The notes under the pieces were generated by a model that was given only the letters and a program-made list of their open reading frames with translations, had not been told where the DNA came from and did no database searches. A DNA stretch of 64,000 bases. It comes from Candidatus Bathyarchaeota archaeon (GTDB lineage Archaea; Thermoproteota; Bathyarchaeia; Bathyarchaeales; Bathycorpusculaceae). This document shows, piece by piece, positions 1-64,000 of the stretch (positions within the stretch are counted from its first letter, which is position 1; each line of letters opens with the position of its first letter). Location: assembly GCA_018396705.1 (NCBI GenBank), contig JAGTQZ010000004.1:248001-312000 (forward strand). The letters are read 5' to 3'. Position numbers and translations under genes: made by a program.

Positions 1-1566
1 CTTTCGAAGCGTAAAGCCATCTACATAAACAAACCGCTTGTATACCCACCGGTCTACGTTATAGACGCTAAAGCATGCAAATTCCACGCGTGCGCCAAAT
101 GCGTTGAAGTTTGTCCAACGAAAGCCATAAACCTCGACAAGAAACCCGAACACTTGACGCTTAACGTCGGCAGCATCATTGTGGCCACAGGTTTCCGTGA
201 ATACGATCCAAGCGTCATCAAAGAATATCATTATGGCGAATACCCAGACGTGGTAACCCATCTAGAATTGGCGAGAATGTTAGATGCCTTCGGTCCAACT
301 GGCGGCGTACCCGTTAGGCCTTCAGATGGAAAACCAGCTAAACGCGTAGTGTTCGTGCAGTGCGTTGGCTCAAGAGATCGCCGCTGGAATCCATACTGTT
401 CGAGCATCTGCTGCATGATTTCATTGAAGCATGCCACCATGATTAAAGAGGCTTTTCCAGACACAGATTTAACCATATGCTACATAGACATCCGTGCGAC
501 AGGCCGGGAACACGAATACTATTATGAAAAAGCCAGGGAAATGGGCGTCAAATTTGTCAAGGGGAGGCCTTCTGAAATAATTCATGATCCAGCCACAAAC
601 ACGTTAATTGTTGAGGTAGAAGACGAACTTTTACGAAGGCTTTTGGAACTTGAAGCCGACCTAGTGGTTTTAGCCACGGCCATGGTTCCATCCGAAGATG
701 CGAAAGAGCTGGCTCAAATCTTAGGCATCGAGCTTGACCAAGACGGCTTCTTTAAGGAGTACAATGCCAAGCTTAGGCCCACAGAAACAAAGCGGAGAGG
801 GATCTTCATCTGCGGAGGCTCGGTCTTCCCGAAAGACGTGCCGACGGCTTCACTCCATGCCCACTCGGCGGCTGTGAAGGCTGCTAAGTTTCTTATGAAC
901 GGCAAAATTGTTAAAGATTTGAGGGTGGCAGTTGTTAATCAAGACTATTGTGGAAACTGCCAATTCTGTCCGGTAACATGCCCATACGGCGCCATAACCT
1001 TAGAGCCTAAGGGAGAAGGGCACTTCGCTGCGAAGGTTTCAGAGCTTCTCTGCGAGGGCTGCGGTGTATGTGTTGGCACATGCCCAGTTGGCGCCATAGA
1101 GCTTCGCCACCTCAAGCCAAGCCAAATATCCGCCCAGATAAGAGCGCTGTTAGCCGTTAATGGCACTTCAAAGCCGCTTGTGTTGGCCTTCAGCTGTTCC
1201 GAATGTGGCCATGCAGCTGTGGATTCTTCTGGAATGGCTATGATGAGTTACCCAGCTAACGTTAGGGTGCTGCGGGTTCCATGCACAGGCATAATCCAAG
1301 TCCATCACATACTTGAAGCTTTCAAGGCTGGGGCCCAAGGCGTTATGGTGGTTGGCTGTAAGCCTGATGGATGCCACTATGAGGTTGGAAGCCAAAAGGC
1401 CAAACAAAAAGTGGAAATGGCGAAGATGCTGCTCCAAGCCTATGGTATAGAACCTGAAAGACTTGAAATGTTCAATTTGGTCTTCGTCGAGGGCGACAAA
1501 TTCGCTGAAGCAGCCAAAGCTATGACTGAAAGAGTGGAGAAACTAGGTCCACTGCAGTTTGCCTAG
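1..1566 (+). CDS. hdrA: HdrA-MvhD fusion, C-terminal part (partial at left edge)
   Basis: The frame is open from base 1, so the gene begins outside the window; an ATG at 154 lies inside conserved sequence and is not the start. A [4Fe-4S] motif (C-x4-C-x2-C-x3-CP) is encoded at about 70-120. HdrA landmarks follow (QCVGSRD and the YCSSICCM cysteines), then two ferredoxin clusters (CGNCQFCPVTCP, CEGCGVCVGTCP) near 950-1100. The last ~130 residues are an MvhD/FlpD domain (CTGIIQVHH, VVGCKPDGCHY). HdrA carries the bifurcating FAD of heterodisulfide reductases, and MvhD passes electrons in from a hydrogenase or formate dehydrogenase. The fusion joins both roles in one chain. The N-terminal FAD-binding part is outside the window. 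hdrC and hdrB follow directly. Confidence 0.93.
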   Translation, partial: LSKRKAIYINKPLVYPPVYVIDAKACKFHACAKCVEVCPTKAINLDKKPEHLTLNVGSIIVATGFREYDPSVIKEYHYGEYPDVVTHLELARMLDAFGPTGGVPVRPSDGKPAKRVVFVQCVGSRDRRWNPYCSSICCMISLKHATMIKEAFPDTDLTICYIDIRATGREHEYYYEKAREMGVKFVKGRPSEIIHDPATNTLIVEVEDELLRRLLELEADLVVLATAMVPSEDAKELAQILGIELDQDGFFKEYNAKLRPTETKRRGIFICGGSVFPKDVPTASLHAHSAAVKAAKFLMNGKIVKDLRVAVVNQDYCGNCQFCPVTCPYGAITLEPKGEGHFAAKVSELLCEGCGVCVGTCPVGAIELRHLKPSQISAQIRALLAVNGTSKPLVLAFSCSECGHAAVDSSGMAMMSYPANVRVLRVPCTGIIQVHHILEAFKAGAQGVMVVGCKPDGCHYEVGSQKAKQKVEMAKMLLQAYGIEPERLEMFNLVFVEGDKFAEAAKAMTERVEKLGPLQFA

Positions 1567-1598
1567 GAACGTCGCAAAACCTTAAGGAGAGAAGCAAA

Positions 1599-2105
1599 GT
1601 GGCTGAAGAAAAACTTCTCGACTTTGCAAGGGAAATAACTGGTAGACTCGGGGGAGAGACAATAACCAATTGCTATCAATGTGGCACATGTGCCAGCACT
1701 TGCCCAGTAGCGAGGACAACAGAACGCTATAACCCCCGTCAAATACTTAGACTTGCCCTTCTTGGGCAGAGAGACGAGATCCTTAAAGGCGATGCCATTT
1801 GGCTTTGTGCCTCATGCTATAACTGCCAAGAGCGATGTCCTCAAAAAGTTGAAATTGCAGACGTAATATATGCCTTAAGAAACATAGCCATTCAAGAAGG
1901 CAATACACCAGCAATATACACGGATTTTGCAACAGCCCTAATAAGCGAAGGCCGTCTAGCCCCAATCTCAAAATTCTTGGAAAAGAAGAGAGCAGAATAC
2001 GGATTACCAGCAATAAAACCAACAGGCCTAGAAGCTCTCAAAAAGATTCTGGCGGCAACAGGCTTTGATAAAATCGTATTCAAAAAGGAGGGTGCAACTA
2101 AATGA
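1599..2105 (+). CDS. hdrC: Heterodisulfide reductase subunit C
   Basis: A 168-residue HdrC with two [4Fe-4S] motifs: Cys25, 28, 31, 35 and Cys70, 73, 76, 80, the second of the form CASCYNCQERCP. HdrC relays electrons from HdrA to the catalytic HdrB in the cytoplasmic complex. The start is GTG at 1599, eight bases after a Shine-Dalgarno AAGGAGA (1584-1590). The stop overlaps the hdrB start by four bases (ATGA), so the two are translationally coupled. A paralogue lies at 11800-12366. Length and motifs are normal for the family. Confidence 0.95.
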   Translation: MAEEKLLDFAREITGRLGGETITNCYQCGTCASTCPVARTTERYNPRQILRLALLGQRDEILKGDAIWLCASCYNCQERCPQKVEIADVIYALRNIAIQEGNTPAIYTDFATALISEGRLAPISKFLEKKRAEYGLPAIKPTGLEALKKILAATGFDKIVFKKEGATK

Positions 2106-2977
2106 CAAGTTACGCCCTGTTTTTAGGCTGCACAATACCTGCCCGTCAACCTCACTATGAATTGGCGGCAAGGAAAGCTCTAACAAAACTTGGAATACAA
2201 CTTGTGGATTTAGATGGCATGACGTGCTGTGCGCCACCACCAATTCAATCCATAGACTTGGAAACAAGCCTTGCGGTAGCCGCTTACAACATTTGCCTAG
2301 CAGAAGAAGCGGACCTAAACATTGTCACATTATGCACTGGATGCTTCGAATCCCTAACTATAGCAAACCGCCTCTTGAAAGAAAAGCCGAAACTCCGCGA
2401 AAAAATAAACAAAGTTTTGTCTAATGCCGGGAAAGAGTTCAAAGGCACGAAAGAGGTTAAGCATTACCTACAAGTGCTCATGGGCGACGTAGGCGTAGAC
2501 CGCTTAAAACAAAATGTTGTCAAACCTCTAAAAAACCTTAAGGTGGCTGCGTTCTCTGGGTGTCACTTACTGAGGCCAAGCGAAATATTGCGATTTGACG
2601 ATCCAGAGCGTCCACGCATATTTGACACTCTAATTGAAGCCTTAGGCGCTAAAAGCATACCATATAAGAACAAACTGCGTTGCTGCGGCGGTCTCCTAAG
2701 AGGATATGCGGATGATGTAGCCTTGGCCATAGCGAGAGACAAAATTGTAAATGCCTATAACGCTGGAGCCGACTGCATATCAACTCTATGTCCATTCTGC
2801 TTCTTAACTCTAGACCTTGGACAAACACTAATAAAAGCTACATACAAGGAAGAATACAATCTGCCAATAATTCATTACGCTGAACTTTTAAGCCTAAGCT
2901 TAGGAGTGGAACCAAAAGAGCTGGCCCTAGATTTTCATAAAGTGAAAATTGACAAAGTTTTAGAGAAAATACGCTAA
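2102..2977 (+). CDS. hdrB: Heterodisulfide reductase subunit B
   Basis: A 291-residue HdrB with two complete CCG domains. Site 1 uses Cys10, Cys42-43 and the pair Cys78/81 (CTGC). Site 2 uses Cys154 (SGCH), Cys194-195 (CCGG) and Cys230/233 (CPFC). In known HdrB these ligate two non-cubane [4Fe-4S] clusters that cleave the CoM-S-S-CoB disulfide. All ligands are intact, so the protein should be catalytically competent. The natural disulfide in this organism is unknown, because no methyl-CoM reductase gene is in view. It is the last gene of the first Hdr set; a T-rich tract follows. Confidence 0.95.
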   Translation: MTSYALFLGCTIPARQPHYELAARKALTKLGIQLVDLDGMTCCAPPPIQSIDLETSLAVAAYNICLAEEADLNIVTLCTGCFESLTIANRLLKEKPKLREKINKVLSNAGKEFKGTKEVKHYLQVLMGDVGVDRLKQNVVKPLKNLKVAAFSGCHLLRPSEILRFDDPERPRIFDTLIEALGAKSIPYKNKLRCCGGLLRGYADDVALAIARDKIVNAYNAGADCISTLCPFCFLTLDLGQTLIKATYKEEYNLPIIHYAELLSLSLGVEPKELALDFHKVKIDKVLEKIR

Positions 2978-2995
2978 AAATTTACACATCATGAT

Positions 2996-3008
2996 CTTTT
3001 TCTTTTTC
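2996..3008 (+). terminator. T-rich tract after the first hdr cluster
   Basis: Two T runs (CTTTTTCTTTTTC type) lie 20-30 bases after the hdrB stop and before the promoter region of the next gene. Archaeal transcription ends at such oligo-T tracts without needing a hairpin. The assignment rests on position and composition only. Confidence 0.4.
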
Positions 3009-3103
3009 ATATTTGAGTTGGCAGAGGTTATTAACTTAGTTTTCTCATTTTCTGCAAGAAAGTGTTAAAAGCCGATATGCACATTAGCTTTTGAGGATGA
3101 ACT

Positions 3104-3301
3104 ATGAAGATTACCGCTCTCAAAGAACATAAGTGCTTCTGTTGTGGTGGAACCATTGTGAAGGGAGATGAATGTTTTGTATTCATCGTCAACCCTGAAA
3201 ATCCAAATAAAAGTGAATTTGACGTCATTTATACTTGTATAAAGTGTGCCGAAGAAGAGGCTTGCCGAAGGAGGATTAGACAGAAAGGCGTATCAGTTTA
3301 G
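3104..3301 (+). CDS. Small zinc-binding-type protein (65 aa)
   Basis: A 65-residue protein with a CFCCGG motif at residues 11-16 and a CIKC pair near residue 46, spaced like a small zinc ribbon. The middle is a beta-rich stretch (ECFVFIVNP) and the C-terminus is basic. I do not recognise a named family. The ATG at 3104 follows GAGGATGAACT, which offers a weak Shine-Dalgarno. Its stop overlaps the stop of the convergent Hsp20-like gene by four bases. A zinc or nucleic-acid-binding role is inferred only from the cysteine pairs. Confidence 0.7.
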   Translation: MKITALKEHKCFCCGGTIVKGDECFVFIVNPENPNKSEFDVIYTCIKCAEEEACRRRIRQKGVSV

Positions 3302-3765
3302 TTTCTGTAGTTAATTGTTGTTTTTATCTTTGGGATTTCAACCTCTAAAGCTTCATTGTTGTTGCATCGCATAATCATGTTTTCAACTTGTAATTCTTCA
3401 ACGGGGAGATCAACCTTCCAGCACATGTTCTCCACACATATTTGCAAGCCCTCGTCAGCTTTGTTAACAGTTATTCTATGGCTCTTGCAGCGGCATTGCA
3501 TTAAAACCTTAATGTAATTTTCATCTTCAAAAACATCTATCAATGGTTCTTCAATGTGGGGAAGCGGGATGAAATGCTTAACTGATGGGCCACTTTCAAA
3601 TTTTTCCTCAAACACATATTTTCTCTTCAAAAGCTTTTCAATAGGTTCCAGTGGGTTTTCTTTGCCAAGGTCTTCCTCCTCTTTGAGGCTTTTCACTAGT
3701 TTTTTAGCTAAAACTTTGCAGAAGATGTCTATATTTCTTAAAGCCTCATCAAAATCATCGCTCAT
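3298..3765 (-). CDS. Hsp20/alpha-crystallin-like protein
   Basis: A 155-residue protein. The N-terminal ~70 residues are charged and helical. The C-terminal half reads as an alpha-crystallin-type beta sandwich: a PLIDVFEDENYIKVLMQ strand pair, then a segment ending in EVEIPKI, like the final strand of archaeal Hsp20 and GvpH proteins. It contains several cysteines (CRCKSH, CVENMC), unusual for Hsp20. A chaperone role is inferred. It lies 175 bases downstream of the AbrB-PhoU gene on the same strand and is convergent with the small zinc protein. Confidence 0.65.
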   Translation of the reverse strand: MSDDFDEALRNIDIFCKVLAKKLVKSLKEEEDLGKENPLEPIEKLLKRKYVFEEKFESGPSVKHFIPLPHIEEPLIDVFEDENYIKVLMQCRCKSHRITVNKADEGLQICVENMCWKVDLPVEELQVENMIMRCNNNEALEVEIPKIKTTINYRN

Positions 3766-3940
3766 GGAGCTTCCCTAAATAAAGTATTTACCTAATCCTA
3801 TTTAACTTTGTTTGTTTTAAGTTTAACTGAAGACTAGTTTAGCTTTAGAGAAACTTTTGAGGCAGAGGTCAAGTGCTTGTTGCTTTCTATTCTTGCGCCT
3901 GCGATGGAATAGTCGTTGACTTAGGTAACCATTGGAAAGC

Positions 3941-5014
3941 TTACTTCTTTCCTATGGTTAAGGGCAAAGTTCTAAAATGTTTCACTGCCCGAACAACGTT
4001 GCCAATGAACTTGTTAGGATCCTCTAAGGCTCTGTTTACGGCTATTTCAGCAATTGTTGCGCCTTTATCAGCGATTTTGCTCAAACATGAAATAATCGAC
4101 CTTATATAGGGAATCTCCGGGGCCTCCCGCATAAGCCTGTTTGAGTCGACTTCAAGTACTTTAAGCATTTCTAAAAGTTGATTTGCTACTTTCAAGTCGC
4201 GCGTGAAAACGCATTCAACTGACTTTTGAAAGATTGTTTGAGCCATGTCACTTATATGAAATATTTGGTCAACAATGTTTTCTTGTAGCATGTTTCTGTA
4301 AATCTCCATTTCTAGGACTTCCTTCGCTAAATCTTCGGAGTAATCTGCCACCAACTCTAGGTACTGCAATATAAGCCTTGCTGCCGGTATGAAAATGACA
4401 TCTGACATGCCGACTTCTTCGGCTATAACCGGCTTGGCTTGAGCCAAAAGGAGCAGTCGCACCGCTAAATAGTATATTTTATCTGCTTCATCTTCTCTGG
4501 CTATGGCTTCTTCTACAAGACTATATTTCTTTTCTTTGAAGCCCTGCATGGCTTCAGAAAGTATCGTTGATGCTATTAGGGCGAGTCGTCGGATGAGCAT
4601 GTCAAGTTTGAATTTCGTGGTGTCTATGGAACATTGGAGTAGGATGCTTTTTGGAGTTTCCTCTAGGATACCGAGACCTATGAGCTTTTGAACTATCCTT
4701 CGCACTTCGTCCACATGGTTCTTTTCTATACGGTTTGCGGAGATCACGCGAATAACATCACGTCCAAGAATGTAGCTTCCAACAATTATCCTCTCGAGCA
4801 TGCCGGGTTCGTCGCATGCATCAGCATTAACCACATACTCGTCGGCTTCTTCCCGTTGAGCCACATGTCTCGGCATTATTTTTAGTGAACCGTCCCTCTC
4901 AGGAAGTATGAATAGTATGTCTTTTGGTTTTATACCCTGTTCCTTAACCCAGTCGTTTGGTAGGGAAACGGTCATTGTTGAATGCCCCACTCTTTGAACT
5001 TTTCTAATTTCCAA
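3941..5014 (-). CDS. AbrB-PhoU fusion regulator
   Basis: A 357-residue protein. Residues 1-45 form a SpoVT/AbrB swapped-hairpin DNA-binding domain (RKVQRVGHSTMTVSLPNDWV). The rest is two PhoU-like helical repeats (about 120-350) with the acidic, helix-rich pattern of PhoU metal-binding bundles. Such fusions are common in archaea and are usually called phosphate-uptake regulators, though no pst genes are nearby. The gene is divergent from the RHH-GcvH-like gene across 126 bases. A second member of the same architecture is at 52241-53332. Domains are clear; the regulon is unknown. Confidence 0.88.
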   Translation of the reverse strand: MEIRKVQRVGHSTMTVSLPNDWVKEQGIKPKDILFILPERDGSLKIMPRHVAQREEADEYVVNADACDEPGMLERIIVGSYILGRDVIRVISANRIEKNHVDEVRRIVQKLIGLGILEETPKSILLQCSIDTTKFKLDMLIRRLALIASTILSEAMQGFKEKKYSLVEEAIAREDEADKIYYLAVRLLLLAQAKPVIAEEVGMSDVIFIPAARLILQYLELVADYSEDLAKEVLEMEIYRNMLQENIVDQIFHISDMAQTIFQKSVECVFTRDLKVANQLLEMLKVLEVDSNRLMREAPEIPYIRSIISCLSKIADKGATIAEIAVNRALEDPNKFIGNVVRAVKHFRTLPLTIGKK

Positions 5015-5140
5015 GTTATTCCCTCTATTTACGGTATTTATTTTTGCGAATTTATTTATTCTATATTTTCTATTTACGCTAGATATATATTTTTCGCTTT
5101 ATTCTATATATCACGCAGATGTGAAGGAGGTTGATAATAA
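5015..5140. promoter_or_regulatory. Divergent promoter region with two direct repeats
   Basis: This very AT-rich spacer separates the AbrB-PhoU gene (leftward) from the RHH-GcvH-like gene (rightward). TTTATTCTATAT occurs exactly at 5055-5066 and 5098-5109, and TCTATTTACG exactly at 5024-5033 and 5069-5078, so two different words repeat with almost the same period (43 and 45 bases). The right copy of the first word overlaps a TATA-like element for the rightward gene. A strong Shine-Dalgarno AAGGAGG at 5124-5130 sets the ATG at 5141. The repeats are candidate operators for either flanking DNA-binding protein. Confidence 0.6.
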
Positions 5141-5731
5141 ATGTCTGAATGGAAAACCGTAAGCATAAGACAAGAACTAATAAAGGAAATCGAGAGAATC
5201 CTTAGAACAGGACGCTACCGAAGCGTTTCAGAGTTCGTCTCAGAAGCCATAAGACTCCGCTTAGAGGAGCTCATGCGGGCTGAAGGAATTCCAGCCGCCA
5301 AACGTGAAGAGCTCCTGGCAATACCGGAACAACTATTATACACGCCAAAACATACATGGGCACAAATAACACCTGAAGGAAACATCCGTGTGGGTGTTTC
5401 AGACTACGCTCAGAGACACCTTAAAGGCATAGCAAATATTATGACTGAACCTGTGGGGAAAGAAATTGCCAAAATGGAACCCTTCGGTGTGGCTGAAACC
5501 TGGATGTTTATGTTTGACTTATATGCGCCAGTAAGTGGCAAGATTGTTAAGGTTAATGAAAAATTGAAGGATAAGCCATACTTAGTTAACGAGGATCCAT
5601 ACGGTGAAGGCTGGATCATTGAAATTAAACCCAAAAACTCGCTTACGCTTGAAGAAGAACTCAAGAGTCTTCTAAGCTCTAGAGAATACAACAAGTGGGT
5701 TAGCAAACTTGAGGGAAGATTACGTGAATAA
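5141..5731 (+). CDS. Ribbon-helix-helix / GcvH-like fusion lacking the lipoyl lysine
   Basis: A 196-residue protein. Residues 5-48 are a CopG-type ribbon-helix-helix (WKTVSIRQELIKEIERIL, then YRSVSEFVSEAIRLRLEEL). Residues ~65-175 are a full glycine-cleavage-H/lipoyl domain: HTWA, VRVGVSDYAQ-like (IRVGVSDYAQ), DLYAPVSG, LVNEDPYGEGW. In GcvH the lipoylated lysine lies in ESVKAVSD; here the aligned stretch is ETWMFMFD, with Met122 (codon 5504-5506) replacing the lysine. The protein therefore cannot be lipoylated there and is unlikely to be a glycine-cleavage carrier. A DNA-binding sensor using a retired carrier domain is my inference. The start is fixed by AAGGAGG ten bases upstream. Confidence 0.88.
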   Translation: MSEWKTVSIRQELIKEIERILRTGRYRSVSEFVSEAIRLRLEELMRAEGIPAAKREELLAIPEQLLYTPKHTWAQITPEGNIRVGVSDYAQRHLKGIANIMTEPVGKEIAKMEPFGVAETWMFMFDLYAPVSGKIVKVNEKLKDKPYLVNEDPYGEGWIIEIKPKNSLTLEEELKSLLSSREYNKWVSKLEGRLRE

Positions 5732-5859
5732 AATCCCTCCAATTCCCCCTCTTTTTCTGTGTCAAAATTTTAAGCTACATTTATGCCAGGCTTGATTTGA
5801 ATGCCTTAATATATTGGAATCAAACTTTAAATTAGCTTCTAAGAAGGCTGATAGCCTTG

Positions 5860-7578
5860 ATGGAGAAATCTTCACAACAAGAAATTAGAAAATTACCACC
5901 TTGCAGAGCAGCATGTCCAGCGCATGTCAATGTTCAAGCCTATGTAGCCCTTATTCAAAGAGGCAAATTCAAAGAGGCCGTTGAAGTCATAAGGCGTGAC
6001 ATGCCCTTTCCAGCAATCTGCGGAAGGGTTTGCTTCAGCCCATGTGAAGATGCTTGTGCACGAGTTAACCTTGACCAAGCAGTAGCCATACGCGCCTTGA
6101 AAAGACTTGTAGCTGACATAGAACGCGAACAAGGAAGGGTGATCGCCGAACCAGTTCCCAAAAAATACAGTGAAAAGGTCGCCATAGTCGGCGCTGGTCC
6201 AGCGGGTTTAGCCGCAGCCTATGAACTCGCAAAGTTGGGCTATTATGTCACTGTTTTTGAGAGGATGTCTGAGCCTGGTGGCATGATGCGTCACTGCATA
6301 CCAGACTTTCGCCTCGAAAAATTTGTTGTGGCAAACGAAATTGCTTACATAAAAGATATAGGTGTCGAAATCAAAACTGGAGTGGAATTCGGCAAAGACA
6401 TAACCATTGAAAGTCTGAAAAGGAACGGGTATAAGGCTATTTTTTTAGCTATTGGGACACAGCTTGGGATGAAGTTAAACGTGCCCGGCGAAGACTTAGA
6501 AGGTGTAATAAATGCCGTGGACTTTTTGAGGGCCATTGCCCTCGGAAAGGAAATAGTCGTAGGCGAAAGGGTGGCAGTCATAGGCGGAGGCAACACGGCC
6601 ATCGACGCTGCAAGAACGGCCAAAAAGCTAGGCGCAAAAGAGGTTATGATTCTTTATAGGCGATCTCGCGAGGAGATGCCGGCGCTTCCTCATGAAGTGG
6701 AGTTGGCTGAAAAAGATGGAATAAAATTCTACTTCTTAGTAGCGCCTAAACAGATTATAGGCGAGAATGGAAAGGTTAAGGCTGTTGAATGTTTGAGGAT
6801 GCGCTTGGGCGAGCCTGACGAAAGTGGAAGGAGACGTCCTATTCCCATAGCCTTCTCGGAACACCGATATGAGGTAGACATGGTCGTCCCAGCACTGGGT
6901 CAAATAGTTGAAACATCAGTTTTGCCGCCTGAGCTTTTAAGCAAAGATAAACGTGGTCCACCGTTGCAAGTTGACCCGTTAACATTGGAAACAAATATTC
7001 CTGGAGTTTTTGCTGGCGGGGACGTTGCTACAGGCCCAGCAAGCATCATTGAGGCTGTGGGCGCTGGGAAACGCGCAGCCGTTTCCATACATCGTTATCT
7101 ACGGGGTGAAGACTTGCGAAAAAATAGGGATGAAAAGAAAATCGAGGAGACAACATGGGTTAAAGATTGGCGTCTGCTCGATAAGAAGGAACGCAGATAC
7201 TACGCCCCAATAGAGAAGCCTCACCTAAGCTTTGAAGAGGCAAAATTGTATCTTGAAAAATTAAAGCGCCAAGCAAGATTTGAGGCGTATCGTTGTCTAG
7301 GATGCGGGCCGTGTGCCGAGTGTCTTGCGGGCATGGAGCTTTGTGAGGGTGACAAGGCTGTTGTCGACGAGGGCAAGTGTGTAGGCTGTAACGTTTGTGC
7401 CGTTGTTTGTCCAGTAGGAGCTGTCAAAAAGAACGTGAAAGGCGTAGCCCAAGTAAATGAGGAGCTTTGCAAGGGCTGCGGGCTATGCGCGGCGCGCTGC
7501 CCAGAAAGAGCTATATCCATGCAGAAGCTTTCCAACGAGCAGATTCTAAGCATGGTTTTAACAGCCTTGGAGAGGTGA
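5860..7578 (+). CDS. GltD-like FAD/NAD(P) oxidoreductase with C-terminal 2x[4Fe-4S]
   Basis: About 572 residues. The N-terminal module has GltD-type Fe-S cysteines (Cys15, 19, 54, 58, 62, 66). An FAD motif VAIVGAGPAG is near 109, an NAD(P) motif VAVIGGGNTA near 243, and the second FAD motif GVFAGGDVATGP near 390. The C-terminus adds a bacterial-type ferredoxin (CVGCNVCAVVCP, CKGCGLCAARCP). The family oxidises NAD(P)H and feeds Fe-S clusters. As first gene of the Hdr-Mvh operon it probably links NAD(P)H or ferredoxin to Hdr rather than making glutamate. ATG 5860 is preferred; a TTG at 5857 is also possible. The MvhD-HTH gene starts six bases after its stop. Confidence 0.88.
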   Translation: MEKSSQQEIRKLPPCRAACPAHVNVQAYVALIQRGKFKEAVEVIRRDMPFPAICGRVCFSPCEDACARVNLDQAVAIRALKRLVADIEREQGRVIAEPVPKKYSEKVAIVGAGPAGLAAAYELAKLGYYVTVFERMSEPGGMMRHCIPDFRLEKFVVANEIAYIKDIGVEIKTGVEFGKDITIESLKRNGYKAIFLAIGTQLGMKLNVPGEDLEGVINAVDFLRAIALGKEIVVGERVAVIGGGNTAIDAARTAKKLGAKEVMILYRRSREEMPALPHEVELAEKDGIKFYFLVAPKQIIGENGKVKAVECLRMRLGEPDESGRRRPIPIAFSEHRYEVDMVVPALGQIVETSVLPPELLSKDKRGPPLQVDPLTLETNIPGVFAGGDVATGPASIIEAVGAGKRAAVSIHRYLRGEDLRKNRDEKKIEETTWVKDWRLLDKKERRYYAPIEKPHLSFEEAKLYLEKLKRQARFEAYRCLGCGPCAECLAGMELCEGDKAVVDEGKCVGCNVCAVVCPVGAVKKNVKGVAQVNEELCKGCGLCAARCPERAISMQKLSNEQILSMVLTALER

Positions 7579-7584
7579 TGATGA

Positions 7585-8334
7585 ATGAACCCTAACTCCA
7601 ATCCACCTAAAATTGTTTGTTTCATGTGCAACTGGGCTTTCTGTGAGGAGGAAATGCGAATACCCTACAACGTTAACATCATAAGAGTCATGTGTGTCGG
7701 AAGAATAGATCCAGCGCTTGTTCTGGAGACTTTTGCTAATGGAGCTGAAGGCGTAATGCTTGTGGGATGTAAGCCTCCCGACTGCCACTTTGTTGATGGA
7801 AACCTTCATGCGAAGCTAGCGGTTAAACTATTGAGTAAGCTTTTGTCTCTGGCTGGGCTGGAACCTGAAAGGTTGAAGCTTCTTCTTGTCTCACCATTGG
7901 AGGATAAAGACTTCAGCTATTATGCTAAAGAATTCTCTGAAGAAGTTTGGAAGCTTGGGAGCTCACCACTGAACAAGGAGGAAATTGCAGCCAATCTTAC
8001 GGCGGCGAAAGAGGCTGCTTCAGCCTTTAGACTGCGCGTTTTACTAGGAAGGGAGGAGGAGCTCACGGATTTTGCCAACGCTTATGGCGAGAAAATATTG
8101 AAGGGAGAGTTTGACGCTTTAATGGACGACGTTATCAAGGCGGAGTTCATCCGCTACAAAATTCACTACTTGACGAGAATTAAACCCCGCTCTGTTAAGG
8201 AGCTTGCCCAAATCCTCGGATTAAAGCCATCCACTGTTTTGAGGCATATAACAAACATGAGGCGTAAGGGCATGATCGCCCTTGACAGGGTTGAAGGTTA
8301 CACACCCTTATACAAGGCTTTGGAGGTGCGTTGA
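7585..8334 (+). CDS. MvhD domain fused to a winged helix-turn-helix
   Basis: A 249-residue protein. Residues 1-130 are an MvhD/FlpD domain with Cys12, 15, 20, Cys37 (RVMCVGRIDP) and Cys62/67 (VGCKPPDCH); these are the positions that hold the [2Fe-2S] cluster in MvhD. A helical linker follows, then an ArsR/MarR-like winged helix at ~190-249 (SVKELAQILGLKPSTVLRHI, a recognition helix, then a basic wing). GAGGTGA at 7572-7578 supports ATG 7585. The gene lies inside the Hdr-Mvh operon, directly before hdrA, and a normal MvhD is encoded at 11366. A redox-responsive autoregulator is an inference. Confidence 0.85.
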   Translation: MNPNSNPPKIVCFMCNWAFCEEEMRIPYNVNIIRVMCVGRIDPALVLETFANGAEGVMLVGCKPPDCHFVDGNLHAKLAVKLLSKLLSLAGLEPERLKLLLVSPLEDKDFSYYAKEFSEEVWKLGSSPLNKEEIAANLTAAKEAASAFRLRVLLGREEELTDFANAYGEKILKGEFDALMDDVIKAEFIRYKIHYLTRIKPRSVKELAQILGLKPSTVLRHITNMRRKGMIALDRVEGYTPLYKALEVR

Positions 8335-8336
8335 AA

Positions 8337-11300
8337 ATGGTGAATGAAAAGGTTGGTGCAGTTCTTGTTGTCGGCGGCGGCGTAGCTGGGATACAAGCTG
8401 CTCTGGACTTAGCTGATTCAGGCTTTAAAGTGTACATGGTGGATCAGTCGCCGAGCATTGGTGGCGTTATGGCTCAGCTTGACAAAACTTTTCCGACAAA
8501 TGATTGTTCCATGTGTATTTTGGCGCCTAAGCTTGTGGCTGCTGGAAGGCACCCTAACATTTCGCTTATTACGAACAGCGAAGTACTTGGCTTAAGAGGT
8601 GAAGCTGGAAATTTCGAAGTAAAAATTCGAAAGAGAAGCCGCTACATAAATGAGAATAAATGCAACGGCTGCGGACTATGCGCACAAAAATGTCCGGTTG
8701 AAGCCATAGACACCTACAACAAGGGATTAACGGACAGAAGCGCCGTCTATGTTGAATTTCCACAAGCGGTTCCACTACGATATAAGATAGACCGCGAAAA
8801 ATGCATAGGCTGCAGAACATGCCAAGAGGTTTGTAAGGCAAATGCCGTCGAATACGACCAAAAGGACAGCGAAATAACCCTGAAAGTCGGCGCAGTGATC
8901 TTGGCGCCAGGCTTTGAACCCTTCGACGCAAGACTCAAAAGCGAGTATGGTTATGGCAGGTATGCAAACGTCGTCACAAGCATAGAGTTTGAACGCATAC
9001 TGAGTGCTTCCGGTCCTTATGGCGGAATTGTTTTAAGGCCCTCGGATGGCGAGATTCCGCGTAGACTTGCCTTCGTCCAGTGTGTGGGTTCTCGTGATGC
9101 CCAGCTTGGAAACCTTTATTGTTCGGCTGCTTGCTGCATGTACAGCATTAAGGAGGCAATAATAGCTAAAGAACATGTTCCAACAAAGTTAGACTGTACA
9201 ATATTCTATATGGACATAAGGGCTTACGGCAAGGAATTTGACGCTTATTATAAGCGCGCTCAAGAGGAGTATGGCATACGCTTTGTGCGTTCGAGGGTTG
9301 CAAGCATAACCGAGGATCCTGCAACAGGAAACCTATTCGTCCACTATGTAGGCGAGGATGAAACTCCGAGGATTGAAGAATTCGACATGATTGTGCTTTC
9401 CACGGGAATGCAGTCTCCCAAAAACGTGGAGAAATTGGCTGAAGCTTTGGGAATAAAACTTAACAAGTACCGGTTCTGTGAAACAAACACATTTACCCCA
9501 TTGGAAACTTCAAAGCCCGGGGTTTTCGTTTGCGGAGCTTTCAGCTCACCCAAAGACATTCCGGAAAGCGTTGCCCAAGCAAGCGGCGCAGCGGCAAAAG
9601 CCATGGCGATAATCGCTACGGAAAGGGGCAAGCTTGTCGCCGTTAAGGAGTATCCTCCTGAACGGGACGTGAGCCAAGAAGAACCACGCATAGGCGTTTT
9701 TATTTGCCACTGCGGCATAAACATCGGCGGCATAGTTCGGGTTCCAGAGGTTGTGGAATACGCTAAAACTCTTCCAAATGTTGTCTATGCTGAAGACAAC
9801 CTTTACACCTGCTCGGATGACACCCAAAAGCGGATCAAGGAGAAGATTAAGGAGTACAACCTGAACCGTGTTGTGGTAGCTTCATGCACGCCCAGAACAC
9901 ATGAGCCGCTTTTCCGCGAAACTGTCCGCGAGGCAGGCTTAAATCCATATCTATTCGAGATGGCTAACATCCGGGACCAGTGCAGCTGGGTGCACATGCA
10001 TGAGCCAGACAAGGCGACGGAGAAAGCCAAAGACCTTGTCCGCTCGGTTGTTGCTAAGGCTAGACTACTTAAGCCTCTGAAGAACCCTACGGTAAACGTT
10101 ACACCGGTAGCTCTTGTTATAGGTGGCGGCGTAGCCGGAATGACTGCAGCATTGGAGTTGGCAAATCAAGGGTTTGAAATTCACCTTGTTGAACGCGAGA
10201 AAGAGCTTGGTGGACACTTGCGGAAAATCTATTACTTGTTGGAGGGTGAAGATCCGCAGGAGCACTTGCGGAGACTTGTTAGGGCTGTTATGGAAAACAA
10301 GCTTATTCACGTTTACCTAGGCGCTGAGGTTGTTGATGTAAGCGGGTTCGTAGGCAACTTCAAATCAAGGATTAGGCTAGGCAGCGGTGAAGAAAAACAG
10401 ATCGAGCACGGTGTGGTTATCGTTGCCACGGGTGCTGTTGAATACAAGCCCAAAGAATACTTGTATGGCCTGGATCCCCGCGTCTTAACCCAACATGAGT
10501 TGGAGGAGAAAATAGCCAAAGGCGAGTTTAACGCTAAAAAAGTAGTTATGATCCAATGTGTAGGCGCAAGAAACGAGGAACACCCCAACTGTGCACGGAT
10601 ATGCTGTGGACAAGCCATCAAAAACGCTTTGAAAATCAAAGAGTTAAACCCTGACGCTGAAGTTTATGTCCTCTACAAGGATGTTAGGAGCTACGGATTC
10701 AAAGAGGAGTATTACCGGGAAGCCACTGCCAAAGGCGTGCTCTTCATAAACTATTCGGATGAGAGAAAACCAAAAGTATCTAATGATGGTGGCGAACTGA
10801 AAGTTTCCTTCTATGAACCGGTGTTAAAGCAGGAAATCCAAATCGAACCGGACATTGTTGTTTTAAGTGTTGCAACCATTCCGAACCCAGATAACAAGCG
10901 CGTAGCCGAAATGCTCAAAGTACCATTGACAAAGGACGGCTTCTTCCTAGAAGCTCACATGAAACTTCGCCCAGTTGACTTCCAGACGGACGGTGTTTTC
11001 CTATGCGGAATGGCACACTCACCAAAATATATTGAAGAAAGCATTTCTCAAGCGTGTGCTGCAGCGGCACGGGCAGCTACCATATTGTCAAAGAAAGCTC
11101 TTGAAATGGAAGGAATCGTGGCAAATGTGAATGAAGATTTATGTAGTGGATGTAGAATCTGTGAATTTCTATGTCCCTACGGAGCGATTGAAATGCTAGA
11201 AAAGGAAGAAAAGGTAGTCGCACACGTGATTGAAGCTCTTTGTAAGGGCTGCGGCGCATGTGGCACCGCGTGCCCAACAAAGGCAATAGTTCTCGGTCAC

Positions 11301-11369
11301 TTTACAACGGAGGAAATCCTCGCCCAGGTTAGGGCAGTCCTGCGAGAGGTGGAGGTGGCGGCTAAATGA
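8337..11369 (+). CDS. hdrA: Double-length HdrA (two FAD modules, four ferredoxin-type clusters)
   Basis: About 1010 residues. The N-terminal half has an FAD motif (VVGGGVAGIQAALDLA), two ferredoxin motifs (CNGCGLCAQKCP, CIGCRTCQEVCK) and the HdrA landmarks QCVGSRD and YCSAACCM. The second half starts near residue 455 with the HdrA-type N-terminal cluster region (ICHCGINIGGIV, VVASCTPRTHEPLF). It then has a second FAD motif (VIGGGVAGMTAALELA) and two more clusters (CSGCRICEFLCP, CKGCGACGTACP). HdrA performs flavin-based electron bifurcation; having two flavins makes this an unusually complex relay. ATG 8337 lies eight bases after GGAGGTG; TTG 8331 fits less well. The stop overlaps mvhD by four bases. 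Confidence 0.95.
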   Translation: MVNEKVGAVLVVGGGVAGIQAALDLADSGFKVYMVDQSPSIGGVMAQLDKTFPTNDCSMCILAPKLVAAGRHPNISLITNSEVLGLRGEAGNFEVKIRKRSRYINENKCNGCGLCAQKCPVEAIDTYNKGLTDRSAVYVEFPQAVPLRYKIDREKCIGCRTCQEVCKANAVEYDQKDSEITLKVGAVILAPGFEPFDARLKSEYGYGRYANVVTSIEFERILSASGPYGGIVLRPSDGEIPRRLAFVQCVGSRDAQLGNLYCSAACCMYSIKEAIIAKEHVPTKLDCTIFYMDIRAYGKEFDAYYKRAQEEYGIRFVRSRVASITEDPATGNLFVHYVGEDETPRIEEFDMIVLSTGMQSPKNVEKLAEALGIKLNKYRFCETNTFTPLETSKPGVFVCGAFSSPKDIPESVAQASGAAAKAMAIIATERGKLVAVKEYPPERDVSQEEPRIGVFICHCGINIGGIVRVPEVVEYAKTLPNVVYAEDNLYTCSDDTQKRIKEKIKEYNLNRVVVASCTPRTHEPLFRETVREAGLNPYLFEMANIRDQCSWVHMHEPDKATEKAKDLVRSVVAKARLLKPLKNPTVNVTPVALVIGGGVAGMTAALELANQGFEIHLVEREKELGGHLRKIYYLLEGEDPQEHLRRLVRAVMENKLIHVYLGAEVVDVSGFVGNFKSRIRLGSGEEKQIEHGVVIVATGAVEYKPKEYLYGLDPRVLTQHELEEKIAKGEFNAKKVVMIQCVGARNEEHPNCARICCGQAIKNALKIKELNPDAEVYVLYKDVRSYGFKEEYYREATAKGVLFINYSDERKPKVSNDGGELKVSFYEPVLKQEIQIEPDIVVLSVATIPNPDNKRVAEMLKVPLTKDGFFLEAHMKLRPVDFQTDGVFLCGMAHSPKYIEESISQACAAAARAATILSKKALEMEGIVANVNEDLCSGCRICEFLCPYGAIEMLEKEEKVVAHVIEALCKGCGACGTACPTKAIVLGHFTTEEILAQVRAVLREVEVAAK

Positions 11370-11803
11370 GCGAAGTCCAAAAGGATTTCGAACCGAAAAT
11401 TGTCGGTTTCCTCTGCAACTGGTGTTCTTATGCAGGCGCGGACCTAGCTGGCGTAAGTCGAATTCAGTATCCTCCGAACATCCGTATTATCCGTGTCATG
11501 TGCAGCGGTAGAGTCGATCCAGCGTTTATCCTTGAAGCCTTAAAAAACGGCGCCGATGGTGTTCTGGTGGCTGGTTGCCACCTACCGTCCGATTGTCACT
11601 ATCTTAGTGGTAATTTTAAGGCTTTGCGAAGGGTAACGCTATTAAAGAAGGTGCTTAAAGATTTTGGGATAGAACCCGAACGTGTGCGGTTGGAGTGGGT
11701 CTCCGCTAGTGAGGGAGACAAATTCGCGGCCGTAGTTCGGGACATGGTTGAACAAATCAAGAAGCTTGGTCCAAACCCGTTGAAAATGGAGGCGAAGAAA
11801 TGA
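11366..11803 (+). CDS. mvhD: Mvh hydrogenase delta subunit
   Basis: A 145-residue free-standing MvhD with the expected cysteines (FLCNWC, RVMCSGRVDP, AGCHLPSDCHY). In methanogens MvhD holds a [2Fe-2S] cluster and carries electrons from hydrogenase MvhAG to HdrA. It overlaps both neighbours by four bases (ATGA), which implies coupled translation within the hdrA-mvhD-hdrC-hdrB-mvhG-mvhA series. Compared with the fusion at 7585 it lacks the HTH extension. Confidence 0.95.
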   Translation: MSEVQKDFEPKIVGFLCNWCSYAGADLAGVSRIQYPPNIRIIRVMCSGRVDPAFILEALKNGADGVLVAGCHLPSDCHYLSGNFKALRRVTLLKKVLKDFGIEPERVRLEWVSASEGDKFAAVVRDMVEQIKKLGPNPLKMEAKK

Positions 11804-12366
11804 GCGAAAAAAGTGTGGTTCGCGAATATACACCACCAGTGATTAAAGCTGAAGAGCTTGATCCCAAATTCAAGTATAAAATGAGCAGGATGCATGGCGC
11901 AGAAAAAATTATGGCGTGTTTCCAGTGTGGCACGTGCACAGCTGACTGCCCCATTGCCAGATTCAGTGAATTTTATCGGCCGCGTCGCATAGCCCGCATG
12001 GTTCAGCTAGGCTTGAAGGATAGGCTTCTGTTAGATAAGGCTTTGTGGCTTTGCTCCTCATGCTTCACATGTGTAGATCATTGCCCTCAAGGCGTGGAAA
12101 TAGCTGGCATAGTTCGCGTTCTACGGAATATGGCAGTAGCAGAAAAGAATATTCTGCCACTTGTTTATAAGGAGTTGGCAACGAATTTGATGAAGAGCGG
12201 CTTTGTCTATGAAATTCCAGAATCAAGACTTCAAAAGCGTGTTGAGCAGGGATTGCCGCCGTTGCCCAAGCCTAACGTAAGCGAGGTTATGAAAATTTTC
12301 GAGGTTACTGGTTCCGCAAGCTTGATTGAAAAGGTTCAAACCATTGCAAGGGTGGAGAGTAAATGA
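11800..12366 (+). CDS. hdrC: Heterodisulfide reductase subunit C (second copy)
   Basis: A 188-residue HdrC with two [4Fe-4S] motifs, CFQCGTCTADCP near residue 46 and CSSCFTCVDHCP near residue 87. It has a longer N-terminal extension than the copy at 1599. It should link the double HdrA to the HdrB encoded next. Both ends overlap neighbouring genes by four bases. Confidence 0.95.
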   Translation: MSEKSVVREYTPPVIKAEELDPKFKYKMSRMHGAEKIMACFQCGTCTADCPIARFSEFYRPRRIARMVQLGLKDRLLLDKALWLCSSCFTCVDHCPQGVEIAGIVRVLRNMAVAEKNILPLVYKELATNLMKSGFVYEIPESRLQKRVEQGLPPLPKPNVSEVMKIFEVTGSASLIEKVQTIARVESK

Positions 12367-13241
12367 GCAACCCCAAATATTTGCTGTTTCCGGGTTGTGT
12401 GATCCCGTATAGGCTTTCAAGCTACGAGATTTCAGCAAGAAAAGTGCTTGCAAAACTTGGCGTTGAAATTGTGGAGATGCCCGAATACAACTGTTGCGGC
12501 TATCCCATGGATGTTATAAACCATGATTTAATGTTGACTTTGGCTGCGAGAAACCTTTGCATAGCTGAGAAAGCAGGCTTACCGATAATGACGCTTTGCA
12601 ATGGCTGCTTCTGTAGTCTAAACGAAACCAACAAACTATTGAAGGAGGACAAGAAGCTTCGGGAAAAAATTAACGGATACTTGAAAGAAATAGGTATGGA
12701 ATTTAAAGGCACAACTGAGGTTAAGCATATACTCTACGTGCTTTCTGAGGACGTTGGTTTCGAGAAAATAAAGAATTCTGTCGTTAAACCCTTAACTGGT
12801 ATTCGTGTAGCCCAGCACAGTGGATGCCACGTTTTAAGACCCCGCAGATATGTAGGGCGAGACGACCCTGAAAATCCAACAACTCTCAAAGAGCTGATTA
12901 GACTGACTGGGGCTGAATGCTTAGACTATATGGATGAAACTGAATGCTGTGGAAACCCGGTTATAGGCGTTAACGAAGACGTACCTTTCCAGATGGCTAA
13001 GGAGAAGCTTGAACATGTACGGGCGGTTGGTGCCCAAGCGCTTATAACTATCTGCCCCTTCTGCCACATCATGTTCGACCTAAACCAGCCCAGAATTGAA
13101 AGAGCCTTTAACGAAAAATTCAATCTGCCAGTCCTCCATTACCCGCAGCTTCTAGGGTTAGCCATGGGCTTTTCGCCGGATGAGCTAGCCCTAGGCGAGC
13201 TTAGAGTCAAGCCTACCGAATTGTTAGGCTTAATCAAGTAG
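12363..13241 (+). CDS. hdrB: Heterodisulfide reductase subunit B (second copy)
   Basis: A 292-residue HdrB with both CCG domains complete: FPGCV with YNCCGYP and LCNGC in the first, and SGCH, ECCGNP and CPFC in the second. These should bind two non-cubane clusters for disulfide reduction. It is closely similar in layout to the copy at 2102, and both include the EFKGTxEVKH segment, so the two sets are probably a within-lineage duplication. The gene is followed nine bases later by mvhG. Confidence 0.95.
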   Translation: MSNPKYLLFPGCVIPYRLSSYEISARKVLAKLGVEIVEMPEYNCCGYPMDVINHDLMLTLAARNLCIAEKAGLPIMTLCNGCFCSLNETNKLLKEDKKLREKINGYLKEIGMEFKGTTEVKHILYVLSEDVGFEKIKNSVVKPLTGIRVAQHSGCHVLRPRRYVGRDDPENPTTLKELIRLTGAECLDYMDETECCGNPVIGVNEDVPFQMAKEKLEHVRAVGAQALITICPFCHIMFDLNQPRIERAFNEKFNLPVLHYPQLLGLAMGFSPDELALGELRVKPTELLGLIK

Positions 13242-13250
13242 GTGAGAGAT

Positions 13251-14234
13251 ATGGCAAAACAGAAGTTAAAGTTCGCCTTTTACTGGGCGGCAAGCTGTGG
13301 TGGATGTGAAATCGCTGTTCTAGACATAAACGAGAAAATCTTGGACGTGGTGCAAATTGCCGATATAGTATTCTGGCCTGTTGCCATAGACATCAAATAT
13401 AAGGATGTGGAAAGTATGCCCGACAAGTACATTGACGTGTGCTTCTTTAACGGTGGAATCCGTAACAGCGAACAAGAACACATGGCAAAGCTTCTTAGAC
13501 AAAAATCAAAGATTCTAGTTGCCTATGGCGCATGTGCTCACCTCGGTGGCGTGCCTGGGCTGGCCAACCTCCATAATAAGAAGGAAATCTTCGAAAAAGT
13601 CTATACTCAAACCTTTTCAACGCATAATCCAAATGGGGTTTTTCCCCAGCCTAAAGTGCAAGTGAAAGAAGGTGTGCTGGAAATCCCAGAGTTTTACGAC
13701 ACTGTGCGAACTCTTGACCAGACGGTGAACGTTGACTATTATGTTCCAGGTTGTCCCCCAGCAGTTGAACGAACAATATTCGCATTGGAAGCTATAGCCA
13801 AAGGAGACCTGCCGCCTAAAGGCTCGGTACTAGCACCGTTAAAGTCTGTGTGCGATGATTGCCCCAAAAAGAAGGAAAATAAGAAAATCTCACGTATATA
13901 CCGCGTCTACGAAAAGATTCCGGATCCGGAAAGATGCCTATTGGAACAGGGAATAATTTGCATGGGACCTGCTACAAGAGGTGGATGTGGCGCCAGATGC
14001 TTGAAGGCTGATATGCCTTGCACTGGTTGCGGTGGGCCTTGTCCAAACGCTCCGGAGCAAGGTGCTGCCATGATTAGCGCTTTAGCGTCCATTCTTGGCC
14101 TAGAAGAGGAGAAGGAGAAGTACACAGAGGAAGAGGTTGAAAAGCTGATTGACCAGATAAAAGATCCCGTTGGAACCTTCTACATGTATGCTTTACCAGC
14201 CTCAATTTTGAGGAGGAAGGTGATCCGCGAATGA
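13251..14234 (+). CDS. mvhG: [NiFe] hydrogenase small subunit, Mvh type
   Basis: About 327 residues. The proximal-cluster motif SCGGCEIAVLD is near residue 14, followed by PGCPP near 170. A C-terminal Cys-rich region (CDDCPKK, then CGARC, CTGCGGPCPNAP) would bind the remaining clusters. Group 3c small subunits pass electrons from the NiFe site to MvhD. No Tat signal is present, so the enzyme is cytoplasmic. ATG 13251 is chosen because GGTGAG at 13241-13246 is a good Shine-Dalgarno for it; a GTG at 13242 would overlap that site. The stop overlaps mvhA by four bases. Confidence 0.94.
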   Translation: MAKQKLKFAFYWAASCGGCEIAVLDINEKILDVVQIADIVFWPVAIDIKYKDVESMPDKYIDVCFFNGGIRNSEQEHMAKLLRQKSKILVAYGACAHLGGVPGLANLHNKKEIFEKVYTQTFSTHNPNGVFPQPKVQVKEGVLEIPEFYDTVRTLDQTVNVDYYVPGCPPAVERTIFALEAIAKGDLPPKGSVLAPLKSVCDDCPKKKENKKISRIYRVYEKIPDPERCLLEQGIICMGPATRGGCGARCLKADMPCTGCGGPCPNAPEQGAAMISALASILGLEEEKEKYTEEEVEKLIDQIKDPVGTFYMYALPASILRRKVIRE

Positions 14235-15685
14235 AGGAAATTATCATAGACCCAATCACGAGACTTGAAGGTCATGGCAAAATAGCCATATTCCTAAACG
14301 ATGCGGGCGAAGTTGAAAACGCCTATTTGCAGATTCCAGAGCTCCGCGGCTTCGAAAAGTTCTGCATTGGACGCAAAGCCGAAGATTTGCCTATCATAAC
14401 GCCACGTATATGCGGTGTGTGTCCTGTTGCACACCACATGGCTAGCGCCAAAGCATTGGATGCTGCTTTCAATGTTGAACCACCTTCCGCTGCCAAGAAA
14501 CTAAGGGAACTCATGTATTGTGGCTACTATATTTATGACCACACTTTGCACTTCTATTATCTAGGTGGACCAGACTTCGTTGTCGGACCGGATGCACCAC
14601 CAGAGAAACGCAACATTTTAGGCGTTATTGAGAAGGCTGGATTAGAGATTGCTAAAGAAGTTATTAAGCATAGGGCTTACGGCCAACGGATAACTGAACT
14701 CATTGGTGGAAAGGCAACACACCCTGTCTGCGGACTGCCGGGTGGGGTTTCTAAACCTCTAAACGAAGAGAATAGACAAGAAATTGAGAAGATGGTGAAA
14801 TCCTCTATCGAGTTTGCAAAGCTTTCGTTGAAACTTCTCCATAATATTGTCTTGGAAAACAGCAAATACGTGGAGTTGATTAAAAGCGACGTTTACGCGC
14901 TGCGCACCTATTACATGGGCTTGGTGGACGAACACAACAAGGTGAACTTTTACGACGGTAAAATCCGCGTCGTAGATCCCAACGGCAAAGAGTTCGTGAA
15001 GTTTGAGGCTAAAAACTATTTAGAGCATATTGTTGAGCATGTGGAGCCATGGACTTATGTGAAGCTTCCATACCTTAAGAAGGTTGGATGGAAAGGCTTT
15101 GTGGACGGACCTGAAAGTGGCATCTACCGTGTCGGCCCCCTTGGAAGACTCAATGCTGCAGACGGCATGGCAACACCCCTAGCCCAAGCAGAATATGAAC
15201 GAATGTACAAGACTTTGGGCGGCAAGCCAGTGCACTCCACTCTGGCTTATCACTGGGCTAGGCTTATTGAGCTTCTGTACGCAGCTGAGAGGGCTTTAGA
15301 GCTTGTTAAGGATCCAGAGATTACAAGTGCTAATGTGAGGAGCAAGCCTGGCAAACCCGGCGAGGGCGTTGGCGTGGTGGAAGCATGCAGGGGCACTTTG
15401 ATTCACCACTATGTTTTGGACGAGAATGCGCTGGTTAAGGACGTCAACTTGATTGTGGCCACAGTTAACAATGCACCCTCAATTAATATGTCTGTGCGGA
15501 ATGCTGCCAAGGGTTTGATTCACGGAGGTAAAGTTGACCAAGGCTTGCTTAACATGGTGGAGATGGCTTTTAGGGCTTACGATCCATGTTTCGGTTGCGC
15601 AACCCACTTCGCTTTTGGACAAATGCCACTAACCATAGAAATCTACGACAGAGAAGGAAAGCTCATCAAAAAAGTGCAAAGATAA
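14231..15685 (+). CDS. mvhA: [NiFe] hydrogenase large subunit, Mvh type
   Basis: A 484-residue large subunit. The nickel ligands are in the L1 motif RICGVCPVAHH (near residue 60) and the L2 motif DPCFGCATH near residue 450. About 25 residues follow the L2 histidine, consistent with a C-terminal peptide removed after metal insertion. A maturation protease gene lies just downstream. The role is H2 oxidation or evolution in the soluble Mvh-Hdr complex. Confidence 0.95.
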   Translation: MKEIIIDPITRLEGHGKIAIFLNDAGEVENAYLQIPELRGFEKFCIGRKAEDLPIITPRICGVCPVAHHMASAKALDAAFNVEPPSAAKKLRELMYCGYYIYDHTLHFYYLGGPDFVVGPDAPPEKRNILGVIEKAGLEIAKEVIKHRAYGQRITELIGGKATHPVCGLPGGVSKPLNEENRQEIEKMVKSSIEFAKLSLKLLHNIVLENSKYVELIKSDVYALRTYYMGLVDEHNKVNFYDGKIRVVDPNGKEFVKFEAKNYLEHIVEHVEPWTYVKLPYLKKVGWKGFVDGPESGIYRVGPLGRLNAADGMATPLAQAEYERMYKTLGGKPVHSTLAYHWARLIELLYAAERALELVKDPEITSANVRSKPGKPGEGVGVVEACRGTLIHHYVLDENALVKDVNLIVATVNNAPSINMSVRNAAKGLIHGGKVDQGLLNMVEMAFRAYDPCFGCATHFAFGQMPLTIEIYDREGKLIKKVQR

Positions 15686-15732
15686 ACACTTCATTTTCCC
15701 AGTTTCTTTCTTTTGGAGTTTGCCACTTGACA

Positions 15733-16218
15733 ATGAAATACTCAATTAAGAAAAAGTTGAAGGAATGGCTTTCAAACGCCGAAAAAGTTGTTGTAGCAGG
15801 TGTTGGAAATCCTATTCGTATGGACGATTTTATCGGAGTGAAAATTGTTCGCGATCTTTATGGAAGGGTCTCCAAAGAAGTTCTTTTGATCGAGTGTGAA
15901 ACCGTTCCGGAGAGTTATATCCAGCAAATAGTGGACTTTAATCCAACTCATATCTTGCTTATAGACGCCGCTGTTATGGGTTTGAAGCCTGGCGAATGTC
16001 GCCTCGTTAGACCGGAACATCTTAAAGTTTTTTCGGCTATTTCAACTCATGCACTTCCATTACGGGTGTTCTGCGATTATCTTGCAAAAACAACAAAAGC
16101 TAAGATAGCTCTCCTTCTAATAGAACCAAAGCAAACAGACTTCGGTGAAGAACTTTCCACGGAAATTGCAACTTCAGAAGAAGAAATAGTGAACCTCTTG
16201 CTCAGCATTCTTCCCTAG
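15733..16218 (+). CDS. Hydrogenase maturation protease
   Basis: About 161 residues of the HycI/HybD/FrcD family. GVGNPIRMDDFIG near residue 20 holds the first metal-sensing acidic residue, LLIDAAVMGLKPGE the second (Asp), and STHALPL the histidine. Members cleave the C-terminal tail of the large subunit after nickel is inserted. The frame stays open upstream into mvhA, but homology begins at MKYSIKKK. A TTG at 15727 eight bases after GGAG is an alternative start. It is last in the Hdr-Mvh operon. Confidence 0.9.
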   Translation: MKYSIKKKLKEWLSNAEKVVVAGVGNPIRMDDFIGVKIVRDLYGRVSKEVLLIECETVPESYIQQIVDFNPTHILLIDAAVMGLKPGECRLVRPEHLKVFSAISTHALPLRVFCDYLAKTTKAKIALLLIEPKQTDFGEELSTEIATSEEEIVNLLLSILP

Positions 16219-16275
16219 AACTTCATTATGTATTTAAAATCCGGAAAAATAAGAATGGGTAGAGGAAGGTGATGT

Positions 16276-16785
16276 TTATGGTGTCGTCGAAGTTTTTAAT
16301 GCTTCTTGGAAGAGCTTCTTTGTGGCTGTTATTCGGGCCTTCTGGGCCAGCACGTCCGCCGTAACCAAGTCCAAAGCTTCTTCTGGACACCACTTGACAC
16401 ATTGAGGACCATCGGGCTTATCTTTGCAGAGGTCGCAGACGAAAACTACTTTCTTTTCTGGATGAAGCATGATTGCTCCATAATCACATGCTTCTATACA
16501 CCATCCGCAGCCGTTGCATTTGTCCTCATCCACCAGTATTGTGCCATTCTCCTCAGACTGAGTTAACGCGTCTCTAGGGCAAGCAGCTACACATGGCGGG
16601 TCCTCGCAAAGCCTACATGTAATAGAAACATTGACAAGCGGGTTAAGCCTAACAACCCTTATACGGGATTTTAATGGATTGAAAGCTTTCTCCTTGTTCC
16701 AAGCGCAAATGTATTCGCAGACTTGGCAGCCAACACACTTGTCCGGGTCAACTGAAACAAACTTTCTTTCATGAATCTTGACCAT
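16276..16785 (-). CDS. Polyferredoxin partner of aldehyde oxidoreductase (four cluster motifs)
   Basis: A 169-residue ferredoxin with four cysteine clusters: CVGCQVCEYIC, CRLCEDPPCVAACP, CNGCGWCIEAC and CDLCKDKPDGPQCVKWCP. This is the CooF/HycB/DmsB-like pattern with four [4Fe-4S] sites. It starts 12 bases after the AOR stop on the same strand, so it is very likely the AOR electron acceptor subunit. It is convergent with the hydrogenase maturation protease. Confidence 0.92.
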   Translation of the reverse strand: MVKIHERKFVSVDPDKCVGCQVCEYICAWNKEKAFNPLKSRIRVVRLNPLVNVSITCRLCEDPPCVAACPRDALTQSEENGTILVDEDKCNGCGWCIEACDYGAIMLHPEKKVVFVCDLCKDKPDGPQCVKWCPEEALDLVTADVLAQKARITATKKLFQEALKTSTTP

Positions 16786-16797
16786 TCATAATGCCTC

Positions 16798-18660
16798 CTA
16801 GGCTTTCTGGATCTTTGCCTCCACAATTGGGATTAGGTCGTCCATGCCCAAGGCTTTGAGTTTTTCGGGTGTTGGTACACCATCCCTAGTCCAACCTCGT
16901 GCCTCGTAGTAATCGTCTAACATTAATTCAAGTTCTTCTTGGGTGACGTAGGCGCCCTTTGATGGGCCTTCGTCTGGAATCGGTACATTCATGACTTTCC
17001 ATGGAAGTGTGTCGTCCTTTCTGCCCAAGCCTTCCCGCACGTTGATGACTCTGGCAAGGTTGTTTATCCGCTCGCCTTTCAAACGCATTTCTTCAGGTGT
17101 TGTTTCCCAACCGGTTACAAGCGTGTAGAGCTTGGCTAGGTCTTCGAACTCCTTGTAGTAGGTGCCTCTTGAGAACTTGCAAATAATCATTGAGTCAATA
17201 ACTGTGTAAACATCTTCAATGTCCTTAACGGCTTTAGCCCTGCCCTTCTCGTACTTTAACCTGTTAAATTTGCCCTTCACGTCGAAGGCGTAAGACCCAT
17301 GTCTGTTGTGGTCTGCGCCTCGGAAAGACACAGCGAAACCTAAAGCAGCAGTCTTCAAACAGCGCAGGTCATAACCGGTAACTTCAACGCCCTTAATGTG
17401 TTGGGCAAGTTTCTCGGCGCCCTTGCCAATTTTCTCAGCGGCAAACTTTACGCCTTCCGCTAAAATGTCGCCTATACCCTCTCTTTTACCGATTTTTTCA
17501 ATAAGCTTCACCAAGGCTTCATGGTTGCCGAAACTGGCTTCAATACCATCTGTATCTTTAATTGTTAAGATGCCGTTCTCAAAGCAGTCCATGGCGAAGC
17601 CAACAATTACGCCGGCGCTGATAGAGTCTATACCATAATAGTTGCAAAGTTCGCTGCCCTTGATGATAGCATCGAGGCGGTCAACTCCACAGTAGGGTCC
17701 CATAGCCCATAATGGTTCATACTCAACCCTTGCCATGGCACCTTTATATGGGCCCTCATTGACAACGCAGACGTGCTCACACCTCATGGCGCACGAACTG
17801 CAACCTATGATCTTTGCTACATATCTATCGTTTAAGTATTCGCCGCTCACTTTCTCTGCAGCCTCAAAATGTGCATTGTTGTAGTTGCGTGTTGGCATGC
17901 AATGCAGGGCGTTGTGTACCAAAACATTTTCCGGAGTGCCCAAAGTCCTATACTTCTTTGTAGCGGGTCCCTTCATTCTTTCGTGAAATTCTTTGACAAA
18001 TTCTAGAAACTCATCAGGCTTTGCGACTGTCACGTCTTTTGTCCCGCGGATAGCAATAGCCTTCAAATTCTTCGAGCCCATAACTGCGCCTAAGCCGCAT
18101 CTACCAGCAGCCCTAGACTTTTCGTTGATTATACATGCTATCCTTACAAGTTTTTCTCCGGCCGGTCCAATGGCGGCCACCCGAATATAGTAGTCGCCTA
18201 ATTCTTCCTTAATTATGTCTTCCGTTTCGGCTGGCGATTTACCCCATAGATGAGCAGCATCTAAAATTTGGATGGAATCATCGTCAATCCAAACATAAAC
18301 GGGCCTTTCAGCTTTCCCATGGAAAATAACGGCATCATATCCAGCCCGTTTGAGCTCGGTGCCAAAACTGCCATGAGACTTGGCTTCAGCTATACCGTAG
18401 CTTTGCGGGGACTTAGATACAAAAGCATGGCCGTTACCGCCCGTAGGCCAAACAGTGCCGGAAGTCGGCCCGGTTGTCAAGACCAGTGGGTTTTCTGGAC
18501 TGAAGGGGTCGACGCCCGCCTTTGAATGATCAAGCCATAATCGCATTCCAAGGCCTATGCCGCCAATGTATTTTTTAGCATAATCCTCGTTTAGTGGTTC
18601 AATGCGTGTTTTTCCTGTTGTCAAATCTACGTGGAGAACTCTGCCAGCATAGCCATACAA
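16798..18660 (-). CDS. aor: Tungsten aldehyde:ferredoxin oxidoreductase
   Basis: A 620-residue AOR-family protein. The N-terminus (YGYAGRVLHVDLTTGKT) and the tungstopterin-binding segments (TTGPTSGTVWPTGGNGHAF) are typical. The [4Fe-4S] motif is CSSCAMRCEHVC around residue 290, with a later cysteine in CLKTAALGFAVSFRGADHN. The enzyme oxidises aldehydes to acids with reduction of ferredoxin; the aldehyde is not predictable. The Shine-Dalgarno is CCTCC (top strand, 18670-18674), nine bases from the ATG. It heads an operon with the ferredoxin gene. Confidence 0.94.
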   Translation of the reverse strand: MYGYAGRVLHVDLTTGKTRIEPLNEDYAKKYIGGIGLGMRLWLDHSKAGVDPFSPENPLVLTTGPTSGTVWPTGGNGHAFVSKSPQSYGIAEAKSHGSFGTELKRAGYDAVIFHGKAERPVYVWIDDDSIQILDAAHLWGKSPAETEDIIKEELGDYYIRVAAIGPAGEKLVRIACIINEKSRAAGRCGLGAVMGSKNLKAIAIRGTKDVTVAKPDEFLEFVKEFHERMKGPATKKYRTLGTPENVLVHNALHCMPTRNYNNAHFEAAEKVSGEYLNDRYVAKIIGCSSCAMRCEHVCVVNEGPYKGAMARVEYEPLWAMGPYCGVDRLDAIIKGSELCNYYGIDSISAGVIVGFAMDCFENGILTIKDTDGIEASFGNHEALVKLIEKIGKREGIGDILAEGVKFAAEKIGKGAEKLAQHIKGVEVTGYDLRCLKTAALGFAVSFRGADHNRHGSYAFDVKGKFNRLKYEKGRAKAVKDIEDVYTVIDSMIICKFSRGTYYKEFEDLAKLYTLVTGWETTPEEMRLKGERINNLARVINVREGLGRKDDTLPWKVMNVPIPDEGPSKGAYVTQEELELMLDDYYEARGWTRDGVPTPEKLKALGMDDLIPIVEAKIQKA

Positions 18661-18709
18661 TCCAATTTTCCTCCATTTGTTTCAACGAGAATAAAATAAC
18701 TCTATGCAG

Positions 18710-18721
18710 TTAATATATTAA
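18710..18721 (-). promoter_or_regulatory. TATA element for the AOR-ferredoxin operon
   Basis: TTAATATATTAA, a perfect palindrome, lies about 55 bases upstream of the AOR start. That leaves room for a ~30-base leader containing the Shine-Dalgarno. A separate inverted repeat CTAAC-AATA-GTTAG at 18758-18771 lies between this element and the divergent 75-residue gene and could be an operator. Both are sequence-pattern calls. Confidence 0.45.
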
Positions 18722-18843
18722 TGTATCTATTAGCTTTCAAAATCTCGAAACATTAAACTAACAATAGTTAGAGGCGACGCTTGAATGGAACGGAAAAGTT
18801 TATCTATGATGGTTATTAGCTTCTTGGTTGAGCGGAATAAACT

Positions 18844-19071
18844 ATGAAGGAAACAATTGAGGCCTTTAAAGCCAAATATAAACGGTTCCTGGAAGGCTGG
18901 GATGAAGACCCCTCGGCCTTAAAAGCGGAAGCGGAAAAGCTTCTTGCCGAGGTGAAGGCTAAAGGCGAACAAAGCTTTGCAAGAGAGCTCGAAGAAATCT
19001 TGATAGACTTAACTCTTTCAATCGAAGAAACAAAGTGCCATTGCCACATGGCTAACAGGTGTAGATGTTAA
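18844..19071 (+). CDS. Small helical protein with Cys/His tail (75 aa)
   Basis: A 75-residue protein. Residues 1-62 are strongly helical and charged (lysine/glutamate repeats), and the last residues are CHCHMANRCRC, four cysteines and two histidines. The tail could bind a metal or Fe-S cluster. I do not recognise a family. A TATA-like AAAAGTTTATCT near 18793 is ~40 bases upstream of the ATG. It is divergent from the AOR operon and convergent with tfrB, so the setting is redox. Confidence 0.7.
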   Translation: MKETIEAFKAKYKRFLEGWDEDPSALKAEAEKLLAEVKAKGEQSFARELEEILIDLTLSIEETKCHCHMANRCRC

Positions 19072-19098
19072 AAAGAGGGAGAGAGAGAAAGGAAACTT

Positions 19099-20664
19099 CT
19101 ACAGAGTTTCTTTTAAGATTTCAAGAATGTCTTTGATGATTATTTTGCCTTCTACTTCCAGAACTTTTACAGCATCTTCAAGAGTTGTTATGCAGAATGG
19201 GCATGCCACCGCTAAGACTTCTGCGCCAAGCTCTAAGGCTTCTTTGACACGGTTCACACATGGTCTTTTTTCCGGTTCAGCTTCCTCTGTCCACACTCTG
19301 CCCGCTCCACCGCCGCAGCAGAAGCTTGCTTCTCTTGTACGTTTCATTTCGACAAGTTCTAGGCCGCTTATCGACTGGAGTATGTGCCTTGGTTCTTCGT
19401 AGATTTGGTTGCGTTTTCCAAGGAAGCATGGGTCATGATAGGCAACCCGCTTTGGATACGGTTTTGATGGTTTAAGCTTGCCTTTGTCTATGGCTTCAGC
19501 CAAAAACTGTGTGTAATGTTGGACGTTTAATCCCAAGTCCTTGTAGGGCTTGTCGTTTTTGAATGTGTTGTAGCAGTGGGGTGAAACTGTTAAAATGGTG
19601 TTCGCGTTAAACTTCTGGAAAATAGCTGCGTTATGCTCTGCGAGCATTTCAAATAAGCCTTTCTCGCCCATGCGTAGGATGTGGTCTCCACAGCACCATT
19701 CTTCTTCGCCTAAAGTTGCATAGTCGATGCTTAGCTTGTCAAGCATTGTTGCCATGGCTCTGGCGACTTCACGGTTTCGTATATCATAGGCTGTTGAGCA
19801 GCAGACGAAGTAGAGTATATCAGCCTTAGTCACATTTGGGTACACTTTAACGTTTAAGCCTTCAGCCCATGCCATTCTTTTGCTCTGGTGAGTTCCCATA
19901 GGGTTATAGTATTTCATAACGCTTTCTAGAACATCCTTAACCGTTCTCGGAAGAGTTCCCGTTTCAATAAGGAGGCTGCGATCTTCAATCACAGAGTTTG
20001 CGCAATTGACAAGTTTTGGACAGAAAAGTGTGCATGAATTGCATGAAGTACAGAGCCAAACGTTGTCAGCCATAACCTTAAGCCTCTCATCCAAGCCTTC
20101 ATCTCTTGAATCGGCGATAAACCTGTAGTTGGCCGTTAACGCCGAGGGGCCGAGGAACTTTTCATCTATGGCTGCTGGGCAAGCAGAATAGCAAGCTGAA
20201 CATTTAGTGCAGAGCGTTAAATCCCAGTATTTTTTAAGGTCTTCCGGAGACTGGAAGAACTCTTCTGGTTTTTTGAAGGCTTCTGGTGGCTTAATAAGTG
20301 TTGTTTTGATTTTTCTAAGTTTTTGGAAGAAGGGCTGAATATCCACAACTAAGTCTCTTATAACTGGAAGGTTTGACAGTGGTTCAACAGTCACGGTATC
20401 AACGTTTAAGTCCAATACTTGCGTGTAGCATGCCAGCATGGGCTTACCGTTGACGTTTACGGCGCAGCTTCCGCAAATTCCCATTCTGCACGAGTGTCTA
20501 AAAGTTAAAGTTTCATCCAAATTCTCCTTGATATAGTTGAGCGCGTCAAGGACTGTTGTTCCACGGTAGATTGGCACTTTATAGGTGGAAATGTAGCTTC
20601 TTTTGGCGTCTGGATCATAGCGGCGAATTCGGAATTCAACAACTTTTTCAACTCCACTGTTCAT
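19099..20664 (-). CDS. tfrB: Thiol:fumarate reductase subunit B (SdhB-HdrB fusion)
   Basis: A 521-residue fusion. The N-terminal SdhB part has the [2Fe-2S] cysteines 59, 64, 67 and 79 (SCRMGICGSC), then two [4Fe-4S] motifs (CTKCSACYSACP, CTSCNSCTLFCP). The C-terminal ~270 residues are HdrB-like CCG domains (EEWCCGD, SPHCYNTF, HDPCFLGK, FCCGGGAGR, CPFC). This is the architecture of methanogen TfrB, which oxidises CoM-SH plus CoB-SH while TfrA reduces fumarate. The thiol partner here is unknown. It starts 18 bases after the tfrA stop. Confidence 0.9.
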   Translation of the reverse strand: MNSGVEKVVEFRIRRYDPDAKRSYISTYKVPIYRGTTVLDALNYIKENLDETLTFRHSCRMGICGSCAVNVNGKPMLACYTQVLDLNVDTVTVEPLSNLPVIRDLVVDIQPFFQKLRKIKTTLIKPPEAFKKPEEFFQSPEDLKKYWDLTLCTKCSACYSACPAAIDEKFLGPSALTANYRFIADSRDEGLDERLKVMADNVWLCTSCNSCTLFCPKLVNCANSVIEDRSLLIETGTLPRTVKDVLESVMKYYNPMGTHQSKRMAWAEGLNVKVYPNVTKADILYFVCCSTAYDIRNREVARAMATMLDKLSIDYATLGEEEWCCGDHILRMGEKGLFEMLAEHNAAIFQKFNANTILTVSPHCYNTFKNDKPYKDLGLNVQHYTQFLAEAIDKGKLKPSKPYPKRVAYHDPCFLGKRNQIYEEPRHILQSISGLELVEMKRTREASFCCGGGAGRVWTEEAEPEKRPCVNRVKEALELGAEVLAVACPFCITTLEDAVKVLEVEGKIIIKDILEILKETL

Positions 20665-20682
20665 AGTGTGTCCCCTCCTAAT

Positions 20683-22383
20683 CTAATATTTCCGGGCGGC
20701 GGGTTGCCACTTCGTAATGGTCACTGGGATATATTCAAGCCTCGGGCCGTCCACTGTGTAATATGCTAATGTGTGGGCAAGCCATTTTTCATCGTCTCTT
20801 TTCGGATAGTCAAGCCTTGTATGAGCACCGCGGGATTCCGTTCTTGCCAAAGCACTTATTACCGTTACCTCAGCTAGGTCTAACATAAAGTCAAGTTGAA
20901 GGGCTGCTGTAAAACCGGTATTAAAGATTTTCCCTTTATCCTCAACTTTTATGTGTTTAAATCGTTCCTTAAGCATTTTAACCTCCTTAAGAGCGCTTTT
21001 AAGCTCTTCGCCCGTGCGGAAAATCCAAACCTTGTTGTTCATAAGCCTCCGCAATTCATCCCTCAATTGTGGGACTCTTTCACTGCCCTCGCTTCCAAGG
21101 ATCCCATCGTAAACTCGTTTCTCCTCGGCAAGAGCCTTCTCCATTGGAAATTCACGGAAACTCGCGGACGCAGCATATTTTGCTGCTCCTTCACCAGCAA
21201 CCGCTCCAAAAACGAGACATTCAGCTGTTGAGTTGGATCCAAGCCTATTCGCGCCATGCAGACTTAAACATGAGCATTCCCCAGCCGTGTACAATCCTCT
21301 AATTGGAGTTTCTGTTCTAATGTTGGCCTTTATTCCACCCATGGAGTAGTGAGCTGCTGGACGAATTGGGATAAGCTCTTTAACGGGGTCAACTCCTCCA
21401 AGTTTTATAGCTACCTCACGTATCAAAGGCAGCTTCTCGTTGATTTTTTCCTCACCTAAATGTCTGAGGTCCAAAGCGATATATGGTCCGTGAGGCCCTT
21501 GAAAGCCTCTTCCCTCAAGGATTTCCGTCTGTTCAGCCCTTGCAACCACATCCCGAGGAGCCACCTCCATCATTGCTGGCGCATATCGCTTCATGAAACG
21601 CTCACCTTGAGCGTTTATCAAGTAGCCGCCTTCGCCTCGGGCGCCCTCTGTTATTAAGACACCTGAAGGTACAAGTCCCGTTGGGTGGAACTGGACGAAC
21701 TCCATGTCCTCCAGCGGTGCACCAACACGGTAGGCCATAGCCATCCCATCACCTGTTGTGGTGTGGGAGAATGTTGTAAACTCGTAAATGCGTTCATGAC
21801 CGCCTGTCGCCATAATAACAGCTTTTGCTTGAAAAGCATGCATTTCCCCAGTTTTAAGCTCTATTGCCGTTAAGCCAACCACAGTGTAATCTTCAACTAT
21901 GAGGGACGTTGCAAACCATTCGTCGTAAAACTTTACGTTTGGATAAGTTACAGCCTTACCGTAAAGTGCATGCATTTCATGAAAGCCTGTCATATCAGCT
22001 GCGTAACAAGCTCTTGGATAAGAGTGGCCGCCGAAAGGCCGTTGGTCTATTTTGCCGTCAGGCGTGCGACTCCATGGGCATCCCCAATGCTCCATGAGGA
22101 TTAGTTCTTTTGGCGCTTGTCTAACAAAGAATTCAACAACGTCTTGGTCAGCTAAGTAGTCAGCACCCTTCACCGTGTCAAAAGCATGTAAATCAAATGA
22201 ATCCTTCTCCCGCATTACGGCAGCAGTCCCGCCTTGAGCGCAGACAGAATGTGACCTTAATGGGTGAAGCTTAGAAATGACCGCAATGTCTAGTTTGTCA
22301 CTGTATTCTGCAGCTGCCACCGCAGCCCTCATACCAGCTAAGCCCGCACCAACGATGACTATATCATGAGAGTGTTTTTCCAA
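20683..22383 (-). CDS. tfrA: Fumarate reductase flavoprotein (TfrA/SdhA type)
   Basis: A 566-residue flavoprotein. It has FAD motif [15 protein letters not shown] at the N-terminus and [14 protein letters not shown], where the histidine aligns with the covalent-FAD histidine of SdhA/FrdA. The active-site region is [11 protein letters not shown], and the second FAD segment is [23 protein letters not shown]. Partnered with TfrB, fumarate reduction is the likely direction. The start is TTG (MEKHSHDIV). A TATA-like AT-rich stretch lies near 22428-22440. The 222 bases upstream hold no gene that I can see. Confidence 0.92.
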
Positions 22384-22605
22384 TTCACATCAACCCTCAA
22401 AGAAGTAGCAAGATTCCTCATTCTAACCTTTATATTTTTCTGAGAGCAACCCTGCATTAAATGTTTCAACGCCTACTTGAATATAGGCGGGGAACTCAGT
22501 GTTATACTGATTATCGGTGCATCAGAATTCAATAAACTAAAGCTTGGAAAATTCTTTTAACTCTTCCATCTATCTGAAAATTTACATCATAAGTTGGAGG
22601 GGCAA

Positions 22606-24348
22606 CTATCTGCTCTTCTGCTGTGCGCTTAAGTATTTTTCAAACTGTTCTGCATATTTATATCCGCTGTCTGGGAAAACTAAGACATATACTCCTTTTT
22701 CTTCGGCTATTTTTTCGAAGGCGTGAGCAACTGCGCCTGAGCTTAGTCCTATTAAAAGGCCTTCTTTTCTTGCGATTTTTATCGCAGCCTCTATGGCTTC
22801 TGACTTTTTTACGTCTATTATCTCGTCGAAGCGTGTCCAATGTATCCATTTCATGCCTGTTTCCACCCTTCTTATTCCAGGAATTACTTCGTTTGGTGCT
22901 GGTTGTACACCGACTATCTTGATGTTGTCTCCATATTTGGCTCTGAAGTAGATGGATATGGCGCTCATATGGCCAGAGGTTCCTACACCTCCGATAATGC
23001 ACGAGGGCTTTAGGCCTAGGCTTATTAATTGCTGGTCTATTTCTCTTGCCGTGTGTTTGAGGTGCGCCTTAAGATTAGCGTCGTTTTCAAACTGATTTAA
23101 GTGTGCAGCTCCATGAACTTTTGCCTCTGAATCTACTTGCCCTATAGCCTCTACGGTTAATCCAACCGGTAGTCTGACAACCTCGGCTCCTAGGACTTTT
23201 AGGTAGATGTCGCTTACCTTTTGTACTGTCATTGGGATGTAAAGTCTTGCTTTAGCTCCGAGAATATTTGCTATTGAGGTTAGGGCTATTCCGGTATTTG
23301 TTGATGTTGCTTCATACAAAAATTGTTTAAGCTCTCCTCTCTCTATAGATTCCTTAATCATGTACCAAGCTATCCTATCTTTAACGCTGTTGCTGAAAGG
23401 GTTGAAGCATTCAAGTTTTGCCCAAACGTTTCTATCGCTGGTTGAAAGGGAATTTAGCTTGACTAACGGTGTTGGCCAACTTTCATAAAGCAGTTCTAAG
23501 CTGCCATTATAAACATTAAAGACTTTTTTGTTCGGCTTTTCCGCTTTAAGCAGTTTTTTCAAGGGAACATTTATTTTGACTTGCTCAGTTAAAAGAGTAA
23601 AACTTTTAGATGGCAGTTTTTTTCCTTTAAGACCTGCCTCTAAAATCGCCTCTTTTGTTATGGTTTCAAGTTGCGGGTTTAAAGTTTTTACTTCTACTTT
23701 GTTGATGTCAACGCTTAATGCTGGCGCTTTTTCAGCTGAGAGTAAGTCTAATGCTTGGAAAGTTTCATAACCGTAGAGCAAGACTTTTGTTTTTTTGTCT
23801 AGGATCAGTGGCGTGTCAACGTTTTCTGTTGTCAAGAATTTTGTGTAAAGCTGCAAAACATCCTTTAAATCGGTATGCATGGCTGTTTTTACGGTTCCTA
23901 GCGGGATAAATTTAAGTTCGCTTTTCAAGATTTCTAGTGGAACGTTTACTCTTTTTCCGATGGATGATATATGTACTGAAACGCCTTCGTTTTTTATCAT
24001 GTGTCGTGTTGTTTTTGGTGGAAATCTTTTACCTGCTAAGGCAGCTTCTATTATATCGCGCTTTGTTAAGTTATAATTATTCTTCCATGTTTCAACTTCA
24101 ATGTCTGGCGATTCATAATCTACGTAAACTACAGGCACCATTTTACATCCAAGGTTTTTTAAAGCATTATAGCGGTGCTCACCGTCAAGGATAACGTTTG
24201 TTTTTTCGTCAGCGACTATTGCGTATTCTAAGACTGCTTTTGAAGCTATGTGTTTGATTAATTCCTTAAGATATTCCGGGTCTATTTCTTCATGTTGGTG
24301 TAGTTTTTCCAGTTCTACTAAGTGTATTTCGTTGGGCTTTCCAGACAT
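22606..24348 (-). CDS. Fusion: SerK-type serine kinase, degenerate SerK repeat, and PLP cysteine synthase
   Basis: About 580 residues. Residues 1-145 are a ParB-fold SerK domain with HEE (19-21) and DGEHRYNAL (55-63), the catalytic signatures of ADP-dependent free-serine kinase. Residues ~148-275 repeat the fold but have YGYETFQAL where DGEHR should be, so this half looks inactive; both halves share the A-GK-P-K and INVPL-type segments. Residues ~280-580 are a PLP-dependent cysteine synthase with lysine 323 in SNSVKDR, then STNTG and GVGTSG. One chain could thus make O-phosphoserine and convert it to cysteine. ATG 24348 is chosen over TTG 24366, which would put the N-terminus inside a palindromic operator. 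Confidence 0.88.
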   Translation of the reverse strand: MSGKPNEIHLVELEKLHQHEEIDPEYLKELIKHIASKAVLEYAIVADEKTNVILDGEHRYNALKNLGCKMVPVVYVDYESPDIEVETWKNNYNLTKRDIIEAALAGKRFPPKTTRHMIKNEGVSVHISSIGKRVNVPLEILKSELKFIPLGTVKTAMHTDLKDVLQLYTKFLTTENVDTPLILDKKTKVLLYGYETFQALDLLSAEKAPALSVDINKVEVKTLNPQLETITKEAILEAGLKGKKLPSKSFTLLTEQVKINVPLKKLLKAEKPNKKVFNVYNGSLELLYESWPTPLVKLNSLSTSDRNVWAKLECFNPFSNSVKDRIAWYMIKESIERGELKQFLYEATSTNTGIALTSIANILGAKARLYIPMTVQKVSDIYLKVLGAEVVRLPVGLTVEAIGQVDSEAKVHGAAHLNQFENDANLKAHLKHTAREIDQQLISLGLKPSCIIGGVGTSGHMSAISIYFRAKYGDNIKIVGVQPAPNEVIPGIRRVETGMKWIHWTRFDEIIDVKKSEAIEAAIKIARKEGLLIGLSSGAVAHAFEKIAEEKGVYVLVFPDSGYKYAEQFEKYLSAQQKSR

Positions 24349-24383
24349 TTTAACACCGTTAAACAAAATTTAACACCGTTAAA
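24349..24383. promoter_or_regulatory. Two tandem perfect palindromes (candidate operators)
   Basis: TTTAAC-ACC-GTTAAA occurs at 24349-24363 and again, base for base, at 24369-24383. The centres are exactly 20 bases apart, about two helical turns, as expected for two dimers bound on one DNA face. The first abuts the start codon of the SerK-cysteine synthase fusion. The second abuts the TATA element shared with the divergent HTH regulator, so binding would block both promoters. The regulator at 24423 is the obvious candidate ligand. Confidence 0.8.
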
Positions 24384-24394
24384 AATATATAAAC
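24379..24394. promoter_or_regulatory. Shared TATA region
   Basis: TTAAAAATATATAAAC is an archaeal TATA-like element about 35 bases upstream of ATG 24423 and about 40 bases upstream of ATG 24348 on the other strand. Its near-symmetric AT core could serve both divergent genes. It touches the right palindrome, so the layout predicts repression by blocking TBP/TFB. Confidence 0.5.
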
Positions 24395-24422
24395 TTACCG
24401 CTAAAAATAAGTGGGGAACAAA

Positions 24423-24827
24423 ATGAAACCTCCATGTGTCGTGGTCGTAAAATACCTTTTACCAGCAATAAGAGTGCTTGTAACTAAAGAACTCATAGAA
24501 AAGCATAACATGCGCAAGATAGATGCTTCTGAAAAGATGGAGTTAACCCCCGCCGCCATAACTCAATATTTTAAAGGTGAGAGGGGCGCAACGTTAACCC
24601 GCGAAATAGAACAATCGCCAGAAGCAATGAAAATGATCTCAGGTCTTGCTGAAGCCATCGCAAGAGAAGAAGCCACGCCAGAAAGCATTATAGAAAAACT
24701 ATGTGAGATATGCGCCACGATAAGATATGAAAAGGTCATTTGCAGACTTCATCAGGAAGACCTTCCAACGCTTGACGCTTGTAAATGCGTCACATGCTAT
24801 TCACAACTCAAAACAGAAGCTAGATAG
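24423..24827 (+). CDS. XRE-like HTH regulator with C-terminal cysteine cluster
   Basis: A 134-residue protein. Residues ~15-65 form an HTH (LVTKELIEKHNMRKIDASEKM, LTPAAITQYFKGERG) like the archaeal COG2522 group. The C-terminus carries CEIC (94-97), Cys107 and CKCVTC (120-125), so a metal or Fe-S sensor is plausible. Divergence from a cysteine-synthesis gene across paired palindromes suggests control of cysteine or sulfur supply; that is inference. ATG 24423 has GGGG seven bases upstream; a GTG at 24411 is less likely. Confidence 0.85.
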   Translation: MKPPCVVVVKYLLPAIRVLVTKELIEKHNMRKIDASEKMELTPAAITQYFKGERGATLTREIEQSPEAMKMISGLAEAIAREEATPESIIEKLCEICATIRYEKVICRLHQEDLPTLDACKCVTCYSQLKTEAR

Positions 24828-24860
24828 CTCTTCAAAAGGCGAAGATACACACGTAAATCA

Positions 24861-25052
24861 TTATTGTTTCACCATAACCACGGCTCTCATTGATTTACGT
24901 TTACTGTTAACTTTAACTATTTTCACTTTAAGCGTCTTAAGAAATTCCTTTGCAGCTTTTCGGGCTTCCCTTCTCGACTGGTATGTGCCCTTTAACTCAA
25001 TCCAAGGCAATGTTTCGTCAACTTTTATCCAAACAGCGTACACCTTCACCAC
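24861..25052 (-). CDS. Small basic protein (63 aa)
   Basis: A 63-residue basic protein predicted as beta-alpha-beta: a strand VKVYAVWIKV, then a tyrosine- and arginine-rich helix (YQSRREARKAAKEFL), then strand VKIVKVN. No family recognised; an RNA-binding or dsRBD-like small fold is conceivable. Codon composition and the start MVKVYAVWIK look genuine. It is convergent with the HTH regulator. Confidence 0.6.
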   Translation of the reverse strand: MVKVYAVWIKVDETLPWIELKGTYQSRREARKAAKEFLKTLKVKIVKVNSKRKSMRAVVMVKQ

Positions 25053-25424
25053 AACACTTCAGTGTTTATTAAAAATTTGAGTTTCAGTAATTAAAACGGT
25101 TATGAATCTTGAATATGAATGAAAAATTAATTAAGGTGTTCCGCAACCATTTCATGGTTTAGGAGCGATAAAAAGGTGAAGTTTAAAGACGGGCTTGGAA
25201 ACGCTCCTCTGAAGGAGTGCCTATGGAACATGGAAGAAAGCCTACAAGGCCTGGAAGGCGAAAATGATGAAGTCAGCCAATGCCATGCAAAAATACGGAA
25301 ACAACACTACTTTACTAATGTTCCACACCAAACCGCCCTATCCAACCATCAAGTTTTGTAGAATTTTGCTTCTTAAACTGGTTTTATTAGCGTTGAATCC
25401 TTCTTTTGATTTTTCAACGCTTTA
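25053..25424. other. 372-base spacer with no convincing gene; possible structured leader
   Basis: No reading frame here is convincing. A 61-codon GTG frame (25176-25361) and an overlapping Lys-rich frame compete over the same bases, and neither looks like a known protein. Several self-complementary words occur: GGAGCG (near 25162) with CGCTCC (near 25200), CTCC-TCTGAA-GGAG, and a 9-base-pair hairpin at 25389-25421. It could be a transcribed 5' leader of the cation permease operon or a decayed small gene. Confidence 0.35.
25389..25421 (+). promoter_or_regulatory. Perfect 9-bp hairpin before the cation permease gene
   Basis: AGCGTTGAA (25389-25397) is perfectly complementary to TTCAACGCT (25413-25421), with a 15-base loop. 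It ends just before the GGAGG that can serve ATG 25443. A stem here could occlude or expose the ribosome site, or act in transcription control. It does not resemble a riboswitch I know. Confidence 0.5.
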
Positions 25425-25442
25425 ATGGAGGATTTTAGGCTT

Positions 25443-26681
25443 ATGGCTCCGGACATTAGGCTGGGGTTTGCCAAAACCTTGAAGCAGTCGCTGATGGCTT
25501 ACGCATTCAATGTCTTCGGTATAGTGGCTGGAACCCTTGTCGCATATTATTCTGGGCTTTTTCAGCGGCTTCCTTGGGCCGTGGTGATTTACCCTCCAAT
25601 ATTAAGTGCAAGGGGGGTCATAGGTGGATTGTTTTGCGGAAGGTTAAGCACAGCCCTTCATCTTGGCACTGTTCAGCCTCGCTTTTTTGGAAACACCAAA
25701 AGTTTCTATCTGCTTTTTCAAGCAATAGTCTTCCTAACTTTCGAAGCAAGTTTATTAATGGGCTTGGTGGCGGTGCTCTTTAGAGCTATATATTTTGGTA
25801 TGTTTACAAGTGAGTTATGGGACATGGTTAACGTGCTTATGGCAACAATGGCTCTTGCTTTGGTTGTTATTTCTCCGCTGACCTTAACTGTCTCCTTCTT
25901 ATCCTTCAAGCATGGGTTAGATCCAGACATAATTTTGTATCCCGTGGAATCCACCATTTCAGATCTCTTAATCACTGTCATTTACGTTTCTGTACTCAAT
26001 CTACATGTTATGCGCAGCTCATTTTTATACTTCCTTTTTGCGTCGAGCTTAGCTTTACTCTTTACGTCACTCTATATTCTTGCTAGAAACATACAAGAAC
26101 CAGAATTCACCAAAACTTTGAAGGAATCCCTACTAACCCTCCTAATAGTTTCATTTATAATCAACGTTGCTGGAACAGTTTTAGGAAGAGTTGACGAGCT
26201 TATACGCGAAAAACACGAGGTTTATGAGGCTTATCCAGTCTACGTGGTTTATCCAGCCTTAATAGATACTATAGGAGATGTAGGCTCTGTCGTAGGTTCA
26301 ACTGCCACTACAAAACTTGCTCTTGGTACTTTGAAGGCGTCGTTCTCCTCAATAAAGAATCATTTGACAGAGGTATCCGGTGCTTGGGCAGCCTCTCTAG
26401 TAATGTATTTTGCCTACTCCATTTTAGCCCTAGCTATAAGGGGGACGCTCTCACTCGTGAAAATTGCAAAGTTTTCTCTACTTTTGTTTACAGTTAATGT
26501 ATTGGCTGCTGCACTAATAATTTTAGTTTCTTATTCTGTGGCAATCATAACATACCAGAAGGGTTTAGATCCAGATAATTTTGAAATCCCAATTGAAAGC
26601 TCTTTGGCCGACACCTTGACAACGATCTCCCTGTTTGTCGCCTTAACTTTCTGGACTTGGGTGTGGATCCAGCCCTTCTAG
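25443..26681 (+). CDS. SLC41/MgtE-type divalent cation permease (two repeats)
   Basis: About 412 residues, almost all membrane. Two MgtE-like halves are visible. The first has AFNVFGIVAGTLVAYY and PILSARGVIGGLFCGRLSTALHLG; the second has FIINVAGTVLGRV and PALIDTIGDVGSVVGSTATTKLALG, the repeated P-x-D/S-GN-like ion-path segments. This matches archaeal COG1824 permeases without cytosolic N or CBS domains. Mg2+ transport is the usual inference. It is followed by two PhoU-TrkA_C genes, a known association. A start at ATG 25425 is possible, but GGAGG overlapping it suits 25443. Confidence 0.82.
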   Translation: MAPDIRLGFAKTLKQSLMAYAFNVFGIVAGTLVAYYSGLFQRLPWAVVIYPPILSARGVIGGLFCGRLSTALHLGTVQPRFFGNTKSFYLLFQAIVFLTFEASLLMGLVAVLFRAIYFGMFTSELWDMVNVLMATMALALVVISPLTLTVSFLSFKHGLDPDIILYPVESTISDLLITVIYVSVLNLHVMRSSFLYFLFASSLALLFTSLYILARNIQEPEFTKTLKESLLTLLIVSFIINVAGTVLGRVDELIREKHEVYEAYPVYVVYPALIDTIGDVGSVVGSTATTKLALGTLKASFSSIKNHLTEVSGAWAASLVMYFAYSILALAIRGTLSLVKIAKFSLLLFTVNVLAAALIILVSYSVAIITYQKGLDPDNFEIPIESSLADTLTTISLFVALTFWTWVWIQPF

Positions 26682-26736
26682 GATAAGGGTTAAAATATTT
26701 TGATGTCTAATATTTTGTTGGAGCGCTTCAAAGGCT

Positions 26737-27345
26737 ATGCAATCATTCGAAAAAATAGAGTACAAACCAATACCAGTTAGAGAACTTCTCCGAGAGATGA
26801 AAGACTTATCTGAACTAATGATTGACTTGGCATATTCCGCAGCCCTCTTTAACGACAAGGAGCTTGCCGAGGACGTTTTAGAGCTTGAGAAACGTATAGA
26901 CACTTTAGCCTATCAACTGGAAATGACGACGATGATAGCTGCCCGAGACGCTGAAGATGCTGAAGCACTAGTGGGCGTTTCGAAAGTAGCGTCCGCAACG
27001 GACAAGATTTCAGATGCTGCCGCTGACATAGCTGCCATAGTGACCCAAAATATAGGCGTCCATCCTATTGTAAGCGAGATCTTCGAAAGAGTTGAAGAGC
27101 GTCTCATAAAAGTTAAGGTACAAGAAAGGTCCGTCCTCGCTGGGAAAGAAATAGGTGAACTTGAACTCGCCCCAAGAATGGGTGTAGATATAATCGCCAT
27201 TTACAGAGAAAAAGACTGGATAATCAACCCGAAGAAAGAAGAGAAAATCCGCACGGGTGATGTTTTAATTGCCAGAGGAACCTCTGAAGGATTAAAAGAG
27301 CTTAAGGGACTCTGCGAAGGGAAACTTGACAAAGTTGAGGGCTAG
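26737..27345 (+). CDS. PhoU-TrkA_C protein 1
   Basis: A 202-residue cytosolic protein. Residues ~10-110 are a PhoU-like helical bundle (LREMKDLSELMIDLAYSAALFNDKE-type segment), and ~120-202 a TrkA_C/RCK_C domain (RSVLAGKEIGELEL, then GDVLIARGTSEGL). This is the COG3273 architecture. Such proteins sit next to COG1824 permeases and probably gate them by binding a ligand. The following paralogue starts five bases after its stop. Confidence 0.82.
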   Translation: MQSFEKIEYKPIPVRELLREMKDLSELMIDLAYSAALFNDKELAEDVLELEKRIDTLAYQLEMTTMIAARDAEDAEALVGVSKVASATDKISDAAADIAAIVTQNIGVHPIVSEIFERVEERLIKVKVQERSVLAGKEIGELELAPRMGVDIIAIYREKDWIINPKKEEKIRTGDVLIARGTSEGLKELKGLCEGKLDKVEG

Positions 27346-27349
27346 GAAC

Positions 27350-27928
27350 ATGTCTGGAAAAAGTCTTAAAAAGTTTGAGGAAATAGTCAAACGTTTCGTA
27401 GAGCTTAAAGACACGTCGGAACTCATGATCGACTTAGCTTACTCGGCGCTTCTTTTAAACAGCAGGGAGCTTGCTGAAGAAGTGCAAAAACTTGAGGAAT
27501 ACATGGACAAACTGCATACGGAATTTGAGCTACAAGTTCTCACAAGCGGATTCAGAAAAGAAGAAGCAAAAGGCTTCCTAGGCTTAGTAAGGCTTGGGGT
27601 TGCAACAGAAAAAATAGCTGATGCTGCTGCACAAATAGCCGAGGTGGTTCTAAGAGGATTAGAACCTCATCCAGTTTTAAAACTGGCCATAGAAGAAGCT
27701 GAAGAAACCATAACACACGTGCAGGTGACAGAAAACTCTCCATTAACGAACAAGGCGTTGAAGGACGCCAAAATTCCCGAAGAAACCGGCATATGGATTC
27801 TCGTCATAAAAAGAGGTGACAGATGCATCAGACCGAAACCTGAAACCAAAATCCAAGCGGGAGACATCCTCATTGCTTCCGGCTATGCTGAAGGAATTGA
27901 AGACTTCAAAAAGCTAGCCGCTCCTTAA
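27350..27928 (+). CDS. PhoU-TrkA_C protein 2
   Basis: About 192 residues with the same order of domains as its neighbour: PhoU-like helices (ELKDTSELMIDLAYSALLLN) then TrkA_C (SPLTNKALKDAKIPEETG, GDILIASGYAEGIEDF). It is a tandem paralogue, so the two probably form a heteromeric regulator of the permease. ATG 27350 is preferred over an in-frame TTG at 27326 that would overlap the previous gene. Confidence 0.82.
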   Translation: MSGKSLKKFEEIVKRFVELKDTSELMIDLAYSALLLNSRELAEEVQKLEEYMDKLHTEFELQVLTSGFRKEEAKGFLGLVRLGVATEKIADAAAQIAEVVLRGLEPHPVLKLAIEEAEETITHVQVTENSPLTNKALKDAKIPEETGIWILVIKRGDRCIRPKPETKIQAGDILIASGYAEGIEDFKKLAAP

Positions 27929-28018
27929 TGTTTTTCAAGCGACTATATTCTTAATAAAGATTTTAGATTCATCAATACTATAAACTTTGGAATTTAATCT
28001 AATTTTTGGGGGAAAACT

Positions 28019-28432
28019 ACGAGACAGAAAAAGGAATATTCTCTTGAAATCCAAAGACATATTTGCCAAAATTTGATGTGTGGAAAAACATTCTCAAAGC
28101 CGTTAAAAGTTGAAAATTTAAGCTCTGGAACCCCAGTGTTTTACGAGGCTTGCCCATACTGCCTTACAGAAATAACCATGGAGAAAAGTGGTTCTCCGGC
28201 AACTTTCTTTGAATCGAAGCCTTTGCCAATTGAAGAAAAAGATGTTAGAAAACCTGCGTCTAAACCAGAATTGGAAACTGTAAAAGAGATTCAACAAACT
28301 TCTTTGGAAACGCCCAACTGCAAACATCACTTTGGATATTTAAGCGAACGCTCCTCAAGAGAGTGGATTCCAGAAGAGTGTATAATTTGCCCTAAAATAG
28401 TCCAGTGCATGCTTAAAGGCGTAACTGCATAG
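28019..28432 (+). CDS. Zinc-ribbon protein, possibly with an ACG start
   Basis: The obvious start (TTG 28073 / ATG 28076) would cut a plausible zinc site. The frame is open upstream to 27998 and encodes EIQRHICQNLMCGKTF, giving Cys-x4-Cys that pairs with ACPYC further on. No ATG, GTG or TTG lies in that upstream stretch. ACG at 28019 sits six bases after a GGGGG run and is the best candidate. The C-terminal part, NCKHHFGYLSER and ECIICPKIVQCM, adds a second Cys/His site. I do not recognise a named family. If the ACG start is wrong, the gene is 28076-28432. Confidence 0.65.
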   Translation, partial: TRQKKEYSLEIQRHICQNLMCGKTFSKPLKVENLSSGTPVFYEACPYCLTEITMEKSGSPATFFESKPLPIEEKDVRKPASKPELETVKEIQQTSLETPNCKHHFGYLSERSSREWIPEECIICPKIVQCMLKGVTA

Positions 28433-28508
28433 GTCGGTTGCTCATGATACACGCATCTCCTTTTAAAGTGTTTATACACCTCTTAAAAATTGTAGGGAGA
28501 ACAAACTG

Positions 28509-28883
28509 TTGGAAACGGCTCTACAGAAAAAGTCTCCAGGAGTAGTCGCTTCAGCCGCAACCCAATTTAGGAGATTGAACGCTGAATCTGTTACATCAGT
28601 AGCCGCGGGCTTCCTTAAGCGGATAGGCTACAAAGGAAGCTTGAAACCAAAAAAAGCGTCGCTGGAGGAGGGAATCTACACCGTTGAAGTAGAATTGAAC
28701 AAATTCACAGCAATAATCCACATAGACACTGAAACTCAGGAGATAAAATCATATGAAATTCAGCCTAAAGGGGAGGAAGCTTCCCTTATTCCAGCTTCCC
28801 TAAAAGCAATAATAGTGGTAGTGGCTATAGCAATGGCCGTGAACATTGCGTTACATTTTATCTTCAGATTATTAGGCTTATAG
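28509..28883 (+). CDS. Membrane-anchored small protein with PepSY-like region
   Basis: A 124-residue protein. A soluble part at ~25-95 contains GYTVEVELNKFTAIIHIDTETQEI-like strands (YTVEVELN, AIIHIDTETQEIKSYEI) that resemble PepSY-type repeats. A C-terminal transmembrane helix covers ~98-122. The start is TTG, nine bases after AGGGAG (28494-28499). Function unknown; C-terminally anchored with most of the chain in the cytosol. Confidence 0.6.
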   Translation: METALQKKSPGVVASAATQFRRLNAESVTSVAAGFLKRIGYKGSLKPKKASLEEGIYTVEVELNKFTAIIHIDTETQEIKSYEIQPKGEEASLIPASLKAIIVVVAIAMAVNIALHFIFRLLGL

Positions 28884-28887
28884 GAGC

Positions 28888-29256
28888 TTATTTTTCTTTT
28901 TTAGCCTTTTTTTCGGTTTTTTTCTCTTCTTCTTTCGTTTCTGCGGCGGCTGTATCTGTTTTTTCCACTTCTTTTACCTCTGCTTCAGCGGTTTCCTCCT
29001 TCTTCTCTTCAAGTTCGCTTGTAATTTCCTCTATTGGTTTTGGTGGGGGTGTTGTTGCCATAGTCCAGCCGATCCAAGCACCGATGGCCATAACTGCAAT
29101 GAACGCAATGAACACTGGTATCGCAATTAGCGTGAATGATAGCTTCCATTCAAAGGGATTTCCGCCCACATAAAATAATCCGACGGTGTATAATATACCT
29201 ATGATGACACAGACCGCAAATATTACACCACCAATCGCCTGATCTTTACTAACCAA
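28888..29256 (-). CDS. Two-helix membrane protein with Lys/Glu-rich tail
   Basis: A 122-residue protein with two predicted transmembrane helices (about 8-32 and 40-65). They are followed by a proline patch (TTPPPKP) and a highly charged tail of glutamate, lysine and alanine. The tail looks disordered or coiled coil. Not recognised. Convergent with the PepSY-like gene; the two stops lie about five bases apart. Confidence 0.6.
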   Translation of the reverse strand: MVSKDQAIGGVIFAVCVIIGILYTVGLFYVGGNPFEWKLSFTLIAIPVFIAFIAVMAIGAWIGWTMATTPPPKPIEEITSELEEKKEETAEAEVKEVEKTDTAAAETKEEEKKTEKKAKKEK

Positions 29257-29331
29257 CTTTACATCACCTTTTAATTTTTCAAGCCTAATGTTTTATCATT
29301 TGTATATTTAAAAACTTTACCATGTTTTTCG

Positions 29332-30606
29332 TTATATTGTTCCTAACTCCCATGTGGATAGGTATTTTTTCTGCTCTTCCGTCAACGTGTCTATTTTTAC
29401 ACCCATGGCTTCAAGTTTAAGTTTAGCAACTGTTTCGTCGATTTCTTTTGGCACTTGGTAGACTTTCGGCGGCATCTTTTCAGACTTTATCAAGTATTCA
29501 ACACATAAAGCTTGGTTTGCAAAAGACATGTCCATAACTTCTGATGGATGTCCCTCTGCAGCAGCGAGGTTTACAAGTCTACCCTCTGCCAGAAGGTAGA
29601 GTTTTCTTCCGTCTTTTAATCTATATTCCTCAAGGTTCTGCCTTATGAGCCGTTTTGATGCCGCAAATTCTTCAAGGTCTTTTAGGTTTATTTCCACGTT
29701 AAAGTGGCCGCTGTTGGCGAGAATGGCTCCGTCTCGCATTTTCTGCATGTGCTCTTTTCGAATAACGTTTATATCACCTGTTGCCGTGACGAAGATTTCG
29801 CCTACTTTTGCAGCTTCGCCCATGGGCATGACTTGGAAACCATCCATGACAGCTTCAAGCGCCCTTAACGGGTTGGTTTCCGTGACAATTACGTTGGCAC
29901 CCATGCCTCTGGCTCTGTGTGCTATGCCTCTTCCACACCAGCCATAACCGCACACAACAAAGTTTTTCCCAGCTAGCAGGATGTTTGTAGCTCTTAAGAT
30001 GCCGTCTATGGTGCTTTGGCCTGTTCCATAACGGTTGTCAAAAAGATATTTCGTGTACGCGTCATTAACCGCTATTATGGCATATTTAAGGGCACCGTTT
30101 CTCTCCATGGCTTTAAGCCTTAAAACCCCAGTTGTTGTCTCTTCAGTGCCTCCTTTCACGTTTGGTAGGGCGTCTGTTCTTTTGCTGTGTATTGTGCTTA
30201 CAAGATCTGCTCCATCATCCAAGGTTATTAGGGGCTTATGATCTATAACTCTTTCAATGCACCAGTAATATTCTTCCGTGGTTTGTCCACGCCAGGCAAA
30301 AACGTGGACGCCAAGCTGGGCTAAGGCTGCTGCAACCTCGTCTTGTGTTGAAAGAGGATTAGAGCCGCATAATGCGACGTTTGCTCCACCGGCAAGGAAA
30401 GCGTCCACTAGGACAGCAGTTTCCTTTGTAACGTGGAGACATGCGCCAAGCGTCACGTTCTCAAAGGTTTTTTCTCGGCTGAACTTTTTCTTGATTCGGT
30501 TTAATACAGGCATGTGCTTTGAAGCCCATTCTATCTGCAAAAAGCCCTTTTGAGCCAAGCTTTCATCCTTAACTTTGGAACACACCAAAGTGACACACTT
30601 CCACAT
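29332..30606 (-). CDS. ahcY: S-adenosylhomocysteine (or S-inosylhomocysteine) hydrolase
   Basis: A 424-residue member of the SahH family. Visible are [24 protein letters not shown], the NAD-binding [27 protein letters not shown] and GHFNVEINL. The C-terminus ends at SWELGT and lacks the KYDxYRY extension of classical enzymes, as in many archaea. The adjacent deaminase gene matters: in Methanocaldococcus the comparable hydrolase acts on S-inosylhomocysteine made by DadD. Which substrate applies here cannot be read from sequence alone. Confidence 0.92.
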
Positions 30607-30623
30607 GCAATTCTTTGACTTGA

Positions 30624-31979
30624 CTATTTAATATTGCGCTTGAGGCGTTCTAAGAGGCTGGTTTTGGCTTTCTCAGCCATCTCCATGACTTCCTCCAAAC
30701 TCACGGTTGTTGGCCACCTATTCTCAACAATTATTTTTCCGTTCACCATAACTGTTTCAACATCTGCGGCTTTCGCTGCATATACCATGTGGCTTACCTC
30801 GTTGTGGACTGGGCATAGGTGCGGTCTGGCGAAATCTATTATGGTTAGGTCTGCCTTTTTGCCCGCTTCTATTGAGCCTATCTCTGAATCCCATGAAAGA
30901 GCCTTTGCCCCTTCAATGGTTGCTAAGCTTAAAACTTGTGGCGCTGACATCAAAGTTGGATTTTTATTTACTCCTTTGTGAAGCAAAGCTGCAATTTTCA
31001 TGACCTCAAACATGTCCGCCGAATTATTGGAGCATGGGCTATCAGTGCCAAGCGAAACTGTCACGCCTTGTTCAAGCATTTTAGGAACCGGACTTATGCC
31101 TGAAGCAAGCTTAAGATTTGAAATTGGGTTGTGGGAAGCTTTAACGCCTCTCTGTTTCATGATGGCTATGTCTTTGTCTGTTAAAGCCACACAATGCGCT
31201 GCAATAACTCGTTCGTCTAAAACATCTAACGAATCCAAGTACTCTATTACGCCGCCTTTAAAGTTTACGTTAAAGGTTTTGCGAGTTTTCTCCAGTTCGT
31301 CGCCGGTTTCGGCCGCGTGAATATGCCAGATTATTGGTGCCTTTTCTGAACCATACTTTTCGTTCAGCTCGCTGCATAAAGCTTTGAGCTCCCGCATGTA
31401 TTCTGGGTCAACAGTGTATGGTGCATGGGGATCTACGCTTACTCGTATCAGTCCATCAGCCTTGCTATGCCATTTCTTAGCTAAGTCTTCTAAGGCTTTC
31501 TTGTCATCTTTTTTCCGCCATGAAAAACATACGTGTCCTACAACAGCTCTTAAACCTACATCAGCAAAAGCCTTTGCCTCGTTTTCATCTGGCGTATAAT
31601 GGTACATAGTGTTAACGGTTGTCGTGCCGCCGAGAATAGACTCTACAGCTGTCAATAGTGCGCCAACATAAATGTCATGTGCGGTCATATATCCTTCTAT
31701 TGGCCAAATCCATTCTTCGAGCCACTCTTGCAAGGGCAAGTCGTCCGCGTAGCCCCTTAACAAGCTCATTGCAGCGTGTTGGTGCGTGTTTATAAGTCCG
31801 GGAATCACCACCTTGCCTCTAGCGTCTATTCGTTCGTAACCTCTTGGATATTTCCTCAATAGCTCGCTAGTTTTTCCAACGTCAACTATTGTTCGATCTT
31901 CGACAACTATGGCTCCGTCTCTGATCACTTGGTTATCTTTCATGGTAATTATTGTTCCACCATAAATTACAAACTCCAT
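30624..31979 (-). CDS. mtaD: MTA/SAH-type adenosine deaminase (amidohydrolase)
   Basis: A 451-residue amidohydrolase. The metal sites are [13 protein letters not shown] (HxH), [20 protein letters not shown] and [13 protein letters not shown], as in MtaD/DadD. The family deaminates 5'-methylthioadenosine, S-adenosylhomocysteine and 5'-deoxyadenosine. The hydrolase gene follows 18 bases after its stop, so the pair forms an operon for recycling methylation products. Confidence 0.9.
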
Positions 31980-31991
31980 TTACTGGATTCC

Positions 31992-32177
31992 TCACTTCTT
32001 GAAAGCGTGTTTAGCAATAAGGAGCGTCAAGCCCGCGGTAAAGAATATAGCCTCGAAGAATTCATGGTGCATTATATCAGCCAAGTCGAATGGTCTTTGC
32101 CAAAAAACTAGGTGATGCACGACTAACAAAACGCCCAGGGCTATTAAGAAAAAGCTTAGGGCGTGCGCCTTATCCAT
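31992..32177 (-). CDS. Small two-helix membrane protein (61 aa)
   Basis: A 61-residue protein with two hydrophobic helices (about 7-25 and 43-58). They are separated by a histidine-rich loop (ADIMHHEFFEA), and a second histidine pair lies in VVHHLVF. It starts just upstream of the deaminase gene on the same strand, with 12 bases between. No family recognised. Confidence 0.55.
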   Translation of the reverse strand: MDKAHALSFFLIALGVLLVVHHLVFWQRPFDLADIMHHEFFEAIFFTAGLTLLIAKHAFKK

Positions 32178-32287
32178 AGTCTACCACACATAGCTAATTC
32201 TGTCTAGGGCGTAGCGTCTTTAACTTTTCCGCTTAAATTTTATAGCATGTTCTTCTCTTATGTCTGTGTGCTGTAAGAGGGTAAGTT

Positions 32288-32893
32288 TTGACATACAAAA
32301 AGTTCCGAATAATCAAGCCAGAAATCCGCGTTTTAGGAGTTGATGATGGAATCTTTAAACCTAAAACACGGGGCTTTGTGCTTGTTGTGGGTGTTGTTTT
32401 CCGTGGAGGATACTGGCTTGACGGAGTAATGCATACAAAAATTAAGGTTGACGGCACAGATGCCACAAGAAAAATTGCCTCAATGATAATAGGCTCACCT
32501 CACTATAAACAGTTAAGGGTTATAATGTTGGACGGGATAACCTTCGCAGGTTTCAATGTAGTGGACATAAAGGAACTAAACGCCAAAACGGGGCTTCCAG
32601 TTATAACGGTAACACGTGAAAAACCAAACCTTGAGGAAATACGAAAAGCATTAACAAACCTTCCAAAAAGCGAAGAGCGTTGGAAAGCTATACTAAACGC
32701 TGGCGAACCCATCGAGATACCTGTTAAAGACGGAAAAGAGAAGATTTACATGCAGGCAGTCGGAATAAGCTTAGAAGACGCCGTAAAAATTTTGAAGTTA
32801 ACTTCCACTCGAAGCAATATACCTGAGGCTCTTCGTGTAGCCCATTTGATCGCCTCGGGCATAAGCGCACCTTTTAGCCTCAATCTTAATTAG
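32288..32893 (+). CDS. DUF99 (UPF0215) family protein
   Basis: A 201-residue DUF99 protein: VLGVDDGIF near the N-terminus, VVGVVFRGGYWLDG, VIMLDGITFAGFNVVD and PVITVTREKP. The family has an RNase H/endonuclease V-like fold, and its function in archaea is not established. Interestingly, a true endonuclease V is also in this window. The start is TTG 32288. TFS follows 65 bases downstream. Confidence 0.88.
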   Translation: MTYKKFRIIKPEIRVLGVDDGIFKPKTRGFVLVVGVVFRGGYWLDGVMHTKIKVDGTDATRKIASMIIGSPHYKQLRVIMLDGITFAGFNVVDIKELNAKTGLPVITVTREKPNLEEIRKALTNLPKSEERWKAILNAGEPIEIPVKDGKEKIYMQAVGISLEDAVKILKLTSTRSNIPEALRVAHLIASGISAPFSLNLN

Positions 32894-32958
32894 GGACAAG
32901 AAAAGTTTAAAAGACACCGTGAACATGGGAAAACAACTGAAGACTGGAGCTATAAACA

Positions 32959-33312
32959 ATGGAATTTTGTCCGAAATGCGGGACTCGCCTCGTGCCTAAA
33001 AAGGGCAAAACCGAGAAAAAGGAATCCCTAACTCTTACTTGTCCCAAATGTGGTTACAAGAAGCAAATGGTGAGTGAGGAAGTAACGCCTAAAGTGGCAA
33101 AAGTTATACAACATAATCCACAACAAAAAGTTGCAGTAATTAGCAAGGAAGAGCAAAAGCTTCGGACGTTGCCAACTGTGAGGATTGAGTGTCCAAAGTG
33201 TGGAAGCAACACAGCATATGTTTGGCAGGTGCAAACACGCGGAGCAGATGAATCCTCAACCCAGTTCCTACGCTGTACAAAATGCGGTTACACGTTCAGG
33301 GAATACAGCTAA
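32959..33312 (+). CDS. tfs: Transcription factor S (TFIIS-like cleavage factor)
   Basis: A 117-residue TFS with an N-terminal zinc ribbon (CPKCGTRL, CPKCGYKK) and a C-terminal one (CPKCGSNTAYVWQVQ, CTKCGYTF). The catalytic loop RGADESS holds the acidic pair that lets RNA polymerase cut backtracked RNA. The loop is intact, so this is an active TFS rather than an inhibitory paralogue. The ATG at 32959 is unambiguous. Confidence 0.95.
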   Translation: MEFCPKCGTRLVPKKGKTEKKESLTLTCPKCGYKKQMVSEEVTPKVAKVIQHNPQQKVAVISKEEQKLRTLPTVRIECPKCGSNTAYVWQVQTRGADESSTQFLRCTKCGYTFREYS

Positions 33313-33470
33313 CATGTTTTTCTCAATGTTCATTACTTCTCTTCTAAAACTTGCTGTGCATATGCTATAGCAATCCCCTTTATGGTTTTATAGTCTTTAA
33401 AGGGGGTTGAGCGTTATGCAAATCTTTTATAGCTCTGCATGTTATAACCAGAAGATAAAAGGTGACGCAA

Positions 33471-34226
33471 GTGTTCAAGCTTAAGGTTGCAGATGCTAAA
33501 CTTTTAAGGGATATGGCGAACTCCATATCCATTCTTGTGGACGAGGCGACTTTTCAAATAGCACCAGATGCTTTGAGGCTTAGAGCGATGGATCCATCCC
33601 GTGTGGCTATGGTGGATTTTGAGTGGCCGAAAACAGTTTTCGAAGAATATGTCTGCACAGAACCGTCAAAGATATGCATAAACATAAGTGAACTTTTAAA
33701 ACTTTTAAAAAGAGCCGGAAAGGATGAAGTTATTGAGCTTGCTCTCGACGAGAGAACAGGCAGGCTGCAGGTAAAGATAACTGGAAAGTATACGCGAAGC
33801 TTCACCATGCCGACTCTTGAAGCTTCAGAGGAGGAGGTGCCAACACCGAAAATAACCTTTAATGTTAGAGCTAAAACCACAACGGAAGGACTACGCCAAG
33901 CTATAGAGGATGCTGAACTCGTAAGCGATCACGTCCGCATAGAAGCAGACAGCGAAAAACTCGTTTTCCAAGCAACTGGCGACCTCATGGGAGCTACAAT
34001 AGAACTCAAAAAGGGAAGCGATGCGCTATTAGACCTGGAAGCAAAAGAACCCTCAAAGGCTACCTTCAGCCTAAGCTACCTATCAGAAATAATTAAGGCA
34101 GCGTCCGCCACCTCCGATATTGCAACTCTTGAATTCTCCACGGACATGCCAATAAAACTCGACTTCCAGCAAGCAAAAGAAGGAAAACTAGTCTTCTATT
34201 TAGCACCAAGGATCGAAACAGCTTAG
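33471..34226 (+). CDS. pcn: DNA polymerase sliding clamp PCNA
   Basis: A ~251-residue clamp: FKLKVADAKLLRDMANSIS at the start, LRAMDPSRVAMVDFEWP, KAGKDEVIEL-like segment, and a C-terminal YLAPRIE. The trimeric ring tethers polymerases, FEN1 and ligase. GTG 33471 is chosen because GGTGA at 33461-33465 is then correctly placed; GTG 33462 would be too close. priL begins eight bases after the stop. Confidence 0.95.
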   Translation: MFKLKVADAKLLRDMANSISILVDEATFQIAPDALRLRAMDPSRVAMVDFEWPKTVFEEYVCTEPSKICINISELLKLLKRAGKDEVIELALDERTGRLQVKITGKYTRSFTMPTLEASEEEVPTPKITFNVRAKTTTEGLRQAIEDAELVSDHVRIEADSEKLVFQATGDLMGATIELKKGSDALLDLEAKEPSKATFSLSYLSEIIKAASATSDIATLEFSTDMPIKLDFQQAKEGKLVFYLAPRIETA

Positions 34227-34233
34227 TGGAAAA

Positions 34234-35301
34234 ATGCAGACTACAACCATAAAATTCACGAAAAATGATTTAGCTAAATACCCCTTTTTAAAAGAGGCAG
34301 CGGAGTACGTAAAAACCCTAGATTTAAACATTGAGGATCTCGTGAGTCCAGATTTTTCCCAGATCCTTAACCGTGCCAAAGAAAGAGTTGAAGAAGCTAT
34401 ATTATATGCTATTGTAACCAGAAAACTCCAAAACGAAGAAATCGAAATTTTATCCTTCCCAACAGCTATAATGCTTGCTGCAGCAACAGAAAACTCGTTC
34501 ATCAAAAGGCGGTACGCCCTCGCGGAGGCAAAACAAGCCTATGGTGACCTAAAATTCGAGTCGAGAGAAAAAATAGTGGCTGTGGCTAAAAACTTCCAGT
34601 GGAACATCACCTTGGCAGATTCTGAAGAAGCTATGGCGCCATACGAGTTTAAACTTCACTTTACAGACTATCTAAAAAACACGGCAAATCTCCATGAGAA
34701 AAAATGGAAGCTTGTCAACCGCCTCTTAGCTAACGGATACGTTTACCTAACAAAAACAGAAACTGCAAGACTCCTCAGCGAAGAGGTTAGACGACATATA
34801 GAAAAACGTCTAGAAATAGGAGAACTTCCAAAACTACCGCAAAAAATAGTCGGAATAGCAGAAACACTAAAAACCTTAACCTTAGAGAAGGTAAGCAAAA
34901 CCGAAATAGAAGGCATACCGAAAACGATAAATGTAGATGCGTTTCCGCCATGTGTGGCTATCCTATATGATGCTGCTCAAAAAGGGCGCCATCTCTCCCA
35001 TATAGCTAGGTTTACCTTAACAACTTTCCTGGTAAACATAGGAATGCCCATAGAAAACATAATAGGTTTATTCAGGGCTTCATCAGACTTCAATGAACGC
35101 CTAACCCGATACCAGGTAGAACATATAGCGGGCGAAAGAGGTTCAAGAACGCGATATAAACCACCGAATTGTGAAACTCTTAAGACCCACGGGATATGCG
35201 TCAACCCTGTCGAATCGTGCAAAGCAGTTAGACACCCGCTGGGATTCTACAAAAAGCATAGCGCCCAAATGGGAAGTTCTACACGCAACCATGAAAAGTA
35301 G
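34234..35301 (+). CDS. priL: DNA primase large subunit
   Basis: A 355-residue PriL. The C-terminal domain carries the four [4Fe-4S] cysteines: FPPCVAILYD, PPNCETLK, HGICVNP and ESCKAVRHPLGFY. It has GLFRASSDFNERLTRYQVEH in between, all typical. It works with PriS to start primers. In this genome PriS is not adjacent but lies 4.3 kb away, after envelope genes. Confidence 0.95.
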   Translation: MQTTTIKFTKNDLAKYPFLKEAAEYVKTLDLNIEDLVSPDFSQILNRAKERVEEAILYAIVTRKLQNEEIEILSFPTAIMLAAATENSFIKRRYALAEAKQAYGDLKFESREKIVAVAKNFQWNITLADSEEAMAPYEFKLHFTDYLKNTANLHEKKWKLVNRLLANGYVYLTKTETARLLSEEVRRHIEKRLEIGELPKLPQKIVGIAETLKTLTLEKVSKTEIEGIPKTINVDAFPPCVAILYDAAQKGRHLSHIARFTLTTFLVNIGMPIENIIGLFRASSDFNERLTRYQVEHIAGERGSRTRYKPPNCETLKTHGICVNPVESCKAVRHPLGFYKKHSAQMGSSTRNHEK

Positions 35302-35431
35302 CCCTTTAATTATTCAAAAAGAAAAAACCCGGAATGAAAGATTTGATTTAGTTATTCTGTTCTAGAACCTAGACTTAAATTAGACTAGAACATATTAGTC
35401 TAAGGTTAATGTACCTGTAAGATATACTTAC

Positions 35432-36253
35432 GTGGTACTAATGATGACCGCTGGGATGTTCTTATCAACGATGCTTACACACTACCGGATGAAGGACAGG
35501 AAAAATCCAAAGGAAATCTTCAATGGAACTGTTGAAGGTAACTTAGATTTGGTTTCGGAAGTTGGAATAATTCTTCCAACATATTGCGAGGCAAAAAACA
35601 TTGGGGAAATTCTACAAAAAATTGAGGAGTTAAACCTAAACGCTTCCATTCTCGTTGTAGATGACTCCAGCCCAGATGGGACAGCGGATATCGTGCGGAG
35701 GATTCAAGGAAAATATGAAAACATTCTACTTTTGGAAAGACCTAGAAAGTCAGGCCTCGGGTCAGCAATAGTTAATGGCTTTAAATTCTTCCTATCCCTC
35801 AAGCATCCACCTAGGTTCATCATAACAATGGATGCAGACCATTCTCACAATCCTGCAGAGATACCAAGGATATTGGCCCCCGTTAAAGATGGTGAGTATG
35901 ACTTATGCGTTGGGAGCCGTTACTGTCCAGGAGGCGTTGTTAAAAACTGGAGTCTCCTTAGGAAAATTCTAAGTAAAATGGCGAACCTCGCTGCAAAACT
36001 AGTTGTAGGTGGAGGAATCTCTGACTACACAAGCGGAATGCGCTGTTACTCAACAAAACTCGTCAAAAGCATAATTCATGAGTTACATAGTCAAACGTAT
36101 GAGATACAAATAGAAACAATAAGGCAAGCGTATATGCGAGGTTTCAGGATAACAGAAAAACCTATAACTTTCATTAATCGGAAAAAGGGAAAATCAAAAC
36201 TTTCAATAAACGAAGTGCTTGATTTTATCTCTTACATGATCTCCGCAGTGTAA
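35432..36253 (+). CDS. Dolichol-phosphate mannose synthase-like glycosyltransferase (GT2)
   Basis: A 273-residue GT2 enzyme: IILPTYCEAKNI, VVDDSSPDGTAD, the metal-binding DADHSHNP and SRYCPGG. No transmembrane helices beyond a short N-terminal hydrophobic stretch. It likely loads a sugar from a nucleotide donor onto a polyprenyl phosphate for protein glycosylation. It is the first of the envelope genes placed between priL and priS. The start codon choice at 35432 is uncertain. Confidence 0.9.
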   Translation: MVLMMTAGMFLSTMLTHYRMKDRKNPKEIFNGTVEGNLDLVSEVGIILPTYCEAKNIGEILQKIEELNLNASILVVDDSSPDGTADIVRRIQGKYENILLLERPRKSGLGSAIVNGFKFFLSLKHPPRFIITMDADHSHNPAEIPRILAPVKDGEYDLCVGSRYCPGGVVKNWSLLRKILSKMANLAAKLVVGGGISDYTSGMRCYSTKLVKSIIHELHSQTYEIQIETIRQAYMRGFRITEKPITFINRKKGKSKLSINEVLDFISYMISAV

Positions 36254-36295
36254 ATCAAACACTAAAAATTCTTAAACCACATGGGTTGATAGACT

Positions 36296-38329
36296 ATGAG
36301 GACAATGTTATCAAGGTTTCTTGAAAAGATTAAAAAAGTGAAGGAAATTGAAAGAATACTGGCATATAAGATATTTTGGGTAGATTTAAGTGCGTTGATT
36401 GTAGCTTTGATGATTTGTTTGTATACAATCTTTTTTTCATGTTTCACAATTTTGAAACACTATTCTTTCAGGACTTACGCTTGGGATCTGGGAATATTCA
36501 ACCAAGCTTTTTGGTTCACTGTGAAGTATGGTAAACTATTTTATAATACACCTGAGTTGCTTATTAATCCCTCTGGAAATTTTTTAGGTATACATTTTAG
36601 CCCAATTCTTTTCCTCATACTACCTGCGTATGCTTTTTATCCATCTCCAGAAACTCTTCTCATCCTTCAATCTTTTATATTAGCTTTAGGCGCCGTTCCG
36701 CTTTACAAGTTAAGCATGCACGTTTTAAAAAGCAGAGTTGCATCTATAGCTTTTGTTTTCGTCTACTTGCTATATCCTCCGCTTCACGGAGTGAATTGGT
36801 TTGATTTTCATGTTCAAGCGTTTCTGCCGCTTTTCTTTTTATCAAATATTTACTTTCTAGAGAAGCAAAACTGGAAGTGCTACTTTGTTTTTACGTTGCT
36901 ATCTTTGTTGTGTGAGGAGCATGTTTCTTTTGCTGTCGCCTTTATTGGTCTTCTTATAGCGTTACGATATAGAAGACAGCTAAAAGTAGCGTTAAAAACT
37001 AGAAACTTTAGAGATCCGATTTTTTCAAGCGCCGCATTCACGGTTTTTCTTGCAATATTTTGGTATCCAATGACCTTATGGATACGGAACACTTTCTTCC
37101 CCATTAATCCGTCGTTTCTTTCCACGTTCAAAGCATCTGCGAACTGGGACGTTCTAGGTGCTTCCGACCCAATCCTAATTCCAATATACATTATCTTTTA
37201 CCCTCAGAGAGCTATCAACGCTCTCCAATACGATTTTCTGGTGAAAATCGTGTATCTCCTTATATTATTTGGTCCTCTTGCTTTCTTTTCATTCCACAAA
37301 GCAGAATACCTTCTTCCCACTTTACCATGGTTCGTTTACTCTCTCTTCTCAAATTATCAGCCATATTATACAATTTATGACCAGTACCCAGCCTATGTTA
37401 TAGCATTCATTTTTGTTTCTGCACTATATTCAATGTCTGCCTTGCAGTCATCACGTGGTAAAACGCGCAAGCTGTCAATGATTGTCTTATTTAGCCTAGT
37501 AGCATATTTTATTGCTTCTCCCACAAGCTTTATTGTAAACCAATATTATGATGCAGGCTTGAGACCAGCATCGCAACATGAACTTTTCATACATGAGATT
37601 CTGTCCTACGTGCCGGTTAACGCTTCAATAATAACGCAGAACAATCTCTTTGCCCATGTTTCCAGTAGGCTCCATGCTTACGTTGTTCCAGTTGAAGGGA
37701 TATGGCGCCAAAACGAACTTGAATGCAAAAAATTTGTTAGCACAATTTTAGACAACGTTGATTATGTTTTGGTAGACATAAAAACCGATTATTTCGCATC
37801 TGCTAAAATTTTTAGCATCCTGAGTAAACGAACAGATTTTAAAGTTTTAGTTTCAGCAGATGGTATTGTTCTCTTTAAAAGAGACTATGACGGAAAAGCG
37901 CTGATACTCGCATCCTACACGCTCATTTATTCTTACAATAACCTAAACGTTTACGCAGGAGAAATTGTAATAAACTCAGACGCGACGAGCGCTAACGTGC
38001 TACATTTTAACGGTTCAATGGGACCAGCGCCACTTTTCTGGAGCAGTCCGCGCACCCTTCTTCCACCGGGCAACTATACGGTATCTTTGAGGATGAAAAT
38101 TAATGGGACTGGCGAATTATTCAAAGTAGAGTTATGCTGCAACGGGGGTCAAAACGTTTTGGAATCAAAACAATTTTACGATTTTAATGTCGCCCTTAAC
38201 TCCTGGAAAATCTATGATGTCTATTTCAGCGTCACACACCCTCTCACCGATTTTGAAATCAGAGCGGTAGACATGACTAAAAATGTCGACGTATACCTTG
38301 ATTGTATTGAAATAACCCAGTCAGCTTGA
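36296..38329 (+). CDS. DUF2079 polytopic membrane protein with C-terminal beta domain
   Basis: A 677-residue protein. About ten transmembrane helices cover residues 30-430, with the DUF2079 signature (SFRTYAWDLGIFNQAFW, SGNFLGIHFSPILF, LILQSFILALGAVPLY). The remaining ~240 residues are extracellular and beta-rich. DUF2079 resembles GT-C glycosyltransferases that use polyprenyl-phosphate sugars, which suits the DPM-like gene 42 bases upstream. Enzymatic activity is inferred. Confidence 0.85.
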   Translation: MRTMLSRFLEKIKKVKEIERILAYKIFWVDLSALIVALMICLYTIFFSCFTILKHYSFRTYAWDLGIFNQAFWFTVKYGKLFYNTPELLINPSGNFLGIHFSPILFLILPAYAFYPSPETLLILQSFILALGAVPLYKLSMHVLKSRVASIAFVFVYLLYPPLHGVNWFDFHVQAFLPLFFLSNIYFLEKQNWKCYFVFTLLSLLCEEHVSFAVAFIGLLIALRYRRQLKVALKTRNFRDPIFSSAAFTVFLAIFWYPMTLWIRNTFFPINPSFLSTFKASANWDVLGASDPILIPIYIIFYPQRAINALQYDFLVKIVYLLILFGPLAFFSFHKAEYLLPTLPWFVYSLFSNYQPYYTIYDQYPAYVIAFIFVSALYSMSALQSSRGKTRKLSMIVLFSLVAYFIASPTSFIVNQYYDAGLRPASQHELFIHEILSYVPVNASIITQNNLFAHVSSRLHAYVVPVEGIWRQNELECKKFVSTILDNVDYVLVDIKTDYFASAKIFSILSKRTDFKVLVSADGIVLFKRDYDGKALILASYTLIYSYNNLNVYAGEIVINSDATSANVLHFNGSMGPAPLFWSSPRTLLPPGNYTVSLRMKINGTGELFKVELCCNGGQNVLESKQFYDFNVALNSWKIYDVYFSVTHPLTDFEIRAVDMTKNVDVYLDCIEITQSA

Positions 38330-38358
38330 AATGTATATAACTTCGTAATTTTGGATTT

Positions 38359-39450
38359 TTAAGTGTCCAGTTCTTCAAGGAACTTAAGCCACTGCTTAGC
38401 GATTTTTTTCAAATCAAATTCTAATGCCCTTTGTCTACATTTGCTTCTCGTAATTTGCGGGTAGCCTTTTCTCCATATTTCACAAGCAACTTTTACTAAC
38501 TCCTCATCACTGTTTGCAACCCATCCTGTTTGTCCATTAATCACAGTTTCGCATGGCCCCTGTCTGTTATAAGTTAGAACTGGTGTTCCGCATGCCATGC
38601 TTTCCGTGGGTACGTAGCCAAAGGGCTCATGAGTGAATGTAAAAAGCGTATAAAGAGCATTTGAATATAACTCAACAAGCTCCTCATTGGTTAACTTTCC
38701 CAATATTTCAATGTTTGGATGTCTAAGAATGTAAGCCGGTACATAATGCATTTTTGAACCAAAGGCCTTAATTTTTACACCTCTATCAGCCACTTTTTTG
38801 ATCGCTTGGAATTTTGCTTCCTTACCGTATATTCCAAAATATGTTAAAACGTAACTGCCCGAGGGGCTTGAAGTTGTAGGCCTGAAAAAGCTACAGTCCA
38901 GCGGAGGATAAATAACACTATCTACGTTAACACCCAAGTCTTCATACATTGACTTACAAAACTTTGAGTTGGCTACAAAGAAATTCGATATTTTGCGGCA
39001 TCTCCATATCATCCTCTTTTCTAAACTTTTCAAAAACCATAATACTGGTCCATAGAAATAGCGATACCGGTTTGGCATTTCTGAACGCATATCCTCAAGT
39101 GCTCGAGTCATAGGACCTTGAGCGTAGTAAACATGAGACTTCACCATTACAGATGACGAGAAATTAATTGTTAAAGAATCCTCGGGGAGACATAGTGCGT
39201 CAGAGGTCTTTAAAAGACAACGTAACCATGCTTCAAAAGTTGGCAATTGCGGTGTAATAAAAAAGTTCATGTTTAACTCCGCTACTTCGACGCGTTCCCC
39301 AATGAGCCTTCTCACATCCTCGCTAACTTTTGGGGATACTATTACAACATCGAATCCACATCCACTGAATTCCATGGATAGCAAAAGTGGGGGCCTTACA
39401 GACCCATAGCTTGTTACAAGGGGGTCTGTAACTAGGAACACTTTTTTCAT
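38359..39450 (-). CDS. Glycosyltransferase family 4
   Basis: A 363-residue GT-B enzyme. The C-terminal half has ANSKFCKSMYEDLGV, VIYPPLD, LTYFGIYGKEAKF, and the donor-binding HEPFGYVPTESMACGTPVLTYN with the conserved E-x7-E pattern. The sugar is unknown. It is convergent with the DUF2079 gene and divergent from priS. A surface-glycan role follows from the neighbours. Confidence 0.88.
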   Translation of the reverse strand: MKKVFLVTDPLVTSYGSVRPPLLLSMEFSGCGFDVVIVSPKVSEDVRRLIGERVEVAELNMNFFITPQLPTFEAWLRCLLKTSDALCLPEDSLTINFSSSVMVKSHVYYAQGPMTRALEDMRSEMPNRYRYFYGPVLWFLKSLEKRMIWRCRKISNFFVANSKFCKSMYEDLGVNVDSVIYPPLDCSFFRPTTSSPSGSYVLTYFGIYGKEAKFQAIKKVADRGVKIKAFGSKMHYVPAYILRHPNIEILGKLTNEELVELYSNALYTLFTFTHEPFGYVPTESMACGTPVLTYNRQGPCETVINGQTGWVANSDEELVKVACEIWRKGYPQITRSKCRQRALEFDLKKIAKQWLKFLEELDT

Positions 39451-39647
39451 GATCTAAACATCTCAATAACAGTGTTGCCCGGGTCAATTATCTGGATGAT
39501 GGATAAGTGAATAATATAAAAATTCTTTCTCTAGAGCCTATTTTAGAACACAAAATCGGTGAATGTTCTTCGGTGAGATTTTTAGGTTTAGGTTATATTT
39601 AGTTTATGTTTATGTAATAGGTAATTAATAGGAGAGAAGTAAAAGGA

Positions 39648-40841
39648 TTGAATCAAAGGTCTTACAACTTTGTTCGAAGCTTGTTTAGCGAATACTACAA
39701 GCAGGAATATCTTTCAGAGGGGCCATCAAGGATAGAAAAGCGTGAATTCGGCTTCACTCTTTTTGAGGGCTTCATGCTTCGTCACAAGAGTTTCAATAAT
39801 CCTGAAGAGCTTAGGGACTTTCTGAAAGCTTCCACCCCTATGGACGCCTATTACTCTTGTGCATACTATGAAAATCCAACCGCAGAGATGGACCAGAAGG
39901 GGTGGCTGGGTGCAGACTTAATCTTCGACGTTGACGCCGATCATATACCGACAAATTGTGACAAGGTTCATGATGAATGGGTTTGCGGCACATGTGGTTT
40001 TATCGGGAAAGGAATAACACCGGAAAAATGTCCAATATGCAACGGCGAAAAATTTAATGTGACCACATGGCCTTGCGAGATATGCCTTGAATCTGCAAAA
40101 TTGGAAACAATGAAACTTCTAGATATGTTAATGGACGATTTCGGTCTGTCTGACAGAGAGATCAAAGTGTTTTTCTCGGGGCACCGTGGCTATCACATAC
40201 ATGTTGAAAATGAAACTATTTTAACCTTAGATGTCCATGCGCGAAAGGAGATTGTTGATTATGTGACAGGCTTGGGCTTAAAGGCTTCTCCGTTTGGTAT
40301 GAATAAATACTTTTTGCGAGGATGGAACAAGCGTCTTAAAGATGGAATTTCGGAATTTATCAAAAACGCGGAAGAGGATAGCCTCAAAAAAATTGGCATA
40401 AAAGGAAACGTGGCCAAAGTAATAGTGGAGAATAAAAGTATTCTCCTAAAAAACTTGTCTTCTGGAGCATGGGGAAGTATTAAAGGTGTTGGGCTTCAGA
40501 CAATAAAGAGAATAGAGGAGCATGTTTCAAAGGTGCAGTCTGCAAAAATTGACACAGTCGTGACCAGCGACATACACCGATTAATTCGACTGCCTGAAAC
40601 GTTACATGGCAAAACCGGCCTTAAAAAAACATGGCTTCCTACAAACGAAATTGAAAGGTTTGATCCTTTCGATAAAGCCACGGCCTTCCCAAAAGGCACG
40701 GTGACAGTTTTTGTAATAGACGCGCCGAAATTTAGGCTTAAGAACGAAACATTTGGCCCGTACAAAAACCAGAGACTAAATTTGCCAATACATGCTGCTA
40801 TGTTGCTTATCTGCAAGAATAAAGCCGAGGTGGTGGGATAG
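39648..40841 (+). CDS. priS: DNA primase small (catalytic) subunit
   Basis: A 397-residue PriS. The catalytic acidic pair is in GADLIFDVDADH, the zinc motif is CGTCGFIGKGITPEKCPIC, and the nucleotide site is FFSGHRGYHIHV. The start is TTG 39648 after a GAGAGAAGTAAAAGGA purine tract. The stop abuts the GINS51 GTG start, so the two are co-transcribed. Confidence 0.95.
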   Translation: MNQRSYNFVRSLFSEYYKQEYLSEGPSRIEKREFGFTLFEGFMLRHKSFNNPEELRDFLKASTPMDAYYSCAYYENPTAEMDQKGWLGADLIFDVDADHIPTNCDKVHDEWVCGTCGFIGKGITPEKCPICNGEKFNVTTWPCEICLESAKLETMKLLDMLMDDFGLSDREIKVFFSGHRGYHIHVENETILTLDVHARKEIVDYVTGLGLKASPFGMNKYFLRGWNKRLKDGISEFIKNAEEDSLKKIGIKGNVAKVIVENKSILLKNLSSGAWGSIKGVGLQTIKRIEEHVSKVQSAKIDTVVTSDIHRLIRLPETLHGKTGLKKTWLPTNEIERFDPFDKATAFPKGTVTVFVIDAPKFRLKNETFGPYKNQRLNLPIHAAMLLICKNKAEVVG

Positions 40842-41378
40842 GTGTATGGCGATCTGCTTGAAATTTGGAAAAATGAGTTAAAAACTAATGAGCTCACAAA
40901 ACTTCCTAAAGACTTTGTTCAAAAAGTCGCAGAATACCTTAAAGAAATAGATAAAGAAAGTAAAATGCTTGATAAAAAGACAGTGAAAGCGAGTCTTCTA
41001 AATATAGAGGCACTTAACATTAAACGCATGCTAAATGAAATAATGCGCATCCGTCGACATAAGTTAATTAAAAAGGCTTTAAGAGGTGAGAAAATTTCTG
41101 AGCTTCTATCTTTTGAAGAAGAGTTTTACTCAAAACTTGCGCCATTATTGGAGCTCCATCAGGAATCCGTGAGAAATGTATTAATGGGACGTGGTGCGGC
41201 AACCAAAATTGAACACAAGTACTTTGTCTTGCGCTTTTTGGCTGAAATCCCCGAAATAATCGGGTCTGATATGAAAGTTTACGGTCCCTTTAAGGCTGAA
41301 GATGTTGCTGTATTACCTGTTGAGAACGCCAAGATATTTGTTAAACAAGGTCTCGCTGTAAGTGTTGAGATCTGCTGA
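40842..41378 (+). CDS. gins51: GINS complex subunit, Gins51 type
   Basis: A 178-residue protein with the A-then-B order of archaeal Gins51. A helical part (residues 5-110, RMLNEIMRIRRHKLIKKALRG) is followed by a short beta domain near the end (KVYGPFKAEDVAVLPVENAKIFVKQGLAVSVE). GINS binds MCM as part of the CMG-like helicase. It follows priS directly, and its 3' end overlaps the convergent archaeosortase by 38 bases. Confidence 0.88.
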   Translation: MYGDLLEIWKNELKTNELTKLPKDFVQKVAEYLKEIDKESKMLDKKTVKASLLNIEALNIKRMLNEIMRIRRHKLIKKALRGEKISELLSFEEEFYSKLAPLLELHQESVRNVLMGRGAATKIEHKYFVLRFLAEIPEIIGSDMKVYGPFKAEDVAVLPVENAKIFVKQGLAVSVEIC

Positions 41379-42408
41379 GATGCTTTCTTAACCTCCATGA
41401 CTCTCGCAGAGATTGAGTTCCGAGGATTATTAATGGATAGATCGTAATCCATATAATAGAATATAATGGTCCATAATAGTCGTGGAACTTTATCCAGTCT
41501 CCTCCATTGATAGCTATAATAAAGATTGAGACTATCCTTATTATATTGATGAAGTATGTGACTACTGCACCTACCAAAAAGCAAGCGATGGAAGCTTTCA
41601 GTGAGAACGAACTTTTTTTTAAAAATAATACAACTATCGTTGAGTATAGTAGTAAGCTATCTACTCCAGCGCAGGGCCAACCGACACCGAATCCGACCAA
41701 AGGGTTCCCTTGAAGATTATACACGCTTAAAACCGTTAGTGAGCCATATTTTGGATTTACCATCATTGTGATCGACGTTCTGAATCCCATAGCGTTAAGG
41801 ATATTTGCCGCTAATTGAGTTGTTGTTGGTACGACTATCTGAAAAGGAGTAAATTTGCCATAAGGATATAAATCATCTACAAGATATACCAATCCAATGA
41901 TCCCAAGGAAAAAAGTTGAAACCGAATATTTAGAAAGTTTTTCGATGCCATATTCAGAGAGAATTATTAAACTTAATGAAACAGTGAAAACTAGATATTC
42001 TATAGCTAATGGCATCCTGACGGCAGAATCGCGATCTATCCCACGTTGAAGTGCAAAGTCTATGATAGATGTATTTAAGCCAATGTAACTTGTTACAACC
42101 GCATAAATTGTTGGAATGGCACAAGATATCAGCAGGAGTAACGCTTTCATGATGTTCTTCTTGAATTTATCTCCCTCTAATTCCTCCCAACTAATTATGG
42201 TTTCCAGCACCATAAGCCACGTAAAGAATAGGTAGTACGTCCGTCCCTTCCACGTCATATCAAAAGAGGCTGGATAAAAGTAATATAAGATTAAGAAGGG
42301 TGAGATGAAGGCAAACACTGGTATAAGTTTTTTAACCGCCAATCTCATTGCTTTAAATTGTAGTCTCATGCCAGTTAAACCTAAATTTTCTTTTGTTCCC
42401 TGCATCAC
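41341..42408 (-). CDS. Archaeosortase/exosortase family transpeptidase
   Basis: A 355-residue polytopic membrane protein. The exosortase/archaeosortase catalytic set is visible: Cys246 in WPCAGVDSLLLYS, Arg291 in NIIRIVSIF, and His309 in KFHDYYGPLYSIIW. These enzymes cleave C-terminal sorting signals of surface proteins and attach them to lipid. No obvious sorting-signal substrate is encoded in the window. The 3' end runs 38 bases into the gins51 coding region on the other strand. Confidence 0.88.
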   Translation of the reverse strand: MMQGTKENLGLTGMRLQFKAMRLAVKKLIPVFAFISPFLILYYFYPASFDMTWKGRTYYLFFTWLMVLETIISWEELEGDKFKKNIMKALLLLISCAIPTIYAVVTSYIGLNTSIIDFALQRGIDRDSAVRMPLAIEYLVFTVSLSLIILSEYGIEKLSKYSVSTFFLGIIGLVYLVDDLYPYGKFTPFQIVVPTTTQLAANILNAMGFRTSITMMVNPKYGSLTVLSVYNLQGNPLVGFGVGWPCAGVDSLLLYSTIVVLFLKKSSFSLKASIACFLVGAVVTYFINIIRIVSIFIIAINGGDWIKFHDYYGPLYSIIWITIYPLIILGTQSLRESWRLRKHLSRSQHLQRDLV

Positions 42409-42486
42409 GTTTTTATTTTGCCTACTAAGATTTAAACTTTGAAACTTAAATAAGAGAAGAGCATTTTAGTGTATGGTCAGGAGATT

Positions 42487-42720
42487 ATGAAATTTAGGGA
42501 GGGCTTTGTCGAAAGTTTCTTGGTTTTGGGCTTCGCAATTTTTATTGCTGGTTTATTAACCGGTATTTTGGCAGTCGCCCTTGTGAATTTAAATTTGGAT
42601 TCTGCTGCGCTTGTTATGATGTTTTCGCTTGGTTTTTTGCTGGGTATACTCACTATTGCTCTTGTGCTTGTCTCCGTGAAACTTTTAGGGCTGGAAAAAA
42701 CTTCAAGCAATCTTCCGTAA
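42487..42720 (+). CDS. Small two-helix membrane protein
   Basis: About 77 residues with two predicted membrane helices (roughly 9-32 and 40-65) and short polar ends. Not recognised. An AGGAG three bases before ATG 42487 is close; GTG 42469 is the alternative start. It is divergent from the archaeosortase and precedes the ribosomal gene series. Confidence 0.55.
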   Translation: MKFREGFVESFLVLGFAIFIAGLLTGILAVALVNLNLDSAALVMMFSLGFLLGILTIALVLVSVKLLGLEKTSSNLP

Positions 42721-42785
42721 CATGGCCTAAACTAGAAAAAGGTATAAGTGTATGTGTGTTTTCCTCTCTAGAGAAAGGGGTTCAT

Positions 42786-43061
42786 ATGAACGTGCCCAAG
42801 GAAATCAGAACCTATTGTCCAAGGTGTAGGACACATCAAGTTCACGCTGTTTCGCTCTATAAAGCTGGTAAGCGTAGAGCTCTTGCTAAGGGTGAGCGCC
42901 ATCACGAACGCGAAAAAAGGGGCTATGGTGGACAAAAGTACCCTCTTCAGCGGAGATTTGCCAAAACCACCAAGAAACAGACCTTAAAGTTAAAGTGCAA
43001 AGCTTGCGGTTATACACGACATAAAGAGGGGATCCGCTTAAGGAAGCTTGTAATAGCCTAA
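42786..43061 (+). CDS. rpl44e: Ribosomal protein L44e
   Basis: A 91-residue L44e: the N-terminus [19 protein letters not shown] and C-terminal [17 protein letters not shown] form the zinc ribbon. The internal [21 protein letters not shown] is diagnostic. ATG 42786 lies after AAAGGGG. It begins the classical archaeal series L44e, S27e, aIF2-alpha, Nop10, PAC2. Confidence 0.95.
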
Positions 43062-43078
43062 ATTGTAGAGTGATCCTT

Positions 43079-43276
43079 ATGGCAGAGTGGGAGAAACTTA
43101 TTCCAAAACCCAAAAGCAGCTTTTTGAGGGTAAAATGTTTAAAGTGCGGTAATGAGCAGATGGTTTTCAGTCACACCGTGAACAAGGTTAACTGTAACGT
43201 TTGCGGAGCCGAATTGGCAGAACCATCTGGCGGAAAAGCTGTTATTAAAGGAGAGGTTGCTGCGGTTTTTGAGTAA
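43079..43276 (+). CDS. rps27e: Ribosomal protein S27e
   Basis: A 65-residue S27e with the zinc ribbon [13 protein letters not shown] and [14 protein letters not shown] 43079 is preferred over GTG 43070 because it gives the usual N-terminus. It lies 18 bases after L44e and 15 bases before aIF2-alpha. Confidence 0.95.
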
Positions 43277-43290
43277 AAGACGGTGAAGTC

Positions 43291-44079
43291 ATGGTTTTAA
43301 GAAAACAAGAATGGCCTGAAGTCGGCGACTTGGTTATCTGCACCGTTGAATCCGTCATGGATTACGGAGCTTATGTAAGACTTGATGAATTTGATAAAAA
43401 GGGTCTTTTGCACATTTCTGAGGTTGCGTCCTCCTGGATTAGGAATATACGGGATTATGTGCGTGAAGGGCAAAAAGTGGTTTTGAAGGTTTTGCGGGTT
43501 GATCAGGAAAAAGGGCACATAGACCTGTCCTTAAGAAGAGTTACTAAACGGGAAAAAATTGAGAAGATGCTTTCTTGGAAGAGAGAGCGGAAAGCCGAGG
43601 GGCTACTCCGCAGCGTTGCCGAAAAAGTCAACATGTCTGTTGAAGAACTTTACGAAAAAGCCGGAGCGCTTATCGACGCGAAATACGGTTTATATGAGGG
43701 CTTTGAAAAAGCTGCAATGGAAGGCGTAGAAGTTTTGACGAAGATAGGTGTACCTGAAAACCTTGCAGAAGTCTTCGTTGAAGTAGCGAGGGAAAAAATC
43801 CGTGTACCCATGGTAAAAATTAAGGGCATTGTGGAACTTCGCTGTTTAAGACCTGATGGTGTTAAAGTCATTAAGGAAGCCTTCTTGAGCGCTAAGAAAG
43901 CTGAAAAAGTACGAAATGCAAAAATTAGGTTTTACGTTATGGCTGCGCCAAAATATTGTATCGAGGTTTCAGCCGACAACTACAAACATGCAGAAACCAT
44001 CCTACAAAAAGTTGCGGAAAACGTTGTCTTAAACGTTGTTAAGGCTGGCGGACAGGGAGCATTTAGAAGGGAGAAATAG
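43291..44079 (+). CDS. eif2a: Translation initiation factor aIF2 alpha
   Basis: A 262-residue aIF2-alpha: an S1 domain first (GDLVICTVESVMDYGAYVRLDEF, GLLHISEVASSWIRNI), then a helical middle and a C-terminal alpha-beta domain. The Ser/Thr stretch matches the IEKM region of archaeal factors. It forms the heterotrimer that brings initiator Met-tRNA to the ribosome. The last base of its stop is the first of the nop10 GTG. Confidence 0.95.
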   Translation: MVLRKQEWPEVGDLVICTVESVMDYGAYVRLDEFDKKGLLHISEVASSWIRNIRDYVREGQKVVLKVLRVDQEKGHIDLSLRRVTKREKIEKMLSWKRERKAEGLLRSVAEKVNMSVEELYEKAGALIDAKYGLYEGFEKAAMEGVEVLTKIGVPENLAEVFVEVAREKIRVPMVKIKGIVELRCLRPDGVKVIKEAFLSAKKAEKVRNAKIRFYVMAAPKYCIEVSADNYKHAETILQKVAENVVLNVVKAGGQGAFRREK

Positions 44080-44243
44080 TGGTTTGGCTTTTAAGAAAAT
44101 GTGAGAAGTGTGGAAAATACACGCTTAAAAGGGATAAATGTCCTTATTGTGGAGGGGTAGTTCGGATACCGCATCCTCCAAAGTTTTCGCCAGAGGACAA
44201 ATACTTAAAATATAGAATGGCCGTGAAGGAGGCTTCAGGTTGA
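44079..44243 (+). CDS. nop10: H/ACA RNP component Nop10
   Basis: A 54-residue Nop10. The zinc ribbon is KCEKCGKYTLKRDKCPYCGG and the diagnostic tail is PHPPKFSPEDKYLKYR. It binds Cbf5 in pseudouridylation RNPs. The start is GTG at 44079-44081, sharing a base with the aIF2-alpha stop, and its stop overlaps the PAC2 start by four bases. The position between aIF2-alpha and PAC2 is the standard archaeal order. Confidence 0.95.
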   Translation: MVWLLRKCEKCGKYTLKRDKCPYCGGVVRIPHPPKFSPEDKYLKYRMAVKEASG

Positions 44244-45013
44244 AGGAAACCTTCATCAAAGAATTAACAAAAGTTGATTTGAAAAATCCTGTAATGATTG
44301 AAGGGCTTCCTGGTCTCGGGCTTGTCGGAAAAATAGCCATCCGATACTTAGTTAAACAATTAAAAGCCCAAAAACTTGCGCACCTTTATTCTCCTCACTT
44401 CCCATACTTTGTACTTGTAAGCAAAAGAGGGAATGTTAGACTTTTGCGGGGCGCTTTCTACTTTTGGAAAAATGAAGCAGAAAAAAACGATTTAATTCTA
44501 TTCACTGGTGACAGTCAAGCCCAAACAATTGAGGGACAGTATGAAATTTCAAACGCTATATTGGACTTTGCCAAAAGGCAAAACGTGAAGTTAATTGTTA
44601 CTATCGGCGGCTACAGGGTAGAAGCAAAAGACAAGCCAAAAGTTATAGCTGCAGCTACCAGCCAAGACCTTCTTGAGCGCGCCATTAAGGCTGGTGCCCT
44701 AATAAGTTCCGTTGGAAGTCCTATTGTTGGAACCGCCGGCCTTATTTTGGGTTTGGCACCTTTTAAGAAAATTGACGCCCTTTGCCTTTTAGGCGAAACG
44801 AGAGGATACCTTCCCGATCCCAAAGCGGCTAAAAGCGTTTTGGAGGTTTTGATTAATTTCCTAGGGATAAACGTTGATTTGGCTGGTTTAGACGAGGAAA
44901 TAGCAAAGGCTGAGAGCATGGTTGCCCGCTTACAGAAGATTGAGGAGAAGAGAGCTCTTCAAGCAGAGGAAATGCGAAGAGAAGAAGACAAGAAGATAAC
45001 TTATATATCATAA
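44240..45013 (+). CDS. PAC2-family proteasome assembly chaperone homologue
   Basis: A 257-residue PAC2 protein: VMIEGLPGLGLVGKIAIRYLV, FTGDSQAQTIEGQYE, VTIGGYRVEAKDKPKV and GSPIVGTAGLILGLAP. A C-terminal coiled coil (about 225-257) is typical of the archaeal PbaB-type chaperones. The start is TTG 44240, four bases inside nop10. It ends the translation gene series. Confidence 0.9.
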   Translation: MKETFIKELTKVDLKNPVMIEGLPGLGLVGKIAIRYLVKQLKAQKLAHLYSPHFPYFVLVSKRGNVRLLRGAFYFWKNEAEKNDLILFTGDSQAQTIEGQYEISNAILDFAKRQNVKLIVTIGGYRVEAKDKPKVIAAATSQDLLERAIKAGALISSVGSPIVGTAGLILGLAPFKKIDALCLLGETRGYLPDPKAAKSVLEVLINFLGINVDLAGLDEEIAKAESMVARLQKIEEKRALQAEEMRREEDKKITYIS

Positions 45014-45014
45014 A

Positions 45015-45635
45015 TAAAAAATCAGAGAACGGCTGTACATCGCTTTTAATTATTTCAACTATTCTTTCGGCAACATCGCCACCTCCAAATGGGGATTTGT
45101 CAGCAACTCATATTGATTGTTTAATGTTTCTTTATGGCTTTTAATTATGCTATGTTTGTCCGCGCTACAACTTTCGCAAATCCAGATTCAATAGCTTCTG
45201 GTCTTTCGGTTGAAAGGCGCAAAACCAATACTTTTTCCTTATATGTGGAGCTTGACCTCTTCTCCCAAACGGATTCCCTTCTAAGATTTGTTTCAGTATT
45301 TTTGTAGATGCAAACAGATCGGTGGACATGTGATCGATTAATCGTCCTGTTATGTTCTGGCATGTGAAATCAAAGCTTTCAACTCAACTCCCACATGTCC
45401 TATGGGTATCTAAGTTTAGCTGATACCAATGGTGTTGCGAGACCCCGTTTGTATACCTTCAACAGGACTAACGTTGGTTTCGTCTTCTTCAGCAACTATT
45501 CCATGTTGGCAAGTATATGGGGACCTTTGCTCTTCCAGGAGTACACCCTAACTTTTAGTTATAATCTGTTTCGTGGTTCAAGCTCTTCAATGAACTGCTG
45601 AGACACTCCGTAATAATAATGTTGTCATATTAGCA
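45015..45635 (-). pseudogene. wecB: Decayed UDP-N-acetylglucosamine 2-epimerase (WecB/MnaA)
   Basis: No intact frame, but WecB segments appear in the right order on the minus strand, in changing frames and with stops. VSQQFIEELEP lies near 45580-45610 and LLKKTKPTLVLL near 45451-45495. A SAKLRYP / GHVGVEL region comes next, then GRLIDHMSTDLFAST near 45304-45350. LSTERPEAIESGFAKVV lies near 45145-45230 and SPFGGGDVAERIVEII near 45033-45095. These match GHVEAG-, NRxLTDHISDLLFAPT-, TERPEAVEAG- and NPYGDGKAAERI-type motifs. Only the middle and C-terminal two thirds remain. Once a surface-sugar gene, now dead. Confidence 0.78.
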
Positions 45636-45845
45636 AATGGACTCCTTTCTATTTTTAATTTCTCGAAAAAGGGGGCTTACGCTTACAAATAAACCTTAAT
45701 TCAGATACTTCTGTAAAGTCATAACCTTTGATTAATCGTTTTAATTAAAATTGTTGGGTTGCGTTATTTTCTGTGACATACAAAGCATCTTACTTTCCTT
45801 TTTTATTTACTTTGGTTCAGCAAAAGCCATGTTGGAGATGAAAGT

Positions 45846-46418
45846 ATGTGGCTACTGAAAAATAATGGGAAGGGGCTCAGTGTTGTGGTGACAACTCTAA
45901 TAATTTTAGTGGTGTCAGTGTTGCTTGCAACCATTGTTACATTTTATGCTATAAACGTGGTTACAACAAGGGTACAGGAAGAATCACTACACATATCCAA
46001 ACAACATGTGTGGTATAATGCAACTGGCGGTTGGTCCGTTGCAGCGTTAGTGATTATTGATGCTGGTGGAAGAGACGTTGTGATCGATAAGATATCGGTG
46101 AGAGGACGGGAGTGTCCTTGGTCAACTGTATATTATTGGAGAACCGAAGGAACAATATCAGCTGACTTAAATGTTACAATAGTCAAACCTAGTGAGATGT
46201 CCGCTGCTCAGTGGCGGCAGATATTCACATATCTAGACAATGACGAAACGTTTTCCCAAGCATCAAGCGATTTAACGTTAAGGTCTGGTTGGACCATGGT
46301 CATATACATAGAGAATCCTGACAGTATTGCATCTAATGATGTGGGCAAGACTGTTGGCATAACGGTGTTCACTGCTAATGCACAATATTACGTTGAAGCT
46401 AATGTAGAAGCCACTTAA
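45846..46418 (+). CDS. Type IV pilin/archaellin-like secreted protein
   Basis: A 190-residue protein with a class III signal: a charged start (KNNGKG), the prepilin peptidase site after KG, then a ~20-residue hydrophobic helix (LSVVVTTLIILVVSVLLA). The rest is a beta-rich domain with two possible N-glycosylation sites. A pilus or adhesin subunit is likely. No peptidase or ATPase of the system is in the window. It lies after the pseudogene and is convergent with MCM. Confidence 0.82.
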   Translation: MWLLKNNGKGLSVVVTTLIILVVSVLLATIVTFYAINVVTTRVQEESLHISKQHVWYNATGGWSVAALVIIDAGGRDVVIDKISVRGRECPWSTVYYWRTEGTISADLNVTIVKPSEMSAAQWRQIFTYLDNDETFSQASSDLTLRSGWTMVIYIENPDSIASNDVGKTVGITVFTANAQYYVEANVEAT

Positions 46419-46437
46419 TAACGTTGCAGCATTTTTT

Positions 46438-48471
46438 CTAAGTCTTCTTTAGGAAACCTTCTCTAGGTTCGTAGATTGTTCCTTCGCGTTGCAATTGTGC
46501 GATTAAGCGTTCAATTTCGTTCCTTGGAATGTTGTATTCTGCTTCGAGTCTATTAATTAGCGCGGCTTTTTCAACCATGCCTATTTCTCTTTCCATTTCA
46601 GCTAGCACTGAGAGCAGTATTTGCAATTTGTCTCTAAGGCTTTTCGGTTTTCCAGTCATTATTAAATCTATGTCAATCTTATGGGAGGACAAGTCTATGC
46701 CAACTTCTTCAAGAGACCTCTTCATTATAGTTATGGCTGCTTCTGCGTCCTCAGCTAAAACTTCTGTACGGAGGGCTGCACGGGCACGGGCCTCGGCTAA
46801 ACGTATAAGAGATTCCAGTTGACGGGCGGTTATAGCTATTGGTGAGCCCTCTGATTCGCTTGCCGATCGCATGGTTAAATAGAAGTCCTTTATGCGGCGG
46901 AGGGCGTCATCGGTTAAGACAGGCTTTATGCTTTTTGCATAGCTTATGTATTTCCTTAGAAGGTCTGTTGGTATAGGGGGCTCCACGGGATTTGAACCTC
47001 TGCGGTGGATTTCAAGGATGTGTTCCGACATTTTGCCGTCTACTTCTTTATTCGGCACATCCCTTAACACAAATATTAGATCAAACCTCGATAGAATCGT
47101 GACTGGCAAGGAAATGTTTTCTGTTATTGTTCTACGCGGTTCGTATCTTCCTAGAGCCGGGTTTGCTGCTGCCAATATCGCGGTTCTTGCGTTTAGAGTG
47201 GCTACTATACCGCCTTTCGCTACAGAAACCGTATGCTGTTCCATGGCCTCGTGAATCGCCACACGATCTTCTGGGCGCATTTTATCTAGTTCGTCAATGC
47301 AGGCTATTCCTTTGTCAGCCAGCACTAGCGCTCCAGCCTCGAGGCTCATTCCACCGCCTTTTTCGCGGATCACCGCCGCTGTTAAGCCAGCAGCCGTCGT
47401 TCCCCTACCAGAAGTGTATAGTCCTCTTGGGGCAATCCGTGCCACATACTGTAGAAGCTGGGATTTCGCCGTTCCAGGATCGCCTACCAGAAGGACGTTT
47501 AACTCTCCTCTTATAGATATGTCTGGAAGAGTTTTCGGGACACCTCCGAAAAGAAGGTACATTATCGCTTCCTTGACGTGTTCATAGCCATAAATGGAAG
47601 GAGCTATGGAGTTTATTATTCTTCTGTGTATCCATGGATCTTTAGCCAACTCCAGAATTTGTTTCTCCTCCTCTGGGGATGGCAGTGTTGCTTCTGGTTC
47701 TTTCCCCAAAACTTCGATGGAGTTTGCATCTAAATGTAAAGCAAAAACGCGGAGCTTTCCAATCTTGGGCATGGTTGGAGCTGCCGCTCGGACAACACCA
47801 ACTATTGAAACATGGTCACCCGGTCTGGCCACATCCACAATTTCGCTTCCAACAAGCTTCACATGTAATGTTCGTGGCAACTGTCCCGGTGGGAGGTCTT
47901 CTGGGCGCTCTTGTAAACGGAGGTCTTGGGAGTCTATGAATGTGGATTCTTCTTGCACGAAATCGAAGGGGCCTTTTCGTTTACATTGAGGGTTTGCGCA
48001 TGCAAATGGAGCTTTTAAAAATGGGCCTGTCTGGTCAACGTAGGTTAGTTCTCCACATCCGCGGCATTTGAAGGCTGCCCGCATGACCATGGGGCGGACT
48101 GGTGTTGAACGAACAACTATGCCTTCAACCATTACCAGTTTTCCAATATGAGCTGCACCAAGTTTCCGTAAAGGTGTAGGCTCCAAAAGTTTGACGATTC
48201 TAACAGTCGCTTGTTGTTTTTCCGCATATTCAGGAGCTTCTATAGCAAGCTGGTTTTGCGCTGCGTTGTCCGCGTGCTTCAAGTATTCATCCGGTTTCAC
48301 TAAGAGTTTGTCTGCCAGCCTGTGATCGAAGGTTAAGATGTCTTCAAATTCAACTATAAGCGAAGTTTTTCCAGAAACTGCCAGTTGCGAAATTCTTTGG
48401 CGGTATTTCTCAGTCTTAAAAAGTTCTAGAAATCGCTCTTGTGGATCTATTATCTCCAATTCTTCAGTCAT
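46438..48471 (-). CDS. mcm: Replicative helicase MCM
   Basis: About 677 residues. The N-terminal domain holds a zinc site (CRGCGELTYVDQTG, then CANPQC). The AAA+ core has Walker A GDPGTAKSQ, Walker B CIDELDKM and the arginine finger in ILSRFDLIF. A C-terminal winged helix ends the chain. ATG 48471 overlaps the gins23 stop and has a GGAGAG purine site; an upstream in-frame ATG at 48498 also exists. Confidence 0.95.
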   Translation of the reverse strand: MTEELEIIDPQERFLELFKTEKYRQRISQLAVSGKTSLIVEFEDILTFDHRLADKLLVKPDEYLKHADNAAQNQLAIEAPEYAEKQQATVRIVKLLEPTPLRKLGAAHIGKLVMVEGIVVRSTPVRPMVMRAAFKCRGCGELTYVDQTGPFLKAPFACANPQCKRKGPFDFVQEESTFIDSQDLRLQERPEDLPPGQLPRTLHVKLVGSEIVDVARPGDHVSIVGVVRAAAPTMPKIGKLRVFALHLDANSIEVLGKEPEATLPSPEEEKQILELAKDPWIHRRIINSIAPSIYGYEHVKEAIMYLLFGGVPKTLPDISIRGELNVLLVGDPGTAKSQLLQYVARIAPRGLYTSGRGTTAAGLTAAVIREKGGGMSLEAGALVLADKGIACIDELDKMRPEDRVAIHEAMEQHTVSVAKGGIVATLNARTAILAAANPALGRYEPRRTITENISLPVTILSRFDLIFVLRDVPNKEVDGKMSEHILEIHRRGSNPVEPPIPTDLLRKYISYAKSIKPVLTDDALRRIKDFYLTMRSASESEGSPIAITARQLESLIRLAEARARAALRTEVLAEDAEAAITIMKRSLEEVGIDLSSHKIDIDLIMTGKPKSLRDKLQILLSVLAEMEREIGMVEKAALINRLEAEYNIPRNEIERLIAQLQREGTIYEPREGFLKKT

Positions 48472-49048
48472 TTTCTCCATCTCTCCTTGCTTTTTCAAAT
48501 TCTAGCAGCTGGTTTTTCCATTTGTGAATAAGCTTGTAGATGTGCTCGTAGAGGAGTCTTTCCTCCGCTGTAAGGTTTCGTAGGATGTGTTCTGGCTGGG
48601 CTGGAGCGGATGCAAGTGAAACAATTTTTTTCAGCCTTAAATTTACAATGTCAACTGCTAACTGTTTCACTTTTTCGTATTCTCGCATTTTTTCCGGTGT
48701 TTTTGCTGCTTCCGCTTCCAGCTTAGCGAGGTACCTGCGGAGTTTGGGGTAAAAGTCCTTTGGAAGCTCGGAAATCTGTCCAACTGTTTGAACTCGCTCC
48801 TTCCAATGTATTTTGTAGAGTTTAGATGAATCTAGCATTTCTTCACTTCGGAAGCGAACAACACCAAACTTTTCGAGTTCTCTTGCCATCCAATACAAAA
48901 CTTCGTACTCATTCCCTTCCTCGAAGGGTCCAACAGCTACCCCAGCAAGCTTAATTTCTGGGCAATTGCGGTTAGCTATAACTTTGACTGGTGAATTTTC
49001 AAACATAAAGTCTAACGCCTTAATCTTGTAAGTGATATTTCCCTGCAA
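48464..49048 (-). CDS. gins23: GINS complex subunit, Gins23 type
   Basis: A 194-residue protein with the short beta (B) domain first (KVIANRNCPEIKLAGVAVGPFEEG) and the helical A domain after (DSSKLYKIHWKERV, ELPKDFYPKLRRYLAKLE). This order is Gins23. It is joined to mcm by an overlap of stop and start, a common archaeal pairing. With Gins51 at 40842 the full GINS is present. Confidence 0.88.
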   Translation of the reverse strand: MQGNITYKIKALDFMFENSPVKVIANRNCPEIKLAGVAVGPFEEGNEYEVLYWMARELEKFGVVRFRSEEMLDSSKLYKIHWKERVQTVGQISELPKDFYPKLRRYLAKLEAEAAKTPEKMREYEKVKQLAVDIVNLRLKKIVSLASAPAQPEHILRNLTAEERLLYEHIYKLIHKWKNQLLEFEKARRDGEND

Positions 49049-49153
49049 TATGAGTTTCCCCTTTTCCAGCGGATTCTACTCGAATTTTATATAAAAAGTA
49101 TAGCTTAAAAGGCTAAGGAAATTTTTAGGCTTCTTGAGATTCATGGCCGTTAT

Positions 49154-50404
49154 TTAGGGCCATAGACCCAATGTTTTTATCGCCTCAGCCACCCGCCCCA
49201 CTCCAAGCATTAATGCGGCTGTTCGCATGGGCTCTTCATAGTCTTTTGAAGTTTTGTGTACCTCGTTAAATGCCTTCACCATTTTTCTTTCAAGCTTCTG
49301 ATTTACCTCTTCTAGAGTCCAATGTTCCCTTGTTAGGTTTTGAACCCATTCAAAATAGCTTGCCGTAACGCCACCGGAGTTTGCTAATATGTCTGGAATC
49401 ACGAACACTCTTTTTTCATTAAGCACTTTGTCAGCCTCTGGAGTTGTCGGTCCGTTGGCTCCTTCTGCCACTATCTTTGCTTTTATTTTATCGGCGTTGG
49501 CCTTTTTTATTTGGTTTTCTAGGGCTGCCGGCACCAAGATATCACATTCCAACTCTAATAGTTCCTCGTTGGTGATGTTTCTGCACCCCTCCAAGTTTAG
49601 AACCGATCCTGTTTTCGTTTTATGCTCATAAACTTTGTATGGGTTCAATCCTTCTTTGCAGTAAACTCCTCCGCTTGAGTCGCTCACGCCCACCACTTTG
49701 CATCCCCATTCATAAGCGATTCTTGCAGCGTTCCATCCAACATTCCCAAATCCTTGGACCACAACTTTTGCCCCCTTCATTTTTAAGCCGAGAACCTTTG
49801 CAGCTTCCCTTACGCAGAACATAACGCCGAGGGAGGTGGCTTCAGTTCTTCCTTCGGAACCGCCGACACTTAAAGGCTTGCCAGTGACACATTCAGGGAC
49901 ACTGTAGCCTTTAAATTGACTATAGGTATCCATTATCCAGGCCATCGTCTGAGCGTCTGTATAGAGGTCAGGTGCCGGGACATCACGGTATGGCCCGATT
50001 ATGTCTAGAATCAAGCTGACGTACCGTCTTGTTAATCGTTCAAGCTCGCTCCTTGACATTTCTTTTGGATTGCAGCATACTCCTCCCTTGGCTCCCCCAT
50101 ATGGAATGTCGACTACCGCGCACTTCCAGGTCATCCACATGGCTAACGCGGTGACCTCATCTAAAGTTACGTTCGGATGGTATCTTATGCCTCCTTTAAA
50201 AGGGCCTCTTGCATCATTATGCTGAACACGACAACCCAAGAAAGTTTTGATCACACCATTGTCCATTTTAATGTTTATAGAAACTATAAGCGTTCTTTTT
50301 GGATGTTTAAGCATTTCATGCAATCCTGAGTCAAGCTGAAGTTTTTCTGTAGCAACTTTTAATTGTTCCAGCGCAGTATCTAACGCGGAGTAGCTTCTTT
50401 CCAT
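49154..50404 (-). CDS. gdhA: Glutamate dehydrogenase
   Basis: A 416-residue GDH. The catalytic lysine region is PFKGGIRYHPNVTLDEVTALAMWMTWKCAVVDIPYGGAKGGV, then PAPDLYTDAQTMAWIMDTYS and the dinucleotide-binding GFGNVGWNAARIA. It interconverts 2-oxoglutarate plus ammonia with glutamate. It lies downstream of the glutamate-synthase-like gene on the same strand, so nitrogen assimilation genes cluster here. Confidence 0.95.
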   Translation of the reverse strand: MERSYSALDTALEQLKVATEKLQLDSGLHEMLKHPKRTLIVSINIKMDNGVIKTFLGCRVQHNDARGPFKGGIRYHPNVTLDEVTALAMWMTWKCAVVDIPYGGAKGGVCCNPKEMSRSELERLTRRYVSLILDIIGPYRDVPAPDLYTDAQTMAWIMDTYSQFKGYSVPECVTGKPLSVGGSEGRTEATSLGVMFCVREAAKVLGLKMKGAKVVVQGFGNVGWNAARIAYEWGCKVVGVSDSSGGVYCKEGLNPYKVYEHKTKTGSVLNLEGCRNITNEELLELECDILVPAALENQIKKANADKIKAKIVAEGANGPTTPEADKVLNEKRVFVIPDILANSGGVTASYFEWVQNLTREHWTLEEVNQKLERKMVKAFNEVHKTSKDYEEPMRTAALMLGVGRVAEAIKTLGLWP

Positions 50405-50486
50405 GAATTGCCTCCGAAACTATTCTTCTAAGAAGTCTTAAAAAGTTAGCTATTATGCGTAGAAGAAATGAGAAAAAGGTGGAAAG

Positions 50487-52094
50487 CTAGTCTAAAATTC
50501 TCTCAATGGCGTCTGCTTCTGCCTCGTGGGCTAACGGTATACCTGTTACTTTAGCTGCGAGTTCTGAGAGACTCATTAAGTCGTTTCTGTTGATTAGGTC
50601 TAGCCGCCATTTTCGGGCACCTGCTAGGAGTTGCTTTAACCCGACGCCTATGCGGTCAGTCAAGTATGTGTAGAGTGCCACAGCTTCCCATGGAATTTCC
50701 TTAAAGCGTTCGCCATACTTCTTTTTTAGTTCCGGAGCAGCTATGAAGAACTTCTCTGGAGTTGTTCCGAATTTGTCGGCGAAAGCTTTCGGAAGTTTTC
50801 CCTCTTCAGCCAACTGTTTGAAGTAGTTCGCTTTCATTACCGCGGTAAGTGGGGCGCGTCCCATCAAAACAGCTTTAACAAACGGTCCATCTCCAAAGTT
50901 GCTCATCGCTATGGCCTTGAAAATTTGTGTTTCGTTTATAAAACCTCCAGCCATGATTATGTCTGGTACATATCGGCCTTTTTTCTTTAATGTTTGGACG
51001 CATTTAAGCACGATGGCTTCTAAGTAGACTGTTGGTATGCCCATTTCATCCATCATTGGGACTGGGCTCATGCCTGTGCCGCCACCTGCGCCGTCAAAGT
51101 ATACAGCATCTATTTTTGCTTCCGAAGCTATTTTTAGGGTATAGGCTACCGCTGAGGGTCTATAAGCACCTGTTTTGAGGGTTACATGTTTTGCTCCTTG
51201 CTTCCTCAACCATTCTATGTCTTCTATAACATCTTTTTCCTTTGGGATGCCTACCCTGCTGTGTCTTTCGAAGGATTTGAAAACGCCGTCCTTAAAGGCT
51301 TGCTGCACTGCCGGGTCTTCCGGGTCTGGAATTACCATATACCCTCTCTTCTTTAGCATTATTGCTTTTTCAATGTCTCTTACGCGAACTTCGCCTCCTA
51401 TGGCTTTTGCCCCTTGCCCCCACTTTCTCTCTATAACATTAACCTCTAACTTTGAGATAGCGTAAACGTCTACACCAAGTCTCTGGTCTTCAACATTTGT
51501 TTGGACTGCTATTTCGCCGTATTTTCCATCCCAGAATTTTCTGAAAAGCTCAACCCTGCGCTTTAACTCCTTTGAGTATGTTACCTTACCATTCGTAAAT
51601 TGAGCTTCAGGATCCATGCCGCAGACGTTTTCTCCCACAATTATCATGGCGCCTGAAAGGGCTGCGCCTATTGCTAAGCCTTCCCAGTTAAGTCTTGCAA
51701 CGTCGGTGGAACCGAAGGCACCGCACAGTATAGGGATTTTAAGCGGTATGCCTCCAACTTTTGTTTCAATGTTCACATTTGGGAAAAGCGCTAAATCTGA
51801 GTTCTCTTCTATGCCAATAGCTTCAAACAAACCTGCCTGTATGTTGAAATGGGACCAGTCTAGCCCAAAGTCTTTTAGTGCCCCGGCAGTGCTATATCCG
51901 AATTGCACCGGTTCCGGATATAAGGCTTCTCTTCCTCTAAAGGCAGATAGGCTGATCTCACACATCACTGGACAATCGCGAATACAAATGGGGCACATTC
52001 CACTTGTTGGACTTGTGTCTTTAACTCGTGTTGTTGTTCCAGTGGTTGATTTTCCGTTTAAATACGAACTGTTTCTGAATACGCGTTCAGTCAT
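50487..52094 (-). CDS. Glutamate-synthase FMN-domain protein with N-terminal cysteine motif
   Basis: A 535-residue protein of the archaeal GltB FMN-domain group. Near residue 33 is CPICIRDCPVMC, a ferredoxin-like set of four cysteines. The TIM-barrel core shows PILCGAFGSTDVARLNWEGLA, GAKAIGGEV-like segment, HVTLKTGAYRPS, the FMN-binding FDGAGGGTGMSP and DIIMAGGFINE. Glutaminase and NADPH domains are absent. It might use ferredoxin, or the GltD-like protein at 5860, to make glutamate or act on another amide. Confidence 0.85.
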   Translation of the reverse strand: MTERVFRNSSYLNGKSTTGTTTRVKDTSPTSGMCPICIRDCPVMCEISLSAFRGREALYPEPVQFGYSTAGALKDFGLDWSHFNIQAGLFEAIGIEENSDLALFPNVNIETKVGGIPLKIPILCGAFGSTDVARLNWEGLAIGAALSGAMIIVGENVCGMDPEAQFTNGKVTYSKELKRRVELFRKFWDGKYGEIAVQTNVEDQRLGVDVYAISKLEVNVIERKWGQGAKAIGGEVRVRDIEKAIMLKKRGYMVIPDPEDPAVQQAFKDGVFKSFERHSRVGIPKEKDVIEDIEWLRKQGAKHVTLKTGAYRPSAVAYTLKIASEAKIDAVYFDGAGGGTGMSPVPMMDEMGIPTVYLEAIVLKCVQTLKKKGRYVPDIIMAGGFINETQIFKAIAMSNFGDGPFVKAVLMGRAPLTAVMKANYFKQLAEEGKLPKAFADKFGTTPEKFFIAAPELKKKYGERFKEIPWEAVALYTYLTDRIGVGLKQLLAGARKWRLDLINRNDLMSLSELAAKVTGIPLAHEAEADAIERILD

Positions 52095-52240
52095 TTCACA
52101 TCACCCTTTTTGAATCTCAAATTATTCGCCAATTGAGCTCAGCTATTTATGCCGAGATTCGATATAAACTTGTTGTAAATCATTTATATACTAGATGATG
52201 AATGCTTTAGAATAAATGAAATATATTGCTGAGGGATGCT

Positions 52241-53332
52241 ATGAAAAAGTATTCGGGGCATAGGCGGGTTCAACGTACAGGAAGAGATTCATATATAATA
52301 TCTTTGCCAAAAAATTGGGTTCGAGAGGTAGGCCTAGACAAAGGAAGCGAAGTAGCGTTCAAAGTGTTAGATGACGCATCTTTAATTCTGATTCCAAGCA
52401 AGTTAGAGGAGAAAAAACTCGAGGAAACCAAATTAAAAGAATATCAAGTCATTGTAGAACCTAACGATGACATTCCATCGCTATACCGCAAGATAAAAGC
52501 TCTATATGTTTCAGGTGCAGAGCTAATACGAATTCGTTTAAAAAGCAAGAATAACATTTTGAAGTTTAAAACAGCAATAAACAACCTTGTTAGGGACACC
52601 CTTTTAGGCTCCGAAATTATTGATGAAACACCCACCGAGTTTGTGATCCAAATTTTGATAAAACATCCAGAGTTTCCGGTTGAAAAGGCCATTAGACGAA
52701 TGGCCGTTATTGCCCTTTCAGCGCACATGGACGCTCTTTCGATGCTGAAGGACATGGATGAAAGTTTGATTCAAAACGTGATAAGCGCTTACAATGATGT
52801 TAACAGATTGAACCTTTACGTCGTTCGACAACTAAAATTCGGCGTGGAGCGAAACTTGTTCCGAGAACTTGGATTTAAGACTCCCAAAGAATTTCTTGCA
52901 GATAGAATAGTTGTTAATGACGTTAAAGGCGTAGCTGAAAACGCTAGAAACATTTTAAATAATATAGTTGCCCTTAAAAAGATGGTTGAAAATCAAACTC
53001 TTTTTCTTAAGGAGTTAATAGACGAGGAGATTTACTTACAAATTCTTAATTTCAACTCTTTGGCAAGCAGACTATTTGAAGAGGCATTAAGTGCAACATT
53101 CAAATGGGATTACAAACAAGCTGACAACATAATTTCCAAAACTGAGTCCCTTGTAACTCTTGAAAATGACATCATAACCCTGATATCCAGCAAAAAGCTG
53201 GACCCGAACATTTCAGCAATTTTCAGGCTGACTTTTGATAACTGCCGAAGAATTATTGAATACGCACGGAACATTGCGGAGGTGACGTTAAACAAATCAG
53301 TTGAGGAAATAAGTTCGAAGAAAAGTCCATAA
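52241..53332 (+). CDS. AbrB-PhoU fusion regulator (second paralogue)
   Basis: About 363 residues, domain order AbrB (RRVQRTGRDSYIISLPKNWV, residues ~6-45) then two PhoU-like helical repeats. The N-terminus is almost the same as the copy at 3941, but the PhoU part is diverged. GAGGG at 52231-52235 supports ATG 52241. It is divergent from the glutamate-synthase-like gene, so it may control nitrogen rather than phosphate genes. Confidence 0.85.
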   Translation: MKKYSGHRRVQRTGRDSYIISLPKNWVREVGLDKGSEVAFKVLDDASLILIPSKLEEKKLEETKLKEYQVIVEPNDDIPSLYRKIKALYVSGAELIRIRLKSKNNILKFKTAINNLVRDTLLGSEIIDETPTEFVIQILIKHPEFPVEKAIRRMAVIALSAHMDALSMLKDMDESLIQNVISAYNDVNRLNLYVVRQLKFGVERNLFRELGFKTPKEFLADRIVVNDVKGVAENARNILNNIVALKKMVENQTLFLKELIDEEIYLQILNFNSLASRLFEEALSATFKWDYKQADNIISKTESLVTLENDIITLISSKKLDPNISAIFRLTFDNCRRIIEYARNIAEVTLNKSVEEISSKKSP

Positions 53333-53421
53333 AAACTTATATGCTGTAAAGAATTCGTATTTGTTAAATAACCTTTTAACCTCTTAACCGCTAAACTATA
53401 GCTACAAGGAGGCTAGCATTT

Positions 53422-54402
53422 TTGAGTTTCGAAATGTGGGCTGAGAAATACAGGCCAAAAACGTTAGATGACATGGTAAACCAGAAAGAAATAGTTGAAC
53501 GGCTAAAGAGCTTTGTTAAATCGAGAAACGTACCCCATTGCATTTTCGCTGGACCACCTGGAACAGGGAAAACAACTGCAGCATTATGTTTAGCACGAGA
53601 TCTCTACGGTGAGGGTTACAGAGAGCACATAATGGAATTGAATGCCAGCGATGAGAGAGGCATCGACGTAGTACGGGAAACTGTTAAAACCTTTGCAAGG
53701 GTGCGTTCCATCGGTGAGGTTCCCTTTAAAATAATGATTTTGGATGAAGCGGACAACATGACAGCAGATGCTCAACAAGCCTTAAGACGGACCATGGAGC
53801 GGTACACGGAAACGTGCCGTTTCATATTGTGCGCTAATTACAGTGGGAAAATAATAGAGCCCATACAGTCCCGTTGTGCACCTTTTCGCTTCACATATTT
53901 GCCGCGGGAGGAACACGACAAATACTTGCGGTATATTGCTGAAAAAGAAGGCGTAAAGCTCCTCAATGAGGGGTTAGACGCCATATACGAGGTTTGCGGT
54001 GGAGACTTGCGAAGGGCGATAAACACTTTGCAAGCTGCAGCCTCGCTTGGCAAGCCAATAGACGCAAAGGTTGTTTATTCGATTGCCGGGAAAGCCAACC
54101 CTGCGGATGTGCAGAAAATGATTGAAACAGCCATGAAAGGCAACTTTATAGAAGCGCGGAGGCAACTCCGTGAAATGATTCAAAAGTATGGCGTGGCTGG
54201 GAGCGACATAATCCGCCAAATTCACACAGAAATTTTTAGAGCAGACATTCCGGAACCATGGAAAATAAAGCTAGCTGATATCATAGGCGAAATAGACTAT
54301 CGGCTCGTCGAAGGTGCAGACGAAGAAGTCCAACTAAGCGCATTGCTGGCTAAACTTGTGGAGGCAGCCTACGAAATAAAGGGTTCCGCCAGAAAGGTGT
54401 AA
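53422..54402 (+). CDS. rfcS: Replication factor C small subunit
   Basis: A 326-residue clamp loader subunit: WAEKYRPKTLDDMV, Walker A GPPGTGKTT, Walker B ILDEADNMT, SRC motif IQSRCAPFRF, and the C-terminal collar region. The start is TTG after AGGAGG. It is followed by rfcL after three bases. The pair loads PCNA. Confidence 0.95.
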   Translation: MSFEMWAEKYRPKTLDDMVNQKEIVERLKSFVKSRNVPHCIFAGPPGTGKTTAALCLARDLYGEGYREHIMELNASDERGIDVVRETVKTFARVRSIGEVPFKIMILDEADNMTADAQQALRRTMERYTETCRFILCANYSGKIIEPIQSRCAPFRFTYLPREEHDKYLRYIAEKEGVKLLNEGLDAIYEVCGGDLRRAINTLQAAASLGKPIDAKVVYSIAGKANPADVQKMIETAMKGNFIEARRQLREMIQKYGVAGSDIIRQIHTEIFRADIPEPWKIKLADIIGEIDYRLVEGADEEVQLSALLAKLVEAAYEIKGSARKV

Positions 54403-54405
54403 AAA

Positions 54406-55665
54406 GTGTATCAGCCTTGGACGGTTAAGTACAAGCCAAAAACATTAAAGGAAATAGTTGGCAACAGGGAAGCTATCCAAAAGTTTGCTGAATGGGTAAA
54501 ATCATGGGATAAAGGCATCCCGCAGAAAAGAGCAGCTTTTATTTATGGGCCTACTGGTGTAGGAAAAACAGTCACTGTGGAGGCCTTAGCCAACGACTTT
54601 AAAATGGAGTTAGTGGAGAAAAACGCCAGCGACTATAGAACAGAAGAAGCTGTAAAACGTTTTGCTGGAATGGCCTCCCAATATGGTTCATTATTTGGCG
54701 CAAAGCGGATCATACTCTTCGACGAGCTTGACGGCTTGACCGGAACAGCGGACAAGGGTGGAGTTAAAGCCATAACTGACATAATAAAAATCGCCCAATG
54801 TCCCATAGTGCTTATTGCTAATAACGCCTTCGACCCACGTTTTACGGTTCTCCGCAACTACTGCCTCCTAATAGAGTTCAAGAAACCCTCAGTCACCGAT
54901 GTCCTCAGACATTTGAAGGGCATATGCCTAAAAGAAGGCATAGATGCTGAAGAAAACGCATTAAAGTTTATCGCTCAACGCTCGGAAGGTGATATCCGTT
55001 CAGCTGTAACGGATCTTCAAGCACTGGCTCAAGGCAGGAAACGCTTAACTTATGACGATGTTTCATGGCTGGGCTTCAGAGACAGACAAGAAACAATATT
55101 CACGGTTTTGCGGATGATCCTATACGGAAAAACGTGTGATGGGGCCAAACGCACCGTCAATATGGCGGATGTGGATATTGACATGCTTTTTGAATGGATA
55201 TATGAAAATGTTCCAGCGCACCTGACGGACCCACACGACTTGGCAAGGGCTATGGATGCACTTTCAATGGCCGACGTTTATCGTGGAAGAATACGAAGAA
55301 CCCAAGATTGGAGCTTCGTGCGCTATGTAATTGACTTTATGACGGCTGGCGTGGCCATGGCGCGGGTTAATACGAAAACCTCCGGTTGGACACCTTTCCA
55401 TTTTCCAGAGCGTATACAAGCCCTGTCAAGATCAAAAGAGGAACGTGCCATGCAATTGGAAATAGGGCAAAAAATAAAACGCAGATGCCACATATCCGCC
55501 ACGAGGGCTTCAAAAGAAGTGCTTCCATATCTACGGATAATATTTAAGAACAATGCGGAAATGGCAGCCGGCATCGCTAAATGGCTTGACCTAACTCCGG
55601 AAATGATTGAATATATCGTAGAAAGCAAAGAAAAAGCTGAGGCAATAAACAAACTTTTGAGCTGA
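54406..55665 (+). CDS. rfcL: Replication factor C large subunit (short form)
   Basis: A 419-residue RfcL: PWTVKYKPKTLKEIVGNREA, Walker A GPTGVGKTV, Walker B LFDELDGLTG, and a collar domain. The chain ends in a helical region (YIVESKEKAEAINKLLS), and I see no PCNA-interacting box at its end, unlike many archaeal RfcL. The start is GTG 54406, three bases after rfcS. Confidence 0.94.
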   Translation: MYQPWTVKYKPKTLKEIVGNREAIQKFAEWVKSWDKGIPQKRAAFIYGPTGVGKTVTVEALANDFKMELVEKNASDYRTEEAVKRFAGMASQYGSLFGAKRIILFDELDGLTGTADKGGVKAITDIIKIAQCPIVLIANNAFDPRFTVLRNYCLLIEFKKPSVTDVLRHLKGICLKEGIDAEENALKFIAQRSEGDIRSAVTDLQALAQGRKRLTYDDVSWLGFRDRQETIFTVLRMILYGKTCDGAKRTVNMADVDIDMLFEWIYENVPAHLTDPHDLARAMDALSMADVYRGRIRRTQDWSFVRYVIDFMTAGVAMARVNTKTSGWTPFHFPERIQALSRSKEERAMQLEIGQKIKRRCHISATRASKEVLPYLRIIFKNNAEMAAGIAKWLDLTPEMIEYIVESKEKAEAINKLLS

Positions 55666-55675
55666 TTTCCTTTAC

Positions 55676-56005
55676 CTAGCGGATTTTGCTTCCCTCAGAT
55701 ATGTCTTTTTCGGGCTGCAATGCCACCACGTTACCTTTGTTATCTTCAGCCGCTAAAATCATACACTGGGATTCCACACCCATGATTTTTCTACGATGCA
55801 AGTTTAATATGAAGGCGTATTTTTTGCCAACAAGGTCTTCAGGTTTGTACCATTGCAAAAGCCCAGCAACAGCTTGACGTTTTTCCACTCCAAAATCTAC
55901 AATCATTCTTATGAGGTTTCGCGAACCTGGAATTTGATTCGCTTCCAAAACTTTTCCAATTCGCATGTCAAGTTTTTGAAATTCCTCAAACGTTATCTCC
56001 ACCAT
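55676..56005 (-). CDS. MetRS C-terminal-like tRNA-binding (OB-fold) protein
   Basis: A 109-residue OB-fold protein of the EMAP/Arc1p/CsaA group: FQKLDMRIGKVLEANQIPGSRNL, IVDFGVEKRQAVAGL, AFILNLHRRKIMGVESQCMILAAED. It is most similar to the free-standing MetRS beta subunit of archaea. ATG 56005 is preferred over upstream 56035, since it gives the standard MVEITFEEF start. The upstream HD gene ends 35 bases before this start codon. Confidence 0.85.
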   Translation of the reverse strand: MVEITFEEFQKLDMRIGKVLEANQIPGSRNLIRMIVDFGVEKRQAVAGLLQWYKPEDLVGKKYAFILNLHRRKIMGVESQCMILAAEDNKGNVVALQPEKDISEGSKIR

Positions 56006-56040
56006 ATGCATCACGCCAAATTCGTGTGCATACACTGCTT

Positions 56041-56748
56041 TTAAGGTTTATGCGCGGTCTTTCTCTTCTTTATTTTTTCCACAGTTTTTATCACACCTTC
56101 CCAGCCTTCAACGGCCTTCGAGTGGATTATTTCGAAAGCCTCCTTTGAAGTTAAACCCGGTGGTTCCTCACCAGTGGCCTTTCTAATGAGGTATGCCGCA
56201 GCGTTTAAAACCTCCCCGTTCAAACGTGAATCAATAAAATCCGCTAGGTGGCAAATTAAAGCCTCAACAGTATGTGGCCTAATCGGGCCGTATTCTCCAT
56301 GGTGCGCTGAAACCACGTGTATAAGTTCCAGCGGAAAACCTCTTCGAACAAGTTCCGCTATAACGATTGACAAGTGATCCATGTACTCTGCCAAGCCAGT
56401 AGTACTGTAACTGCCATTCTGGTTGACCGTATAGGTTACGGGCTTAAATATGTCATGAAGCAAAACCCCAGCTACAACGAGGTCTCGGTTCACTTTTCCA
56501 TGATAAACCTTTTCAACAGAATTGCATAGCGCCAAAGCCAGGTTAGTTGTGGAGACCACATGCTCAATGAAGCCACCTGGATAACAGTGGTGATGTGACA
56601 AACCAGCTGGCGAAACATCCAGCGATAAACCGCTATAGACTTTCCCGTCGACCTCAAAAACAGGATTTTCAAGAAGTTTAACCACTTTCTCTTTAAGGTT
56701 TTTGTCGCGGATTTTATCTGCTAAAGCCCTAATTTTAGGATGAAGCAA
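56041..56748 (-). CDS. HD-domain phosphohydrolase
   Basis: A 235-residue HD protein: the first histidine set HHHCYPGGFIEHV, the HD pair LLHDIFKP and the late HLADFID. This set fits a metal phosphohydrolase. Archaeal relatives include MptB, a dihydroneopterin 2',3'-cyclic phosphate phosphodiesterase of methanopterin synthesis, but YhaM-type nucleases share the first motif. Substrate unassigned. Confidence 0.75.
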   Translation of the reverse strand: MLHPKIRALADKIRDKNLKEKVVKLLENPVFEVDGKVYSGLSLDVSPAGLSHHHCYPGGFIEHVVSTTNLALALCNSVEKVYHGKVNRDLVVAGVLLHDIFKPVTYTVNQNGSYSTTGLAEYMDHLSIVIAELVRRGFPLELIHVVSAHHGEYGPIRPHTVEALICHLADFIDSRLNGEVLNAAAYLIRKATGEEPPGLTSKEAFEIIHSKAVEGWEGVIKTVEKIKKRKTAHKP

Positions 56749-56790
56749 ACTTCATCCACTCACTGTTGACTTGAAGAGTATCCTTTGTTA

Positions 56791-57477
56791 TTACCCATTA
56801 TTAAGAGTATTAGATTTTGCAACTCTATCTCTTTCAATGGTTGCAACATCATGTGCTAGACGTATTGGTTCTGGAACACCGCCGCGGCGTGTGCAATATT
56901 TAACAATTTTTATGGCTGTTTTCAGCGAAACCATGTGTCCAACGCTCACGTAAAAAATTTTTCCAGTGGCTGTTTTTACAGCTGCGCCTATGATTTCATT
57001 TCCTTCCCTTAAGTAGGCGTAGTCTCTGTTTTTAAACGGTTCAATCTCGCCTATAAGTCTACTTTTTGCAACACCTATCGTAGGTTTGCCCAAAACAACT
57101 CCTAAGTGGCTTGCGAAACCACAACGGTAAGGATGCGCAACTCCCTGTCCGTCCACAAGCAAAACGTCTGGCTGTGTTTTCAACTTCTTAATACACCTGA
57201 ATGTCGATGGCAACTCTCTGAATGAGAGCAACGTTGGAATGTATGGCAAATCGATTTTACGGGTGGCTGTTTCAACCTCAACAACGTTTAAATTGTCGAA
57301 GTCGAGGACTATAACGGCGCTTATAGCCAAATTCTCGGCATAAGCCGTGTCAACACCGCCTATAAAGCTGATCTTTTCTGGAAGCTTATCCTCTAAAACA
57401 ATAAATTTTGAAAGTTGAAGCTGTGCATTGTGTGCTTTTTCGATGGAAAAATTATGTTTTAAACTGGCAGGGTTCAT
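56791..57477 (-). CDS. nfi: Endonuclease V
   Basis: A 228-residue Nfi: FIGGVDTAYAE, IPTLLSFRELPS, VLLVDGQGVAHPYRCGFASHLGVVLGKPTIGVAKSRL. The catalytic aspartates (GVDTAY and VDGQG) are intact. It cuts DNA near deaminated inosine. The start lies three bases after the translin-like gene, so the two are co-transcribed. Confidence 0.93.
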   Translation of the reverse strand: MNPASLKHNFSIEKAHNAQLQLSKFIVLEDKLPEKISFIGGVDTAYAENLAISAVIVLDFDNLNVVEVETATRKIDLPYIPTLLSFRELPSTFRCIKKLKTQPDVLLVDGQGVAHPYRCGFASHLGVVLGKPTIGVAKSRLIGEIEPFKNRDYAYLREGNEIIGAAVKTATGKIFYVSVGHMVSLKTAIKIVKYCTRRGGVPEPIRLAHDVATIERDRVAKSNTLNNG

Positions 57478-57480
57478 TTT

Positions 57481-58137
57481 TCACTTTCCCAGACTTTCAA
57501 AACGCCTTTCGAGTTTTTCCAATCGTTTCATATGTTTCTCAAGCGATTGTCTACGCATTTCGTGGGTTACGTCCCCCCTTGTAGTCTCAATTATTTTTCT
57601 TGCGATGTCACATTTTCTTCTAAGTCCAGGCACTAGCATGTAGGCTTCATCCATCGCCATAAGTTGAATATAAATTTCATCCATGATTCGCAAACATTCT
57701 TCGCTCTTTTTAGTGTCACCTTCTCTTAGGGCGTCTAATGCTAGGCGTCTATATTCGCCGATAACGTCTGCGAGACCTAGAACATAGTCTATCGACGGCA
57801 CATTGATTTCTGCTGGTGTGACGAAACGTGCATCTTCAATTAGAGTGAGAAAAATGTTGGCTTCAGCATACTCTTGAAGGGCAACATCATATAAACCGCT
57901 GTGAATTATGTCTGAATGCTCTTTCGCCATACTGTTAAGCCTTAAAATAATCTCCTTGGCTTTTCCGAGAAGCCTCCTTGCCTCCTTAAGCCTTTTCTGG
58001 TGAATGAAAAGTATCGCTTGTTTAGAAATGCTTGTGATCTTCCGCATGTCAGCTTGAACTCTTTCTCGAACTTTCTCTTTCTCTTTAAGTTCTCTTCTAA
58101 TTTGCCTCAAAACGGTTTTCAGAGTGGCCATTTTCAT
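57481..58137 (-). CDS. Translin-family protein
   Basis: A 218-residue all-helical protein of COG2178: REKVQADMRKI-type N-terminus, LYDVALQEYAEANIF, and a C-terminal YMLVPGLRRKCDIARKIIETTRGDVTHEMRR. Translin family members bind RNA or single-stranded DNA. It sits in front of endonuclease V, which may reflect linked nucleic acid repair. Confidence 0.83.
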   Translation of the reverse strand: MKMATLKTVLRQIRRELKEKEKVRERVQADMRKITSISKQAILFIHQKRLKEARRLLGKAKEIILRLNSMAKEHSDIIHSGLYDVALQEYAEANIFLTLIEDARFVTPAEINVPSIDYVLGLADVIGEYRRLALDALREGDTKKSEECLRIMDEIYIQLMAMDEAYMLVPGLRRKCDIARKIIETTRGDVTHEMRRQSLEKHMKRLEKLERRFESLGK

Positions 58138-58229
58138 CGCTCTTACTTAAAATAATAGTCAGTGCTATTTTATTGTTGCCAAAAGAGTGAGAATATGGGG
58201 AGTGACAGCGCTGGTGTTTTTGAAAAACT

Positions 58230-58439
58230 TTAGGTGTCTTGCTGTTTTTCTTGTTCGGGCCATCGCTCTATTATTAGCTTATCGTCTCCAATTTTGAAGC
58301 TTACTTTGACAAATATGGAGTCTGAGCCTTTAAATGGGAACATGCTGTCCTCCGCTAAGTCTTTTGGTAAGTATATTAGGAATTTCCCGTCCTTCCTCCT
58401 AAACAGTCTTCCTCTACCTTCGCTAACCATACTTTGCAC
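58230..58439 (-). CDS. Small AbrB-like protein (69 aa)
   Basis: A 69-residue protein that looks like a lone swapped-hairpin domain: GRLFRRKDGKFLIYLPKDLAEDSMFPF followed by two strands (FVKVSFKIGDDKLIIERW). It could be an antitoxin-like or transcription regulator, but no toxin gene is next to it. A start three codons later at MVSEG is also possible. Confidence 0.65.
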   Translation of the reverse strand: MQSMVSEGRGRLFRRKDGKFLIYLPKDLAEDSMFPFKGSDSIFVKVSFKIGDDKLIIERWPEQEKQQDT

Positions 58440-58523
58440 CTCGCAGCGGGTTTAAGACTGCATTGAATTAAAAAGTGTGTTATTTAACCTTTACTTCCGT
58501 TCACTCAAGAAGTAAACCAACGT

Positions 58524-59552
58524 TTAACAAAATGAAAACTTCACAGGCTTTTCTAGCCTGCTTAACAATGCGACACGACTTTCCTCCGACTCGTCAATAA
58601 CTTTATAACCAGCTGCTTCCCCAAGCTTAAATGCAAATTCACGGATTTCCATATGGCTTGGCATGTTTTCATAGCTTAAACGCAGTCTCGAAAAACCAAC
58701 ATGCATATACGCTTTCGGTTCAACATACGTTGGATTAGCCTTTTCCATCAGTTTAGCGTATTCCTCGATGTTTCCCATGTTGAGACCACGCACAGCTGTT
58801 ATACGAATCGCTGTGGGGCAGCTAAAGCTTTTAAGCATCTCCAGTGTTTCATTTAGTTTCTCCCAAGCATTCTGCGTGAGTGGTCGGCAAACTTTTCGGT
58901 AAATTTCCTTGTTTGGGGCGCAGACTGAGATATACAGTTGTGATGGTTCATGGCTTAATTTTGCCAGCGCTGAGGGCACTGTTCCATTAGACACCAAAAA
59001 TGTTGTGAAGCCTCTCTTGTGGAAAGCGTGGATAAGCTCTCCCAGAGGTTCGTAAAGGGTTGGCTCACCTGTTAGGCTTATGGCTGCATGGCGGGGTCTT
59101 AATGCTTCTTTAAACTTTTGAGGATCTGTCTTCGGGTTTCCCTTATACCCGCTTAAAATTGCTAGTTGTGCCTTTATACTTCCTTCAACGATTTCTTCAG
59201 GTGAATCCCATAGGGGCAACATGTTTTCTTCCCATGTAATTTGGAGGTCTCCACTCTGAGCTCGCCAACAAAAAAGACATCGTTGTGTGCAATAGAAAAG
59301 TGCTGGTGTCATTTGAATGCACTGGTGGGTTTTTATCCCGTAAAACTTCTGCTTGTAGCATGGTCTTCCGTGAATCAGTGTCTCATAAAGCCATCTGCAT
59401 CGTTTGACAGCCGAATGTCTACCAACAATATGGTACTTATGTTTTTTCAGCGCTTCAATCAGCAATGTTGGAACAAGACCCATTGTTATCAAACTTGTAA
59501 AATGAAGACGCCTTTTATAAATGGCTCTTTCATTATTTAAAGCAGTATTCAA
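58524..59552 (-). CDS. taw1: tRNA 4-demethylwyosine synthase Taw1 (radical SAM)
   Basis: A 342-residue radical SAM enzyme with CTQRCLFCW (CX3CX2C), FYGIKTHQCIQMTP before it and SLTGEPTLYEPLGELIHAFHKRGFTTFLVSNGT after it, as in archaeal TYW1. It makes the tricyclic base at position 37 of tRNA-Phe from m1G. Trm5, which makes that m1G, is encoded at the right edge of the window. Confidence 0.92.
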   Translation of the reverse strand: MNTALNNERAIYKRRLHFTSLITMGLVPTLLIEALKKHKYHIVGRHSAVKRCRWLYETLIHGRPCYKQKFYGIKTHQCIQMTPALFYCTQRCLFCWRAQSGDLQITWEENMLPLWDSPEEIVEGSIKAQLAILSGYKGNPKTDPQKFKEALRPRHAAISLTGEPTLYEPLGELIHAFHKRGFTTFLVSNGTVPSALAKLSHEPSQLYISVCAPNKEIYRKVCRPLTQNAWEKLNETLEMLKSFSCPTAIRITAVRGLNMGNIEEYAKLMEKANPTYVEPKAYMHVGFSRLRLSYENMPSHMEIREFAFKLGEAAGYKVIDESEESRVALLSRLEKPVKFSFC

Positions 59553-60711
59553 TGTTTTGGAAGTCTGAACAAAGCCTTATCACATCCCTTCTGACAGTTT
59601 CCGGGTTCTCTCCATCAAGCGCGATCCTTTTTATGAATTCAGCTATTTTCACCATTTCATTTTCTTTCATTCCACGCCTTGTGACTTCGCATGTTCCAAT
59701 TCTTACAACGCAGTCAACGATTATGTTTGCTTTTTGAAGTTTTTCAGCCACTTTCCTGCCTTGATCGTAGCCTCCAAAATCCATTATAACTTGATGGGAC
59801 TCCGTGAAGCCAATTTTCGAACATTTCACTGGAAAACTATTTTCGTGTAACGCTTTAGCCAAAGCTTTAGCATTACGAATCACCTGTTTCGCATACTCTT
59901 TACCGAAACACTTCATTTCAGCTAAAGCCAAGGTTAAGGCAGCTATGCGATTCCAGTGGGCGTTATCCACAAAACGTGGATAAATTTTGGCTTTTATCAA
60001 TTCGCCATGCTCTTTATTCGCCAAAATTATGCCGCCTTGGGGACCGAAAAAAGATTTATGTGTTGAGCCAAAAAGCGCTTGAGCCCCATCCCTCAACGGG
60101 TCTTGGAACTGTTTTCCGGCGATGAGTCCTAAAACATGAGAGCCATCGAACCCCACCACTGCACCGTTTTCTTGGGCAACGCCAGCCAACTCTTTAACGG
60201 GATGAGGGAAAAGAATTAGGCTAGCTCCGAAAATTAAGAGTTTAGGCTTTTCACGTTTAATGATTTCTTTCGCTTTTTCCGTTTCCACTTTCATGTTTTC
60301 CCTAGAAAATGGCAAGGGAACAGCCTTCAAACCCAAAAGCCCGGCTAAACCATTCTCCCACAACCCCGGATAGCCACCGTCTTCCGGCGAGAGGCACATG
60401 AGCGTGTCGCCGGGCTTTGTGAAACATGCCAGAAAAGTTAGATCTGCAATGTGGCCTGAAAGCGGTCGTAGGTCAGCGATTTCGGCTCCAAACACTTCTT
60501 TAGCCAACTCTTCGCCGTATTGTTCAATCTCATCGATGAATTTTGTACCCATGTAAAAGCGGTCCCTAGCTGTATAGCGGTGTCCAAGTTCCGATGCTAA
60601 AAGACCACGCACAATAGGACTCATAACATTTTCAGAAGGAATTAGATTTAGGCATTCTTTTCCACGCCATTTCTCATGTTTCTCAACTAGGCCTAGAATT
60701 TTGTCGATCAT
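59533..60711 (-). CDS. glyA: Serine hydroxymethyltransferase
   Basis: A ~392-residue SHMT: LNLIPSENVMSP, YTARDRFYMGTKFIDEIE, DGSHVLGLIAGKQF, and the PLP lysine in FGSTHKSFFGPQGG. The C1 carrier may be a methanopterin-type pterin in this lineage, which is inference. ATG 60711 (MIDKILGL) is preferred over 60732. Its 3' end overlaps taw1 by 20 bases. Confidence 0.93.
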   Translation of the reverse strand: MIDKILGLVEKHEKWRGKECLNLIPSENVMSPIVRGLLASELGHRYTARDRFYMGTKFIDEIEQYGEELAKEVFGAEIADLRPLSGHIADLTFLACFTKPGDTLMCLSPEDGGYPGLWENGLAGLLGLKAVPLPFSRENMKVETEKAKEIIKREKPKLLIFGASLILFPHPVKELAGVAQENGAVVGFDGSHVLGLIAGKQFQDPLRDGAQALFGSTHKSFFGPQGGIILANKEHGELIKAKIYPRFVDNAHWNRIAALTLALAEMKCFGKEYAKQVIRNAKALAKALHENSFPVKCSKIGFTESHQVIMDFGGYDQGRKVAEKLQKANIIVDCVVRIGTCEVTRRGMKENEMVKIAEFIKRIALDGENPETVRRDVIRLCSDFQNIEYCFK

Positions 60712-60754
60712 CAATCTCCCTCCGGTGTTCAAGTCCTAAAGAACCTTTTGTTTA

Positions 60755-60776
60755 AAGGTTTACGTTTTCAAACCTT
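60755..60776. promoter_or_regulatory. Inverted repeat in a divergent promoter region
   Basis: AAGGTTT and AAACCTT form a perfect 7-base inverted repeat with an 8-base spacer. It lies 44 bases upstream of the SHMT start and overlaps an AT-rich TTTAAAC that could be its TATA element. A TTTATATTA at 60783-60791 may serve the surface protein gene on the other side. Confidence 0.4.
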
Positions 60777-60870
60777 ACATTGTTTATATTAAAGGTAAAG
60801 TTTAAAACGCTCACCTAATAGTAAATGTTCAAATCAAAACTCAAAGAGAGGCCGTTGGAGCGCGACAAAA

Positions 60871-62961
60871 TTGAATAGAAAGGCTGTGGCTGTAAATACG
60901 TTAATAACCGTGCTAGTTTTAGCGGCATTCTGTCAGCTGATTTCGTTACATGTTTACGCAGTTAACGTGACGATAACCTCCATTTCACCTGCAACAAAAA
61001 CCGGAAAAGTCGGAGAAATAGTCACACTTGTTGGCACAATAAACACGACAGAAGGCTTATACGAGGTCTGGTTTGACAGCATTCTAGTGGCAAACGGAAC
61101 AGCTTCTGGAAATAATGTGAACTGCTCGTTTAAAGTTCCCACTCTTCAGGGTGGAAATTACACAATAACGCTGCGTGATGTCCTTGCAGGAGTTAACGCT
61201 ACTTCATGGTTTTACGTGGAGGCAAACTACATCATAAAAGTAAGCAAGCCACAATATCCAAATCAATTCCAAGAAGGCGCAACGGCAATTAACATTTCCG
61301 TCAGTATAACTGGAGGCAAAAAAGAGAACGGTGGTTATGTCGCTAACATAACTGTCAAAACACCAGCAAACGAGACGTACCAGGCACTTGTGCATCTCTT
61401 AAATACAACAGACACGGGTGTATGGAACGCCTCAATATTATATCCGGACAATTTTTTGGGGCGTCCACACACAAATTACACTGGAACTTACACGGTATAC
61501 TTCAACGGAACCTTAGCTTATGACACGTTTTTCATAGGACTAACAGATCGCGCGGAATATCACAGGGGCGACGTGGTTAGAATAAAAGCTGTTGGTTATT
61601 CATCGCTTACCGGTACTAATACAACAATATCAATTAGGTTTGGAAACGAACTAATAGCCAACTTTAACCATACAGTTTTAGGCGACATTATAGAAGCAAA
61701 CTGGACGGTTCCAGTCAACACACTTATTGGAAACTACACCTTAAATATAACACCGAAACCAGACAGCAAAAAAGTTAATGACACACAAGATTTCATCGTC
61801 CCAGGGTTCAAAACCCAAATTACTCCACTCAACCTTGCAGGAGAACCTGTTCCAAACGTCCTAATTAATGCGTATGATAAATGGGCTAATGCAACCTATA
61901 ACATCACAAGCAATGAAAACGGCATTGCTGTCGCCTTGTTAGAGAAGGGTGAATACAACTTAACAGCGTACTTCAAAAAAGTTAAGGTCAGCGAAAAATC
62001 TTTCTTTATCCCAAATATGTATGATAAACTAAACATAACTTGCCAGCTTACTAACCTCAACATAGCGGTTGTAGGCGAACAAAACGTTGCGGTAAAAATT
62101 CCGTTTGTATCCTTAAACATTTCCGTCACCTACACCATGGATTTGGATGGTGGGAAAATTGAGAACGAAACCATCATTTCTCAGACTAATATTGATGGTT
62201 ATGCACAGCTTAGGTCGCTCCTTATAAGTGCATCATATCATGTGGCAGCTCTCCGCTACGGGAAAGTTTTCAATTTAAACAATGACACTTTTCGACTGAA
62301 GCCGTCCGCATGGAATAATATAACTATATTTTGTCCCGTTAGACCTTTAACAGTGAATTTAGTGGGCACCAATAATGTCCCCATATCAAACGCCCTGGTG
62401 GAAGTTCAAGAAACAATGGGTGGATTGCAATATACTAATTACACAAACCAGGATGGCCGATCGTTCTTCAGCTGTGTTTTTGGGATTTATAATGTTAAAG
62501 TTTCTTCTAGAGGGGTTATTCTTAATTCAACAGTAGTTGAACTCTTCGAGGGAAAAACGATAACGGTCTATTGTCCTCTGTATAACCTGCCAATATACGT
62601 TAAGGTGATCGACTATTTTGGGCAACCAATTCCAAACGTTAACGTAACCCTAGAACGTGAAGGCGTACCGATAAACTCCAAATTGACAAACGCTAACGGA
62701 ATAGCAGATTTCACGGAGATCGGAGGGACTCTGACAATAAAGGTTTACTTAACAGACCGAAACCAGCCAATTTATTCATTTACATGCCCGGTTGTTGAGG
62801 CAAGGAATGAAATAAACCCAATTGAAGTTAAGTTGGCTAAGTATATTATTTTCGCCGGCCTCCTCGTTGAGACAGCATGGTTTGCAACAATTATCTTGAT
62901 TGTAGTAGCTCTGGCGTTTTTCGTTCTACTTGAAGTAAGAATGAAACGTTTCAAAATATAA
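60871..62961 (+). CDS. Large secreted surface protein, N-glycosylation-rich
   Basis: A 696-residue exported protein. A signal peptide covers residues ~1-30 (TLITVLVLAAFCQLISLHVYA). An IPT-like start (VTITSISPATKTGKVGE) is followed by several immunoglobulin/CarboxypepD_reg-like repeats (GEPVPNVLINAYDKWAN, VPISNALVEVQETMGG, GQPIPNVNVTLEREG). A transmembrane helix lies at ~668-690 and the end is basic. It has many Asn-x-Thr/Ser sites. The C-terminus is a plain membrane anchor, with no recognisable archaeosortase signal. The start is TTG 60871. Confidence 0.83.
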   Translation: MNRKAVAVNTLITVLVLAAFCQLISLHVYAVNVTITSISPATKTGKVGEIVTLVGTINTTEGLYEVWFDSILVANGTASGNNVNCSFKVPTLQGGNYTITLRDVLAGVNATSWFYVEANYIIKVSKPQYPNQFQEGATAINISVSITGGKKENGGYVANITVKTPANETYQALVHLLNTTDTGVWNASILYPDNFLGRPHTNYTGTYTVYFNGTLAYDTFFIGLTDRAEYHRGDVVRIKAVGYSSLTGTNTTISIRFGNELIANFNHTVLGDIIEANWTVPVNTLIGNYTLNITPKPDSKKVNDTQDFIVPGFKTQITPLNLAGEPVPNVLINAYDKWANATYNITSNENGIAVALLEKGEYNLTAYFKKVKVSEKSFFIPNMYDKLNITCQLTNLNIAVVGEQNVAVKIPFVSLNISVTYTMDLDGGKIENETIISQTNIDGYAQLRSLLISASYHVAALRYGKVFNLNNDTFRLKPSAWNNITIFCPVRPLTVNLVGTNNVPISNALVEVQETMGGLQYTNYTNQDGRSFFSCVFGIYNVKVSSRGVILNSTVVELFEGKTITVYCPLYNLPIYVKVIDYFGQPIPNVNVTLEREGVPINSKLTNANGIADFTEIGGTLTIKVYLTDRNQPIYSFTCPVVEARNEINPIEVKLAKYIIFAGLLVETAWFATIILIVVALAFFVLLEVRMKRFKI

Positions 62962-63095
62962 GTTTCCCGAAAAGTTTGAGTTTAAATGTTGAGTCTAATT
63001 GGGAAAACTTTATATCAATTTCCGAGAATTCTTACAGTAACAAAAGCGTTATGGAACGGCAAGGTTTTATTGAATAGTTAAAGGTTGGTCGTCCC

Positions 63096-63383
63096 TTGGC
63101 GCAAGTGAAGATGTGTTCTCCCAAATGTGAACTTTTCAAGTGTGGCAAGAATGCTGCCGTTTTCCGTAGAGACGGTGTGTGGTGCAGATGGACTGAAGAC
63201 ATGTGTAATGTGGCGAACTGTTCATACGCACTTTGTGTTAAAAGGCGTCTACTTCCAAGGGGAGTATGCGGCGAAACAATAAGAAGGAAAACTGTGGAAA
63301 AACAACCTGAGGAAGTTGTTGGTCCAGCAATAAAGCTTCGGGGAAGAGCCCTCCGCAAGATAGGTGAAAGAGAACTGTTCTAA
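63096..63383 (+). CDS. Cysteine-rich small protein (95 aa)
   Basis: A 95-residue protein. The first 60 residues carry nine cysteines: CSPKC, FKC, WCRWTEDMC, NC, LC and VCGETIRRK. The rest is a basic, proline-poor tail. The N-terminal set could hold two zinc ions or an Fe-S cluster. Not recognised. Its start is TTG 63096. Confidence 0.65.
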   Translation: MAQVKMCSPKCELFKCGKNAAVFRRDGVWCRWTEDMCNVANCSYALCVKRRLLPRGVCGETIRRKTVEKQPEEVVGPAIKLRGRALRKIGERELF

Positions 63384-63430
63384 ACTCGAAAGTTCATCGA
63401 CATACTGCGAGCGCTCAATAATCTGAACTT

Positions 63431-63598
63431 TCACTTGGCTTGAATTCGCTTAACTACCGGAGGTCTTATTTTTTTTAGAACTCTGTAGCCGCAGACGGTG
63501 CATTTTATTTCTCCCCCTCGCAGTTCAAGCTCTTCCGTTGAAACCCTAGCTCCACACCTTAGGCATTCATAAACTATTCCAGGAGCTGCTTTTTCCAT
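63431..63598 (-). CDS. rpoP: RNA polymerase subunit P (Rpb12)
   Basis: A 55-residue zinc protein on the minus strand with ATG at 63596-63598. It reads IVYECLRCGARVS, then ELRGGEIKCTVCGYRVLKKIRPP, the signature of archaeal RpoP. It is a small structural subunit of RNA polymerase. It is convergent with the Cys-rich gene and divergent from the Trm5-family gene. Confidence 0.93.
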   Translation of the reverse strand: MEKAAPGIVYECLRCGARVSTEELELRGGEIKCTVCGYRVLKKIRPPVVKRIQAK

Positions 63599-63677
63599 TT
63601 TTATTCCCCGTTACAAAAGAATTTGTTTACTTTTAAGCATTTCCCCAGGAATAATATTATTTGTCTCGGCGATTAGT

Positions 63678-64000
63678 ATGAAGAAACGCCTAAAACATCT
63701 CCTTTCAACAGTGTTGCCGTCCGAGGTGGTAGCTACTATTTATAACTCTTACGATATCGTGGGCGACATAGCCATCATACGTCTTGCTGAGGATTCCCAA
63801 AAGCATGGCCAGACCATTGCTGAGGCAATAATGAAGGTTCATAAAAATGTTAAGACAGTTCTAGCTCAAACAAGCCCGGTTCAAGGAGACTTTAGACTTC
63901 GGAAGCTTGAGTACATTTCCGGAGAGAATAAAACAAGAACCGTCCACAAAGAGTCCGGATGCCTTTTCTCGGTTGATCTGGAACGCTGCTATTTTTCACC
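63678..64000 (+). CDS. trm5: Trm5-family tRNA (guanine-37-N1) methyltransferase, N-terminal part
   Basis: About 107 codons to the right edge; the gene continues beyond the window. The N-terminal D1 domain is visible (SYDIVGDIAIIRLAED, VHKNVKTVLAQTSPVQGDFR) and the start of the next domain (HKESGCLFSVDLERCYFSP). These match archaeal Trm5/Taw2. The m1G37 product is the substrate of Taw1. Whether it is Trm5a, Trm5b or Taw2 cannot be told from this part. Confidence 0.88.
   Translation, partial: MKKRLKHLLSTVLPSEVVATIYNSYDIVGDIAIIRLAEDSQKHGQTIAEAIMKVHKNVKTVLAQTSPVQGDFRLRKLEYISGENKTRTVHKESGCLFSVDLERCYFS

Follow-up and report, generated by a model that had tools for sequence, protein, structure and literature searches.

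The nickel-responsive regulator NikR carries an N-terminal ribbon-helix-helix (RHH) domain followed by a metal-binding, ACT-like C-terminus. The glycine-cleavage H-protein (GcvH, PF01597) is a lipoyl carrier and, in solved complexes, LplA, lipoyl synthase and T-protein contact it at its hairpin tip. LbpA, a GcvH homologue adjoining the hdr genes of sHdr systems, has a strictly conserved lysine and, in most of its members, some archaeal LbpAs excepted, two conserved cysteines (PMC6067878). The sHdrR and SoxR proteins of Hyphomicrobium, local regulators of an Hdr-type operon, are ArsR-type repressors that sense sulfane sulfur via two cysteines (PMC12423496). No description of an RHH or CopG domain joined to GcvH was found in the open-access literature.

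The window analysed here is a stretch of 64,000 nucleotides from a Candidatus Bathyarchaeota archaeon, and its features are collected in Table 1. An open reading frame beginning with ATG, with the same coordinates and translation as in an earlier sequence-only reading, encodes a protein, RHH-GcvH, that recalls each of these systems in part. Like NikR it pairs a probable N-terminal RHH with a sensor-like C-terminal domain, this latter being GcvH rather than ACT-like. Like LbpA it is a GcvH homologue adjoining hdr genes, but it has neither the lysine nor a single cysteine in its translation, and its operon is of the HdrABC-MvhADG type; an LbpA-like reading was rejected on these three counts, and the link to sulfur oxidation drawn in the sequence-only reading is not supported. 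With sHdrR and SoxR it shares a position beside an Hdr-type operon, and TauE exporters lie near both, but it has no cysteine.

Table 1. Features of the RHH-GcvH locus, in window coordinates.
Feature	Position	Strand	Basis
Small protein of 155 aa, in synteny with the module	3298-3765	-	No Pfam family; synteny
Candidate second operator ahead of the small-protein gene	3776-3793		13/18 match, chance level in the window
MazE/AbrB-PhoU gene, divergent conserved partner	3941-5014	-	PhoU 1.4e-14, MazE_antitoxin 3e-6; synteny; orthologue essentially restricted to fusion genomes
Putative conserved operator, tandem/palindromic TATTTAnnGTATTTAnnn	5026-5043		Sole exact 16-mer match in its own genome
TATA-box-like promoter element of RHH-GcvH, with conserved GATATATATTTTTCG	5082-5096	+	Consensus only
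Shine-Dalgarno AAGGAGG of the RHH-GcvH gene	5124-5130	+	
RHH-GcvH fusion gene, 196 aa	5141-5731	+	ORF; about 45-50 family members
Ribbon-helix-helix domain, residues 6-43	5156-5269	+	RHH_1 profile, NikR PDB profile match, helix topology
GcvH fold of a lipoyl carrier, lipoyl lysine absent, residues 65-188	5333-5704	+	GCV_H profile, structure matches
Hairpin tip ETWMFMF (119-125)	5495-5515	+	Met122 codon 5504-5506 at lipoyl-lysine position; alignment, model
GltD-like oxidoreductase (FAD, 4Fe-4S domains), opening the downstream operon	5857-7578	+	Synteny
MvhD/FlpD domain with C-terminal winged-HTH-like segment	7585-8334	+	
Genes taken from family knowledge to be HdrA, MvhD, HdrC, HdrB	8331-13241	+	ORFs; conserved order
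Genes taken from family knowledge to be hydrogenase subunits MvhG, MvhA	13242-15685	+	ORFs; conserved order

The fusion of an RHH to a near-complete GcvH domain, as previously proposed, is borne out by domain matches, by an AlphaFold model (a monomer, mean pLDDT 82.9) and by dozens of relatives. The Pfam GCV_H profile matches the C-terminal part at 108 bits, where 22.2 are required, with an E-value of 3.3e-31, and the model superimposes on solved H-proteins with Z scores of about 20-22 and rmsd values of 1.3-2 over about 125 residues; for 1htp the Z score is 22.2 and the rmsd 1.4, with 128 residues aligned. The solved complexes 3a7a, 8ugo and 3a8i are also among the structure matches. Over residues 61-190 the identity to solved H-proteins is about 28-39%, and E119, D126, H71, W73 and the NEDPY...GW motif are retained. 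The GcvH fold is thus confirmed both by the model and by these matches. The protein nevertheless scores 103.4 bits against the cut-off of 115.85 set for the NCBIfam gcvH equivalog (TIGR00527), although a looser GcvH model accepts it.

The difference from GcvH lies, apart from the added RHH, at the hairpin tip, where ETWM(122)FMFD aligns over the ESVKAVSD of stand-alone GcvHs. In the model, strands 114-120 and 124-128 flank residues 121-123, the site of the lipoyl lysine in H-protein. Alignment of 40 fusions shows Met (28), Trp (8), Pro (3) or Leu (1) at position 122 and Lys in none, always behind a Trp121 that is itself invariant (40/40), with a nearly invariant Phe123 to follow; the tip is hydrophobic. 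The window protein has no substitute lysine at the tip (117-VAETWMFMFDLY-128), and Lys124 is present in only two of 40 relatives. The loss of the lipoyl lysine that the sequence-only reading reported from one protein therefore holds for the family: its homologues have not mostly kept the lysine, nor, as far as their sequences show, has a neighbouring one taken its place. Lipoylation at the customary position is not open to RHH-GcvH. Chance is excluded as an explanation of both the fusion and the lysine loss, since each is conserved across dozens of species, in proteins as little as about 40% identical. The suggestion that the fold is kept for another use is likewise supported.

Matches to the N-terminal domain are of lower significance. 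RHH_1 matches the window protein weakly (residues 6-43, E-value 0.0047, 17.3 bits against a Pfam cut-off of 20.5) and 19 of 40 family members, the best with an E-value of 4.3e-6, and NikR is the top PDB match of an N-terminal profile (E-value 0.0074). Of the beta-alpha-alpha topology of RHH proteins (MetJ/Arc/CopG), whose dimers place a beta-ribbon in the major groove, AlphaFold predicts the two helices, 11-23 and 29-47, in a monomer model that cannot resolve the ribbon; a fold search with the isolated N-terminal model, again a monomer in which the ribbon is not resolvable, gave no significant match. Residues of the ribbon and helix B (W4, T6, R10, S28, S30 and E31) are strongly conserved in the family.

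Among 201 related genomes the full-length matches have identities of between 97% and about 40%. About 45-50 fusions were found, all in one order of Bathyarchaeia, that of the window, where they fall in families f1, f6, f7 and f9; such counts overstate the evidence because related genomes are not independent. In a scan of 84,980 species the fusions were confined to Bathyarchaeota, with ordinary GcvH alone elsewhere, and a phylum-wide search agreed. A 'fusion' from Endomicrobia (L115) was rejected as an ordinary lysine-bearing GcvH. Several genomes contain tandem fusion pairs, the upstream copy having ETWWFTYD or a longer tip. A maximum-likelihood tree, in which all 62 stand-alone GcvHs keep the lysine, separates lysine-less from lysine-bearing proteins by a branch with 100/100 support. 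Two lysine-less GcvH-like proteins, L151:5169-5663 and L144:238-723, a pair with ETWMF and ETWNF, lack the RHH and lie away from the hdr locus. They group with the fusions on long branches and, to go by this placement, which is unsure, may derive from fusions by loss of the RHH.

The fusion gene usually heads a GltD-MvhD-HdrA-MvhD-HdrC-HdrB-MvhGA operon and nearly always diverges from one specific AbrB-PhoU-like gene, synteny of the module being seen in 30-odd contigs. Orthologues of this PhoU-like protein (at least 43% identity) occur only in fusion genomes, the exception being a contig broken at the fusion's expected site; genomes without a fusion have only distant paralogues, with about 22-31% identity over most of the length. 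MvhA is present in 74 of 122 genomes without the fusion, and the Hdr-Mvh complex therefore does not need it. Some f9 genomes have a different downstream operon, which starts with TauE/SafE, followed in places by what appears from sequence to be a NuoEF/Hox-like hydrogenase set, while the PhoU neighbour and the operator described below are kept. This exchange would be better fitted by a regulator travelling with its own switch than by a subunit of the Hdr complex.

Several further observations concern the neighbourhood. TauE/SafE (PF01925) lies directly downstream of RHH-GcvH in four f9 contigs (L067:4131-5111, L068:10638-11642, L071:10667-11626 and L072:9112-9879), and a protein of 124-133 residues with no Pfam match often follows it in f9 genomes. 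In the window, the regulator pair stands between two Hdr-Mvh gene sets of the same direction, the upstream one at 1-2977, an arrangement conserved in close relatives (L052, L054-L058). The 155-residue small protein holds several cysteines; a by-eye assignment of it to the HSP20-like proteins was rejected, no Pfam family supporting it. The first MvhD has an HTH_24 match above the cut-off (8.8e-6), with weak HTH matches in several orthologues, and is a second putative DNA-binding protein of the operon.

Between the divergent genes, about 92-115 bp before the ATG of RHH-GcvH, lies the element TATTTAtaGTATTTACTA, a spacing that holds for the most part across 26 representatives. In many genomes it contains the palindrome ATAGTA-TT-TACTAT. 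The best 18-mer match reaches at least 14/18 in 20 of the 26, compared with 5% of dinucleotide shuffles, and at least 16/18 in nine, compared with none of 1560 shuffles. The 16-mer TATTTAYRRTATTTAY is matched exactly ten times across 15 whole genomes, nine times at this locus (eight before the fusion, one before the small gene), and G095, G114, G007 and G127 each have a single exact TAGTATTTACTA, located here. In the window, 11 bp separate the element from the start of the PhoU-like gene; on the RHH-GcvH side it precedes the TATA-like element. Where the fusion is displaced (G136), the operator element has decayed, a point against the reading of the locus preferred below. The predicted operator falls inside the region, 5015-5140, that the sequence-only reading had named for DNA binding, and its conservation supports the regulatory role envisaged there beside the Hdr-Mvh operon.

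A whole-genome regulon search allowing one mismatch added sites at no more than roughly the frequency of a reversed-pattern control, and a longer promoter pattern, probably mis-specified, had no match in the window's own genome. Exact TAGTATTTACTA in G102, G111 and G117 was rejected as a regulon site; it lies at an unrelated gene shared by close relatives. A copy of the operator just before the start of the small-protein gene is clear in L058, L060 and L083.

A carrier without its lysine, a predicted DNA-binding domain and a conserved switch of its own at the operon together make RHH-GcvH probably a regulator. That it binds the operator, in which direction it regulates and that it acts as a sensor we infer, and on balance we lean towards RHH-GcvH being the one-component transcription factor of the locus. 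An RHH dimer would bind TATTTAtaGTATTTACTA, which lies between the AbrB-PhoU gene and the promoter of RHH-GcvH, and a single switch would co-ordinate the PhoU-like gene with the RHH-GcvH/hdr-mvh operon. For the PhoU-like gene, repression is the natural reading because the element hugs its start; for the operon, with the element upstream of the TATA-like element, the effect may be activation or repression. The GcvH part would be a pseudo-carrier, its lysine replaced by a bulky residue behind the invariant Trp with the fold kept, and the hairpin tip, at which lipoyl-handling enzymes dock on H-protein, would now dock a partner or read an effector and in this way tune DNA binding. A serious rival, though on the unlikely side, has the divergent AbrB-PhoU protein reading the operator and RHH-GcvH acting as co-regulator or modulator, two regulators on one switch. 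MazE/AbrB is itself a DNA-binding fold, recognised here through the MazE_antitoxin match, the orthologue is confined to fusion genomes as described, and in the genomes checked the operator stands 10-18 bp ahead of the PhoU-like gene, close against the start codon in nearly every genome. Yet one genome (G118) has lost the PhoU-like orthologue, retaining only paralogues of 28-29% identity, and keeps the palindrome ACAGTATTTACTGT before its fusion pair; it is for this reason that RHH-GcvH is favoured as the binder, and autoregulation is in any case usual for RHH proteins.

What the GcvH domain would contribute is a separate matter. Since the tip stands at the enzyme-docking place of H-protein, the best guess by analogy is that it docks a partner. 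Somewhat improbably, the domain could instead be purely structural, serving oligomerisation or the spacing of RHH dimers without sensing: the fold is preserved as a whole, the hydrophobic tip resembles a protein-protein interface, and the protein has no cysteine and no obvious ligand signature, but Trp121 and Phe123 (ranks 8 and 21 of 196 in conservation) and the kept H71, E119 and D126 exceed the needs of a passive spacer. It is rather doubtful that the domain reads the glycine-cleavage/lipoate system, for instance as a pseudo-substrate on which LplA, lipoyl synthase, GcvT or a DLD-like enzyme docks, as the retained H-protein fold might suggest. The lipoate ligase family is present in all 30 genomes searched and is to that extent uninformative, while GcvP (GDC-P) is commoner in fusion genomes (29/41) than in others of the order (41/122), a statistic confounded by relatedness; against this, 12 of the 41 have no detectable GcvP, including the window's own genome at 96.7% completeness, and no gcv or lipoate genes are linked at the fusion locus. 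The glycine-system sensing proposed in the sequence-only reading is accordingly a weak case. That the protein is still a carrier via another residue, or a decaying relic, is very improbable despite the near-complete fold, since neither a conserved lysine, at the tip or close to it, nor any cysteine is present, and decay is excluded by strong conservation across the whole order. In the preferred reading, with RHH-GcvH as regulator, a more far-reaching and tentative proposal, which we would put well short of probable, is that a single conversion within one archaeal order made a lipoyl carrier the sensor domain of a one-component transcription factor, its cofactor lysine exchanged for an invariant aromatic/hydrophobic tip; it would report a lipoate- or C1-handling partner or the Hdr complex, and so switch the electron-bifurcating Hdr-hydrogenase operon.

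As to the genomic context of lipoate and glycine, three genomes of the window's genus have the P protein of glycine decarboxylase, and the window's own genome has a lysine-bearing GcvH beside a CoA-disulfide-reductase-like gene (C6:43439-43795).

As a regulator architecture RHH-GcvH is real and conserved, and has apparently gone undescribed; its function we infer. An RHH one-component regulator with a sensor-like domain is already known in NikR; GcvH in the part of that domain is new. Acceptance by a loose GcvH model makes the protein an annotation trap, in that pipelines may count glycine cleavage or lipoylation in genomes without GcvP. One-component regulators mostly recruit domains that bind small molecules. 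If the proposed role is true, a swinging-arm carrier domain deprived of its arm and built into a regulator would represent a sensor module of a new kind, and it would offer a handle on how Bathyarchaeia control their Hdr-hydrogenase complexes, which are beyond the reach of genetics today.
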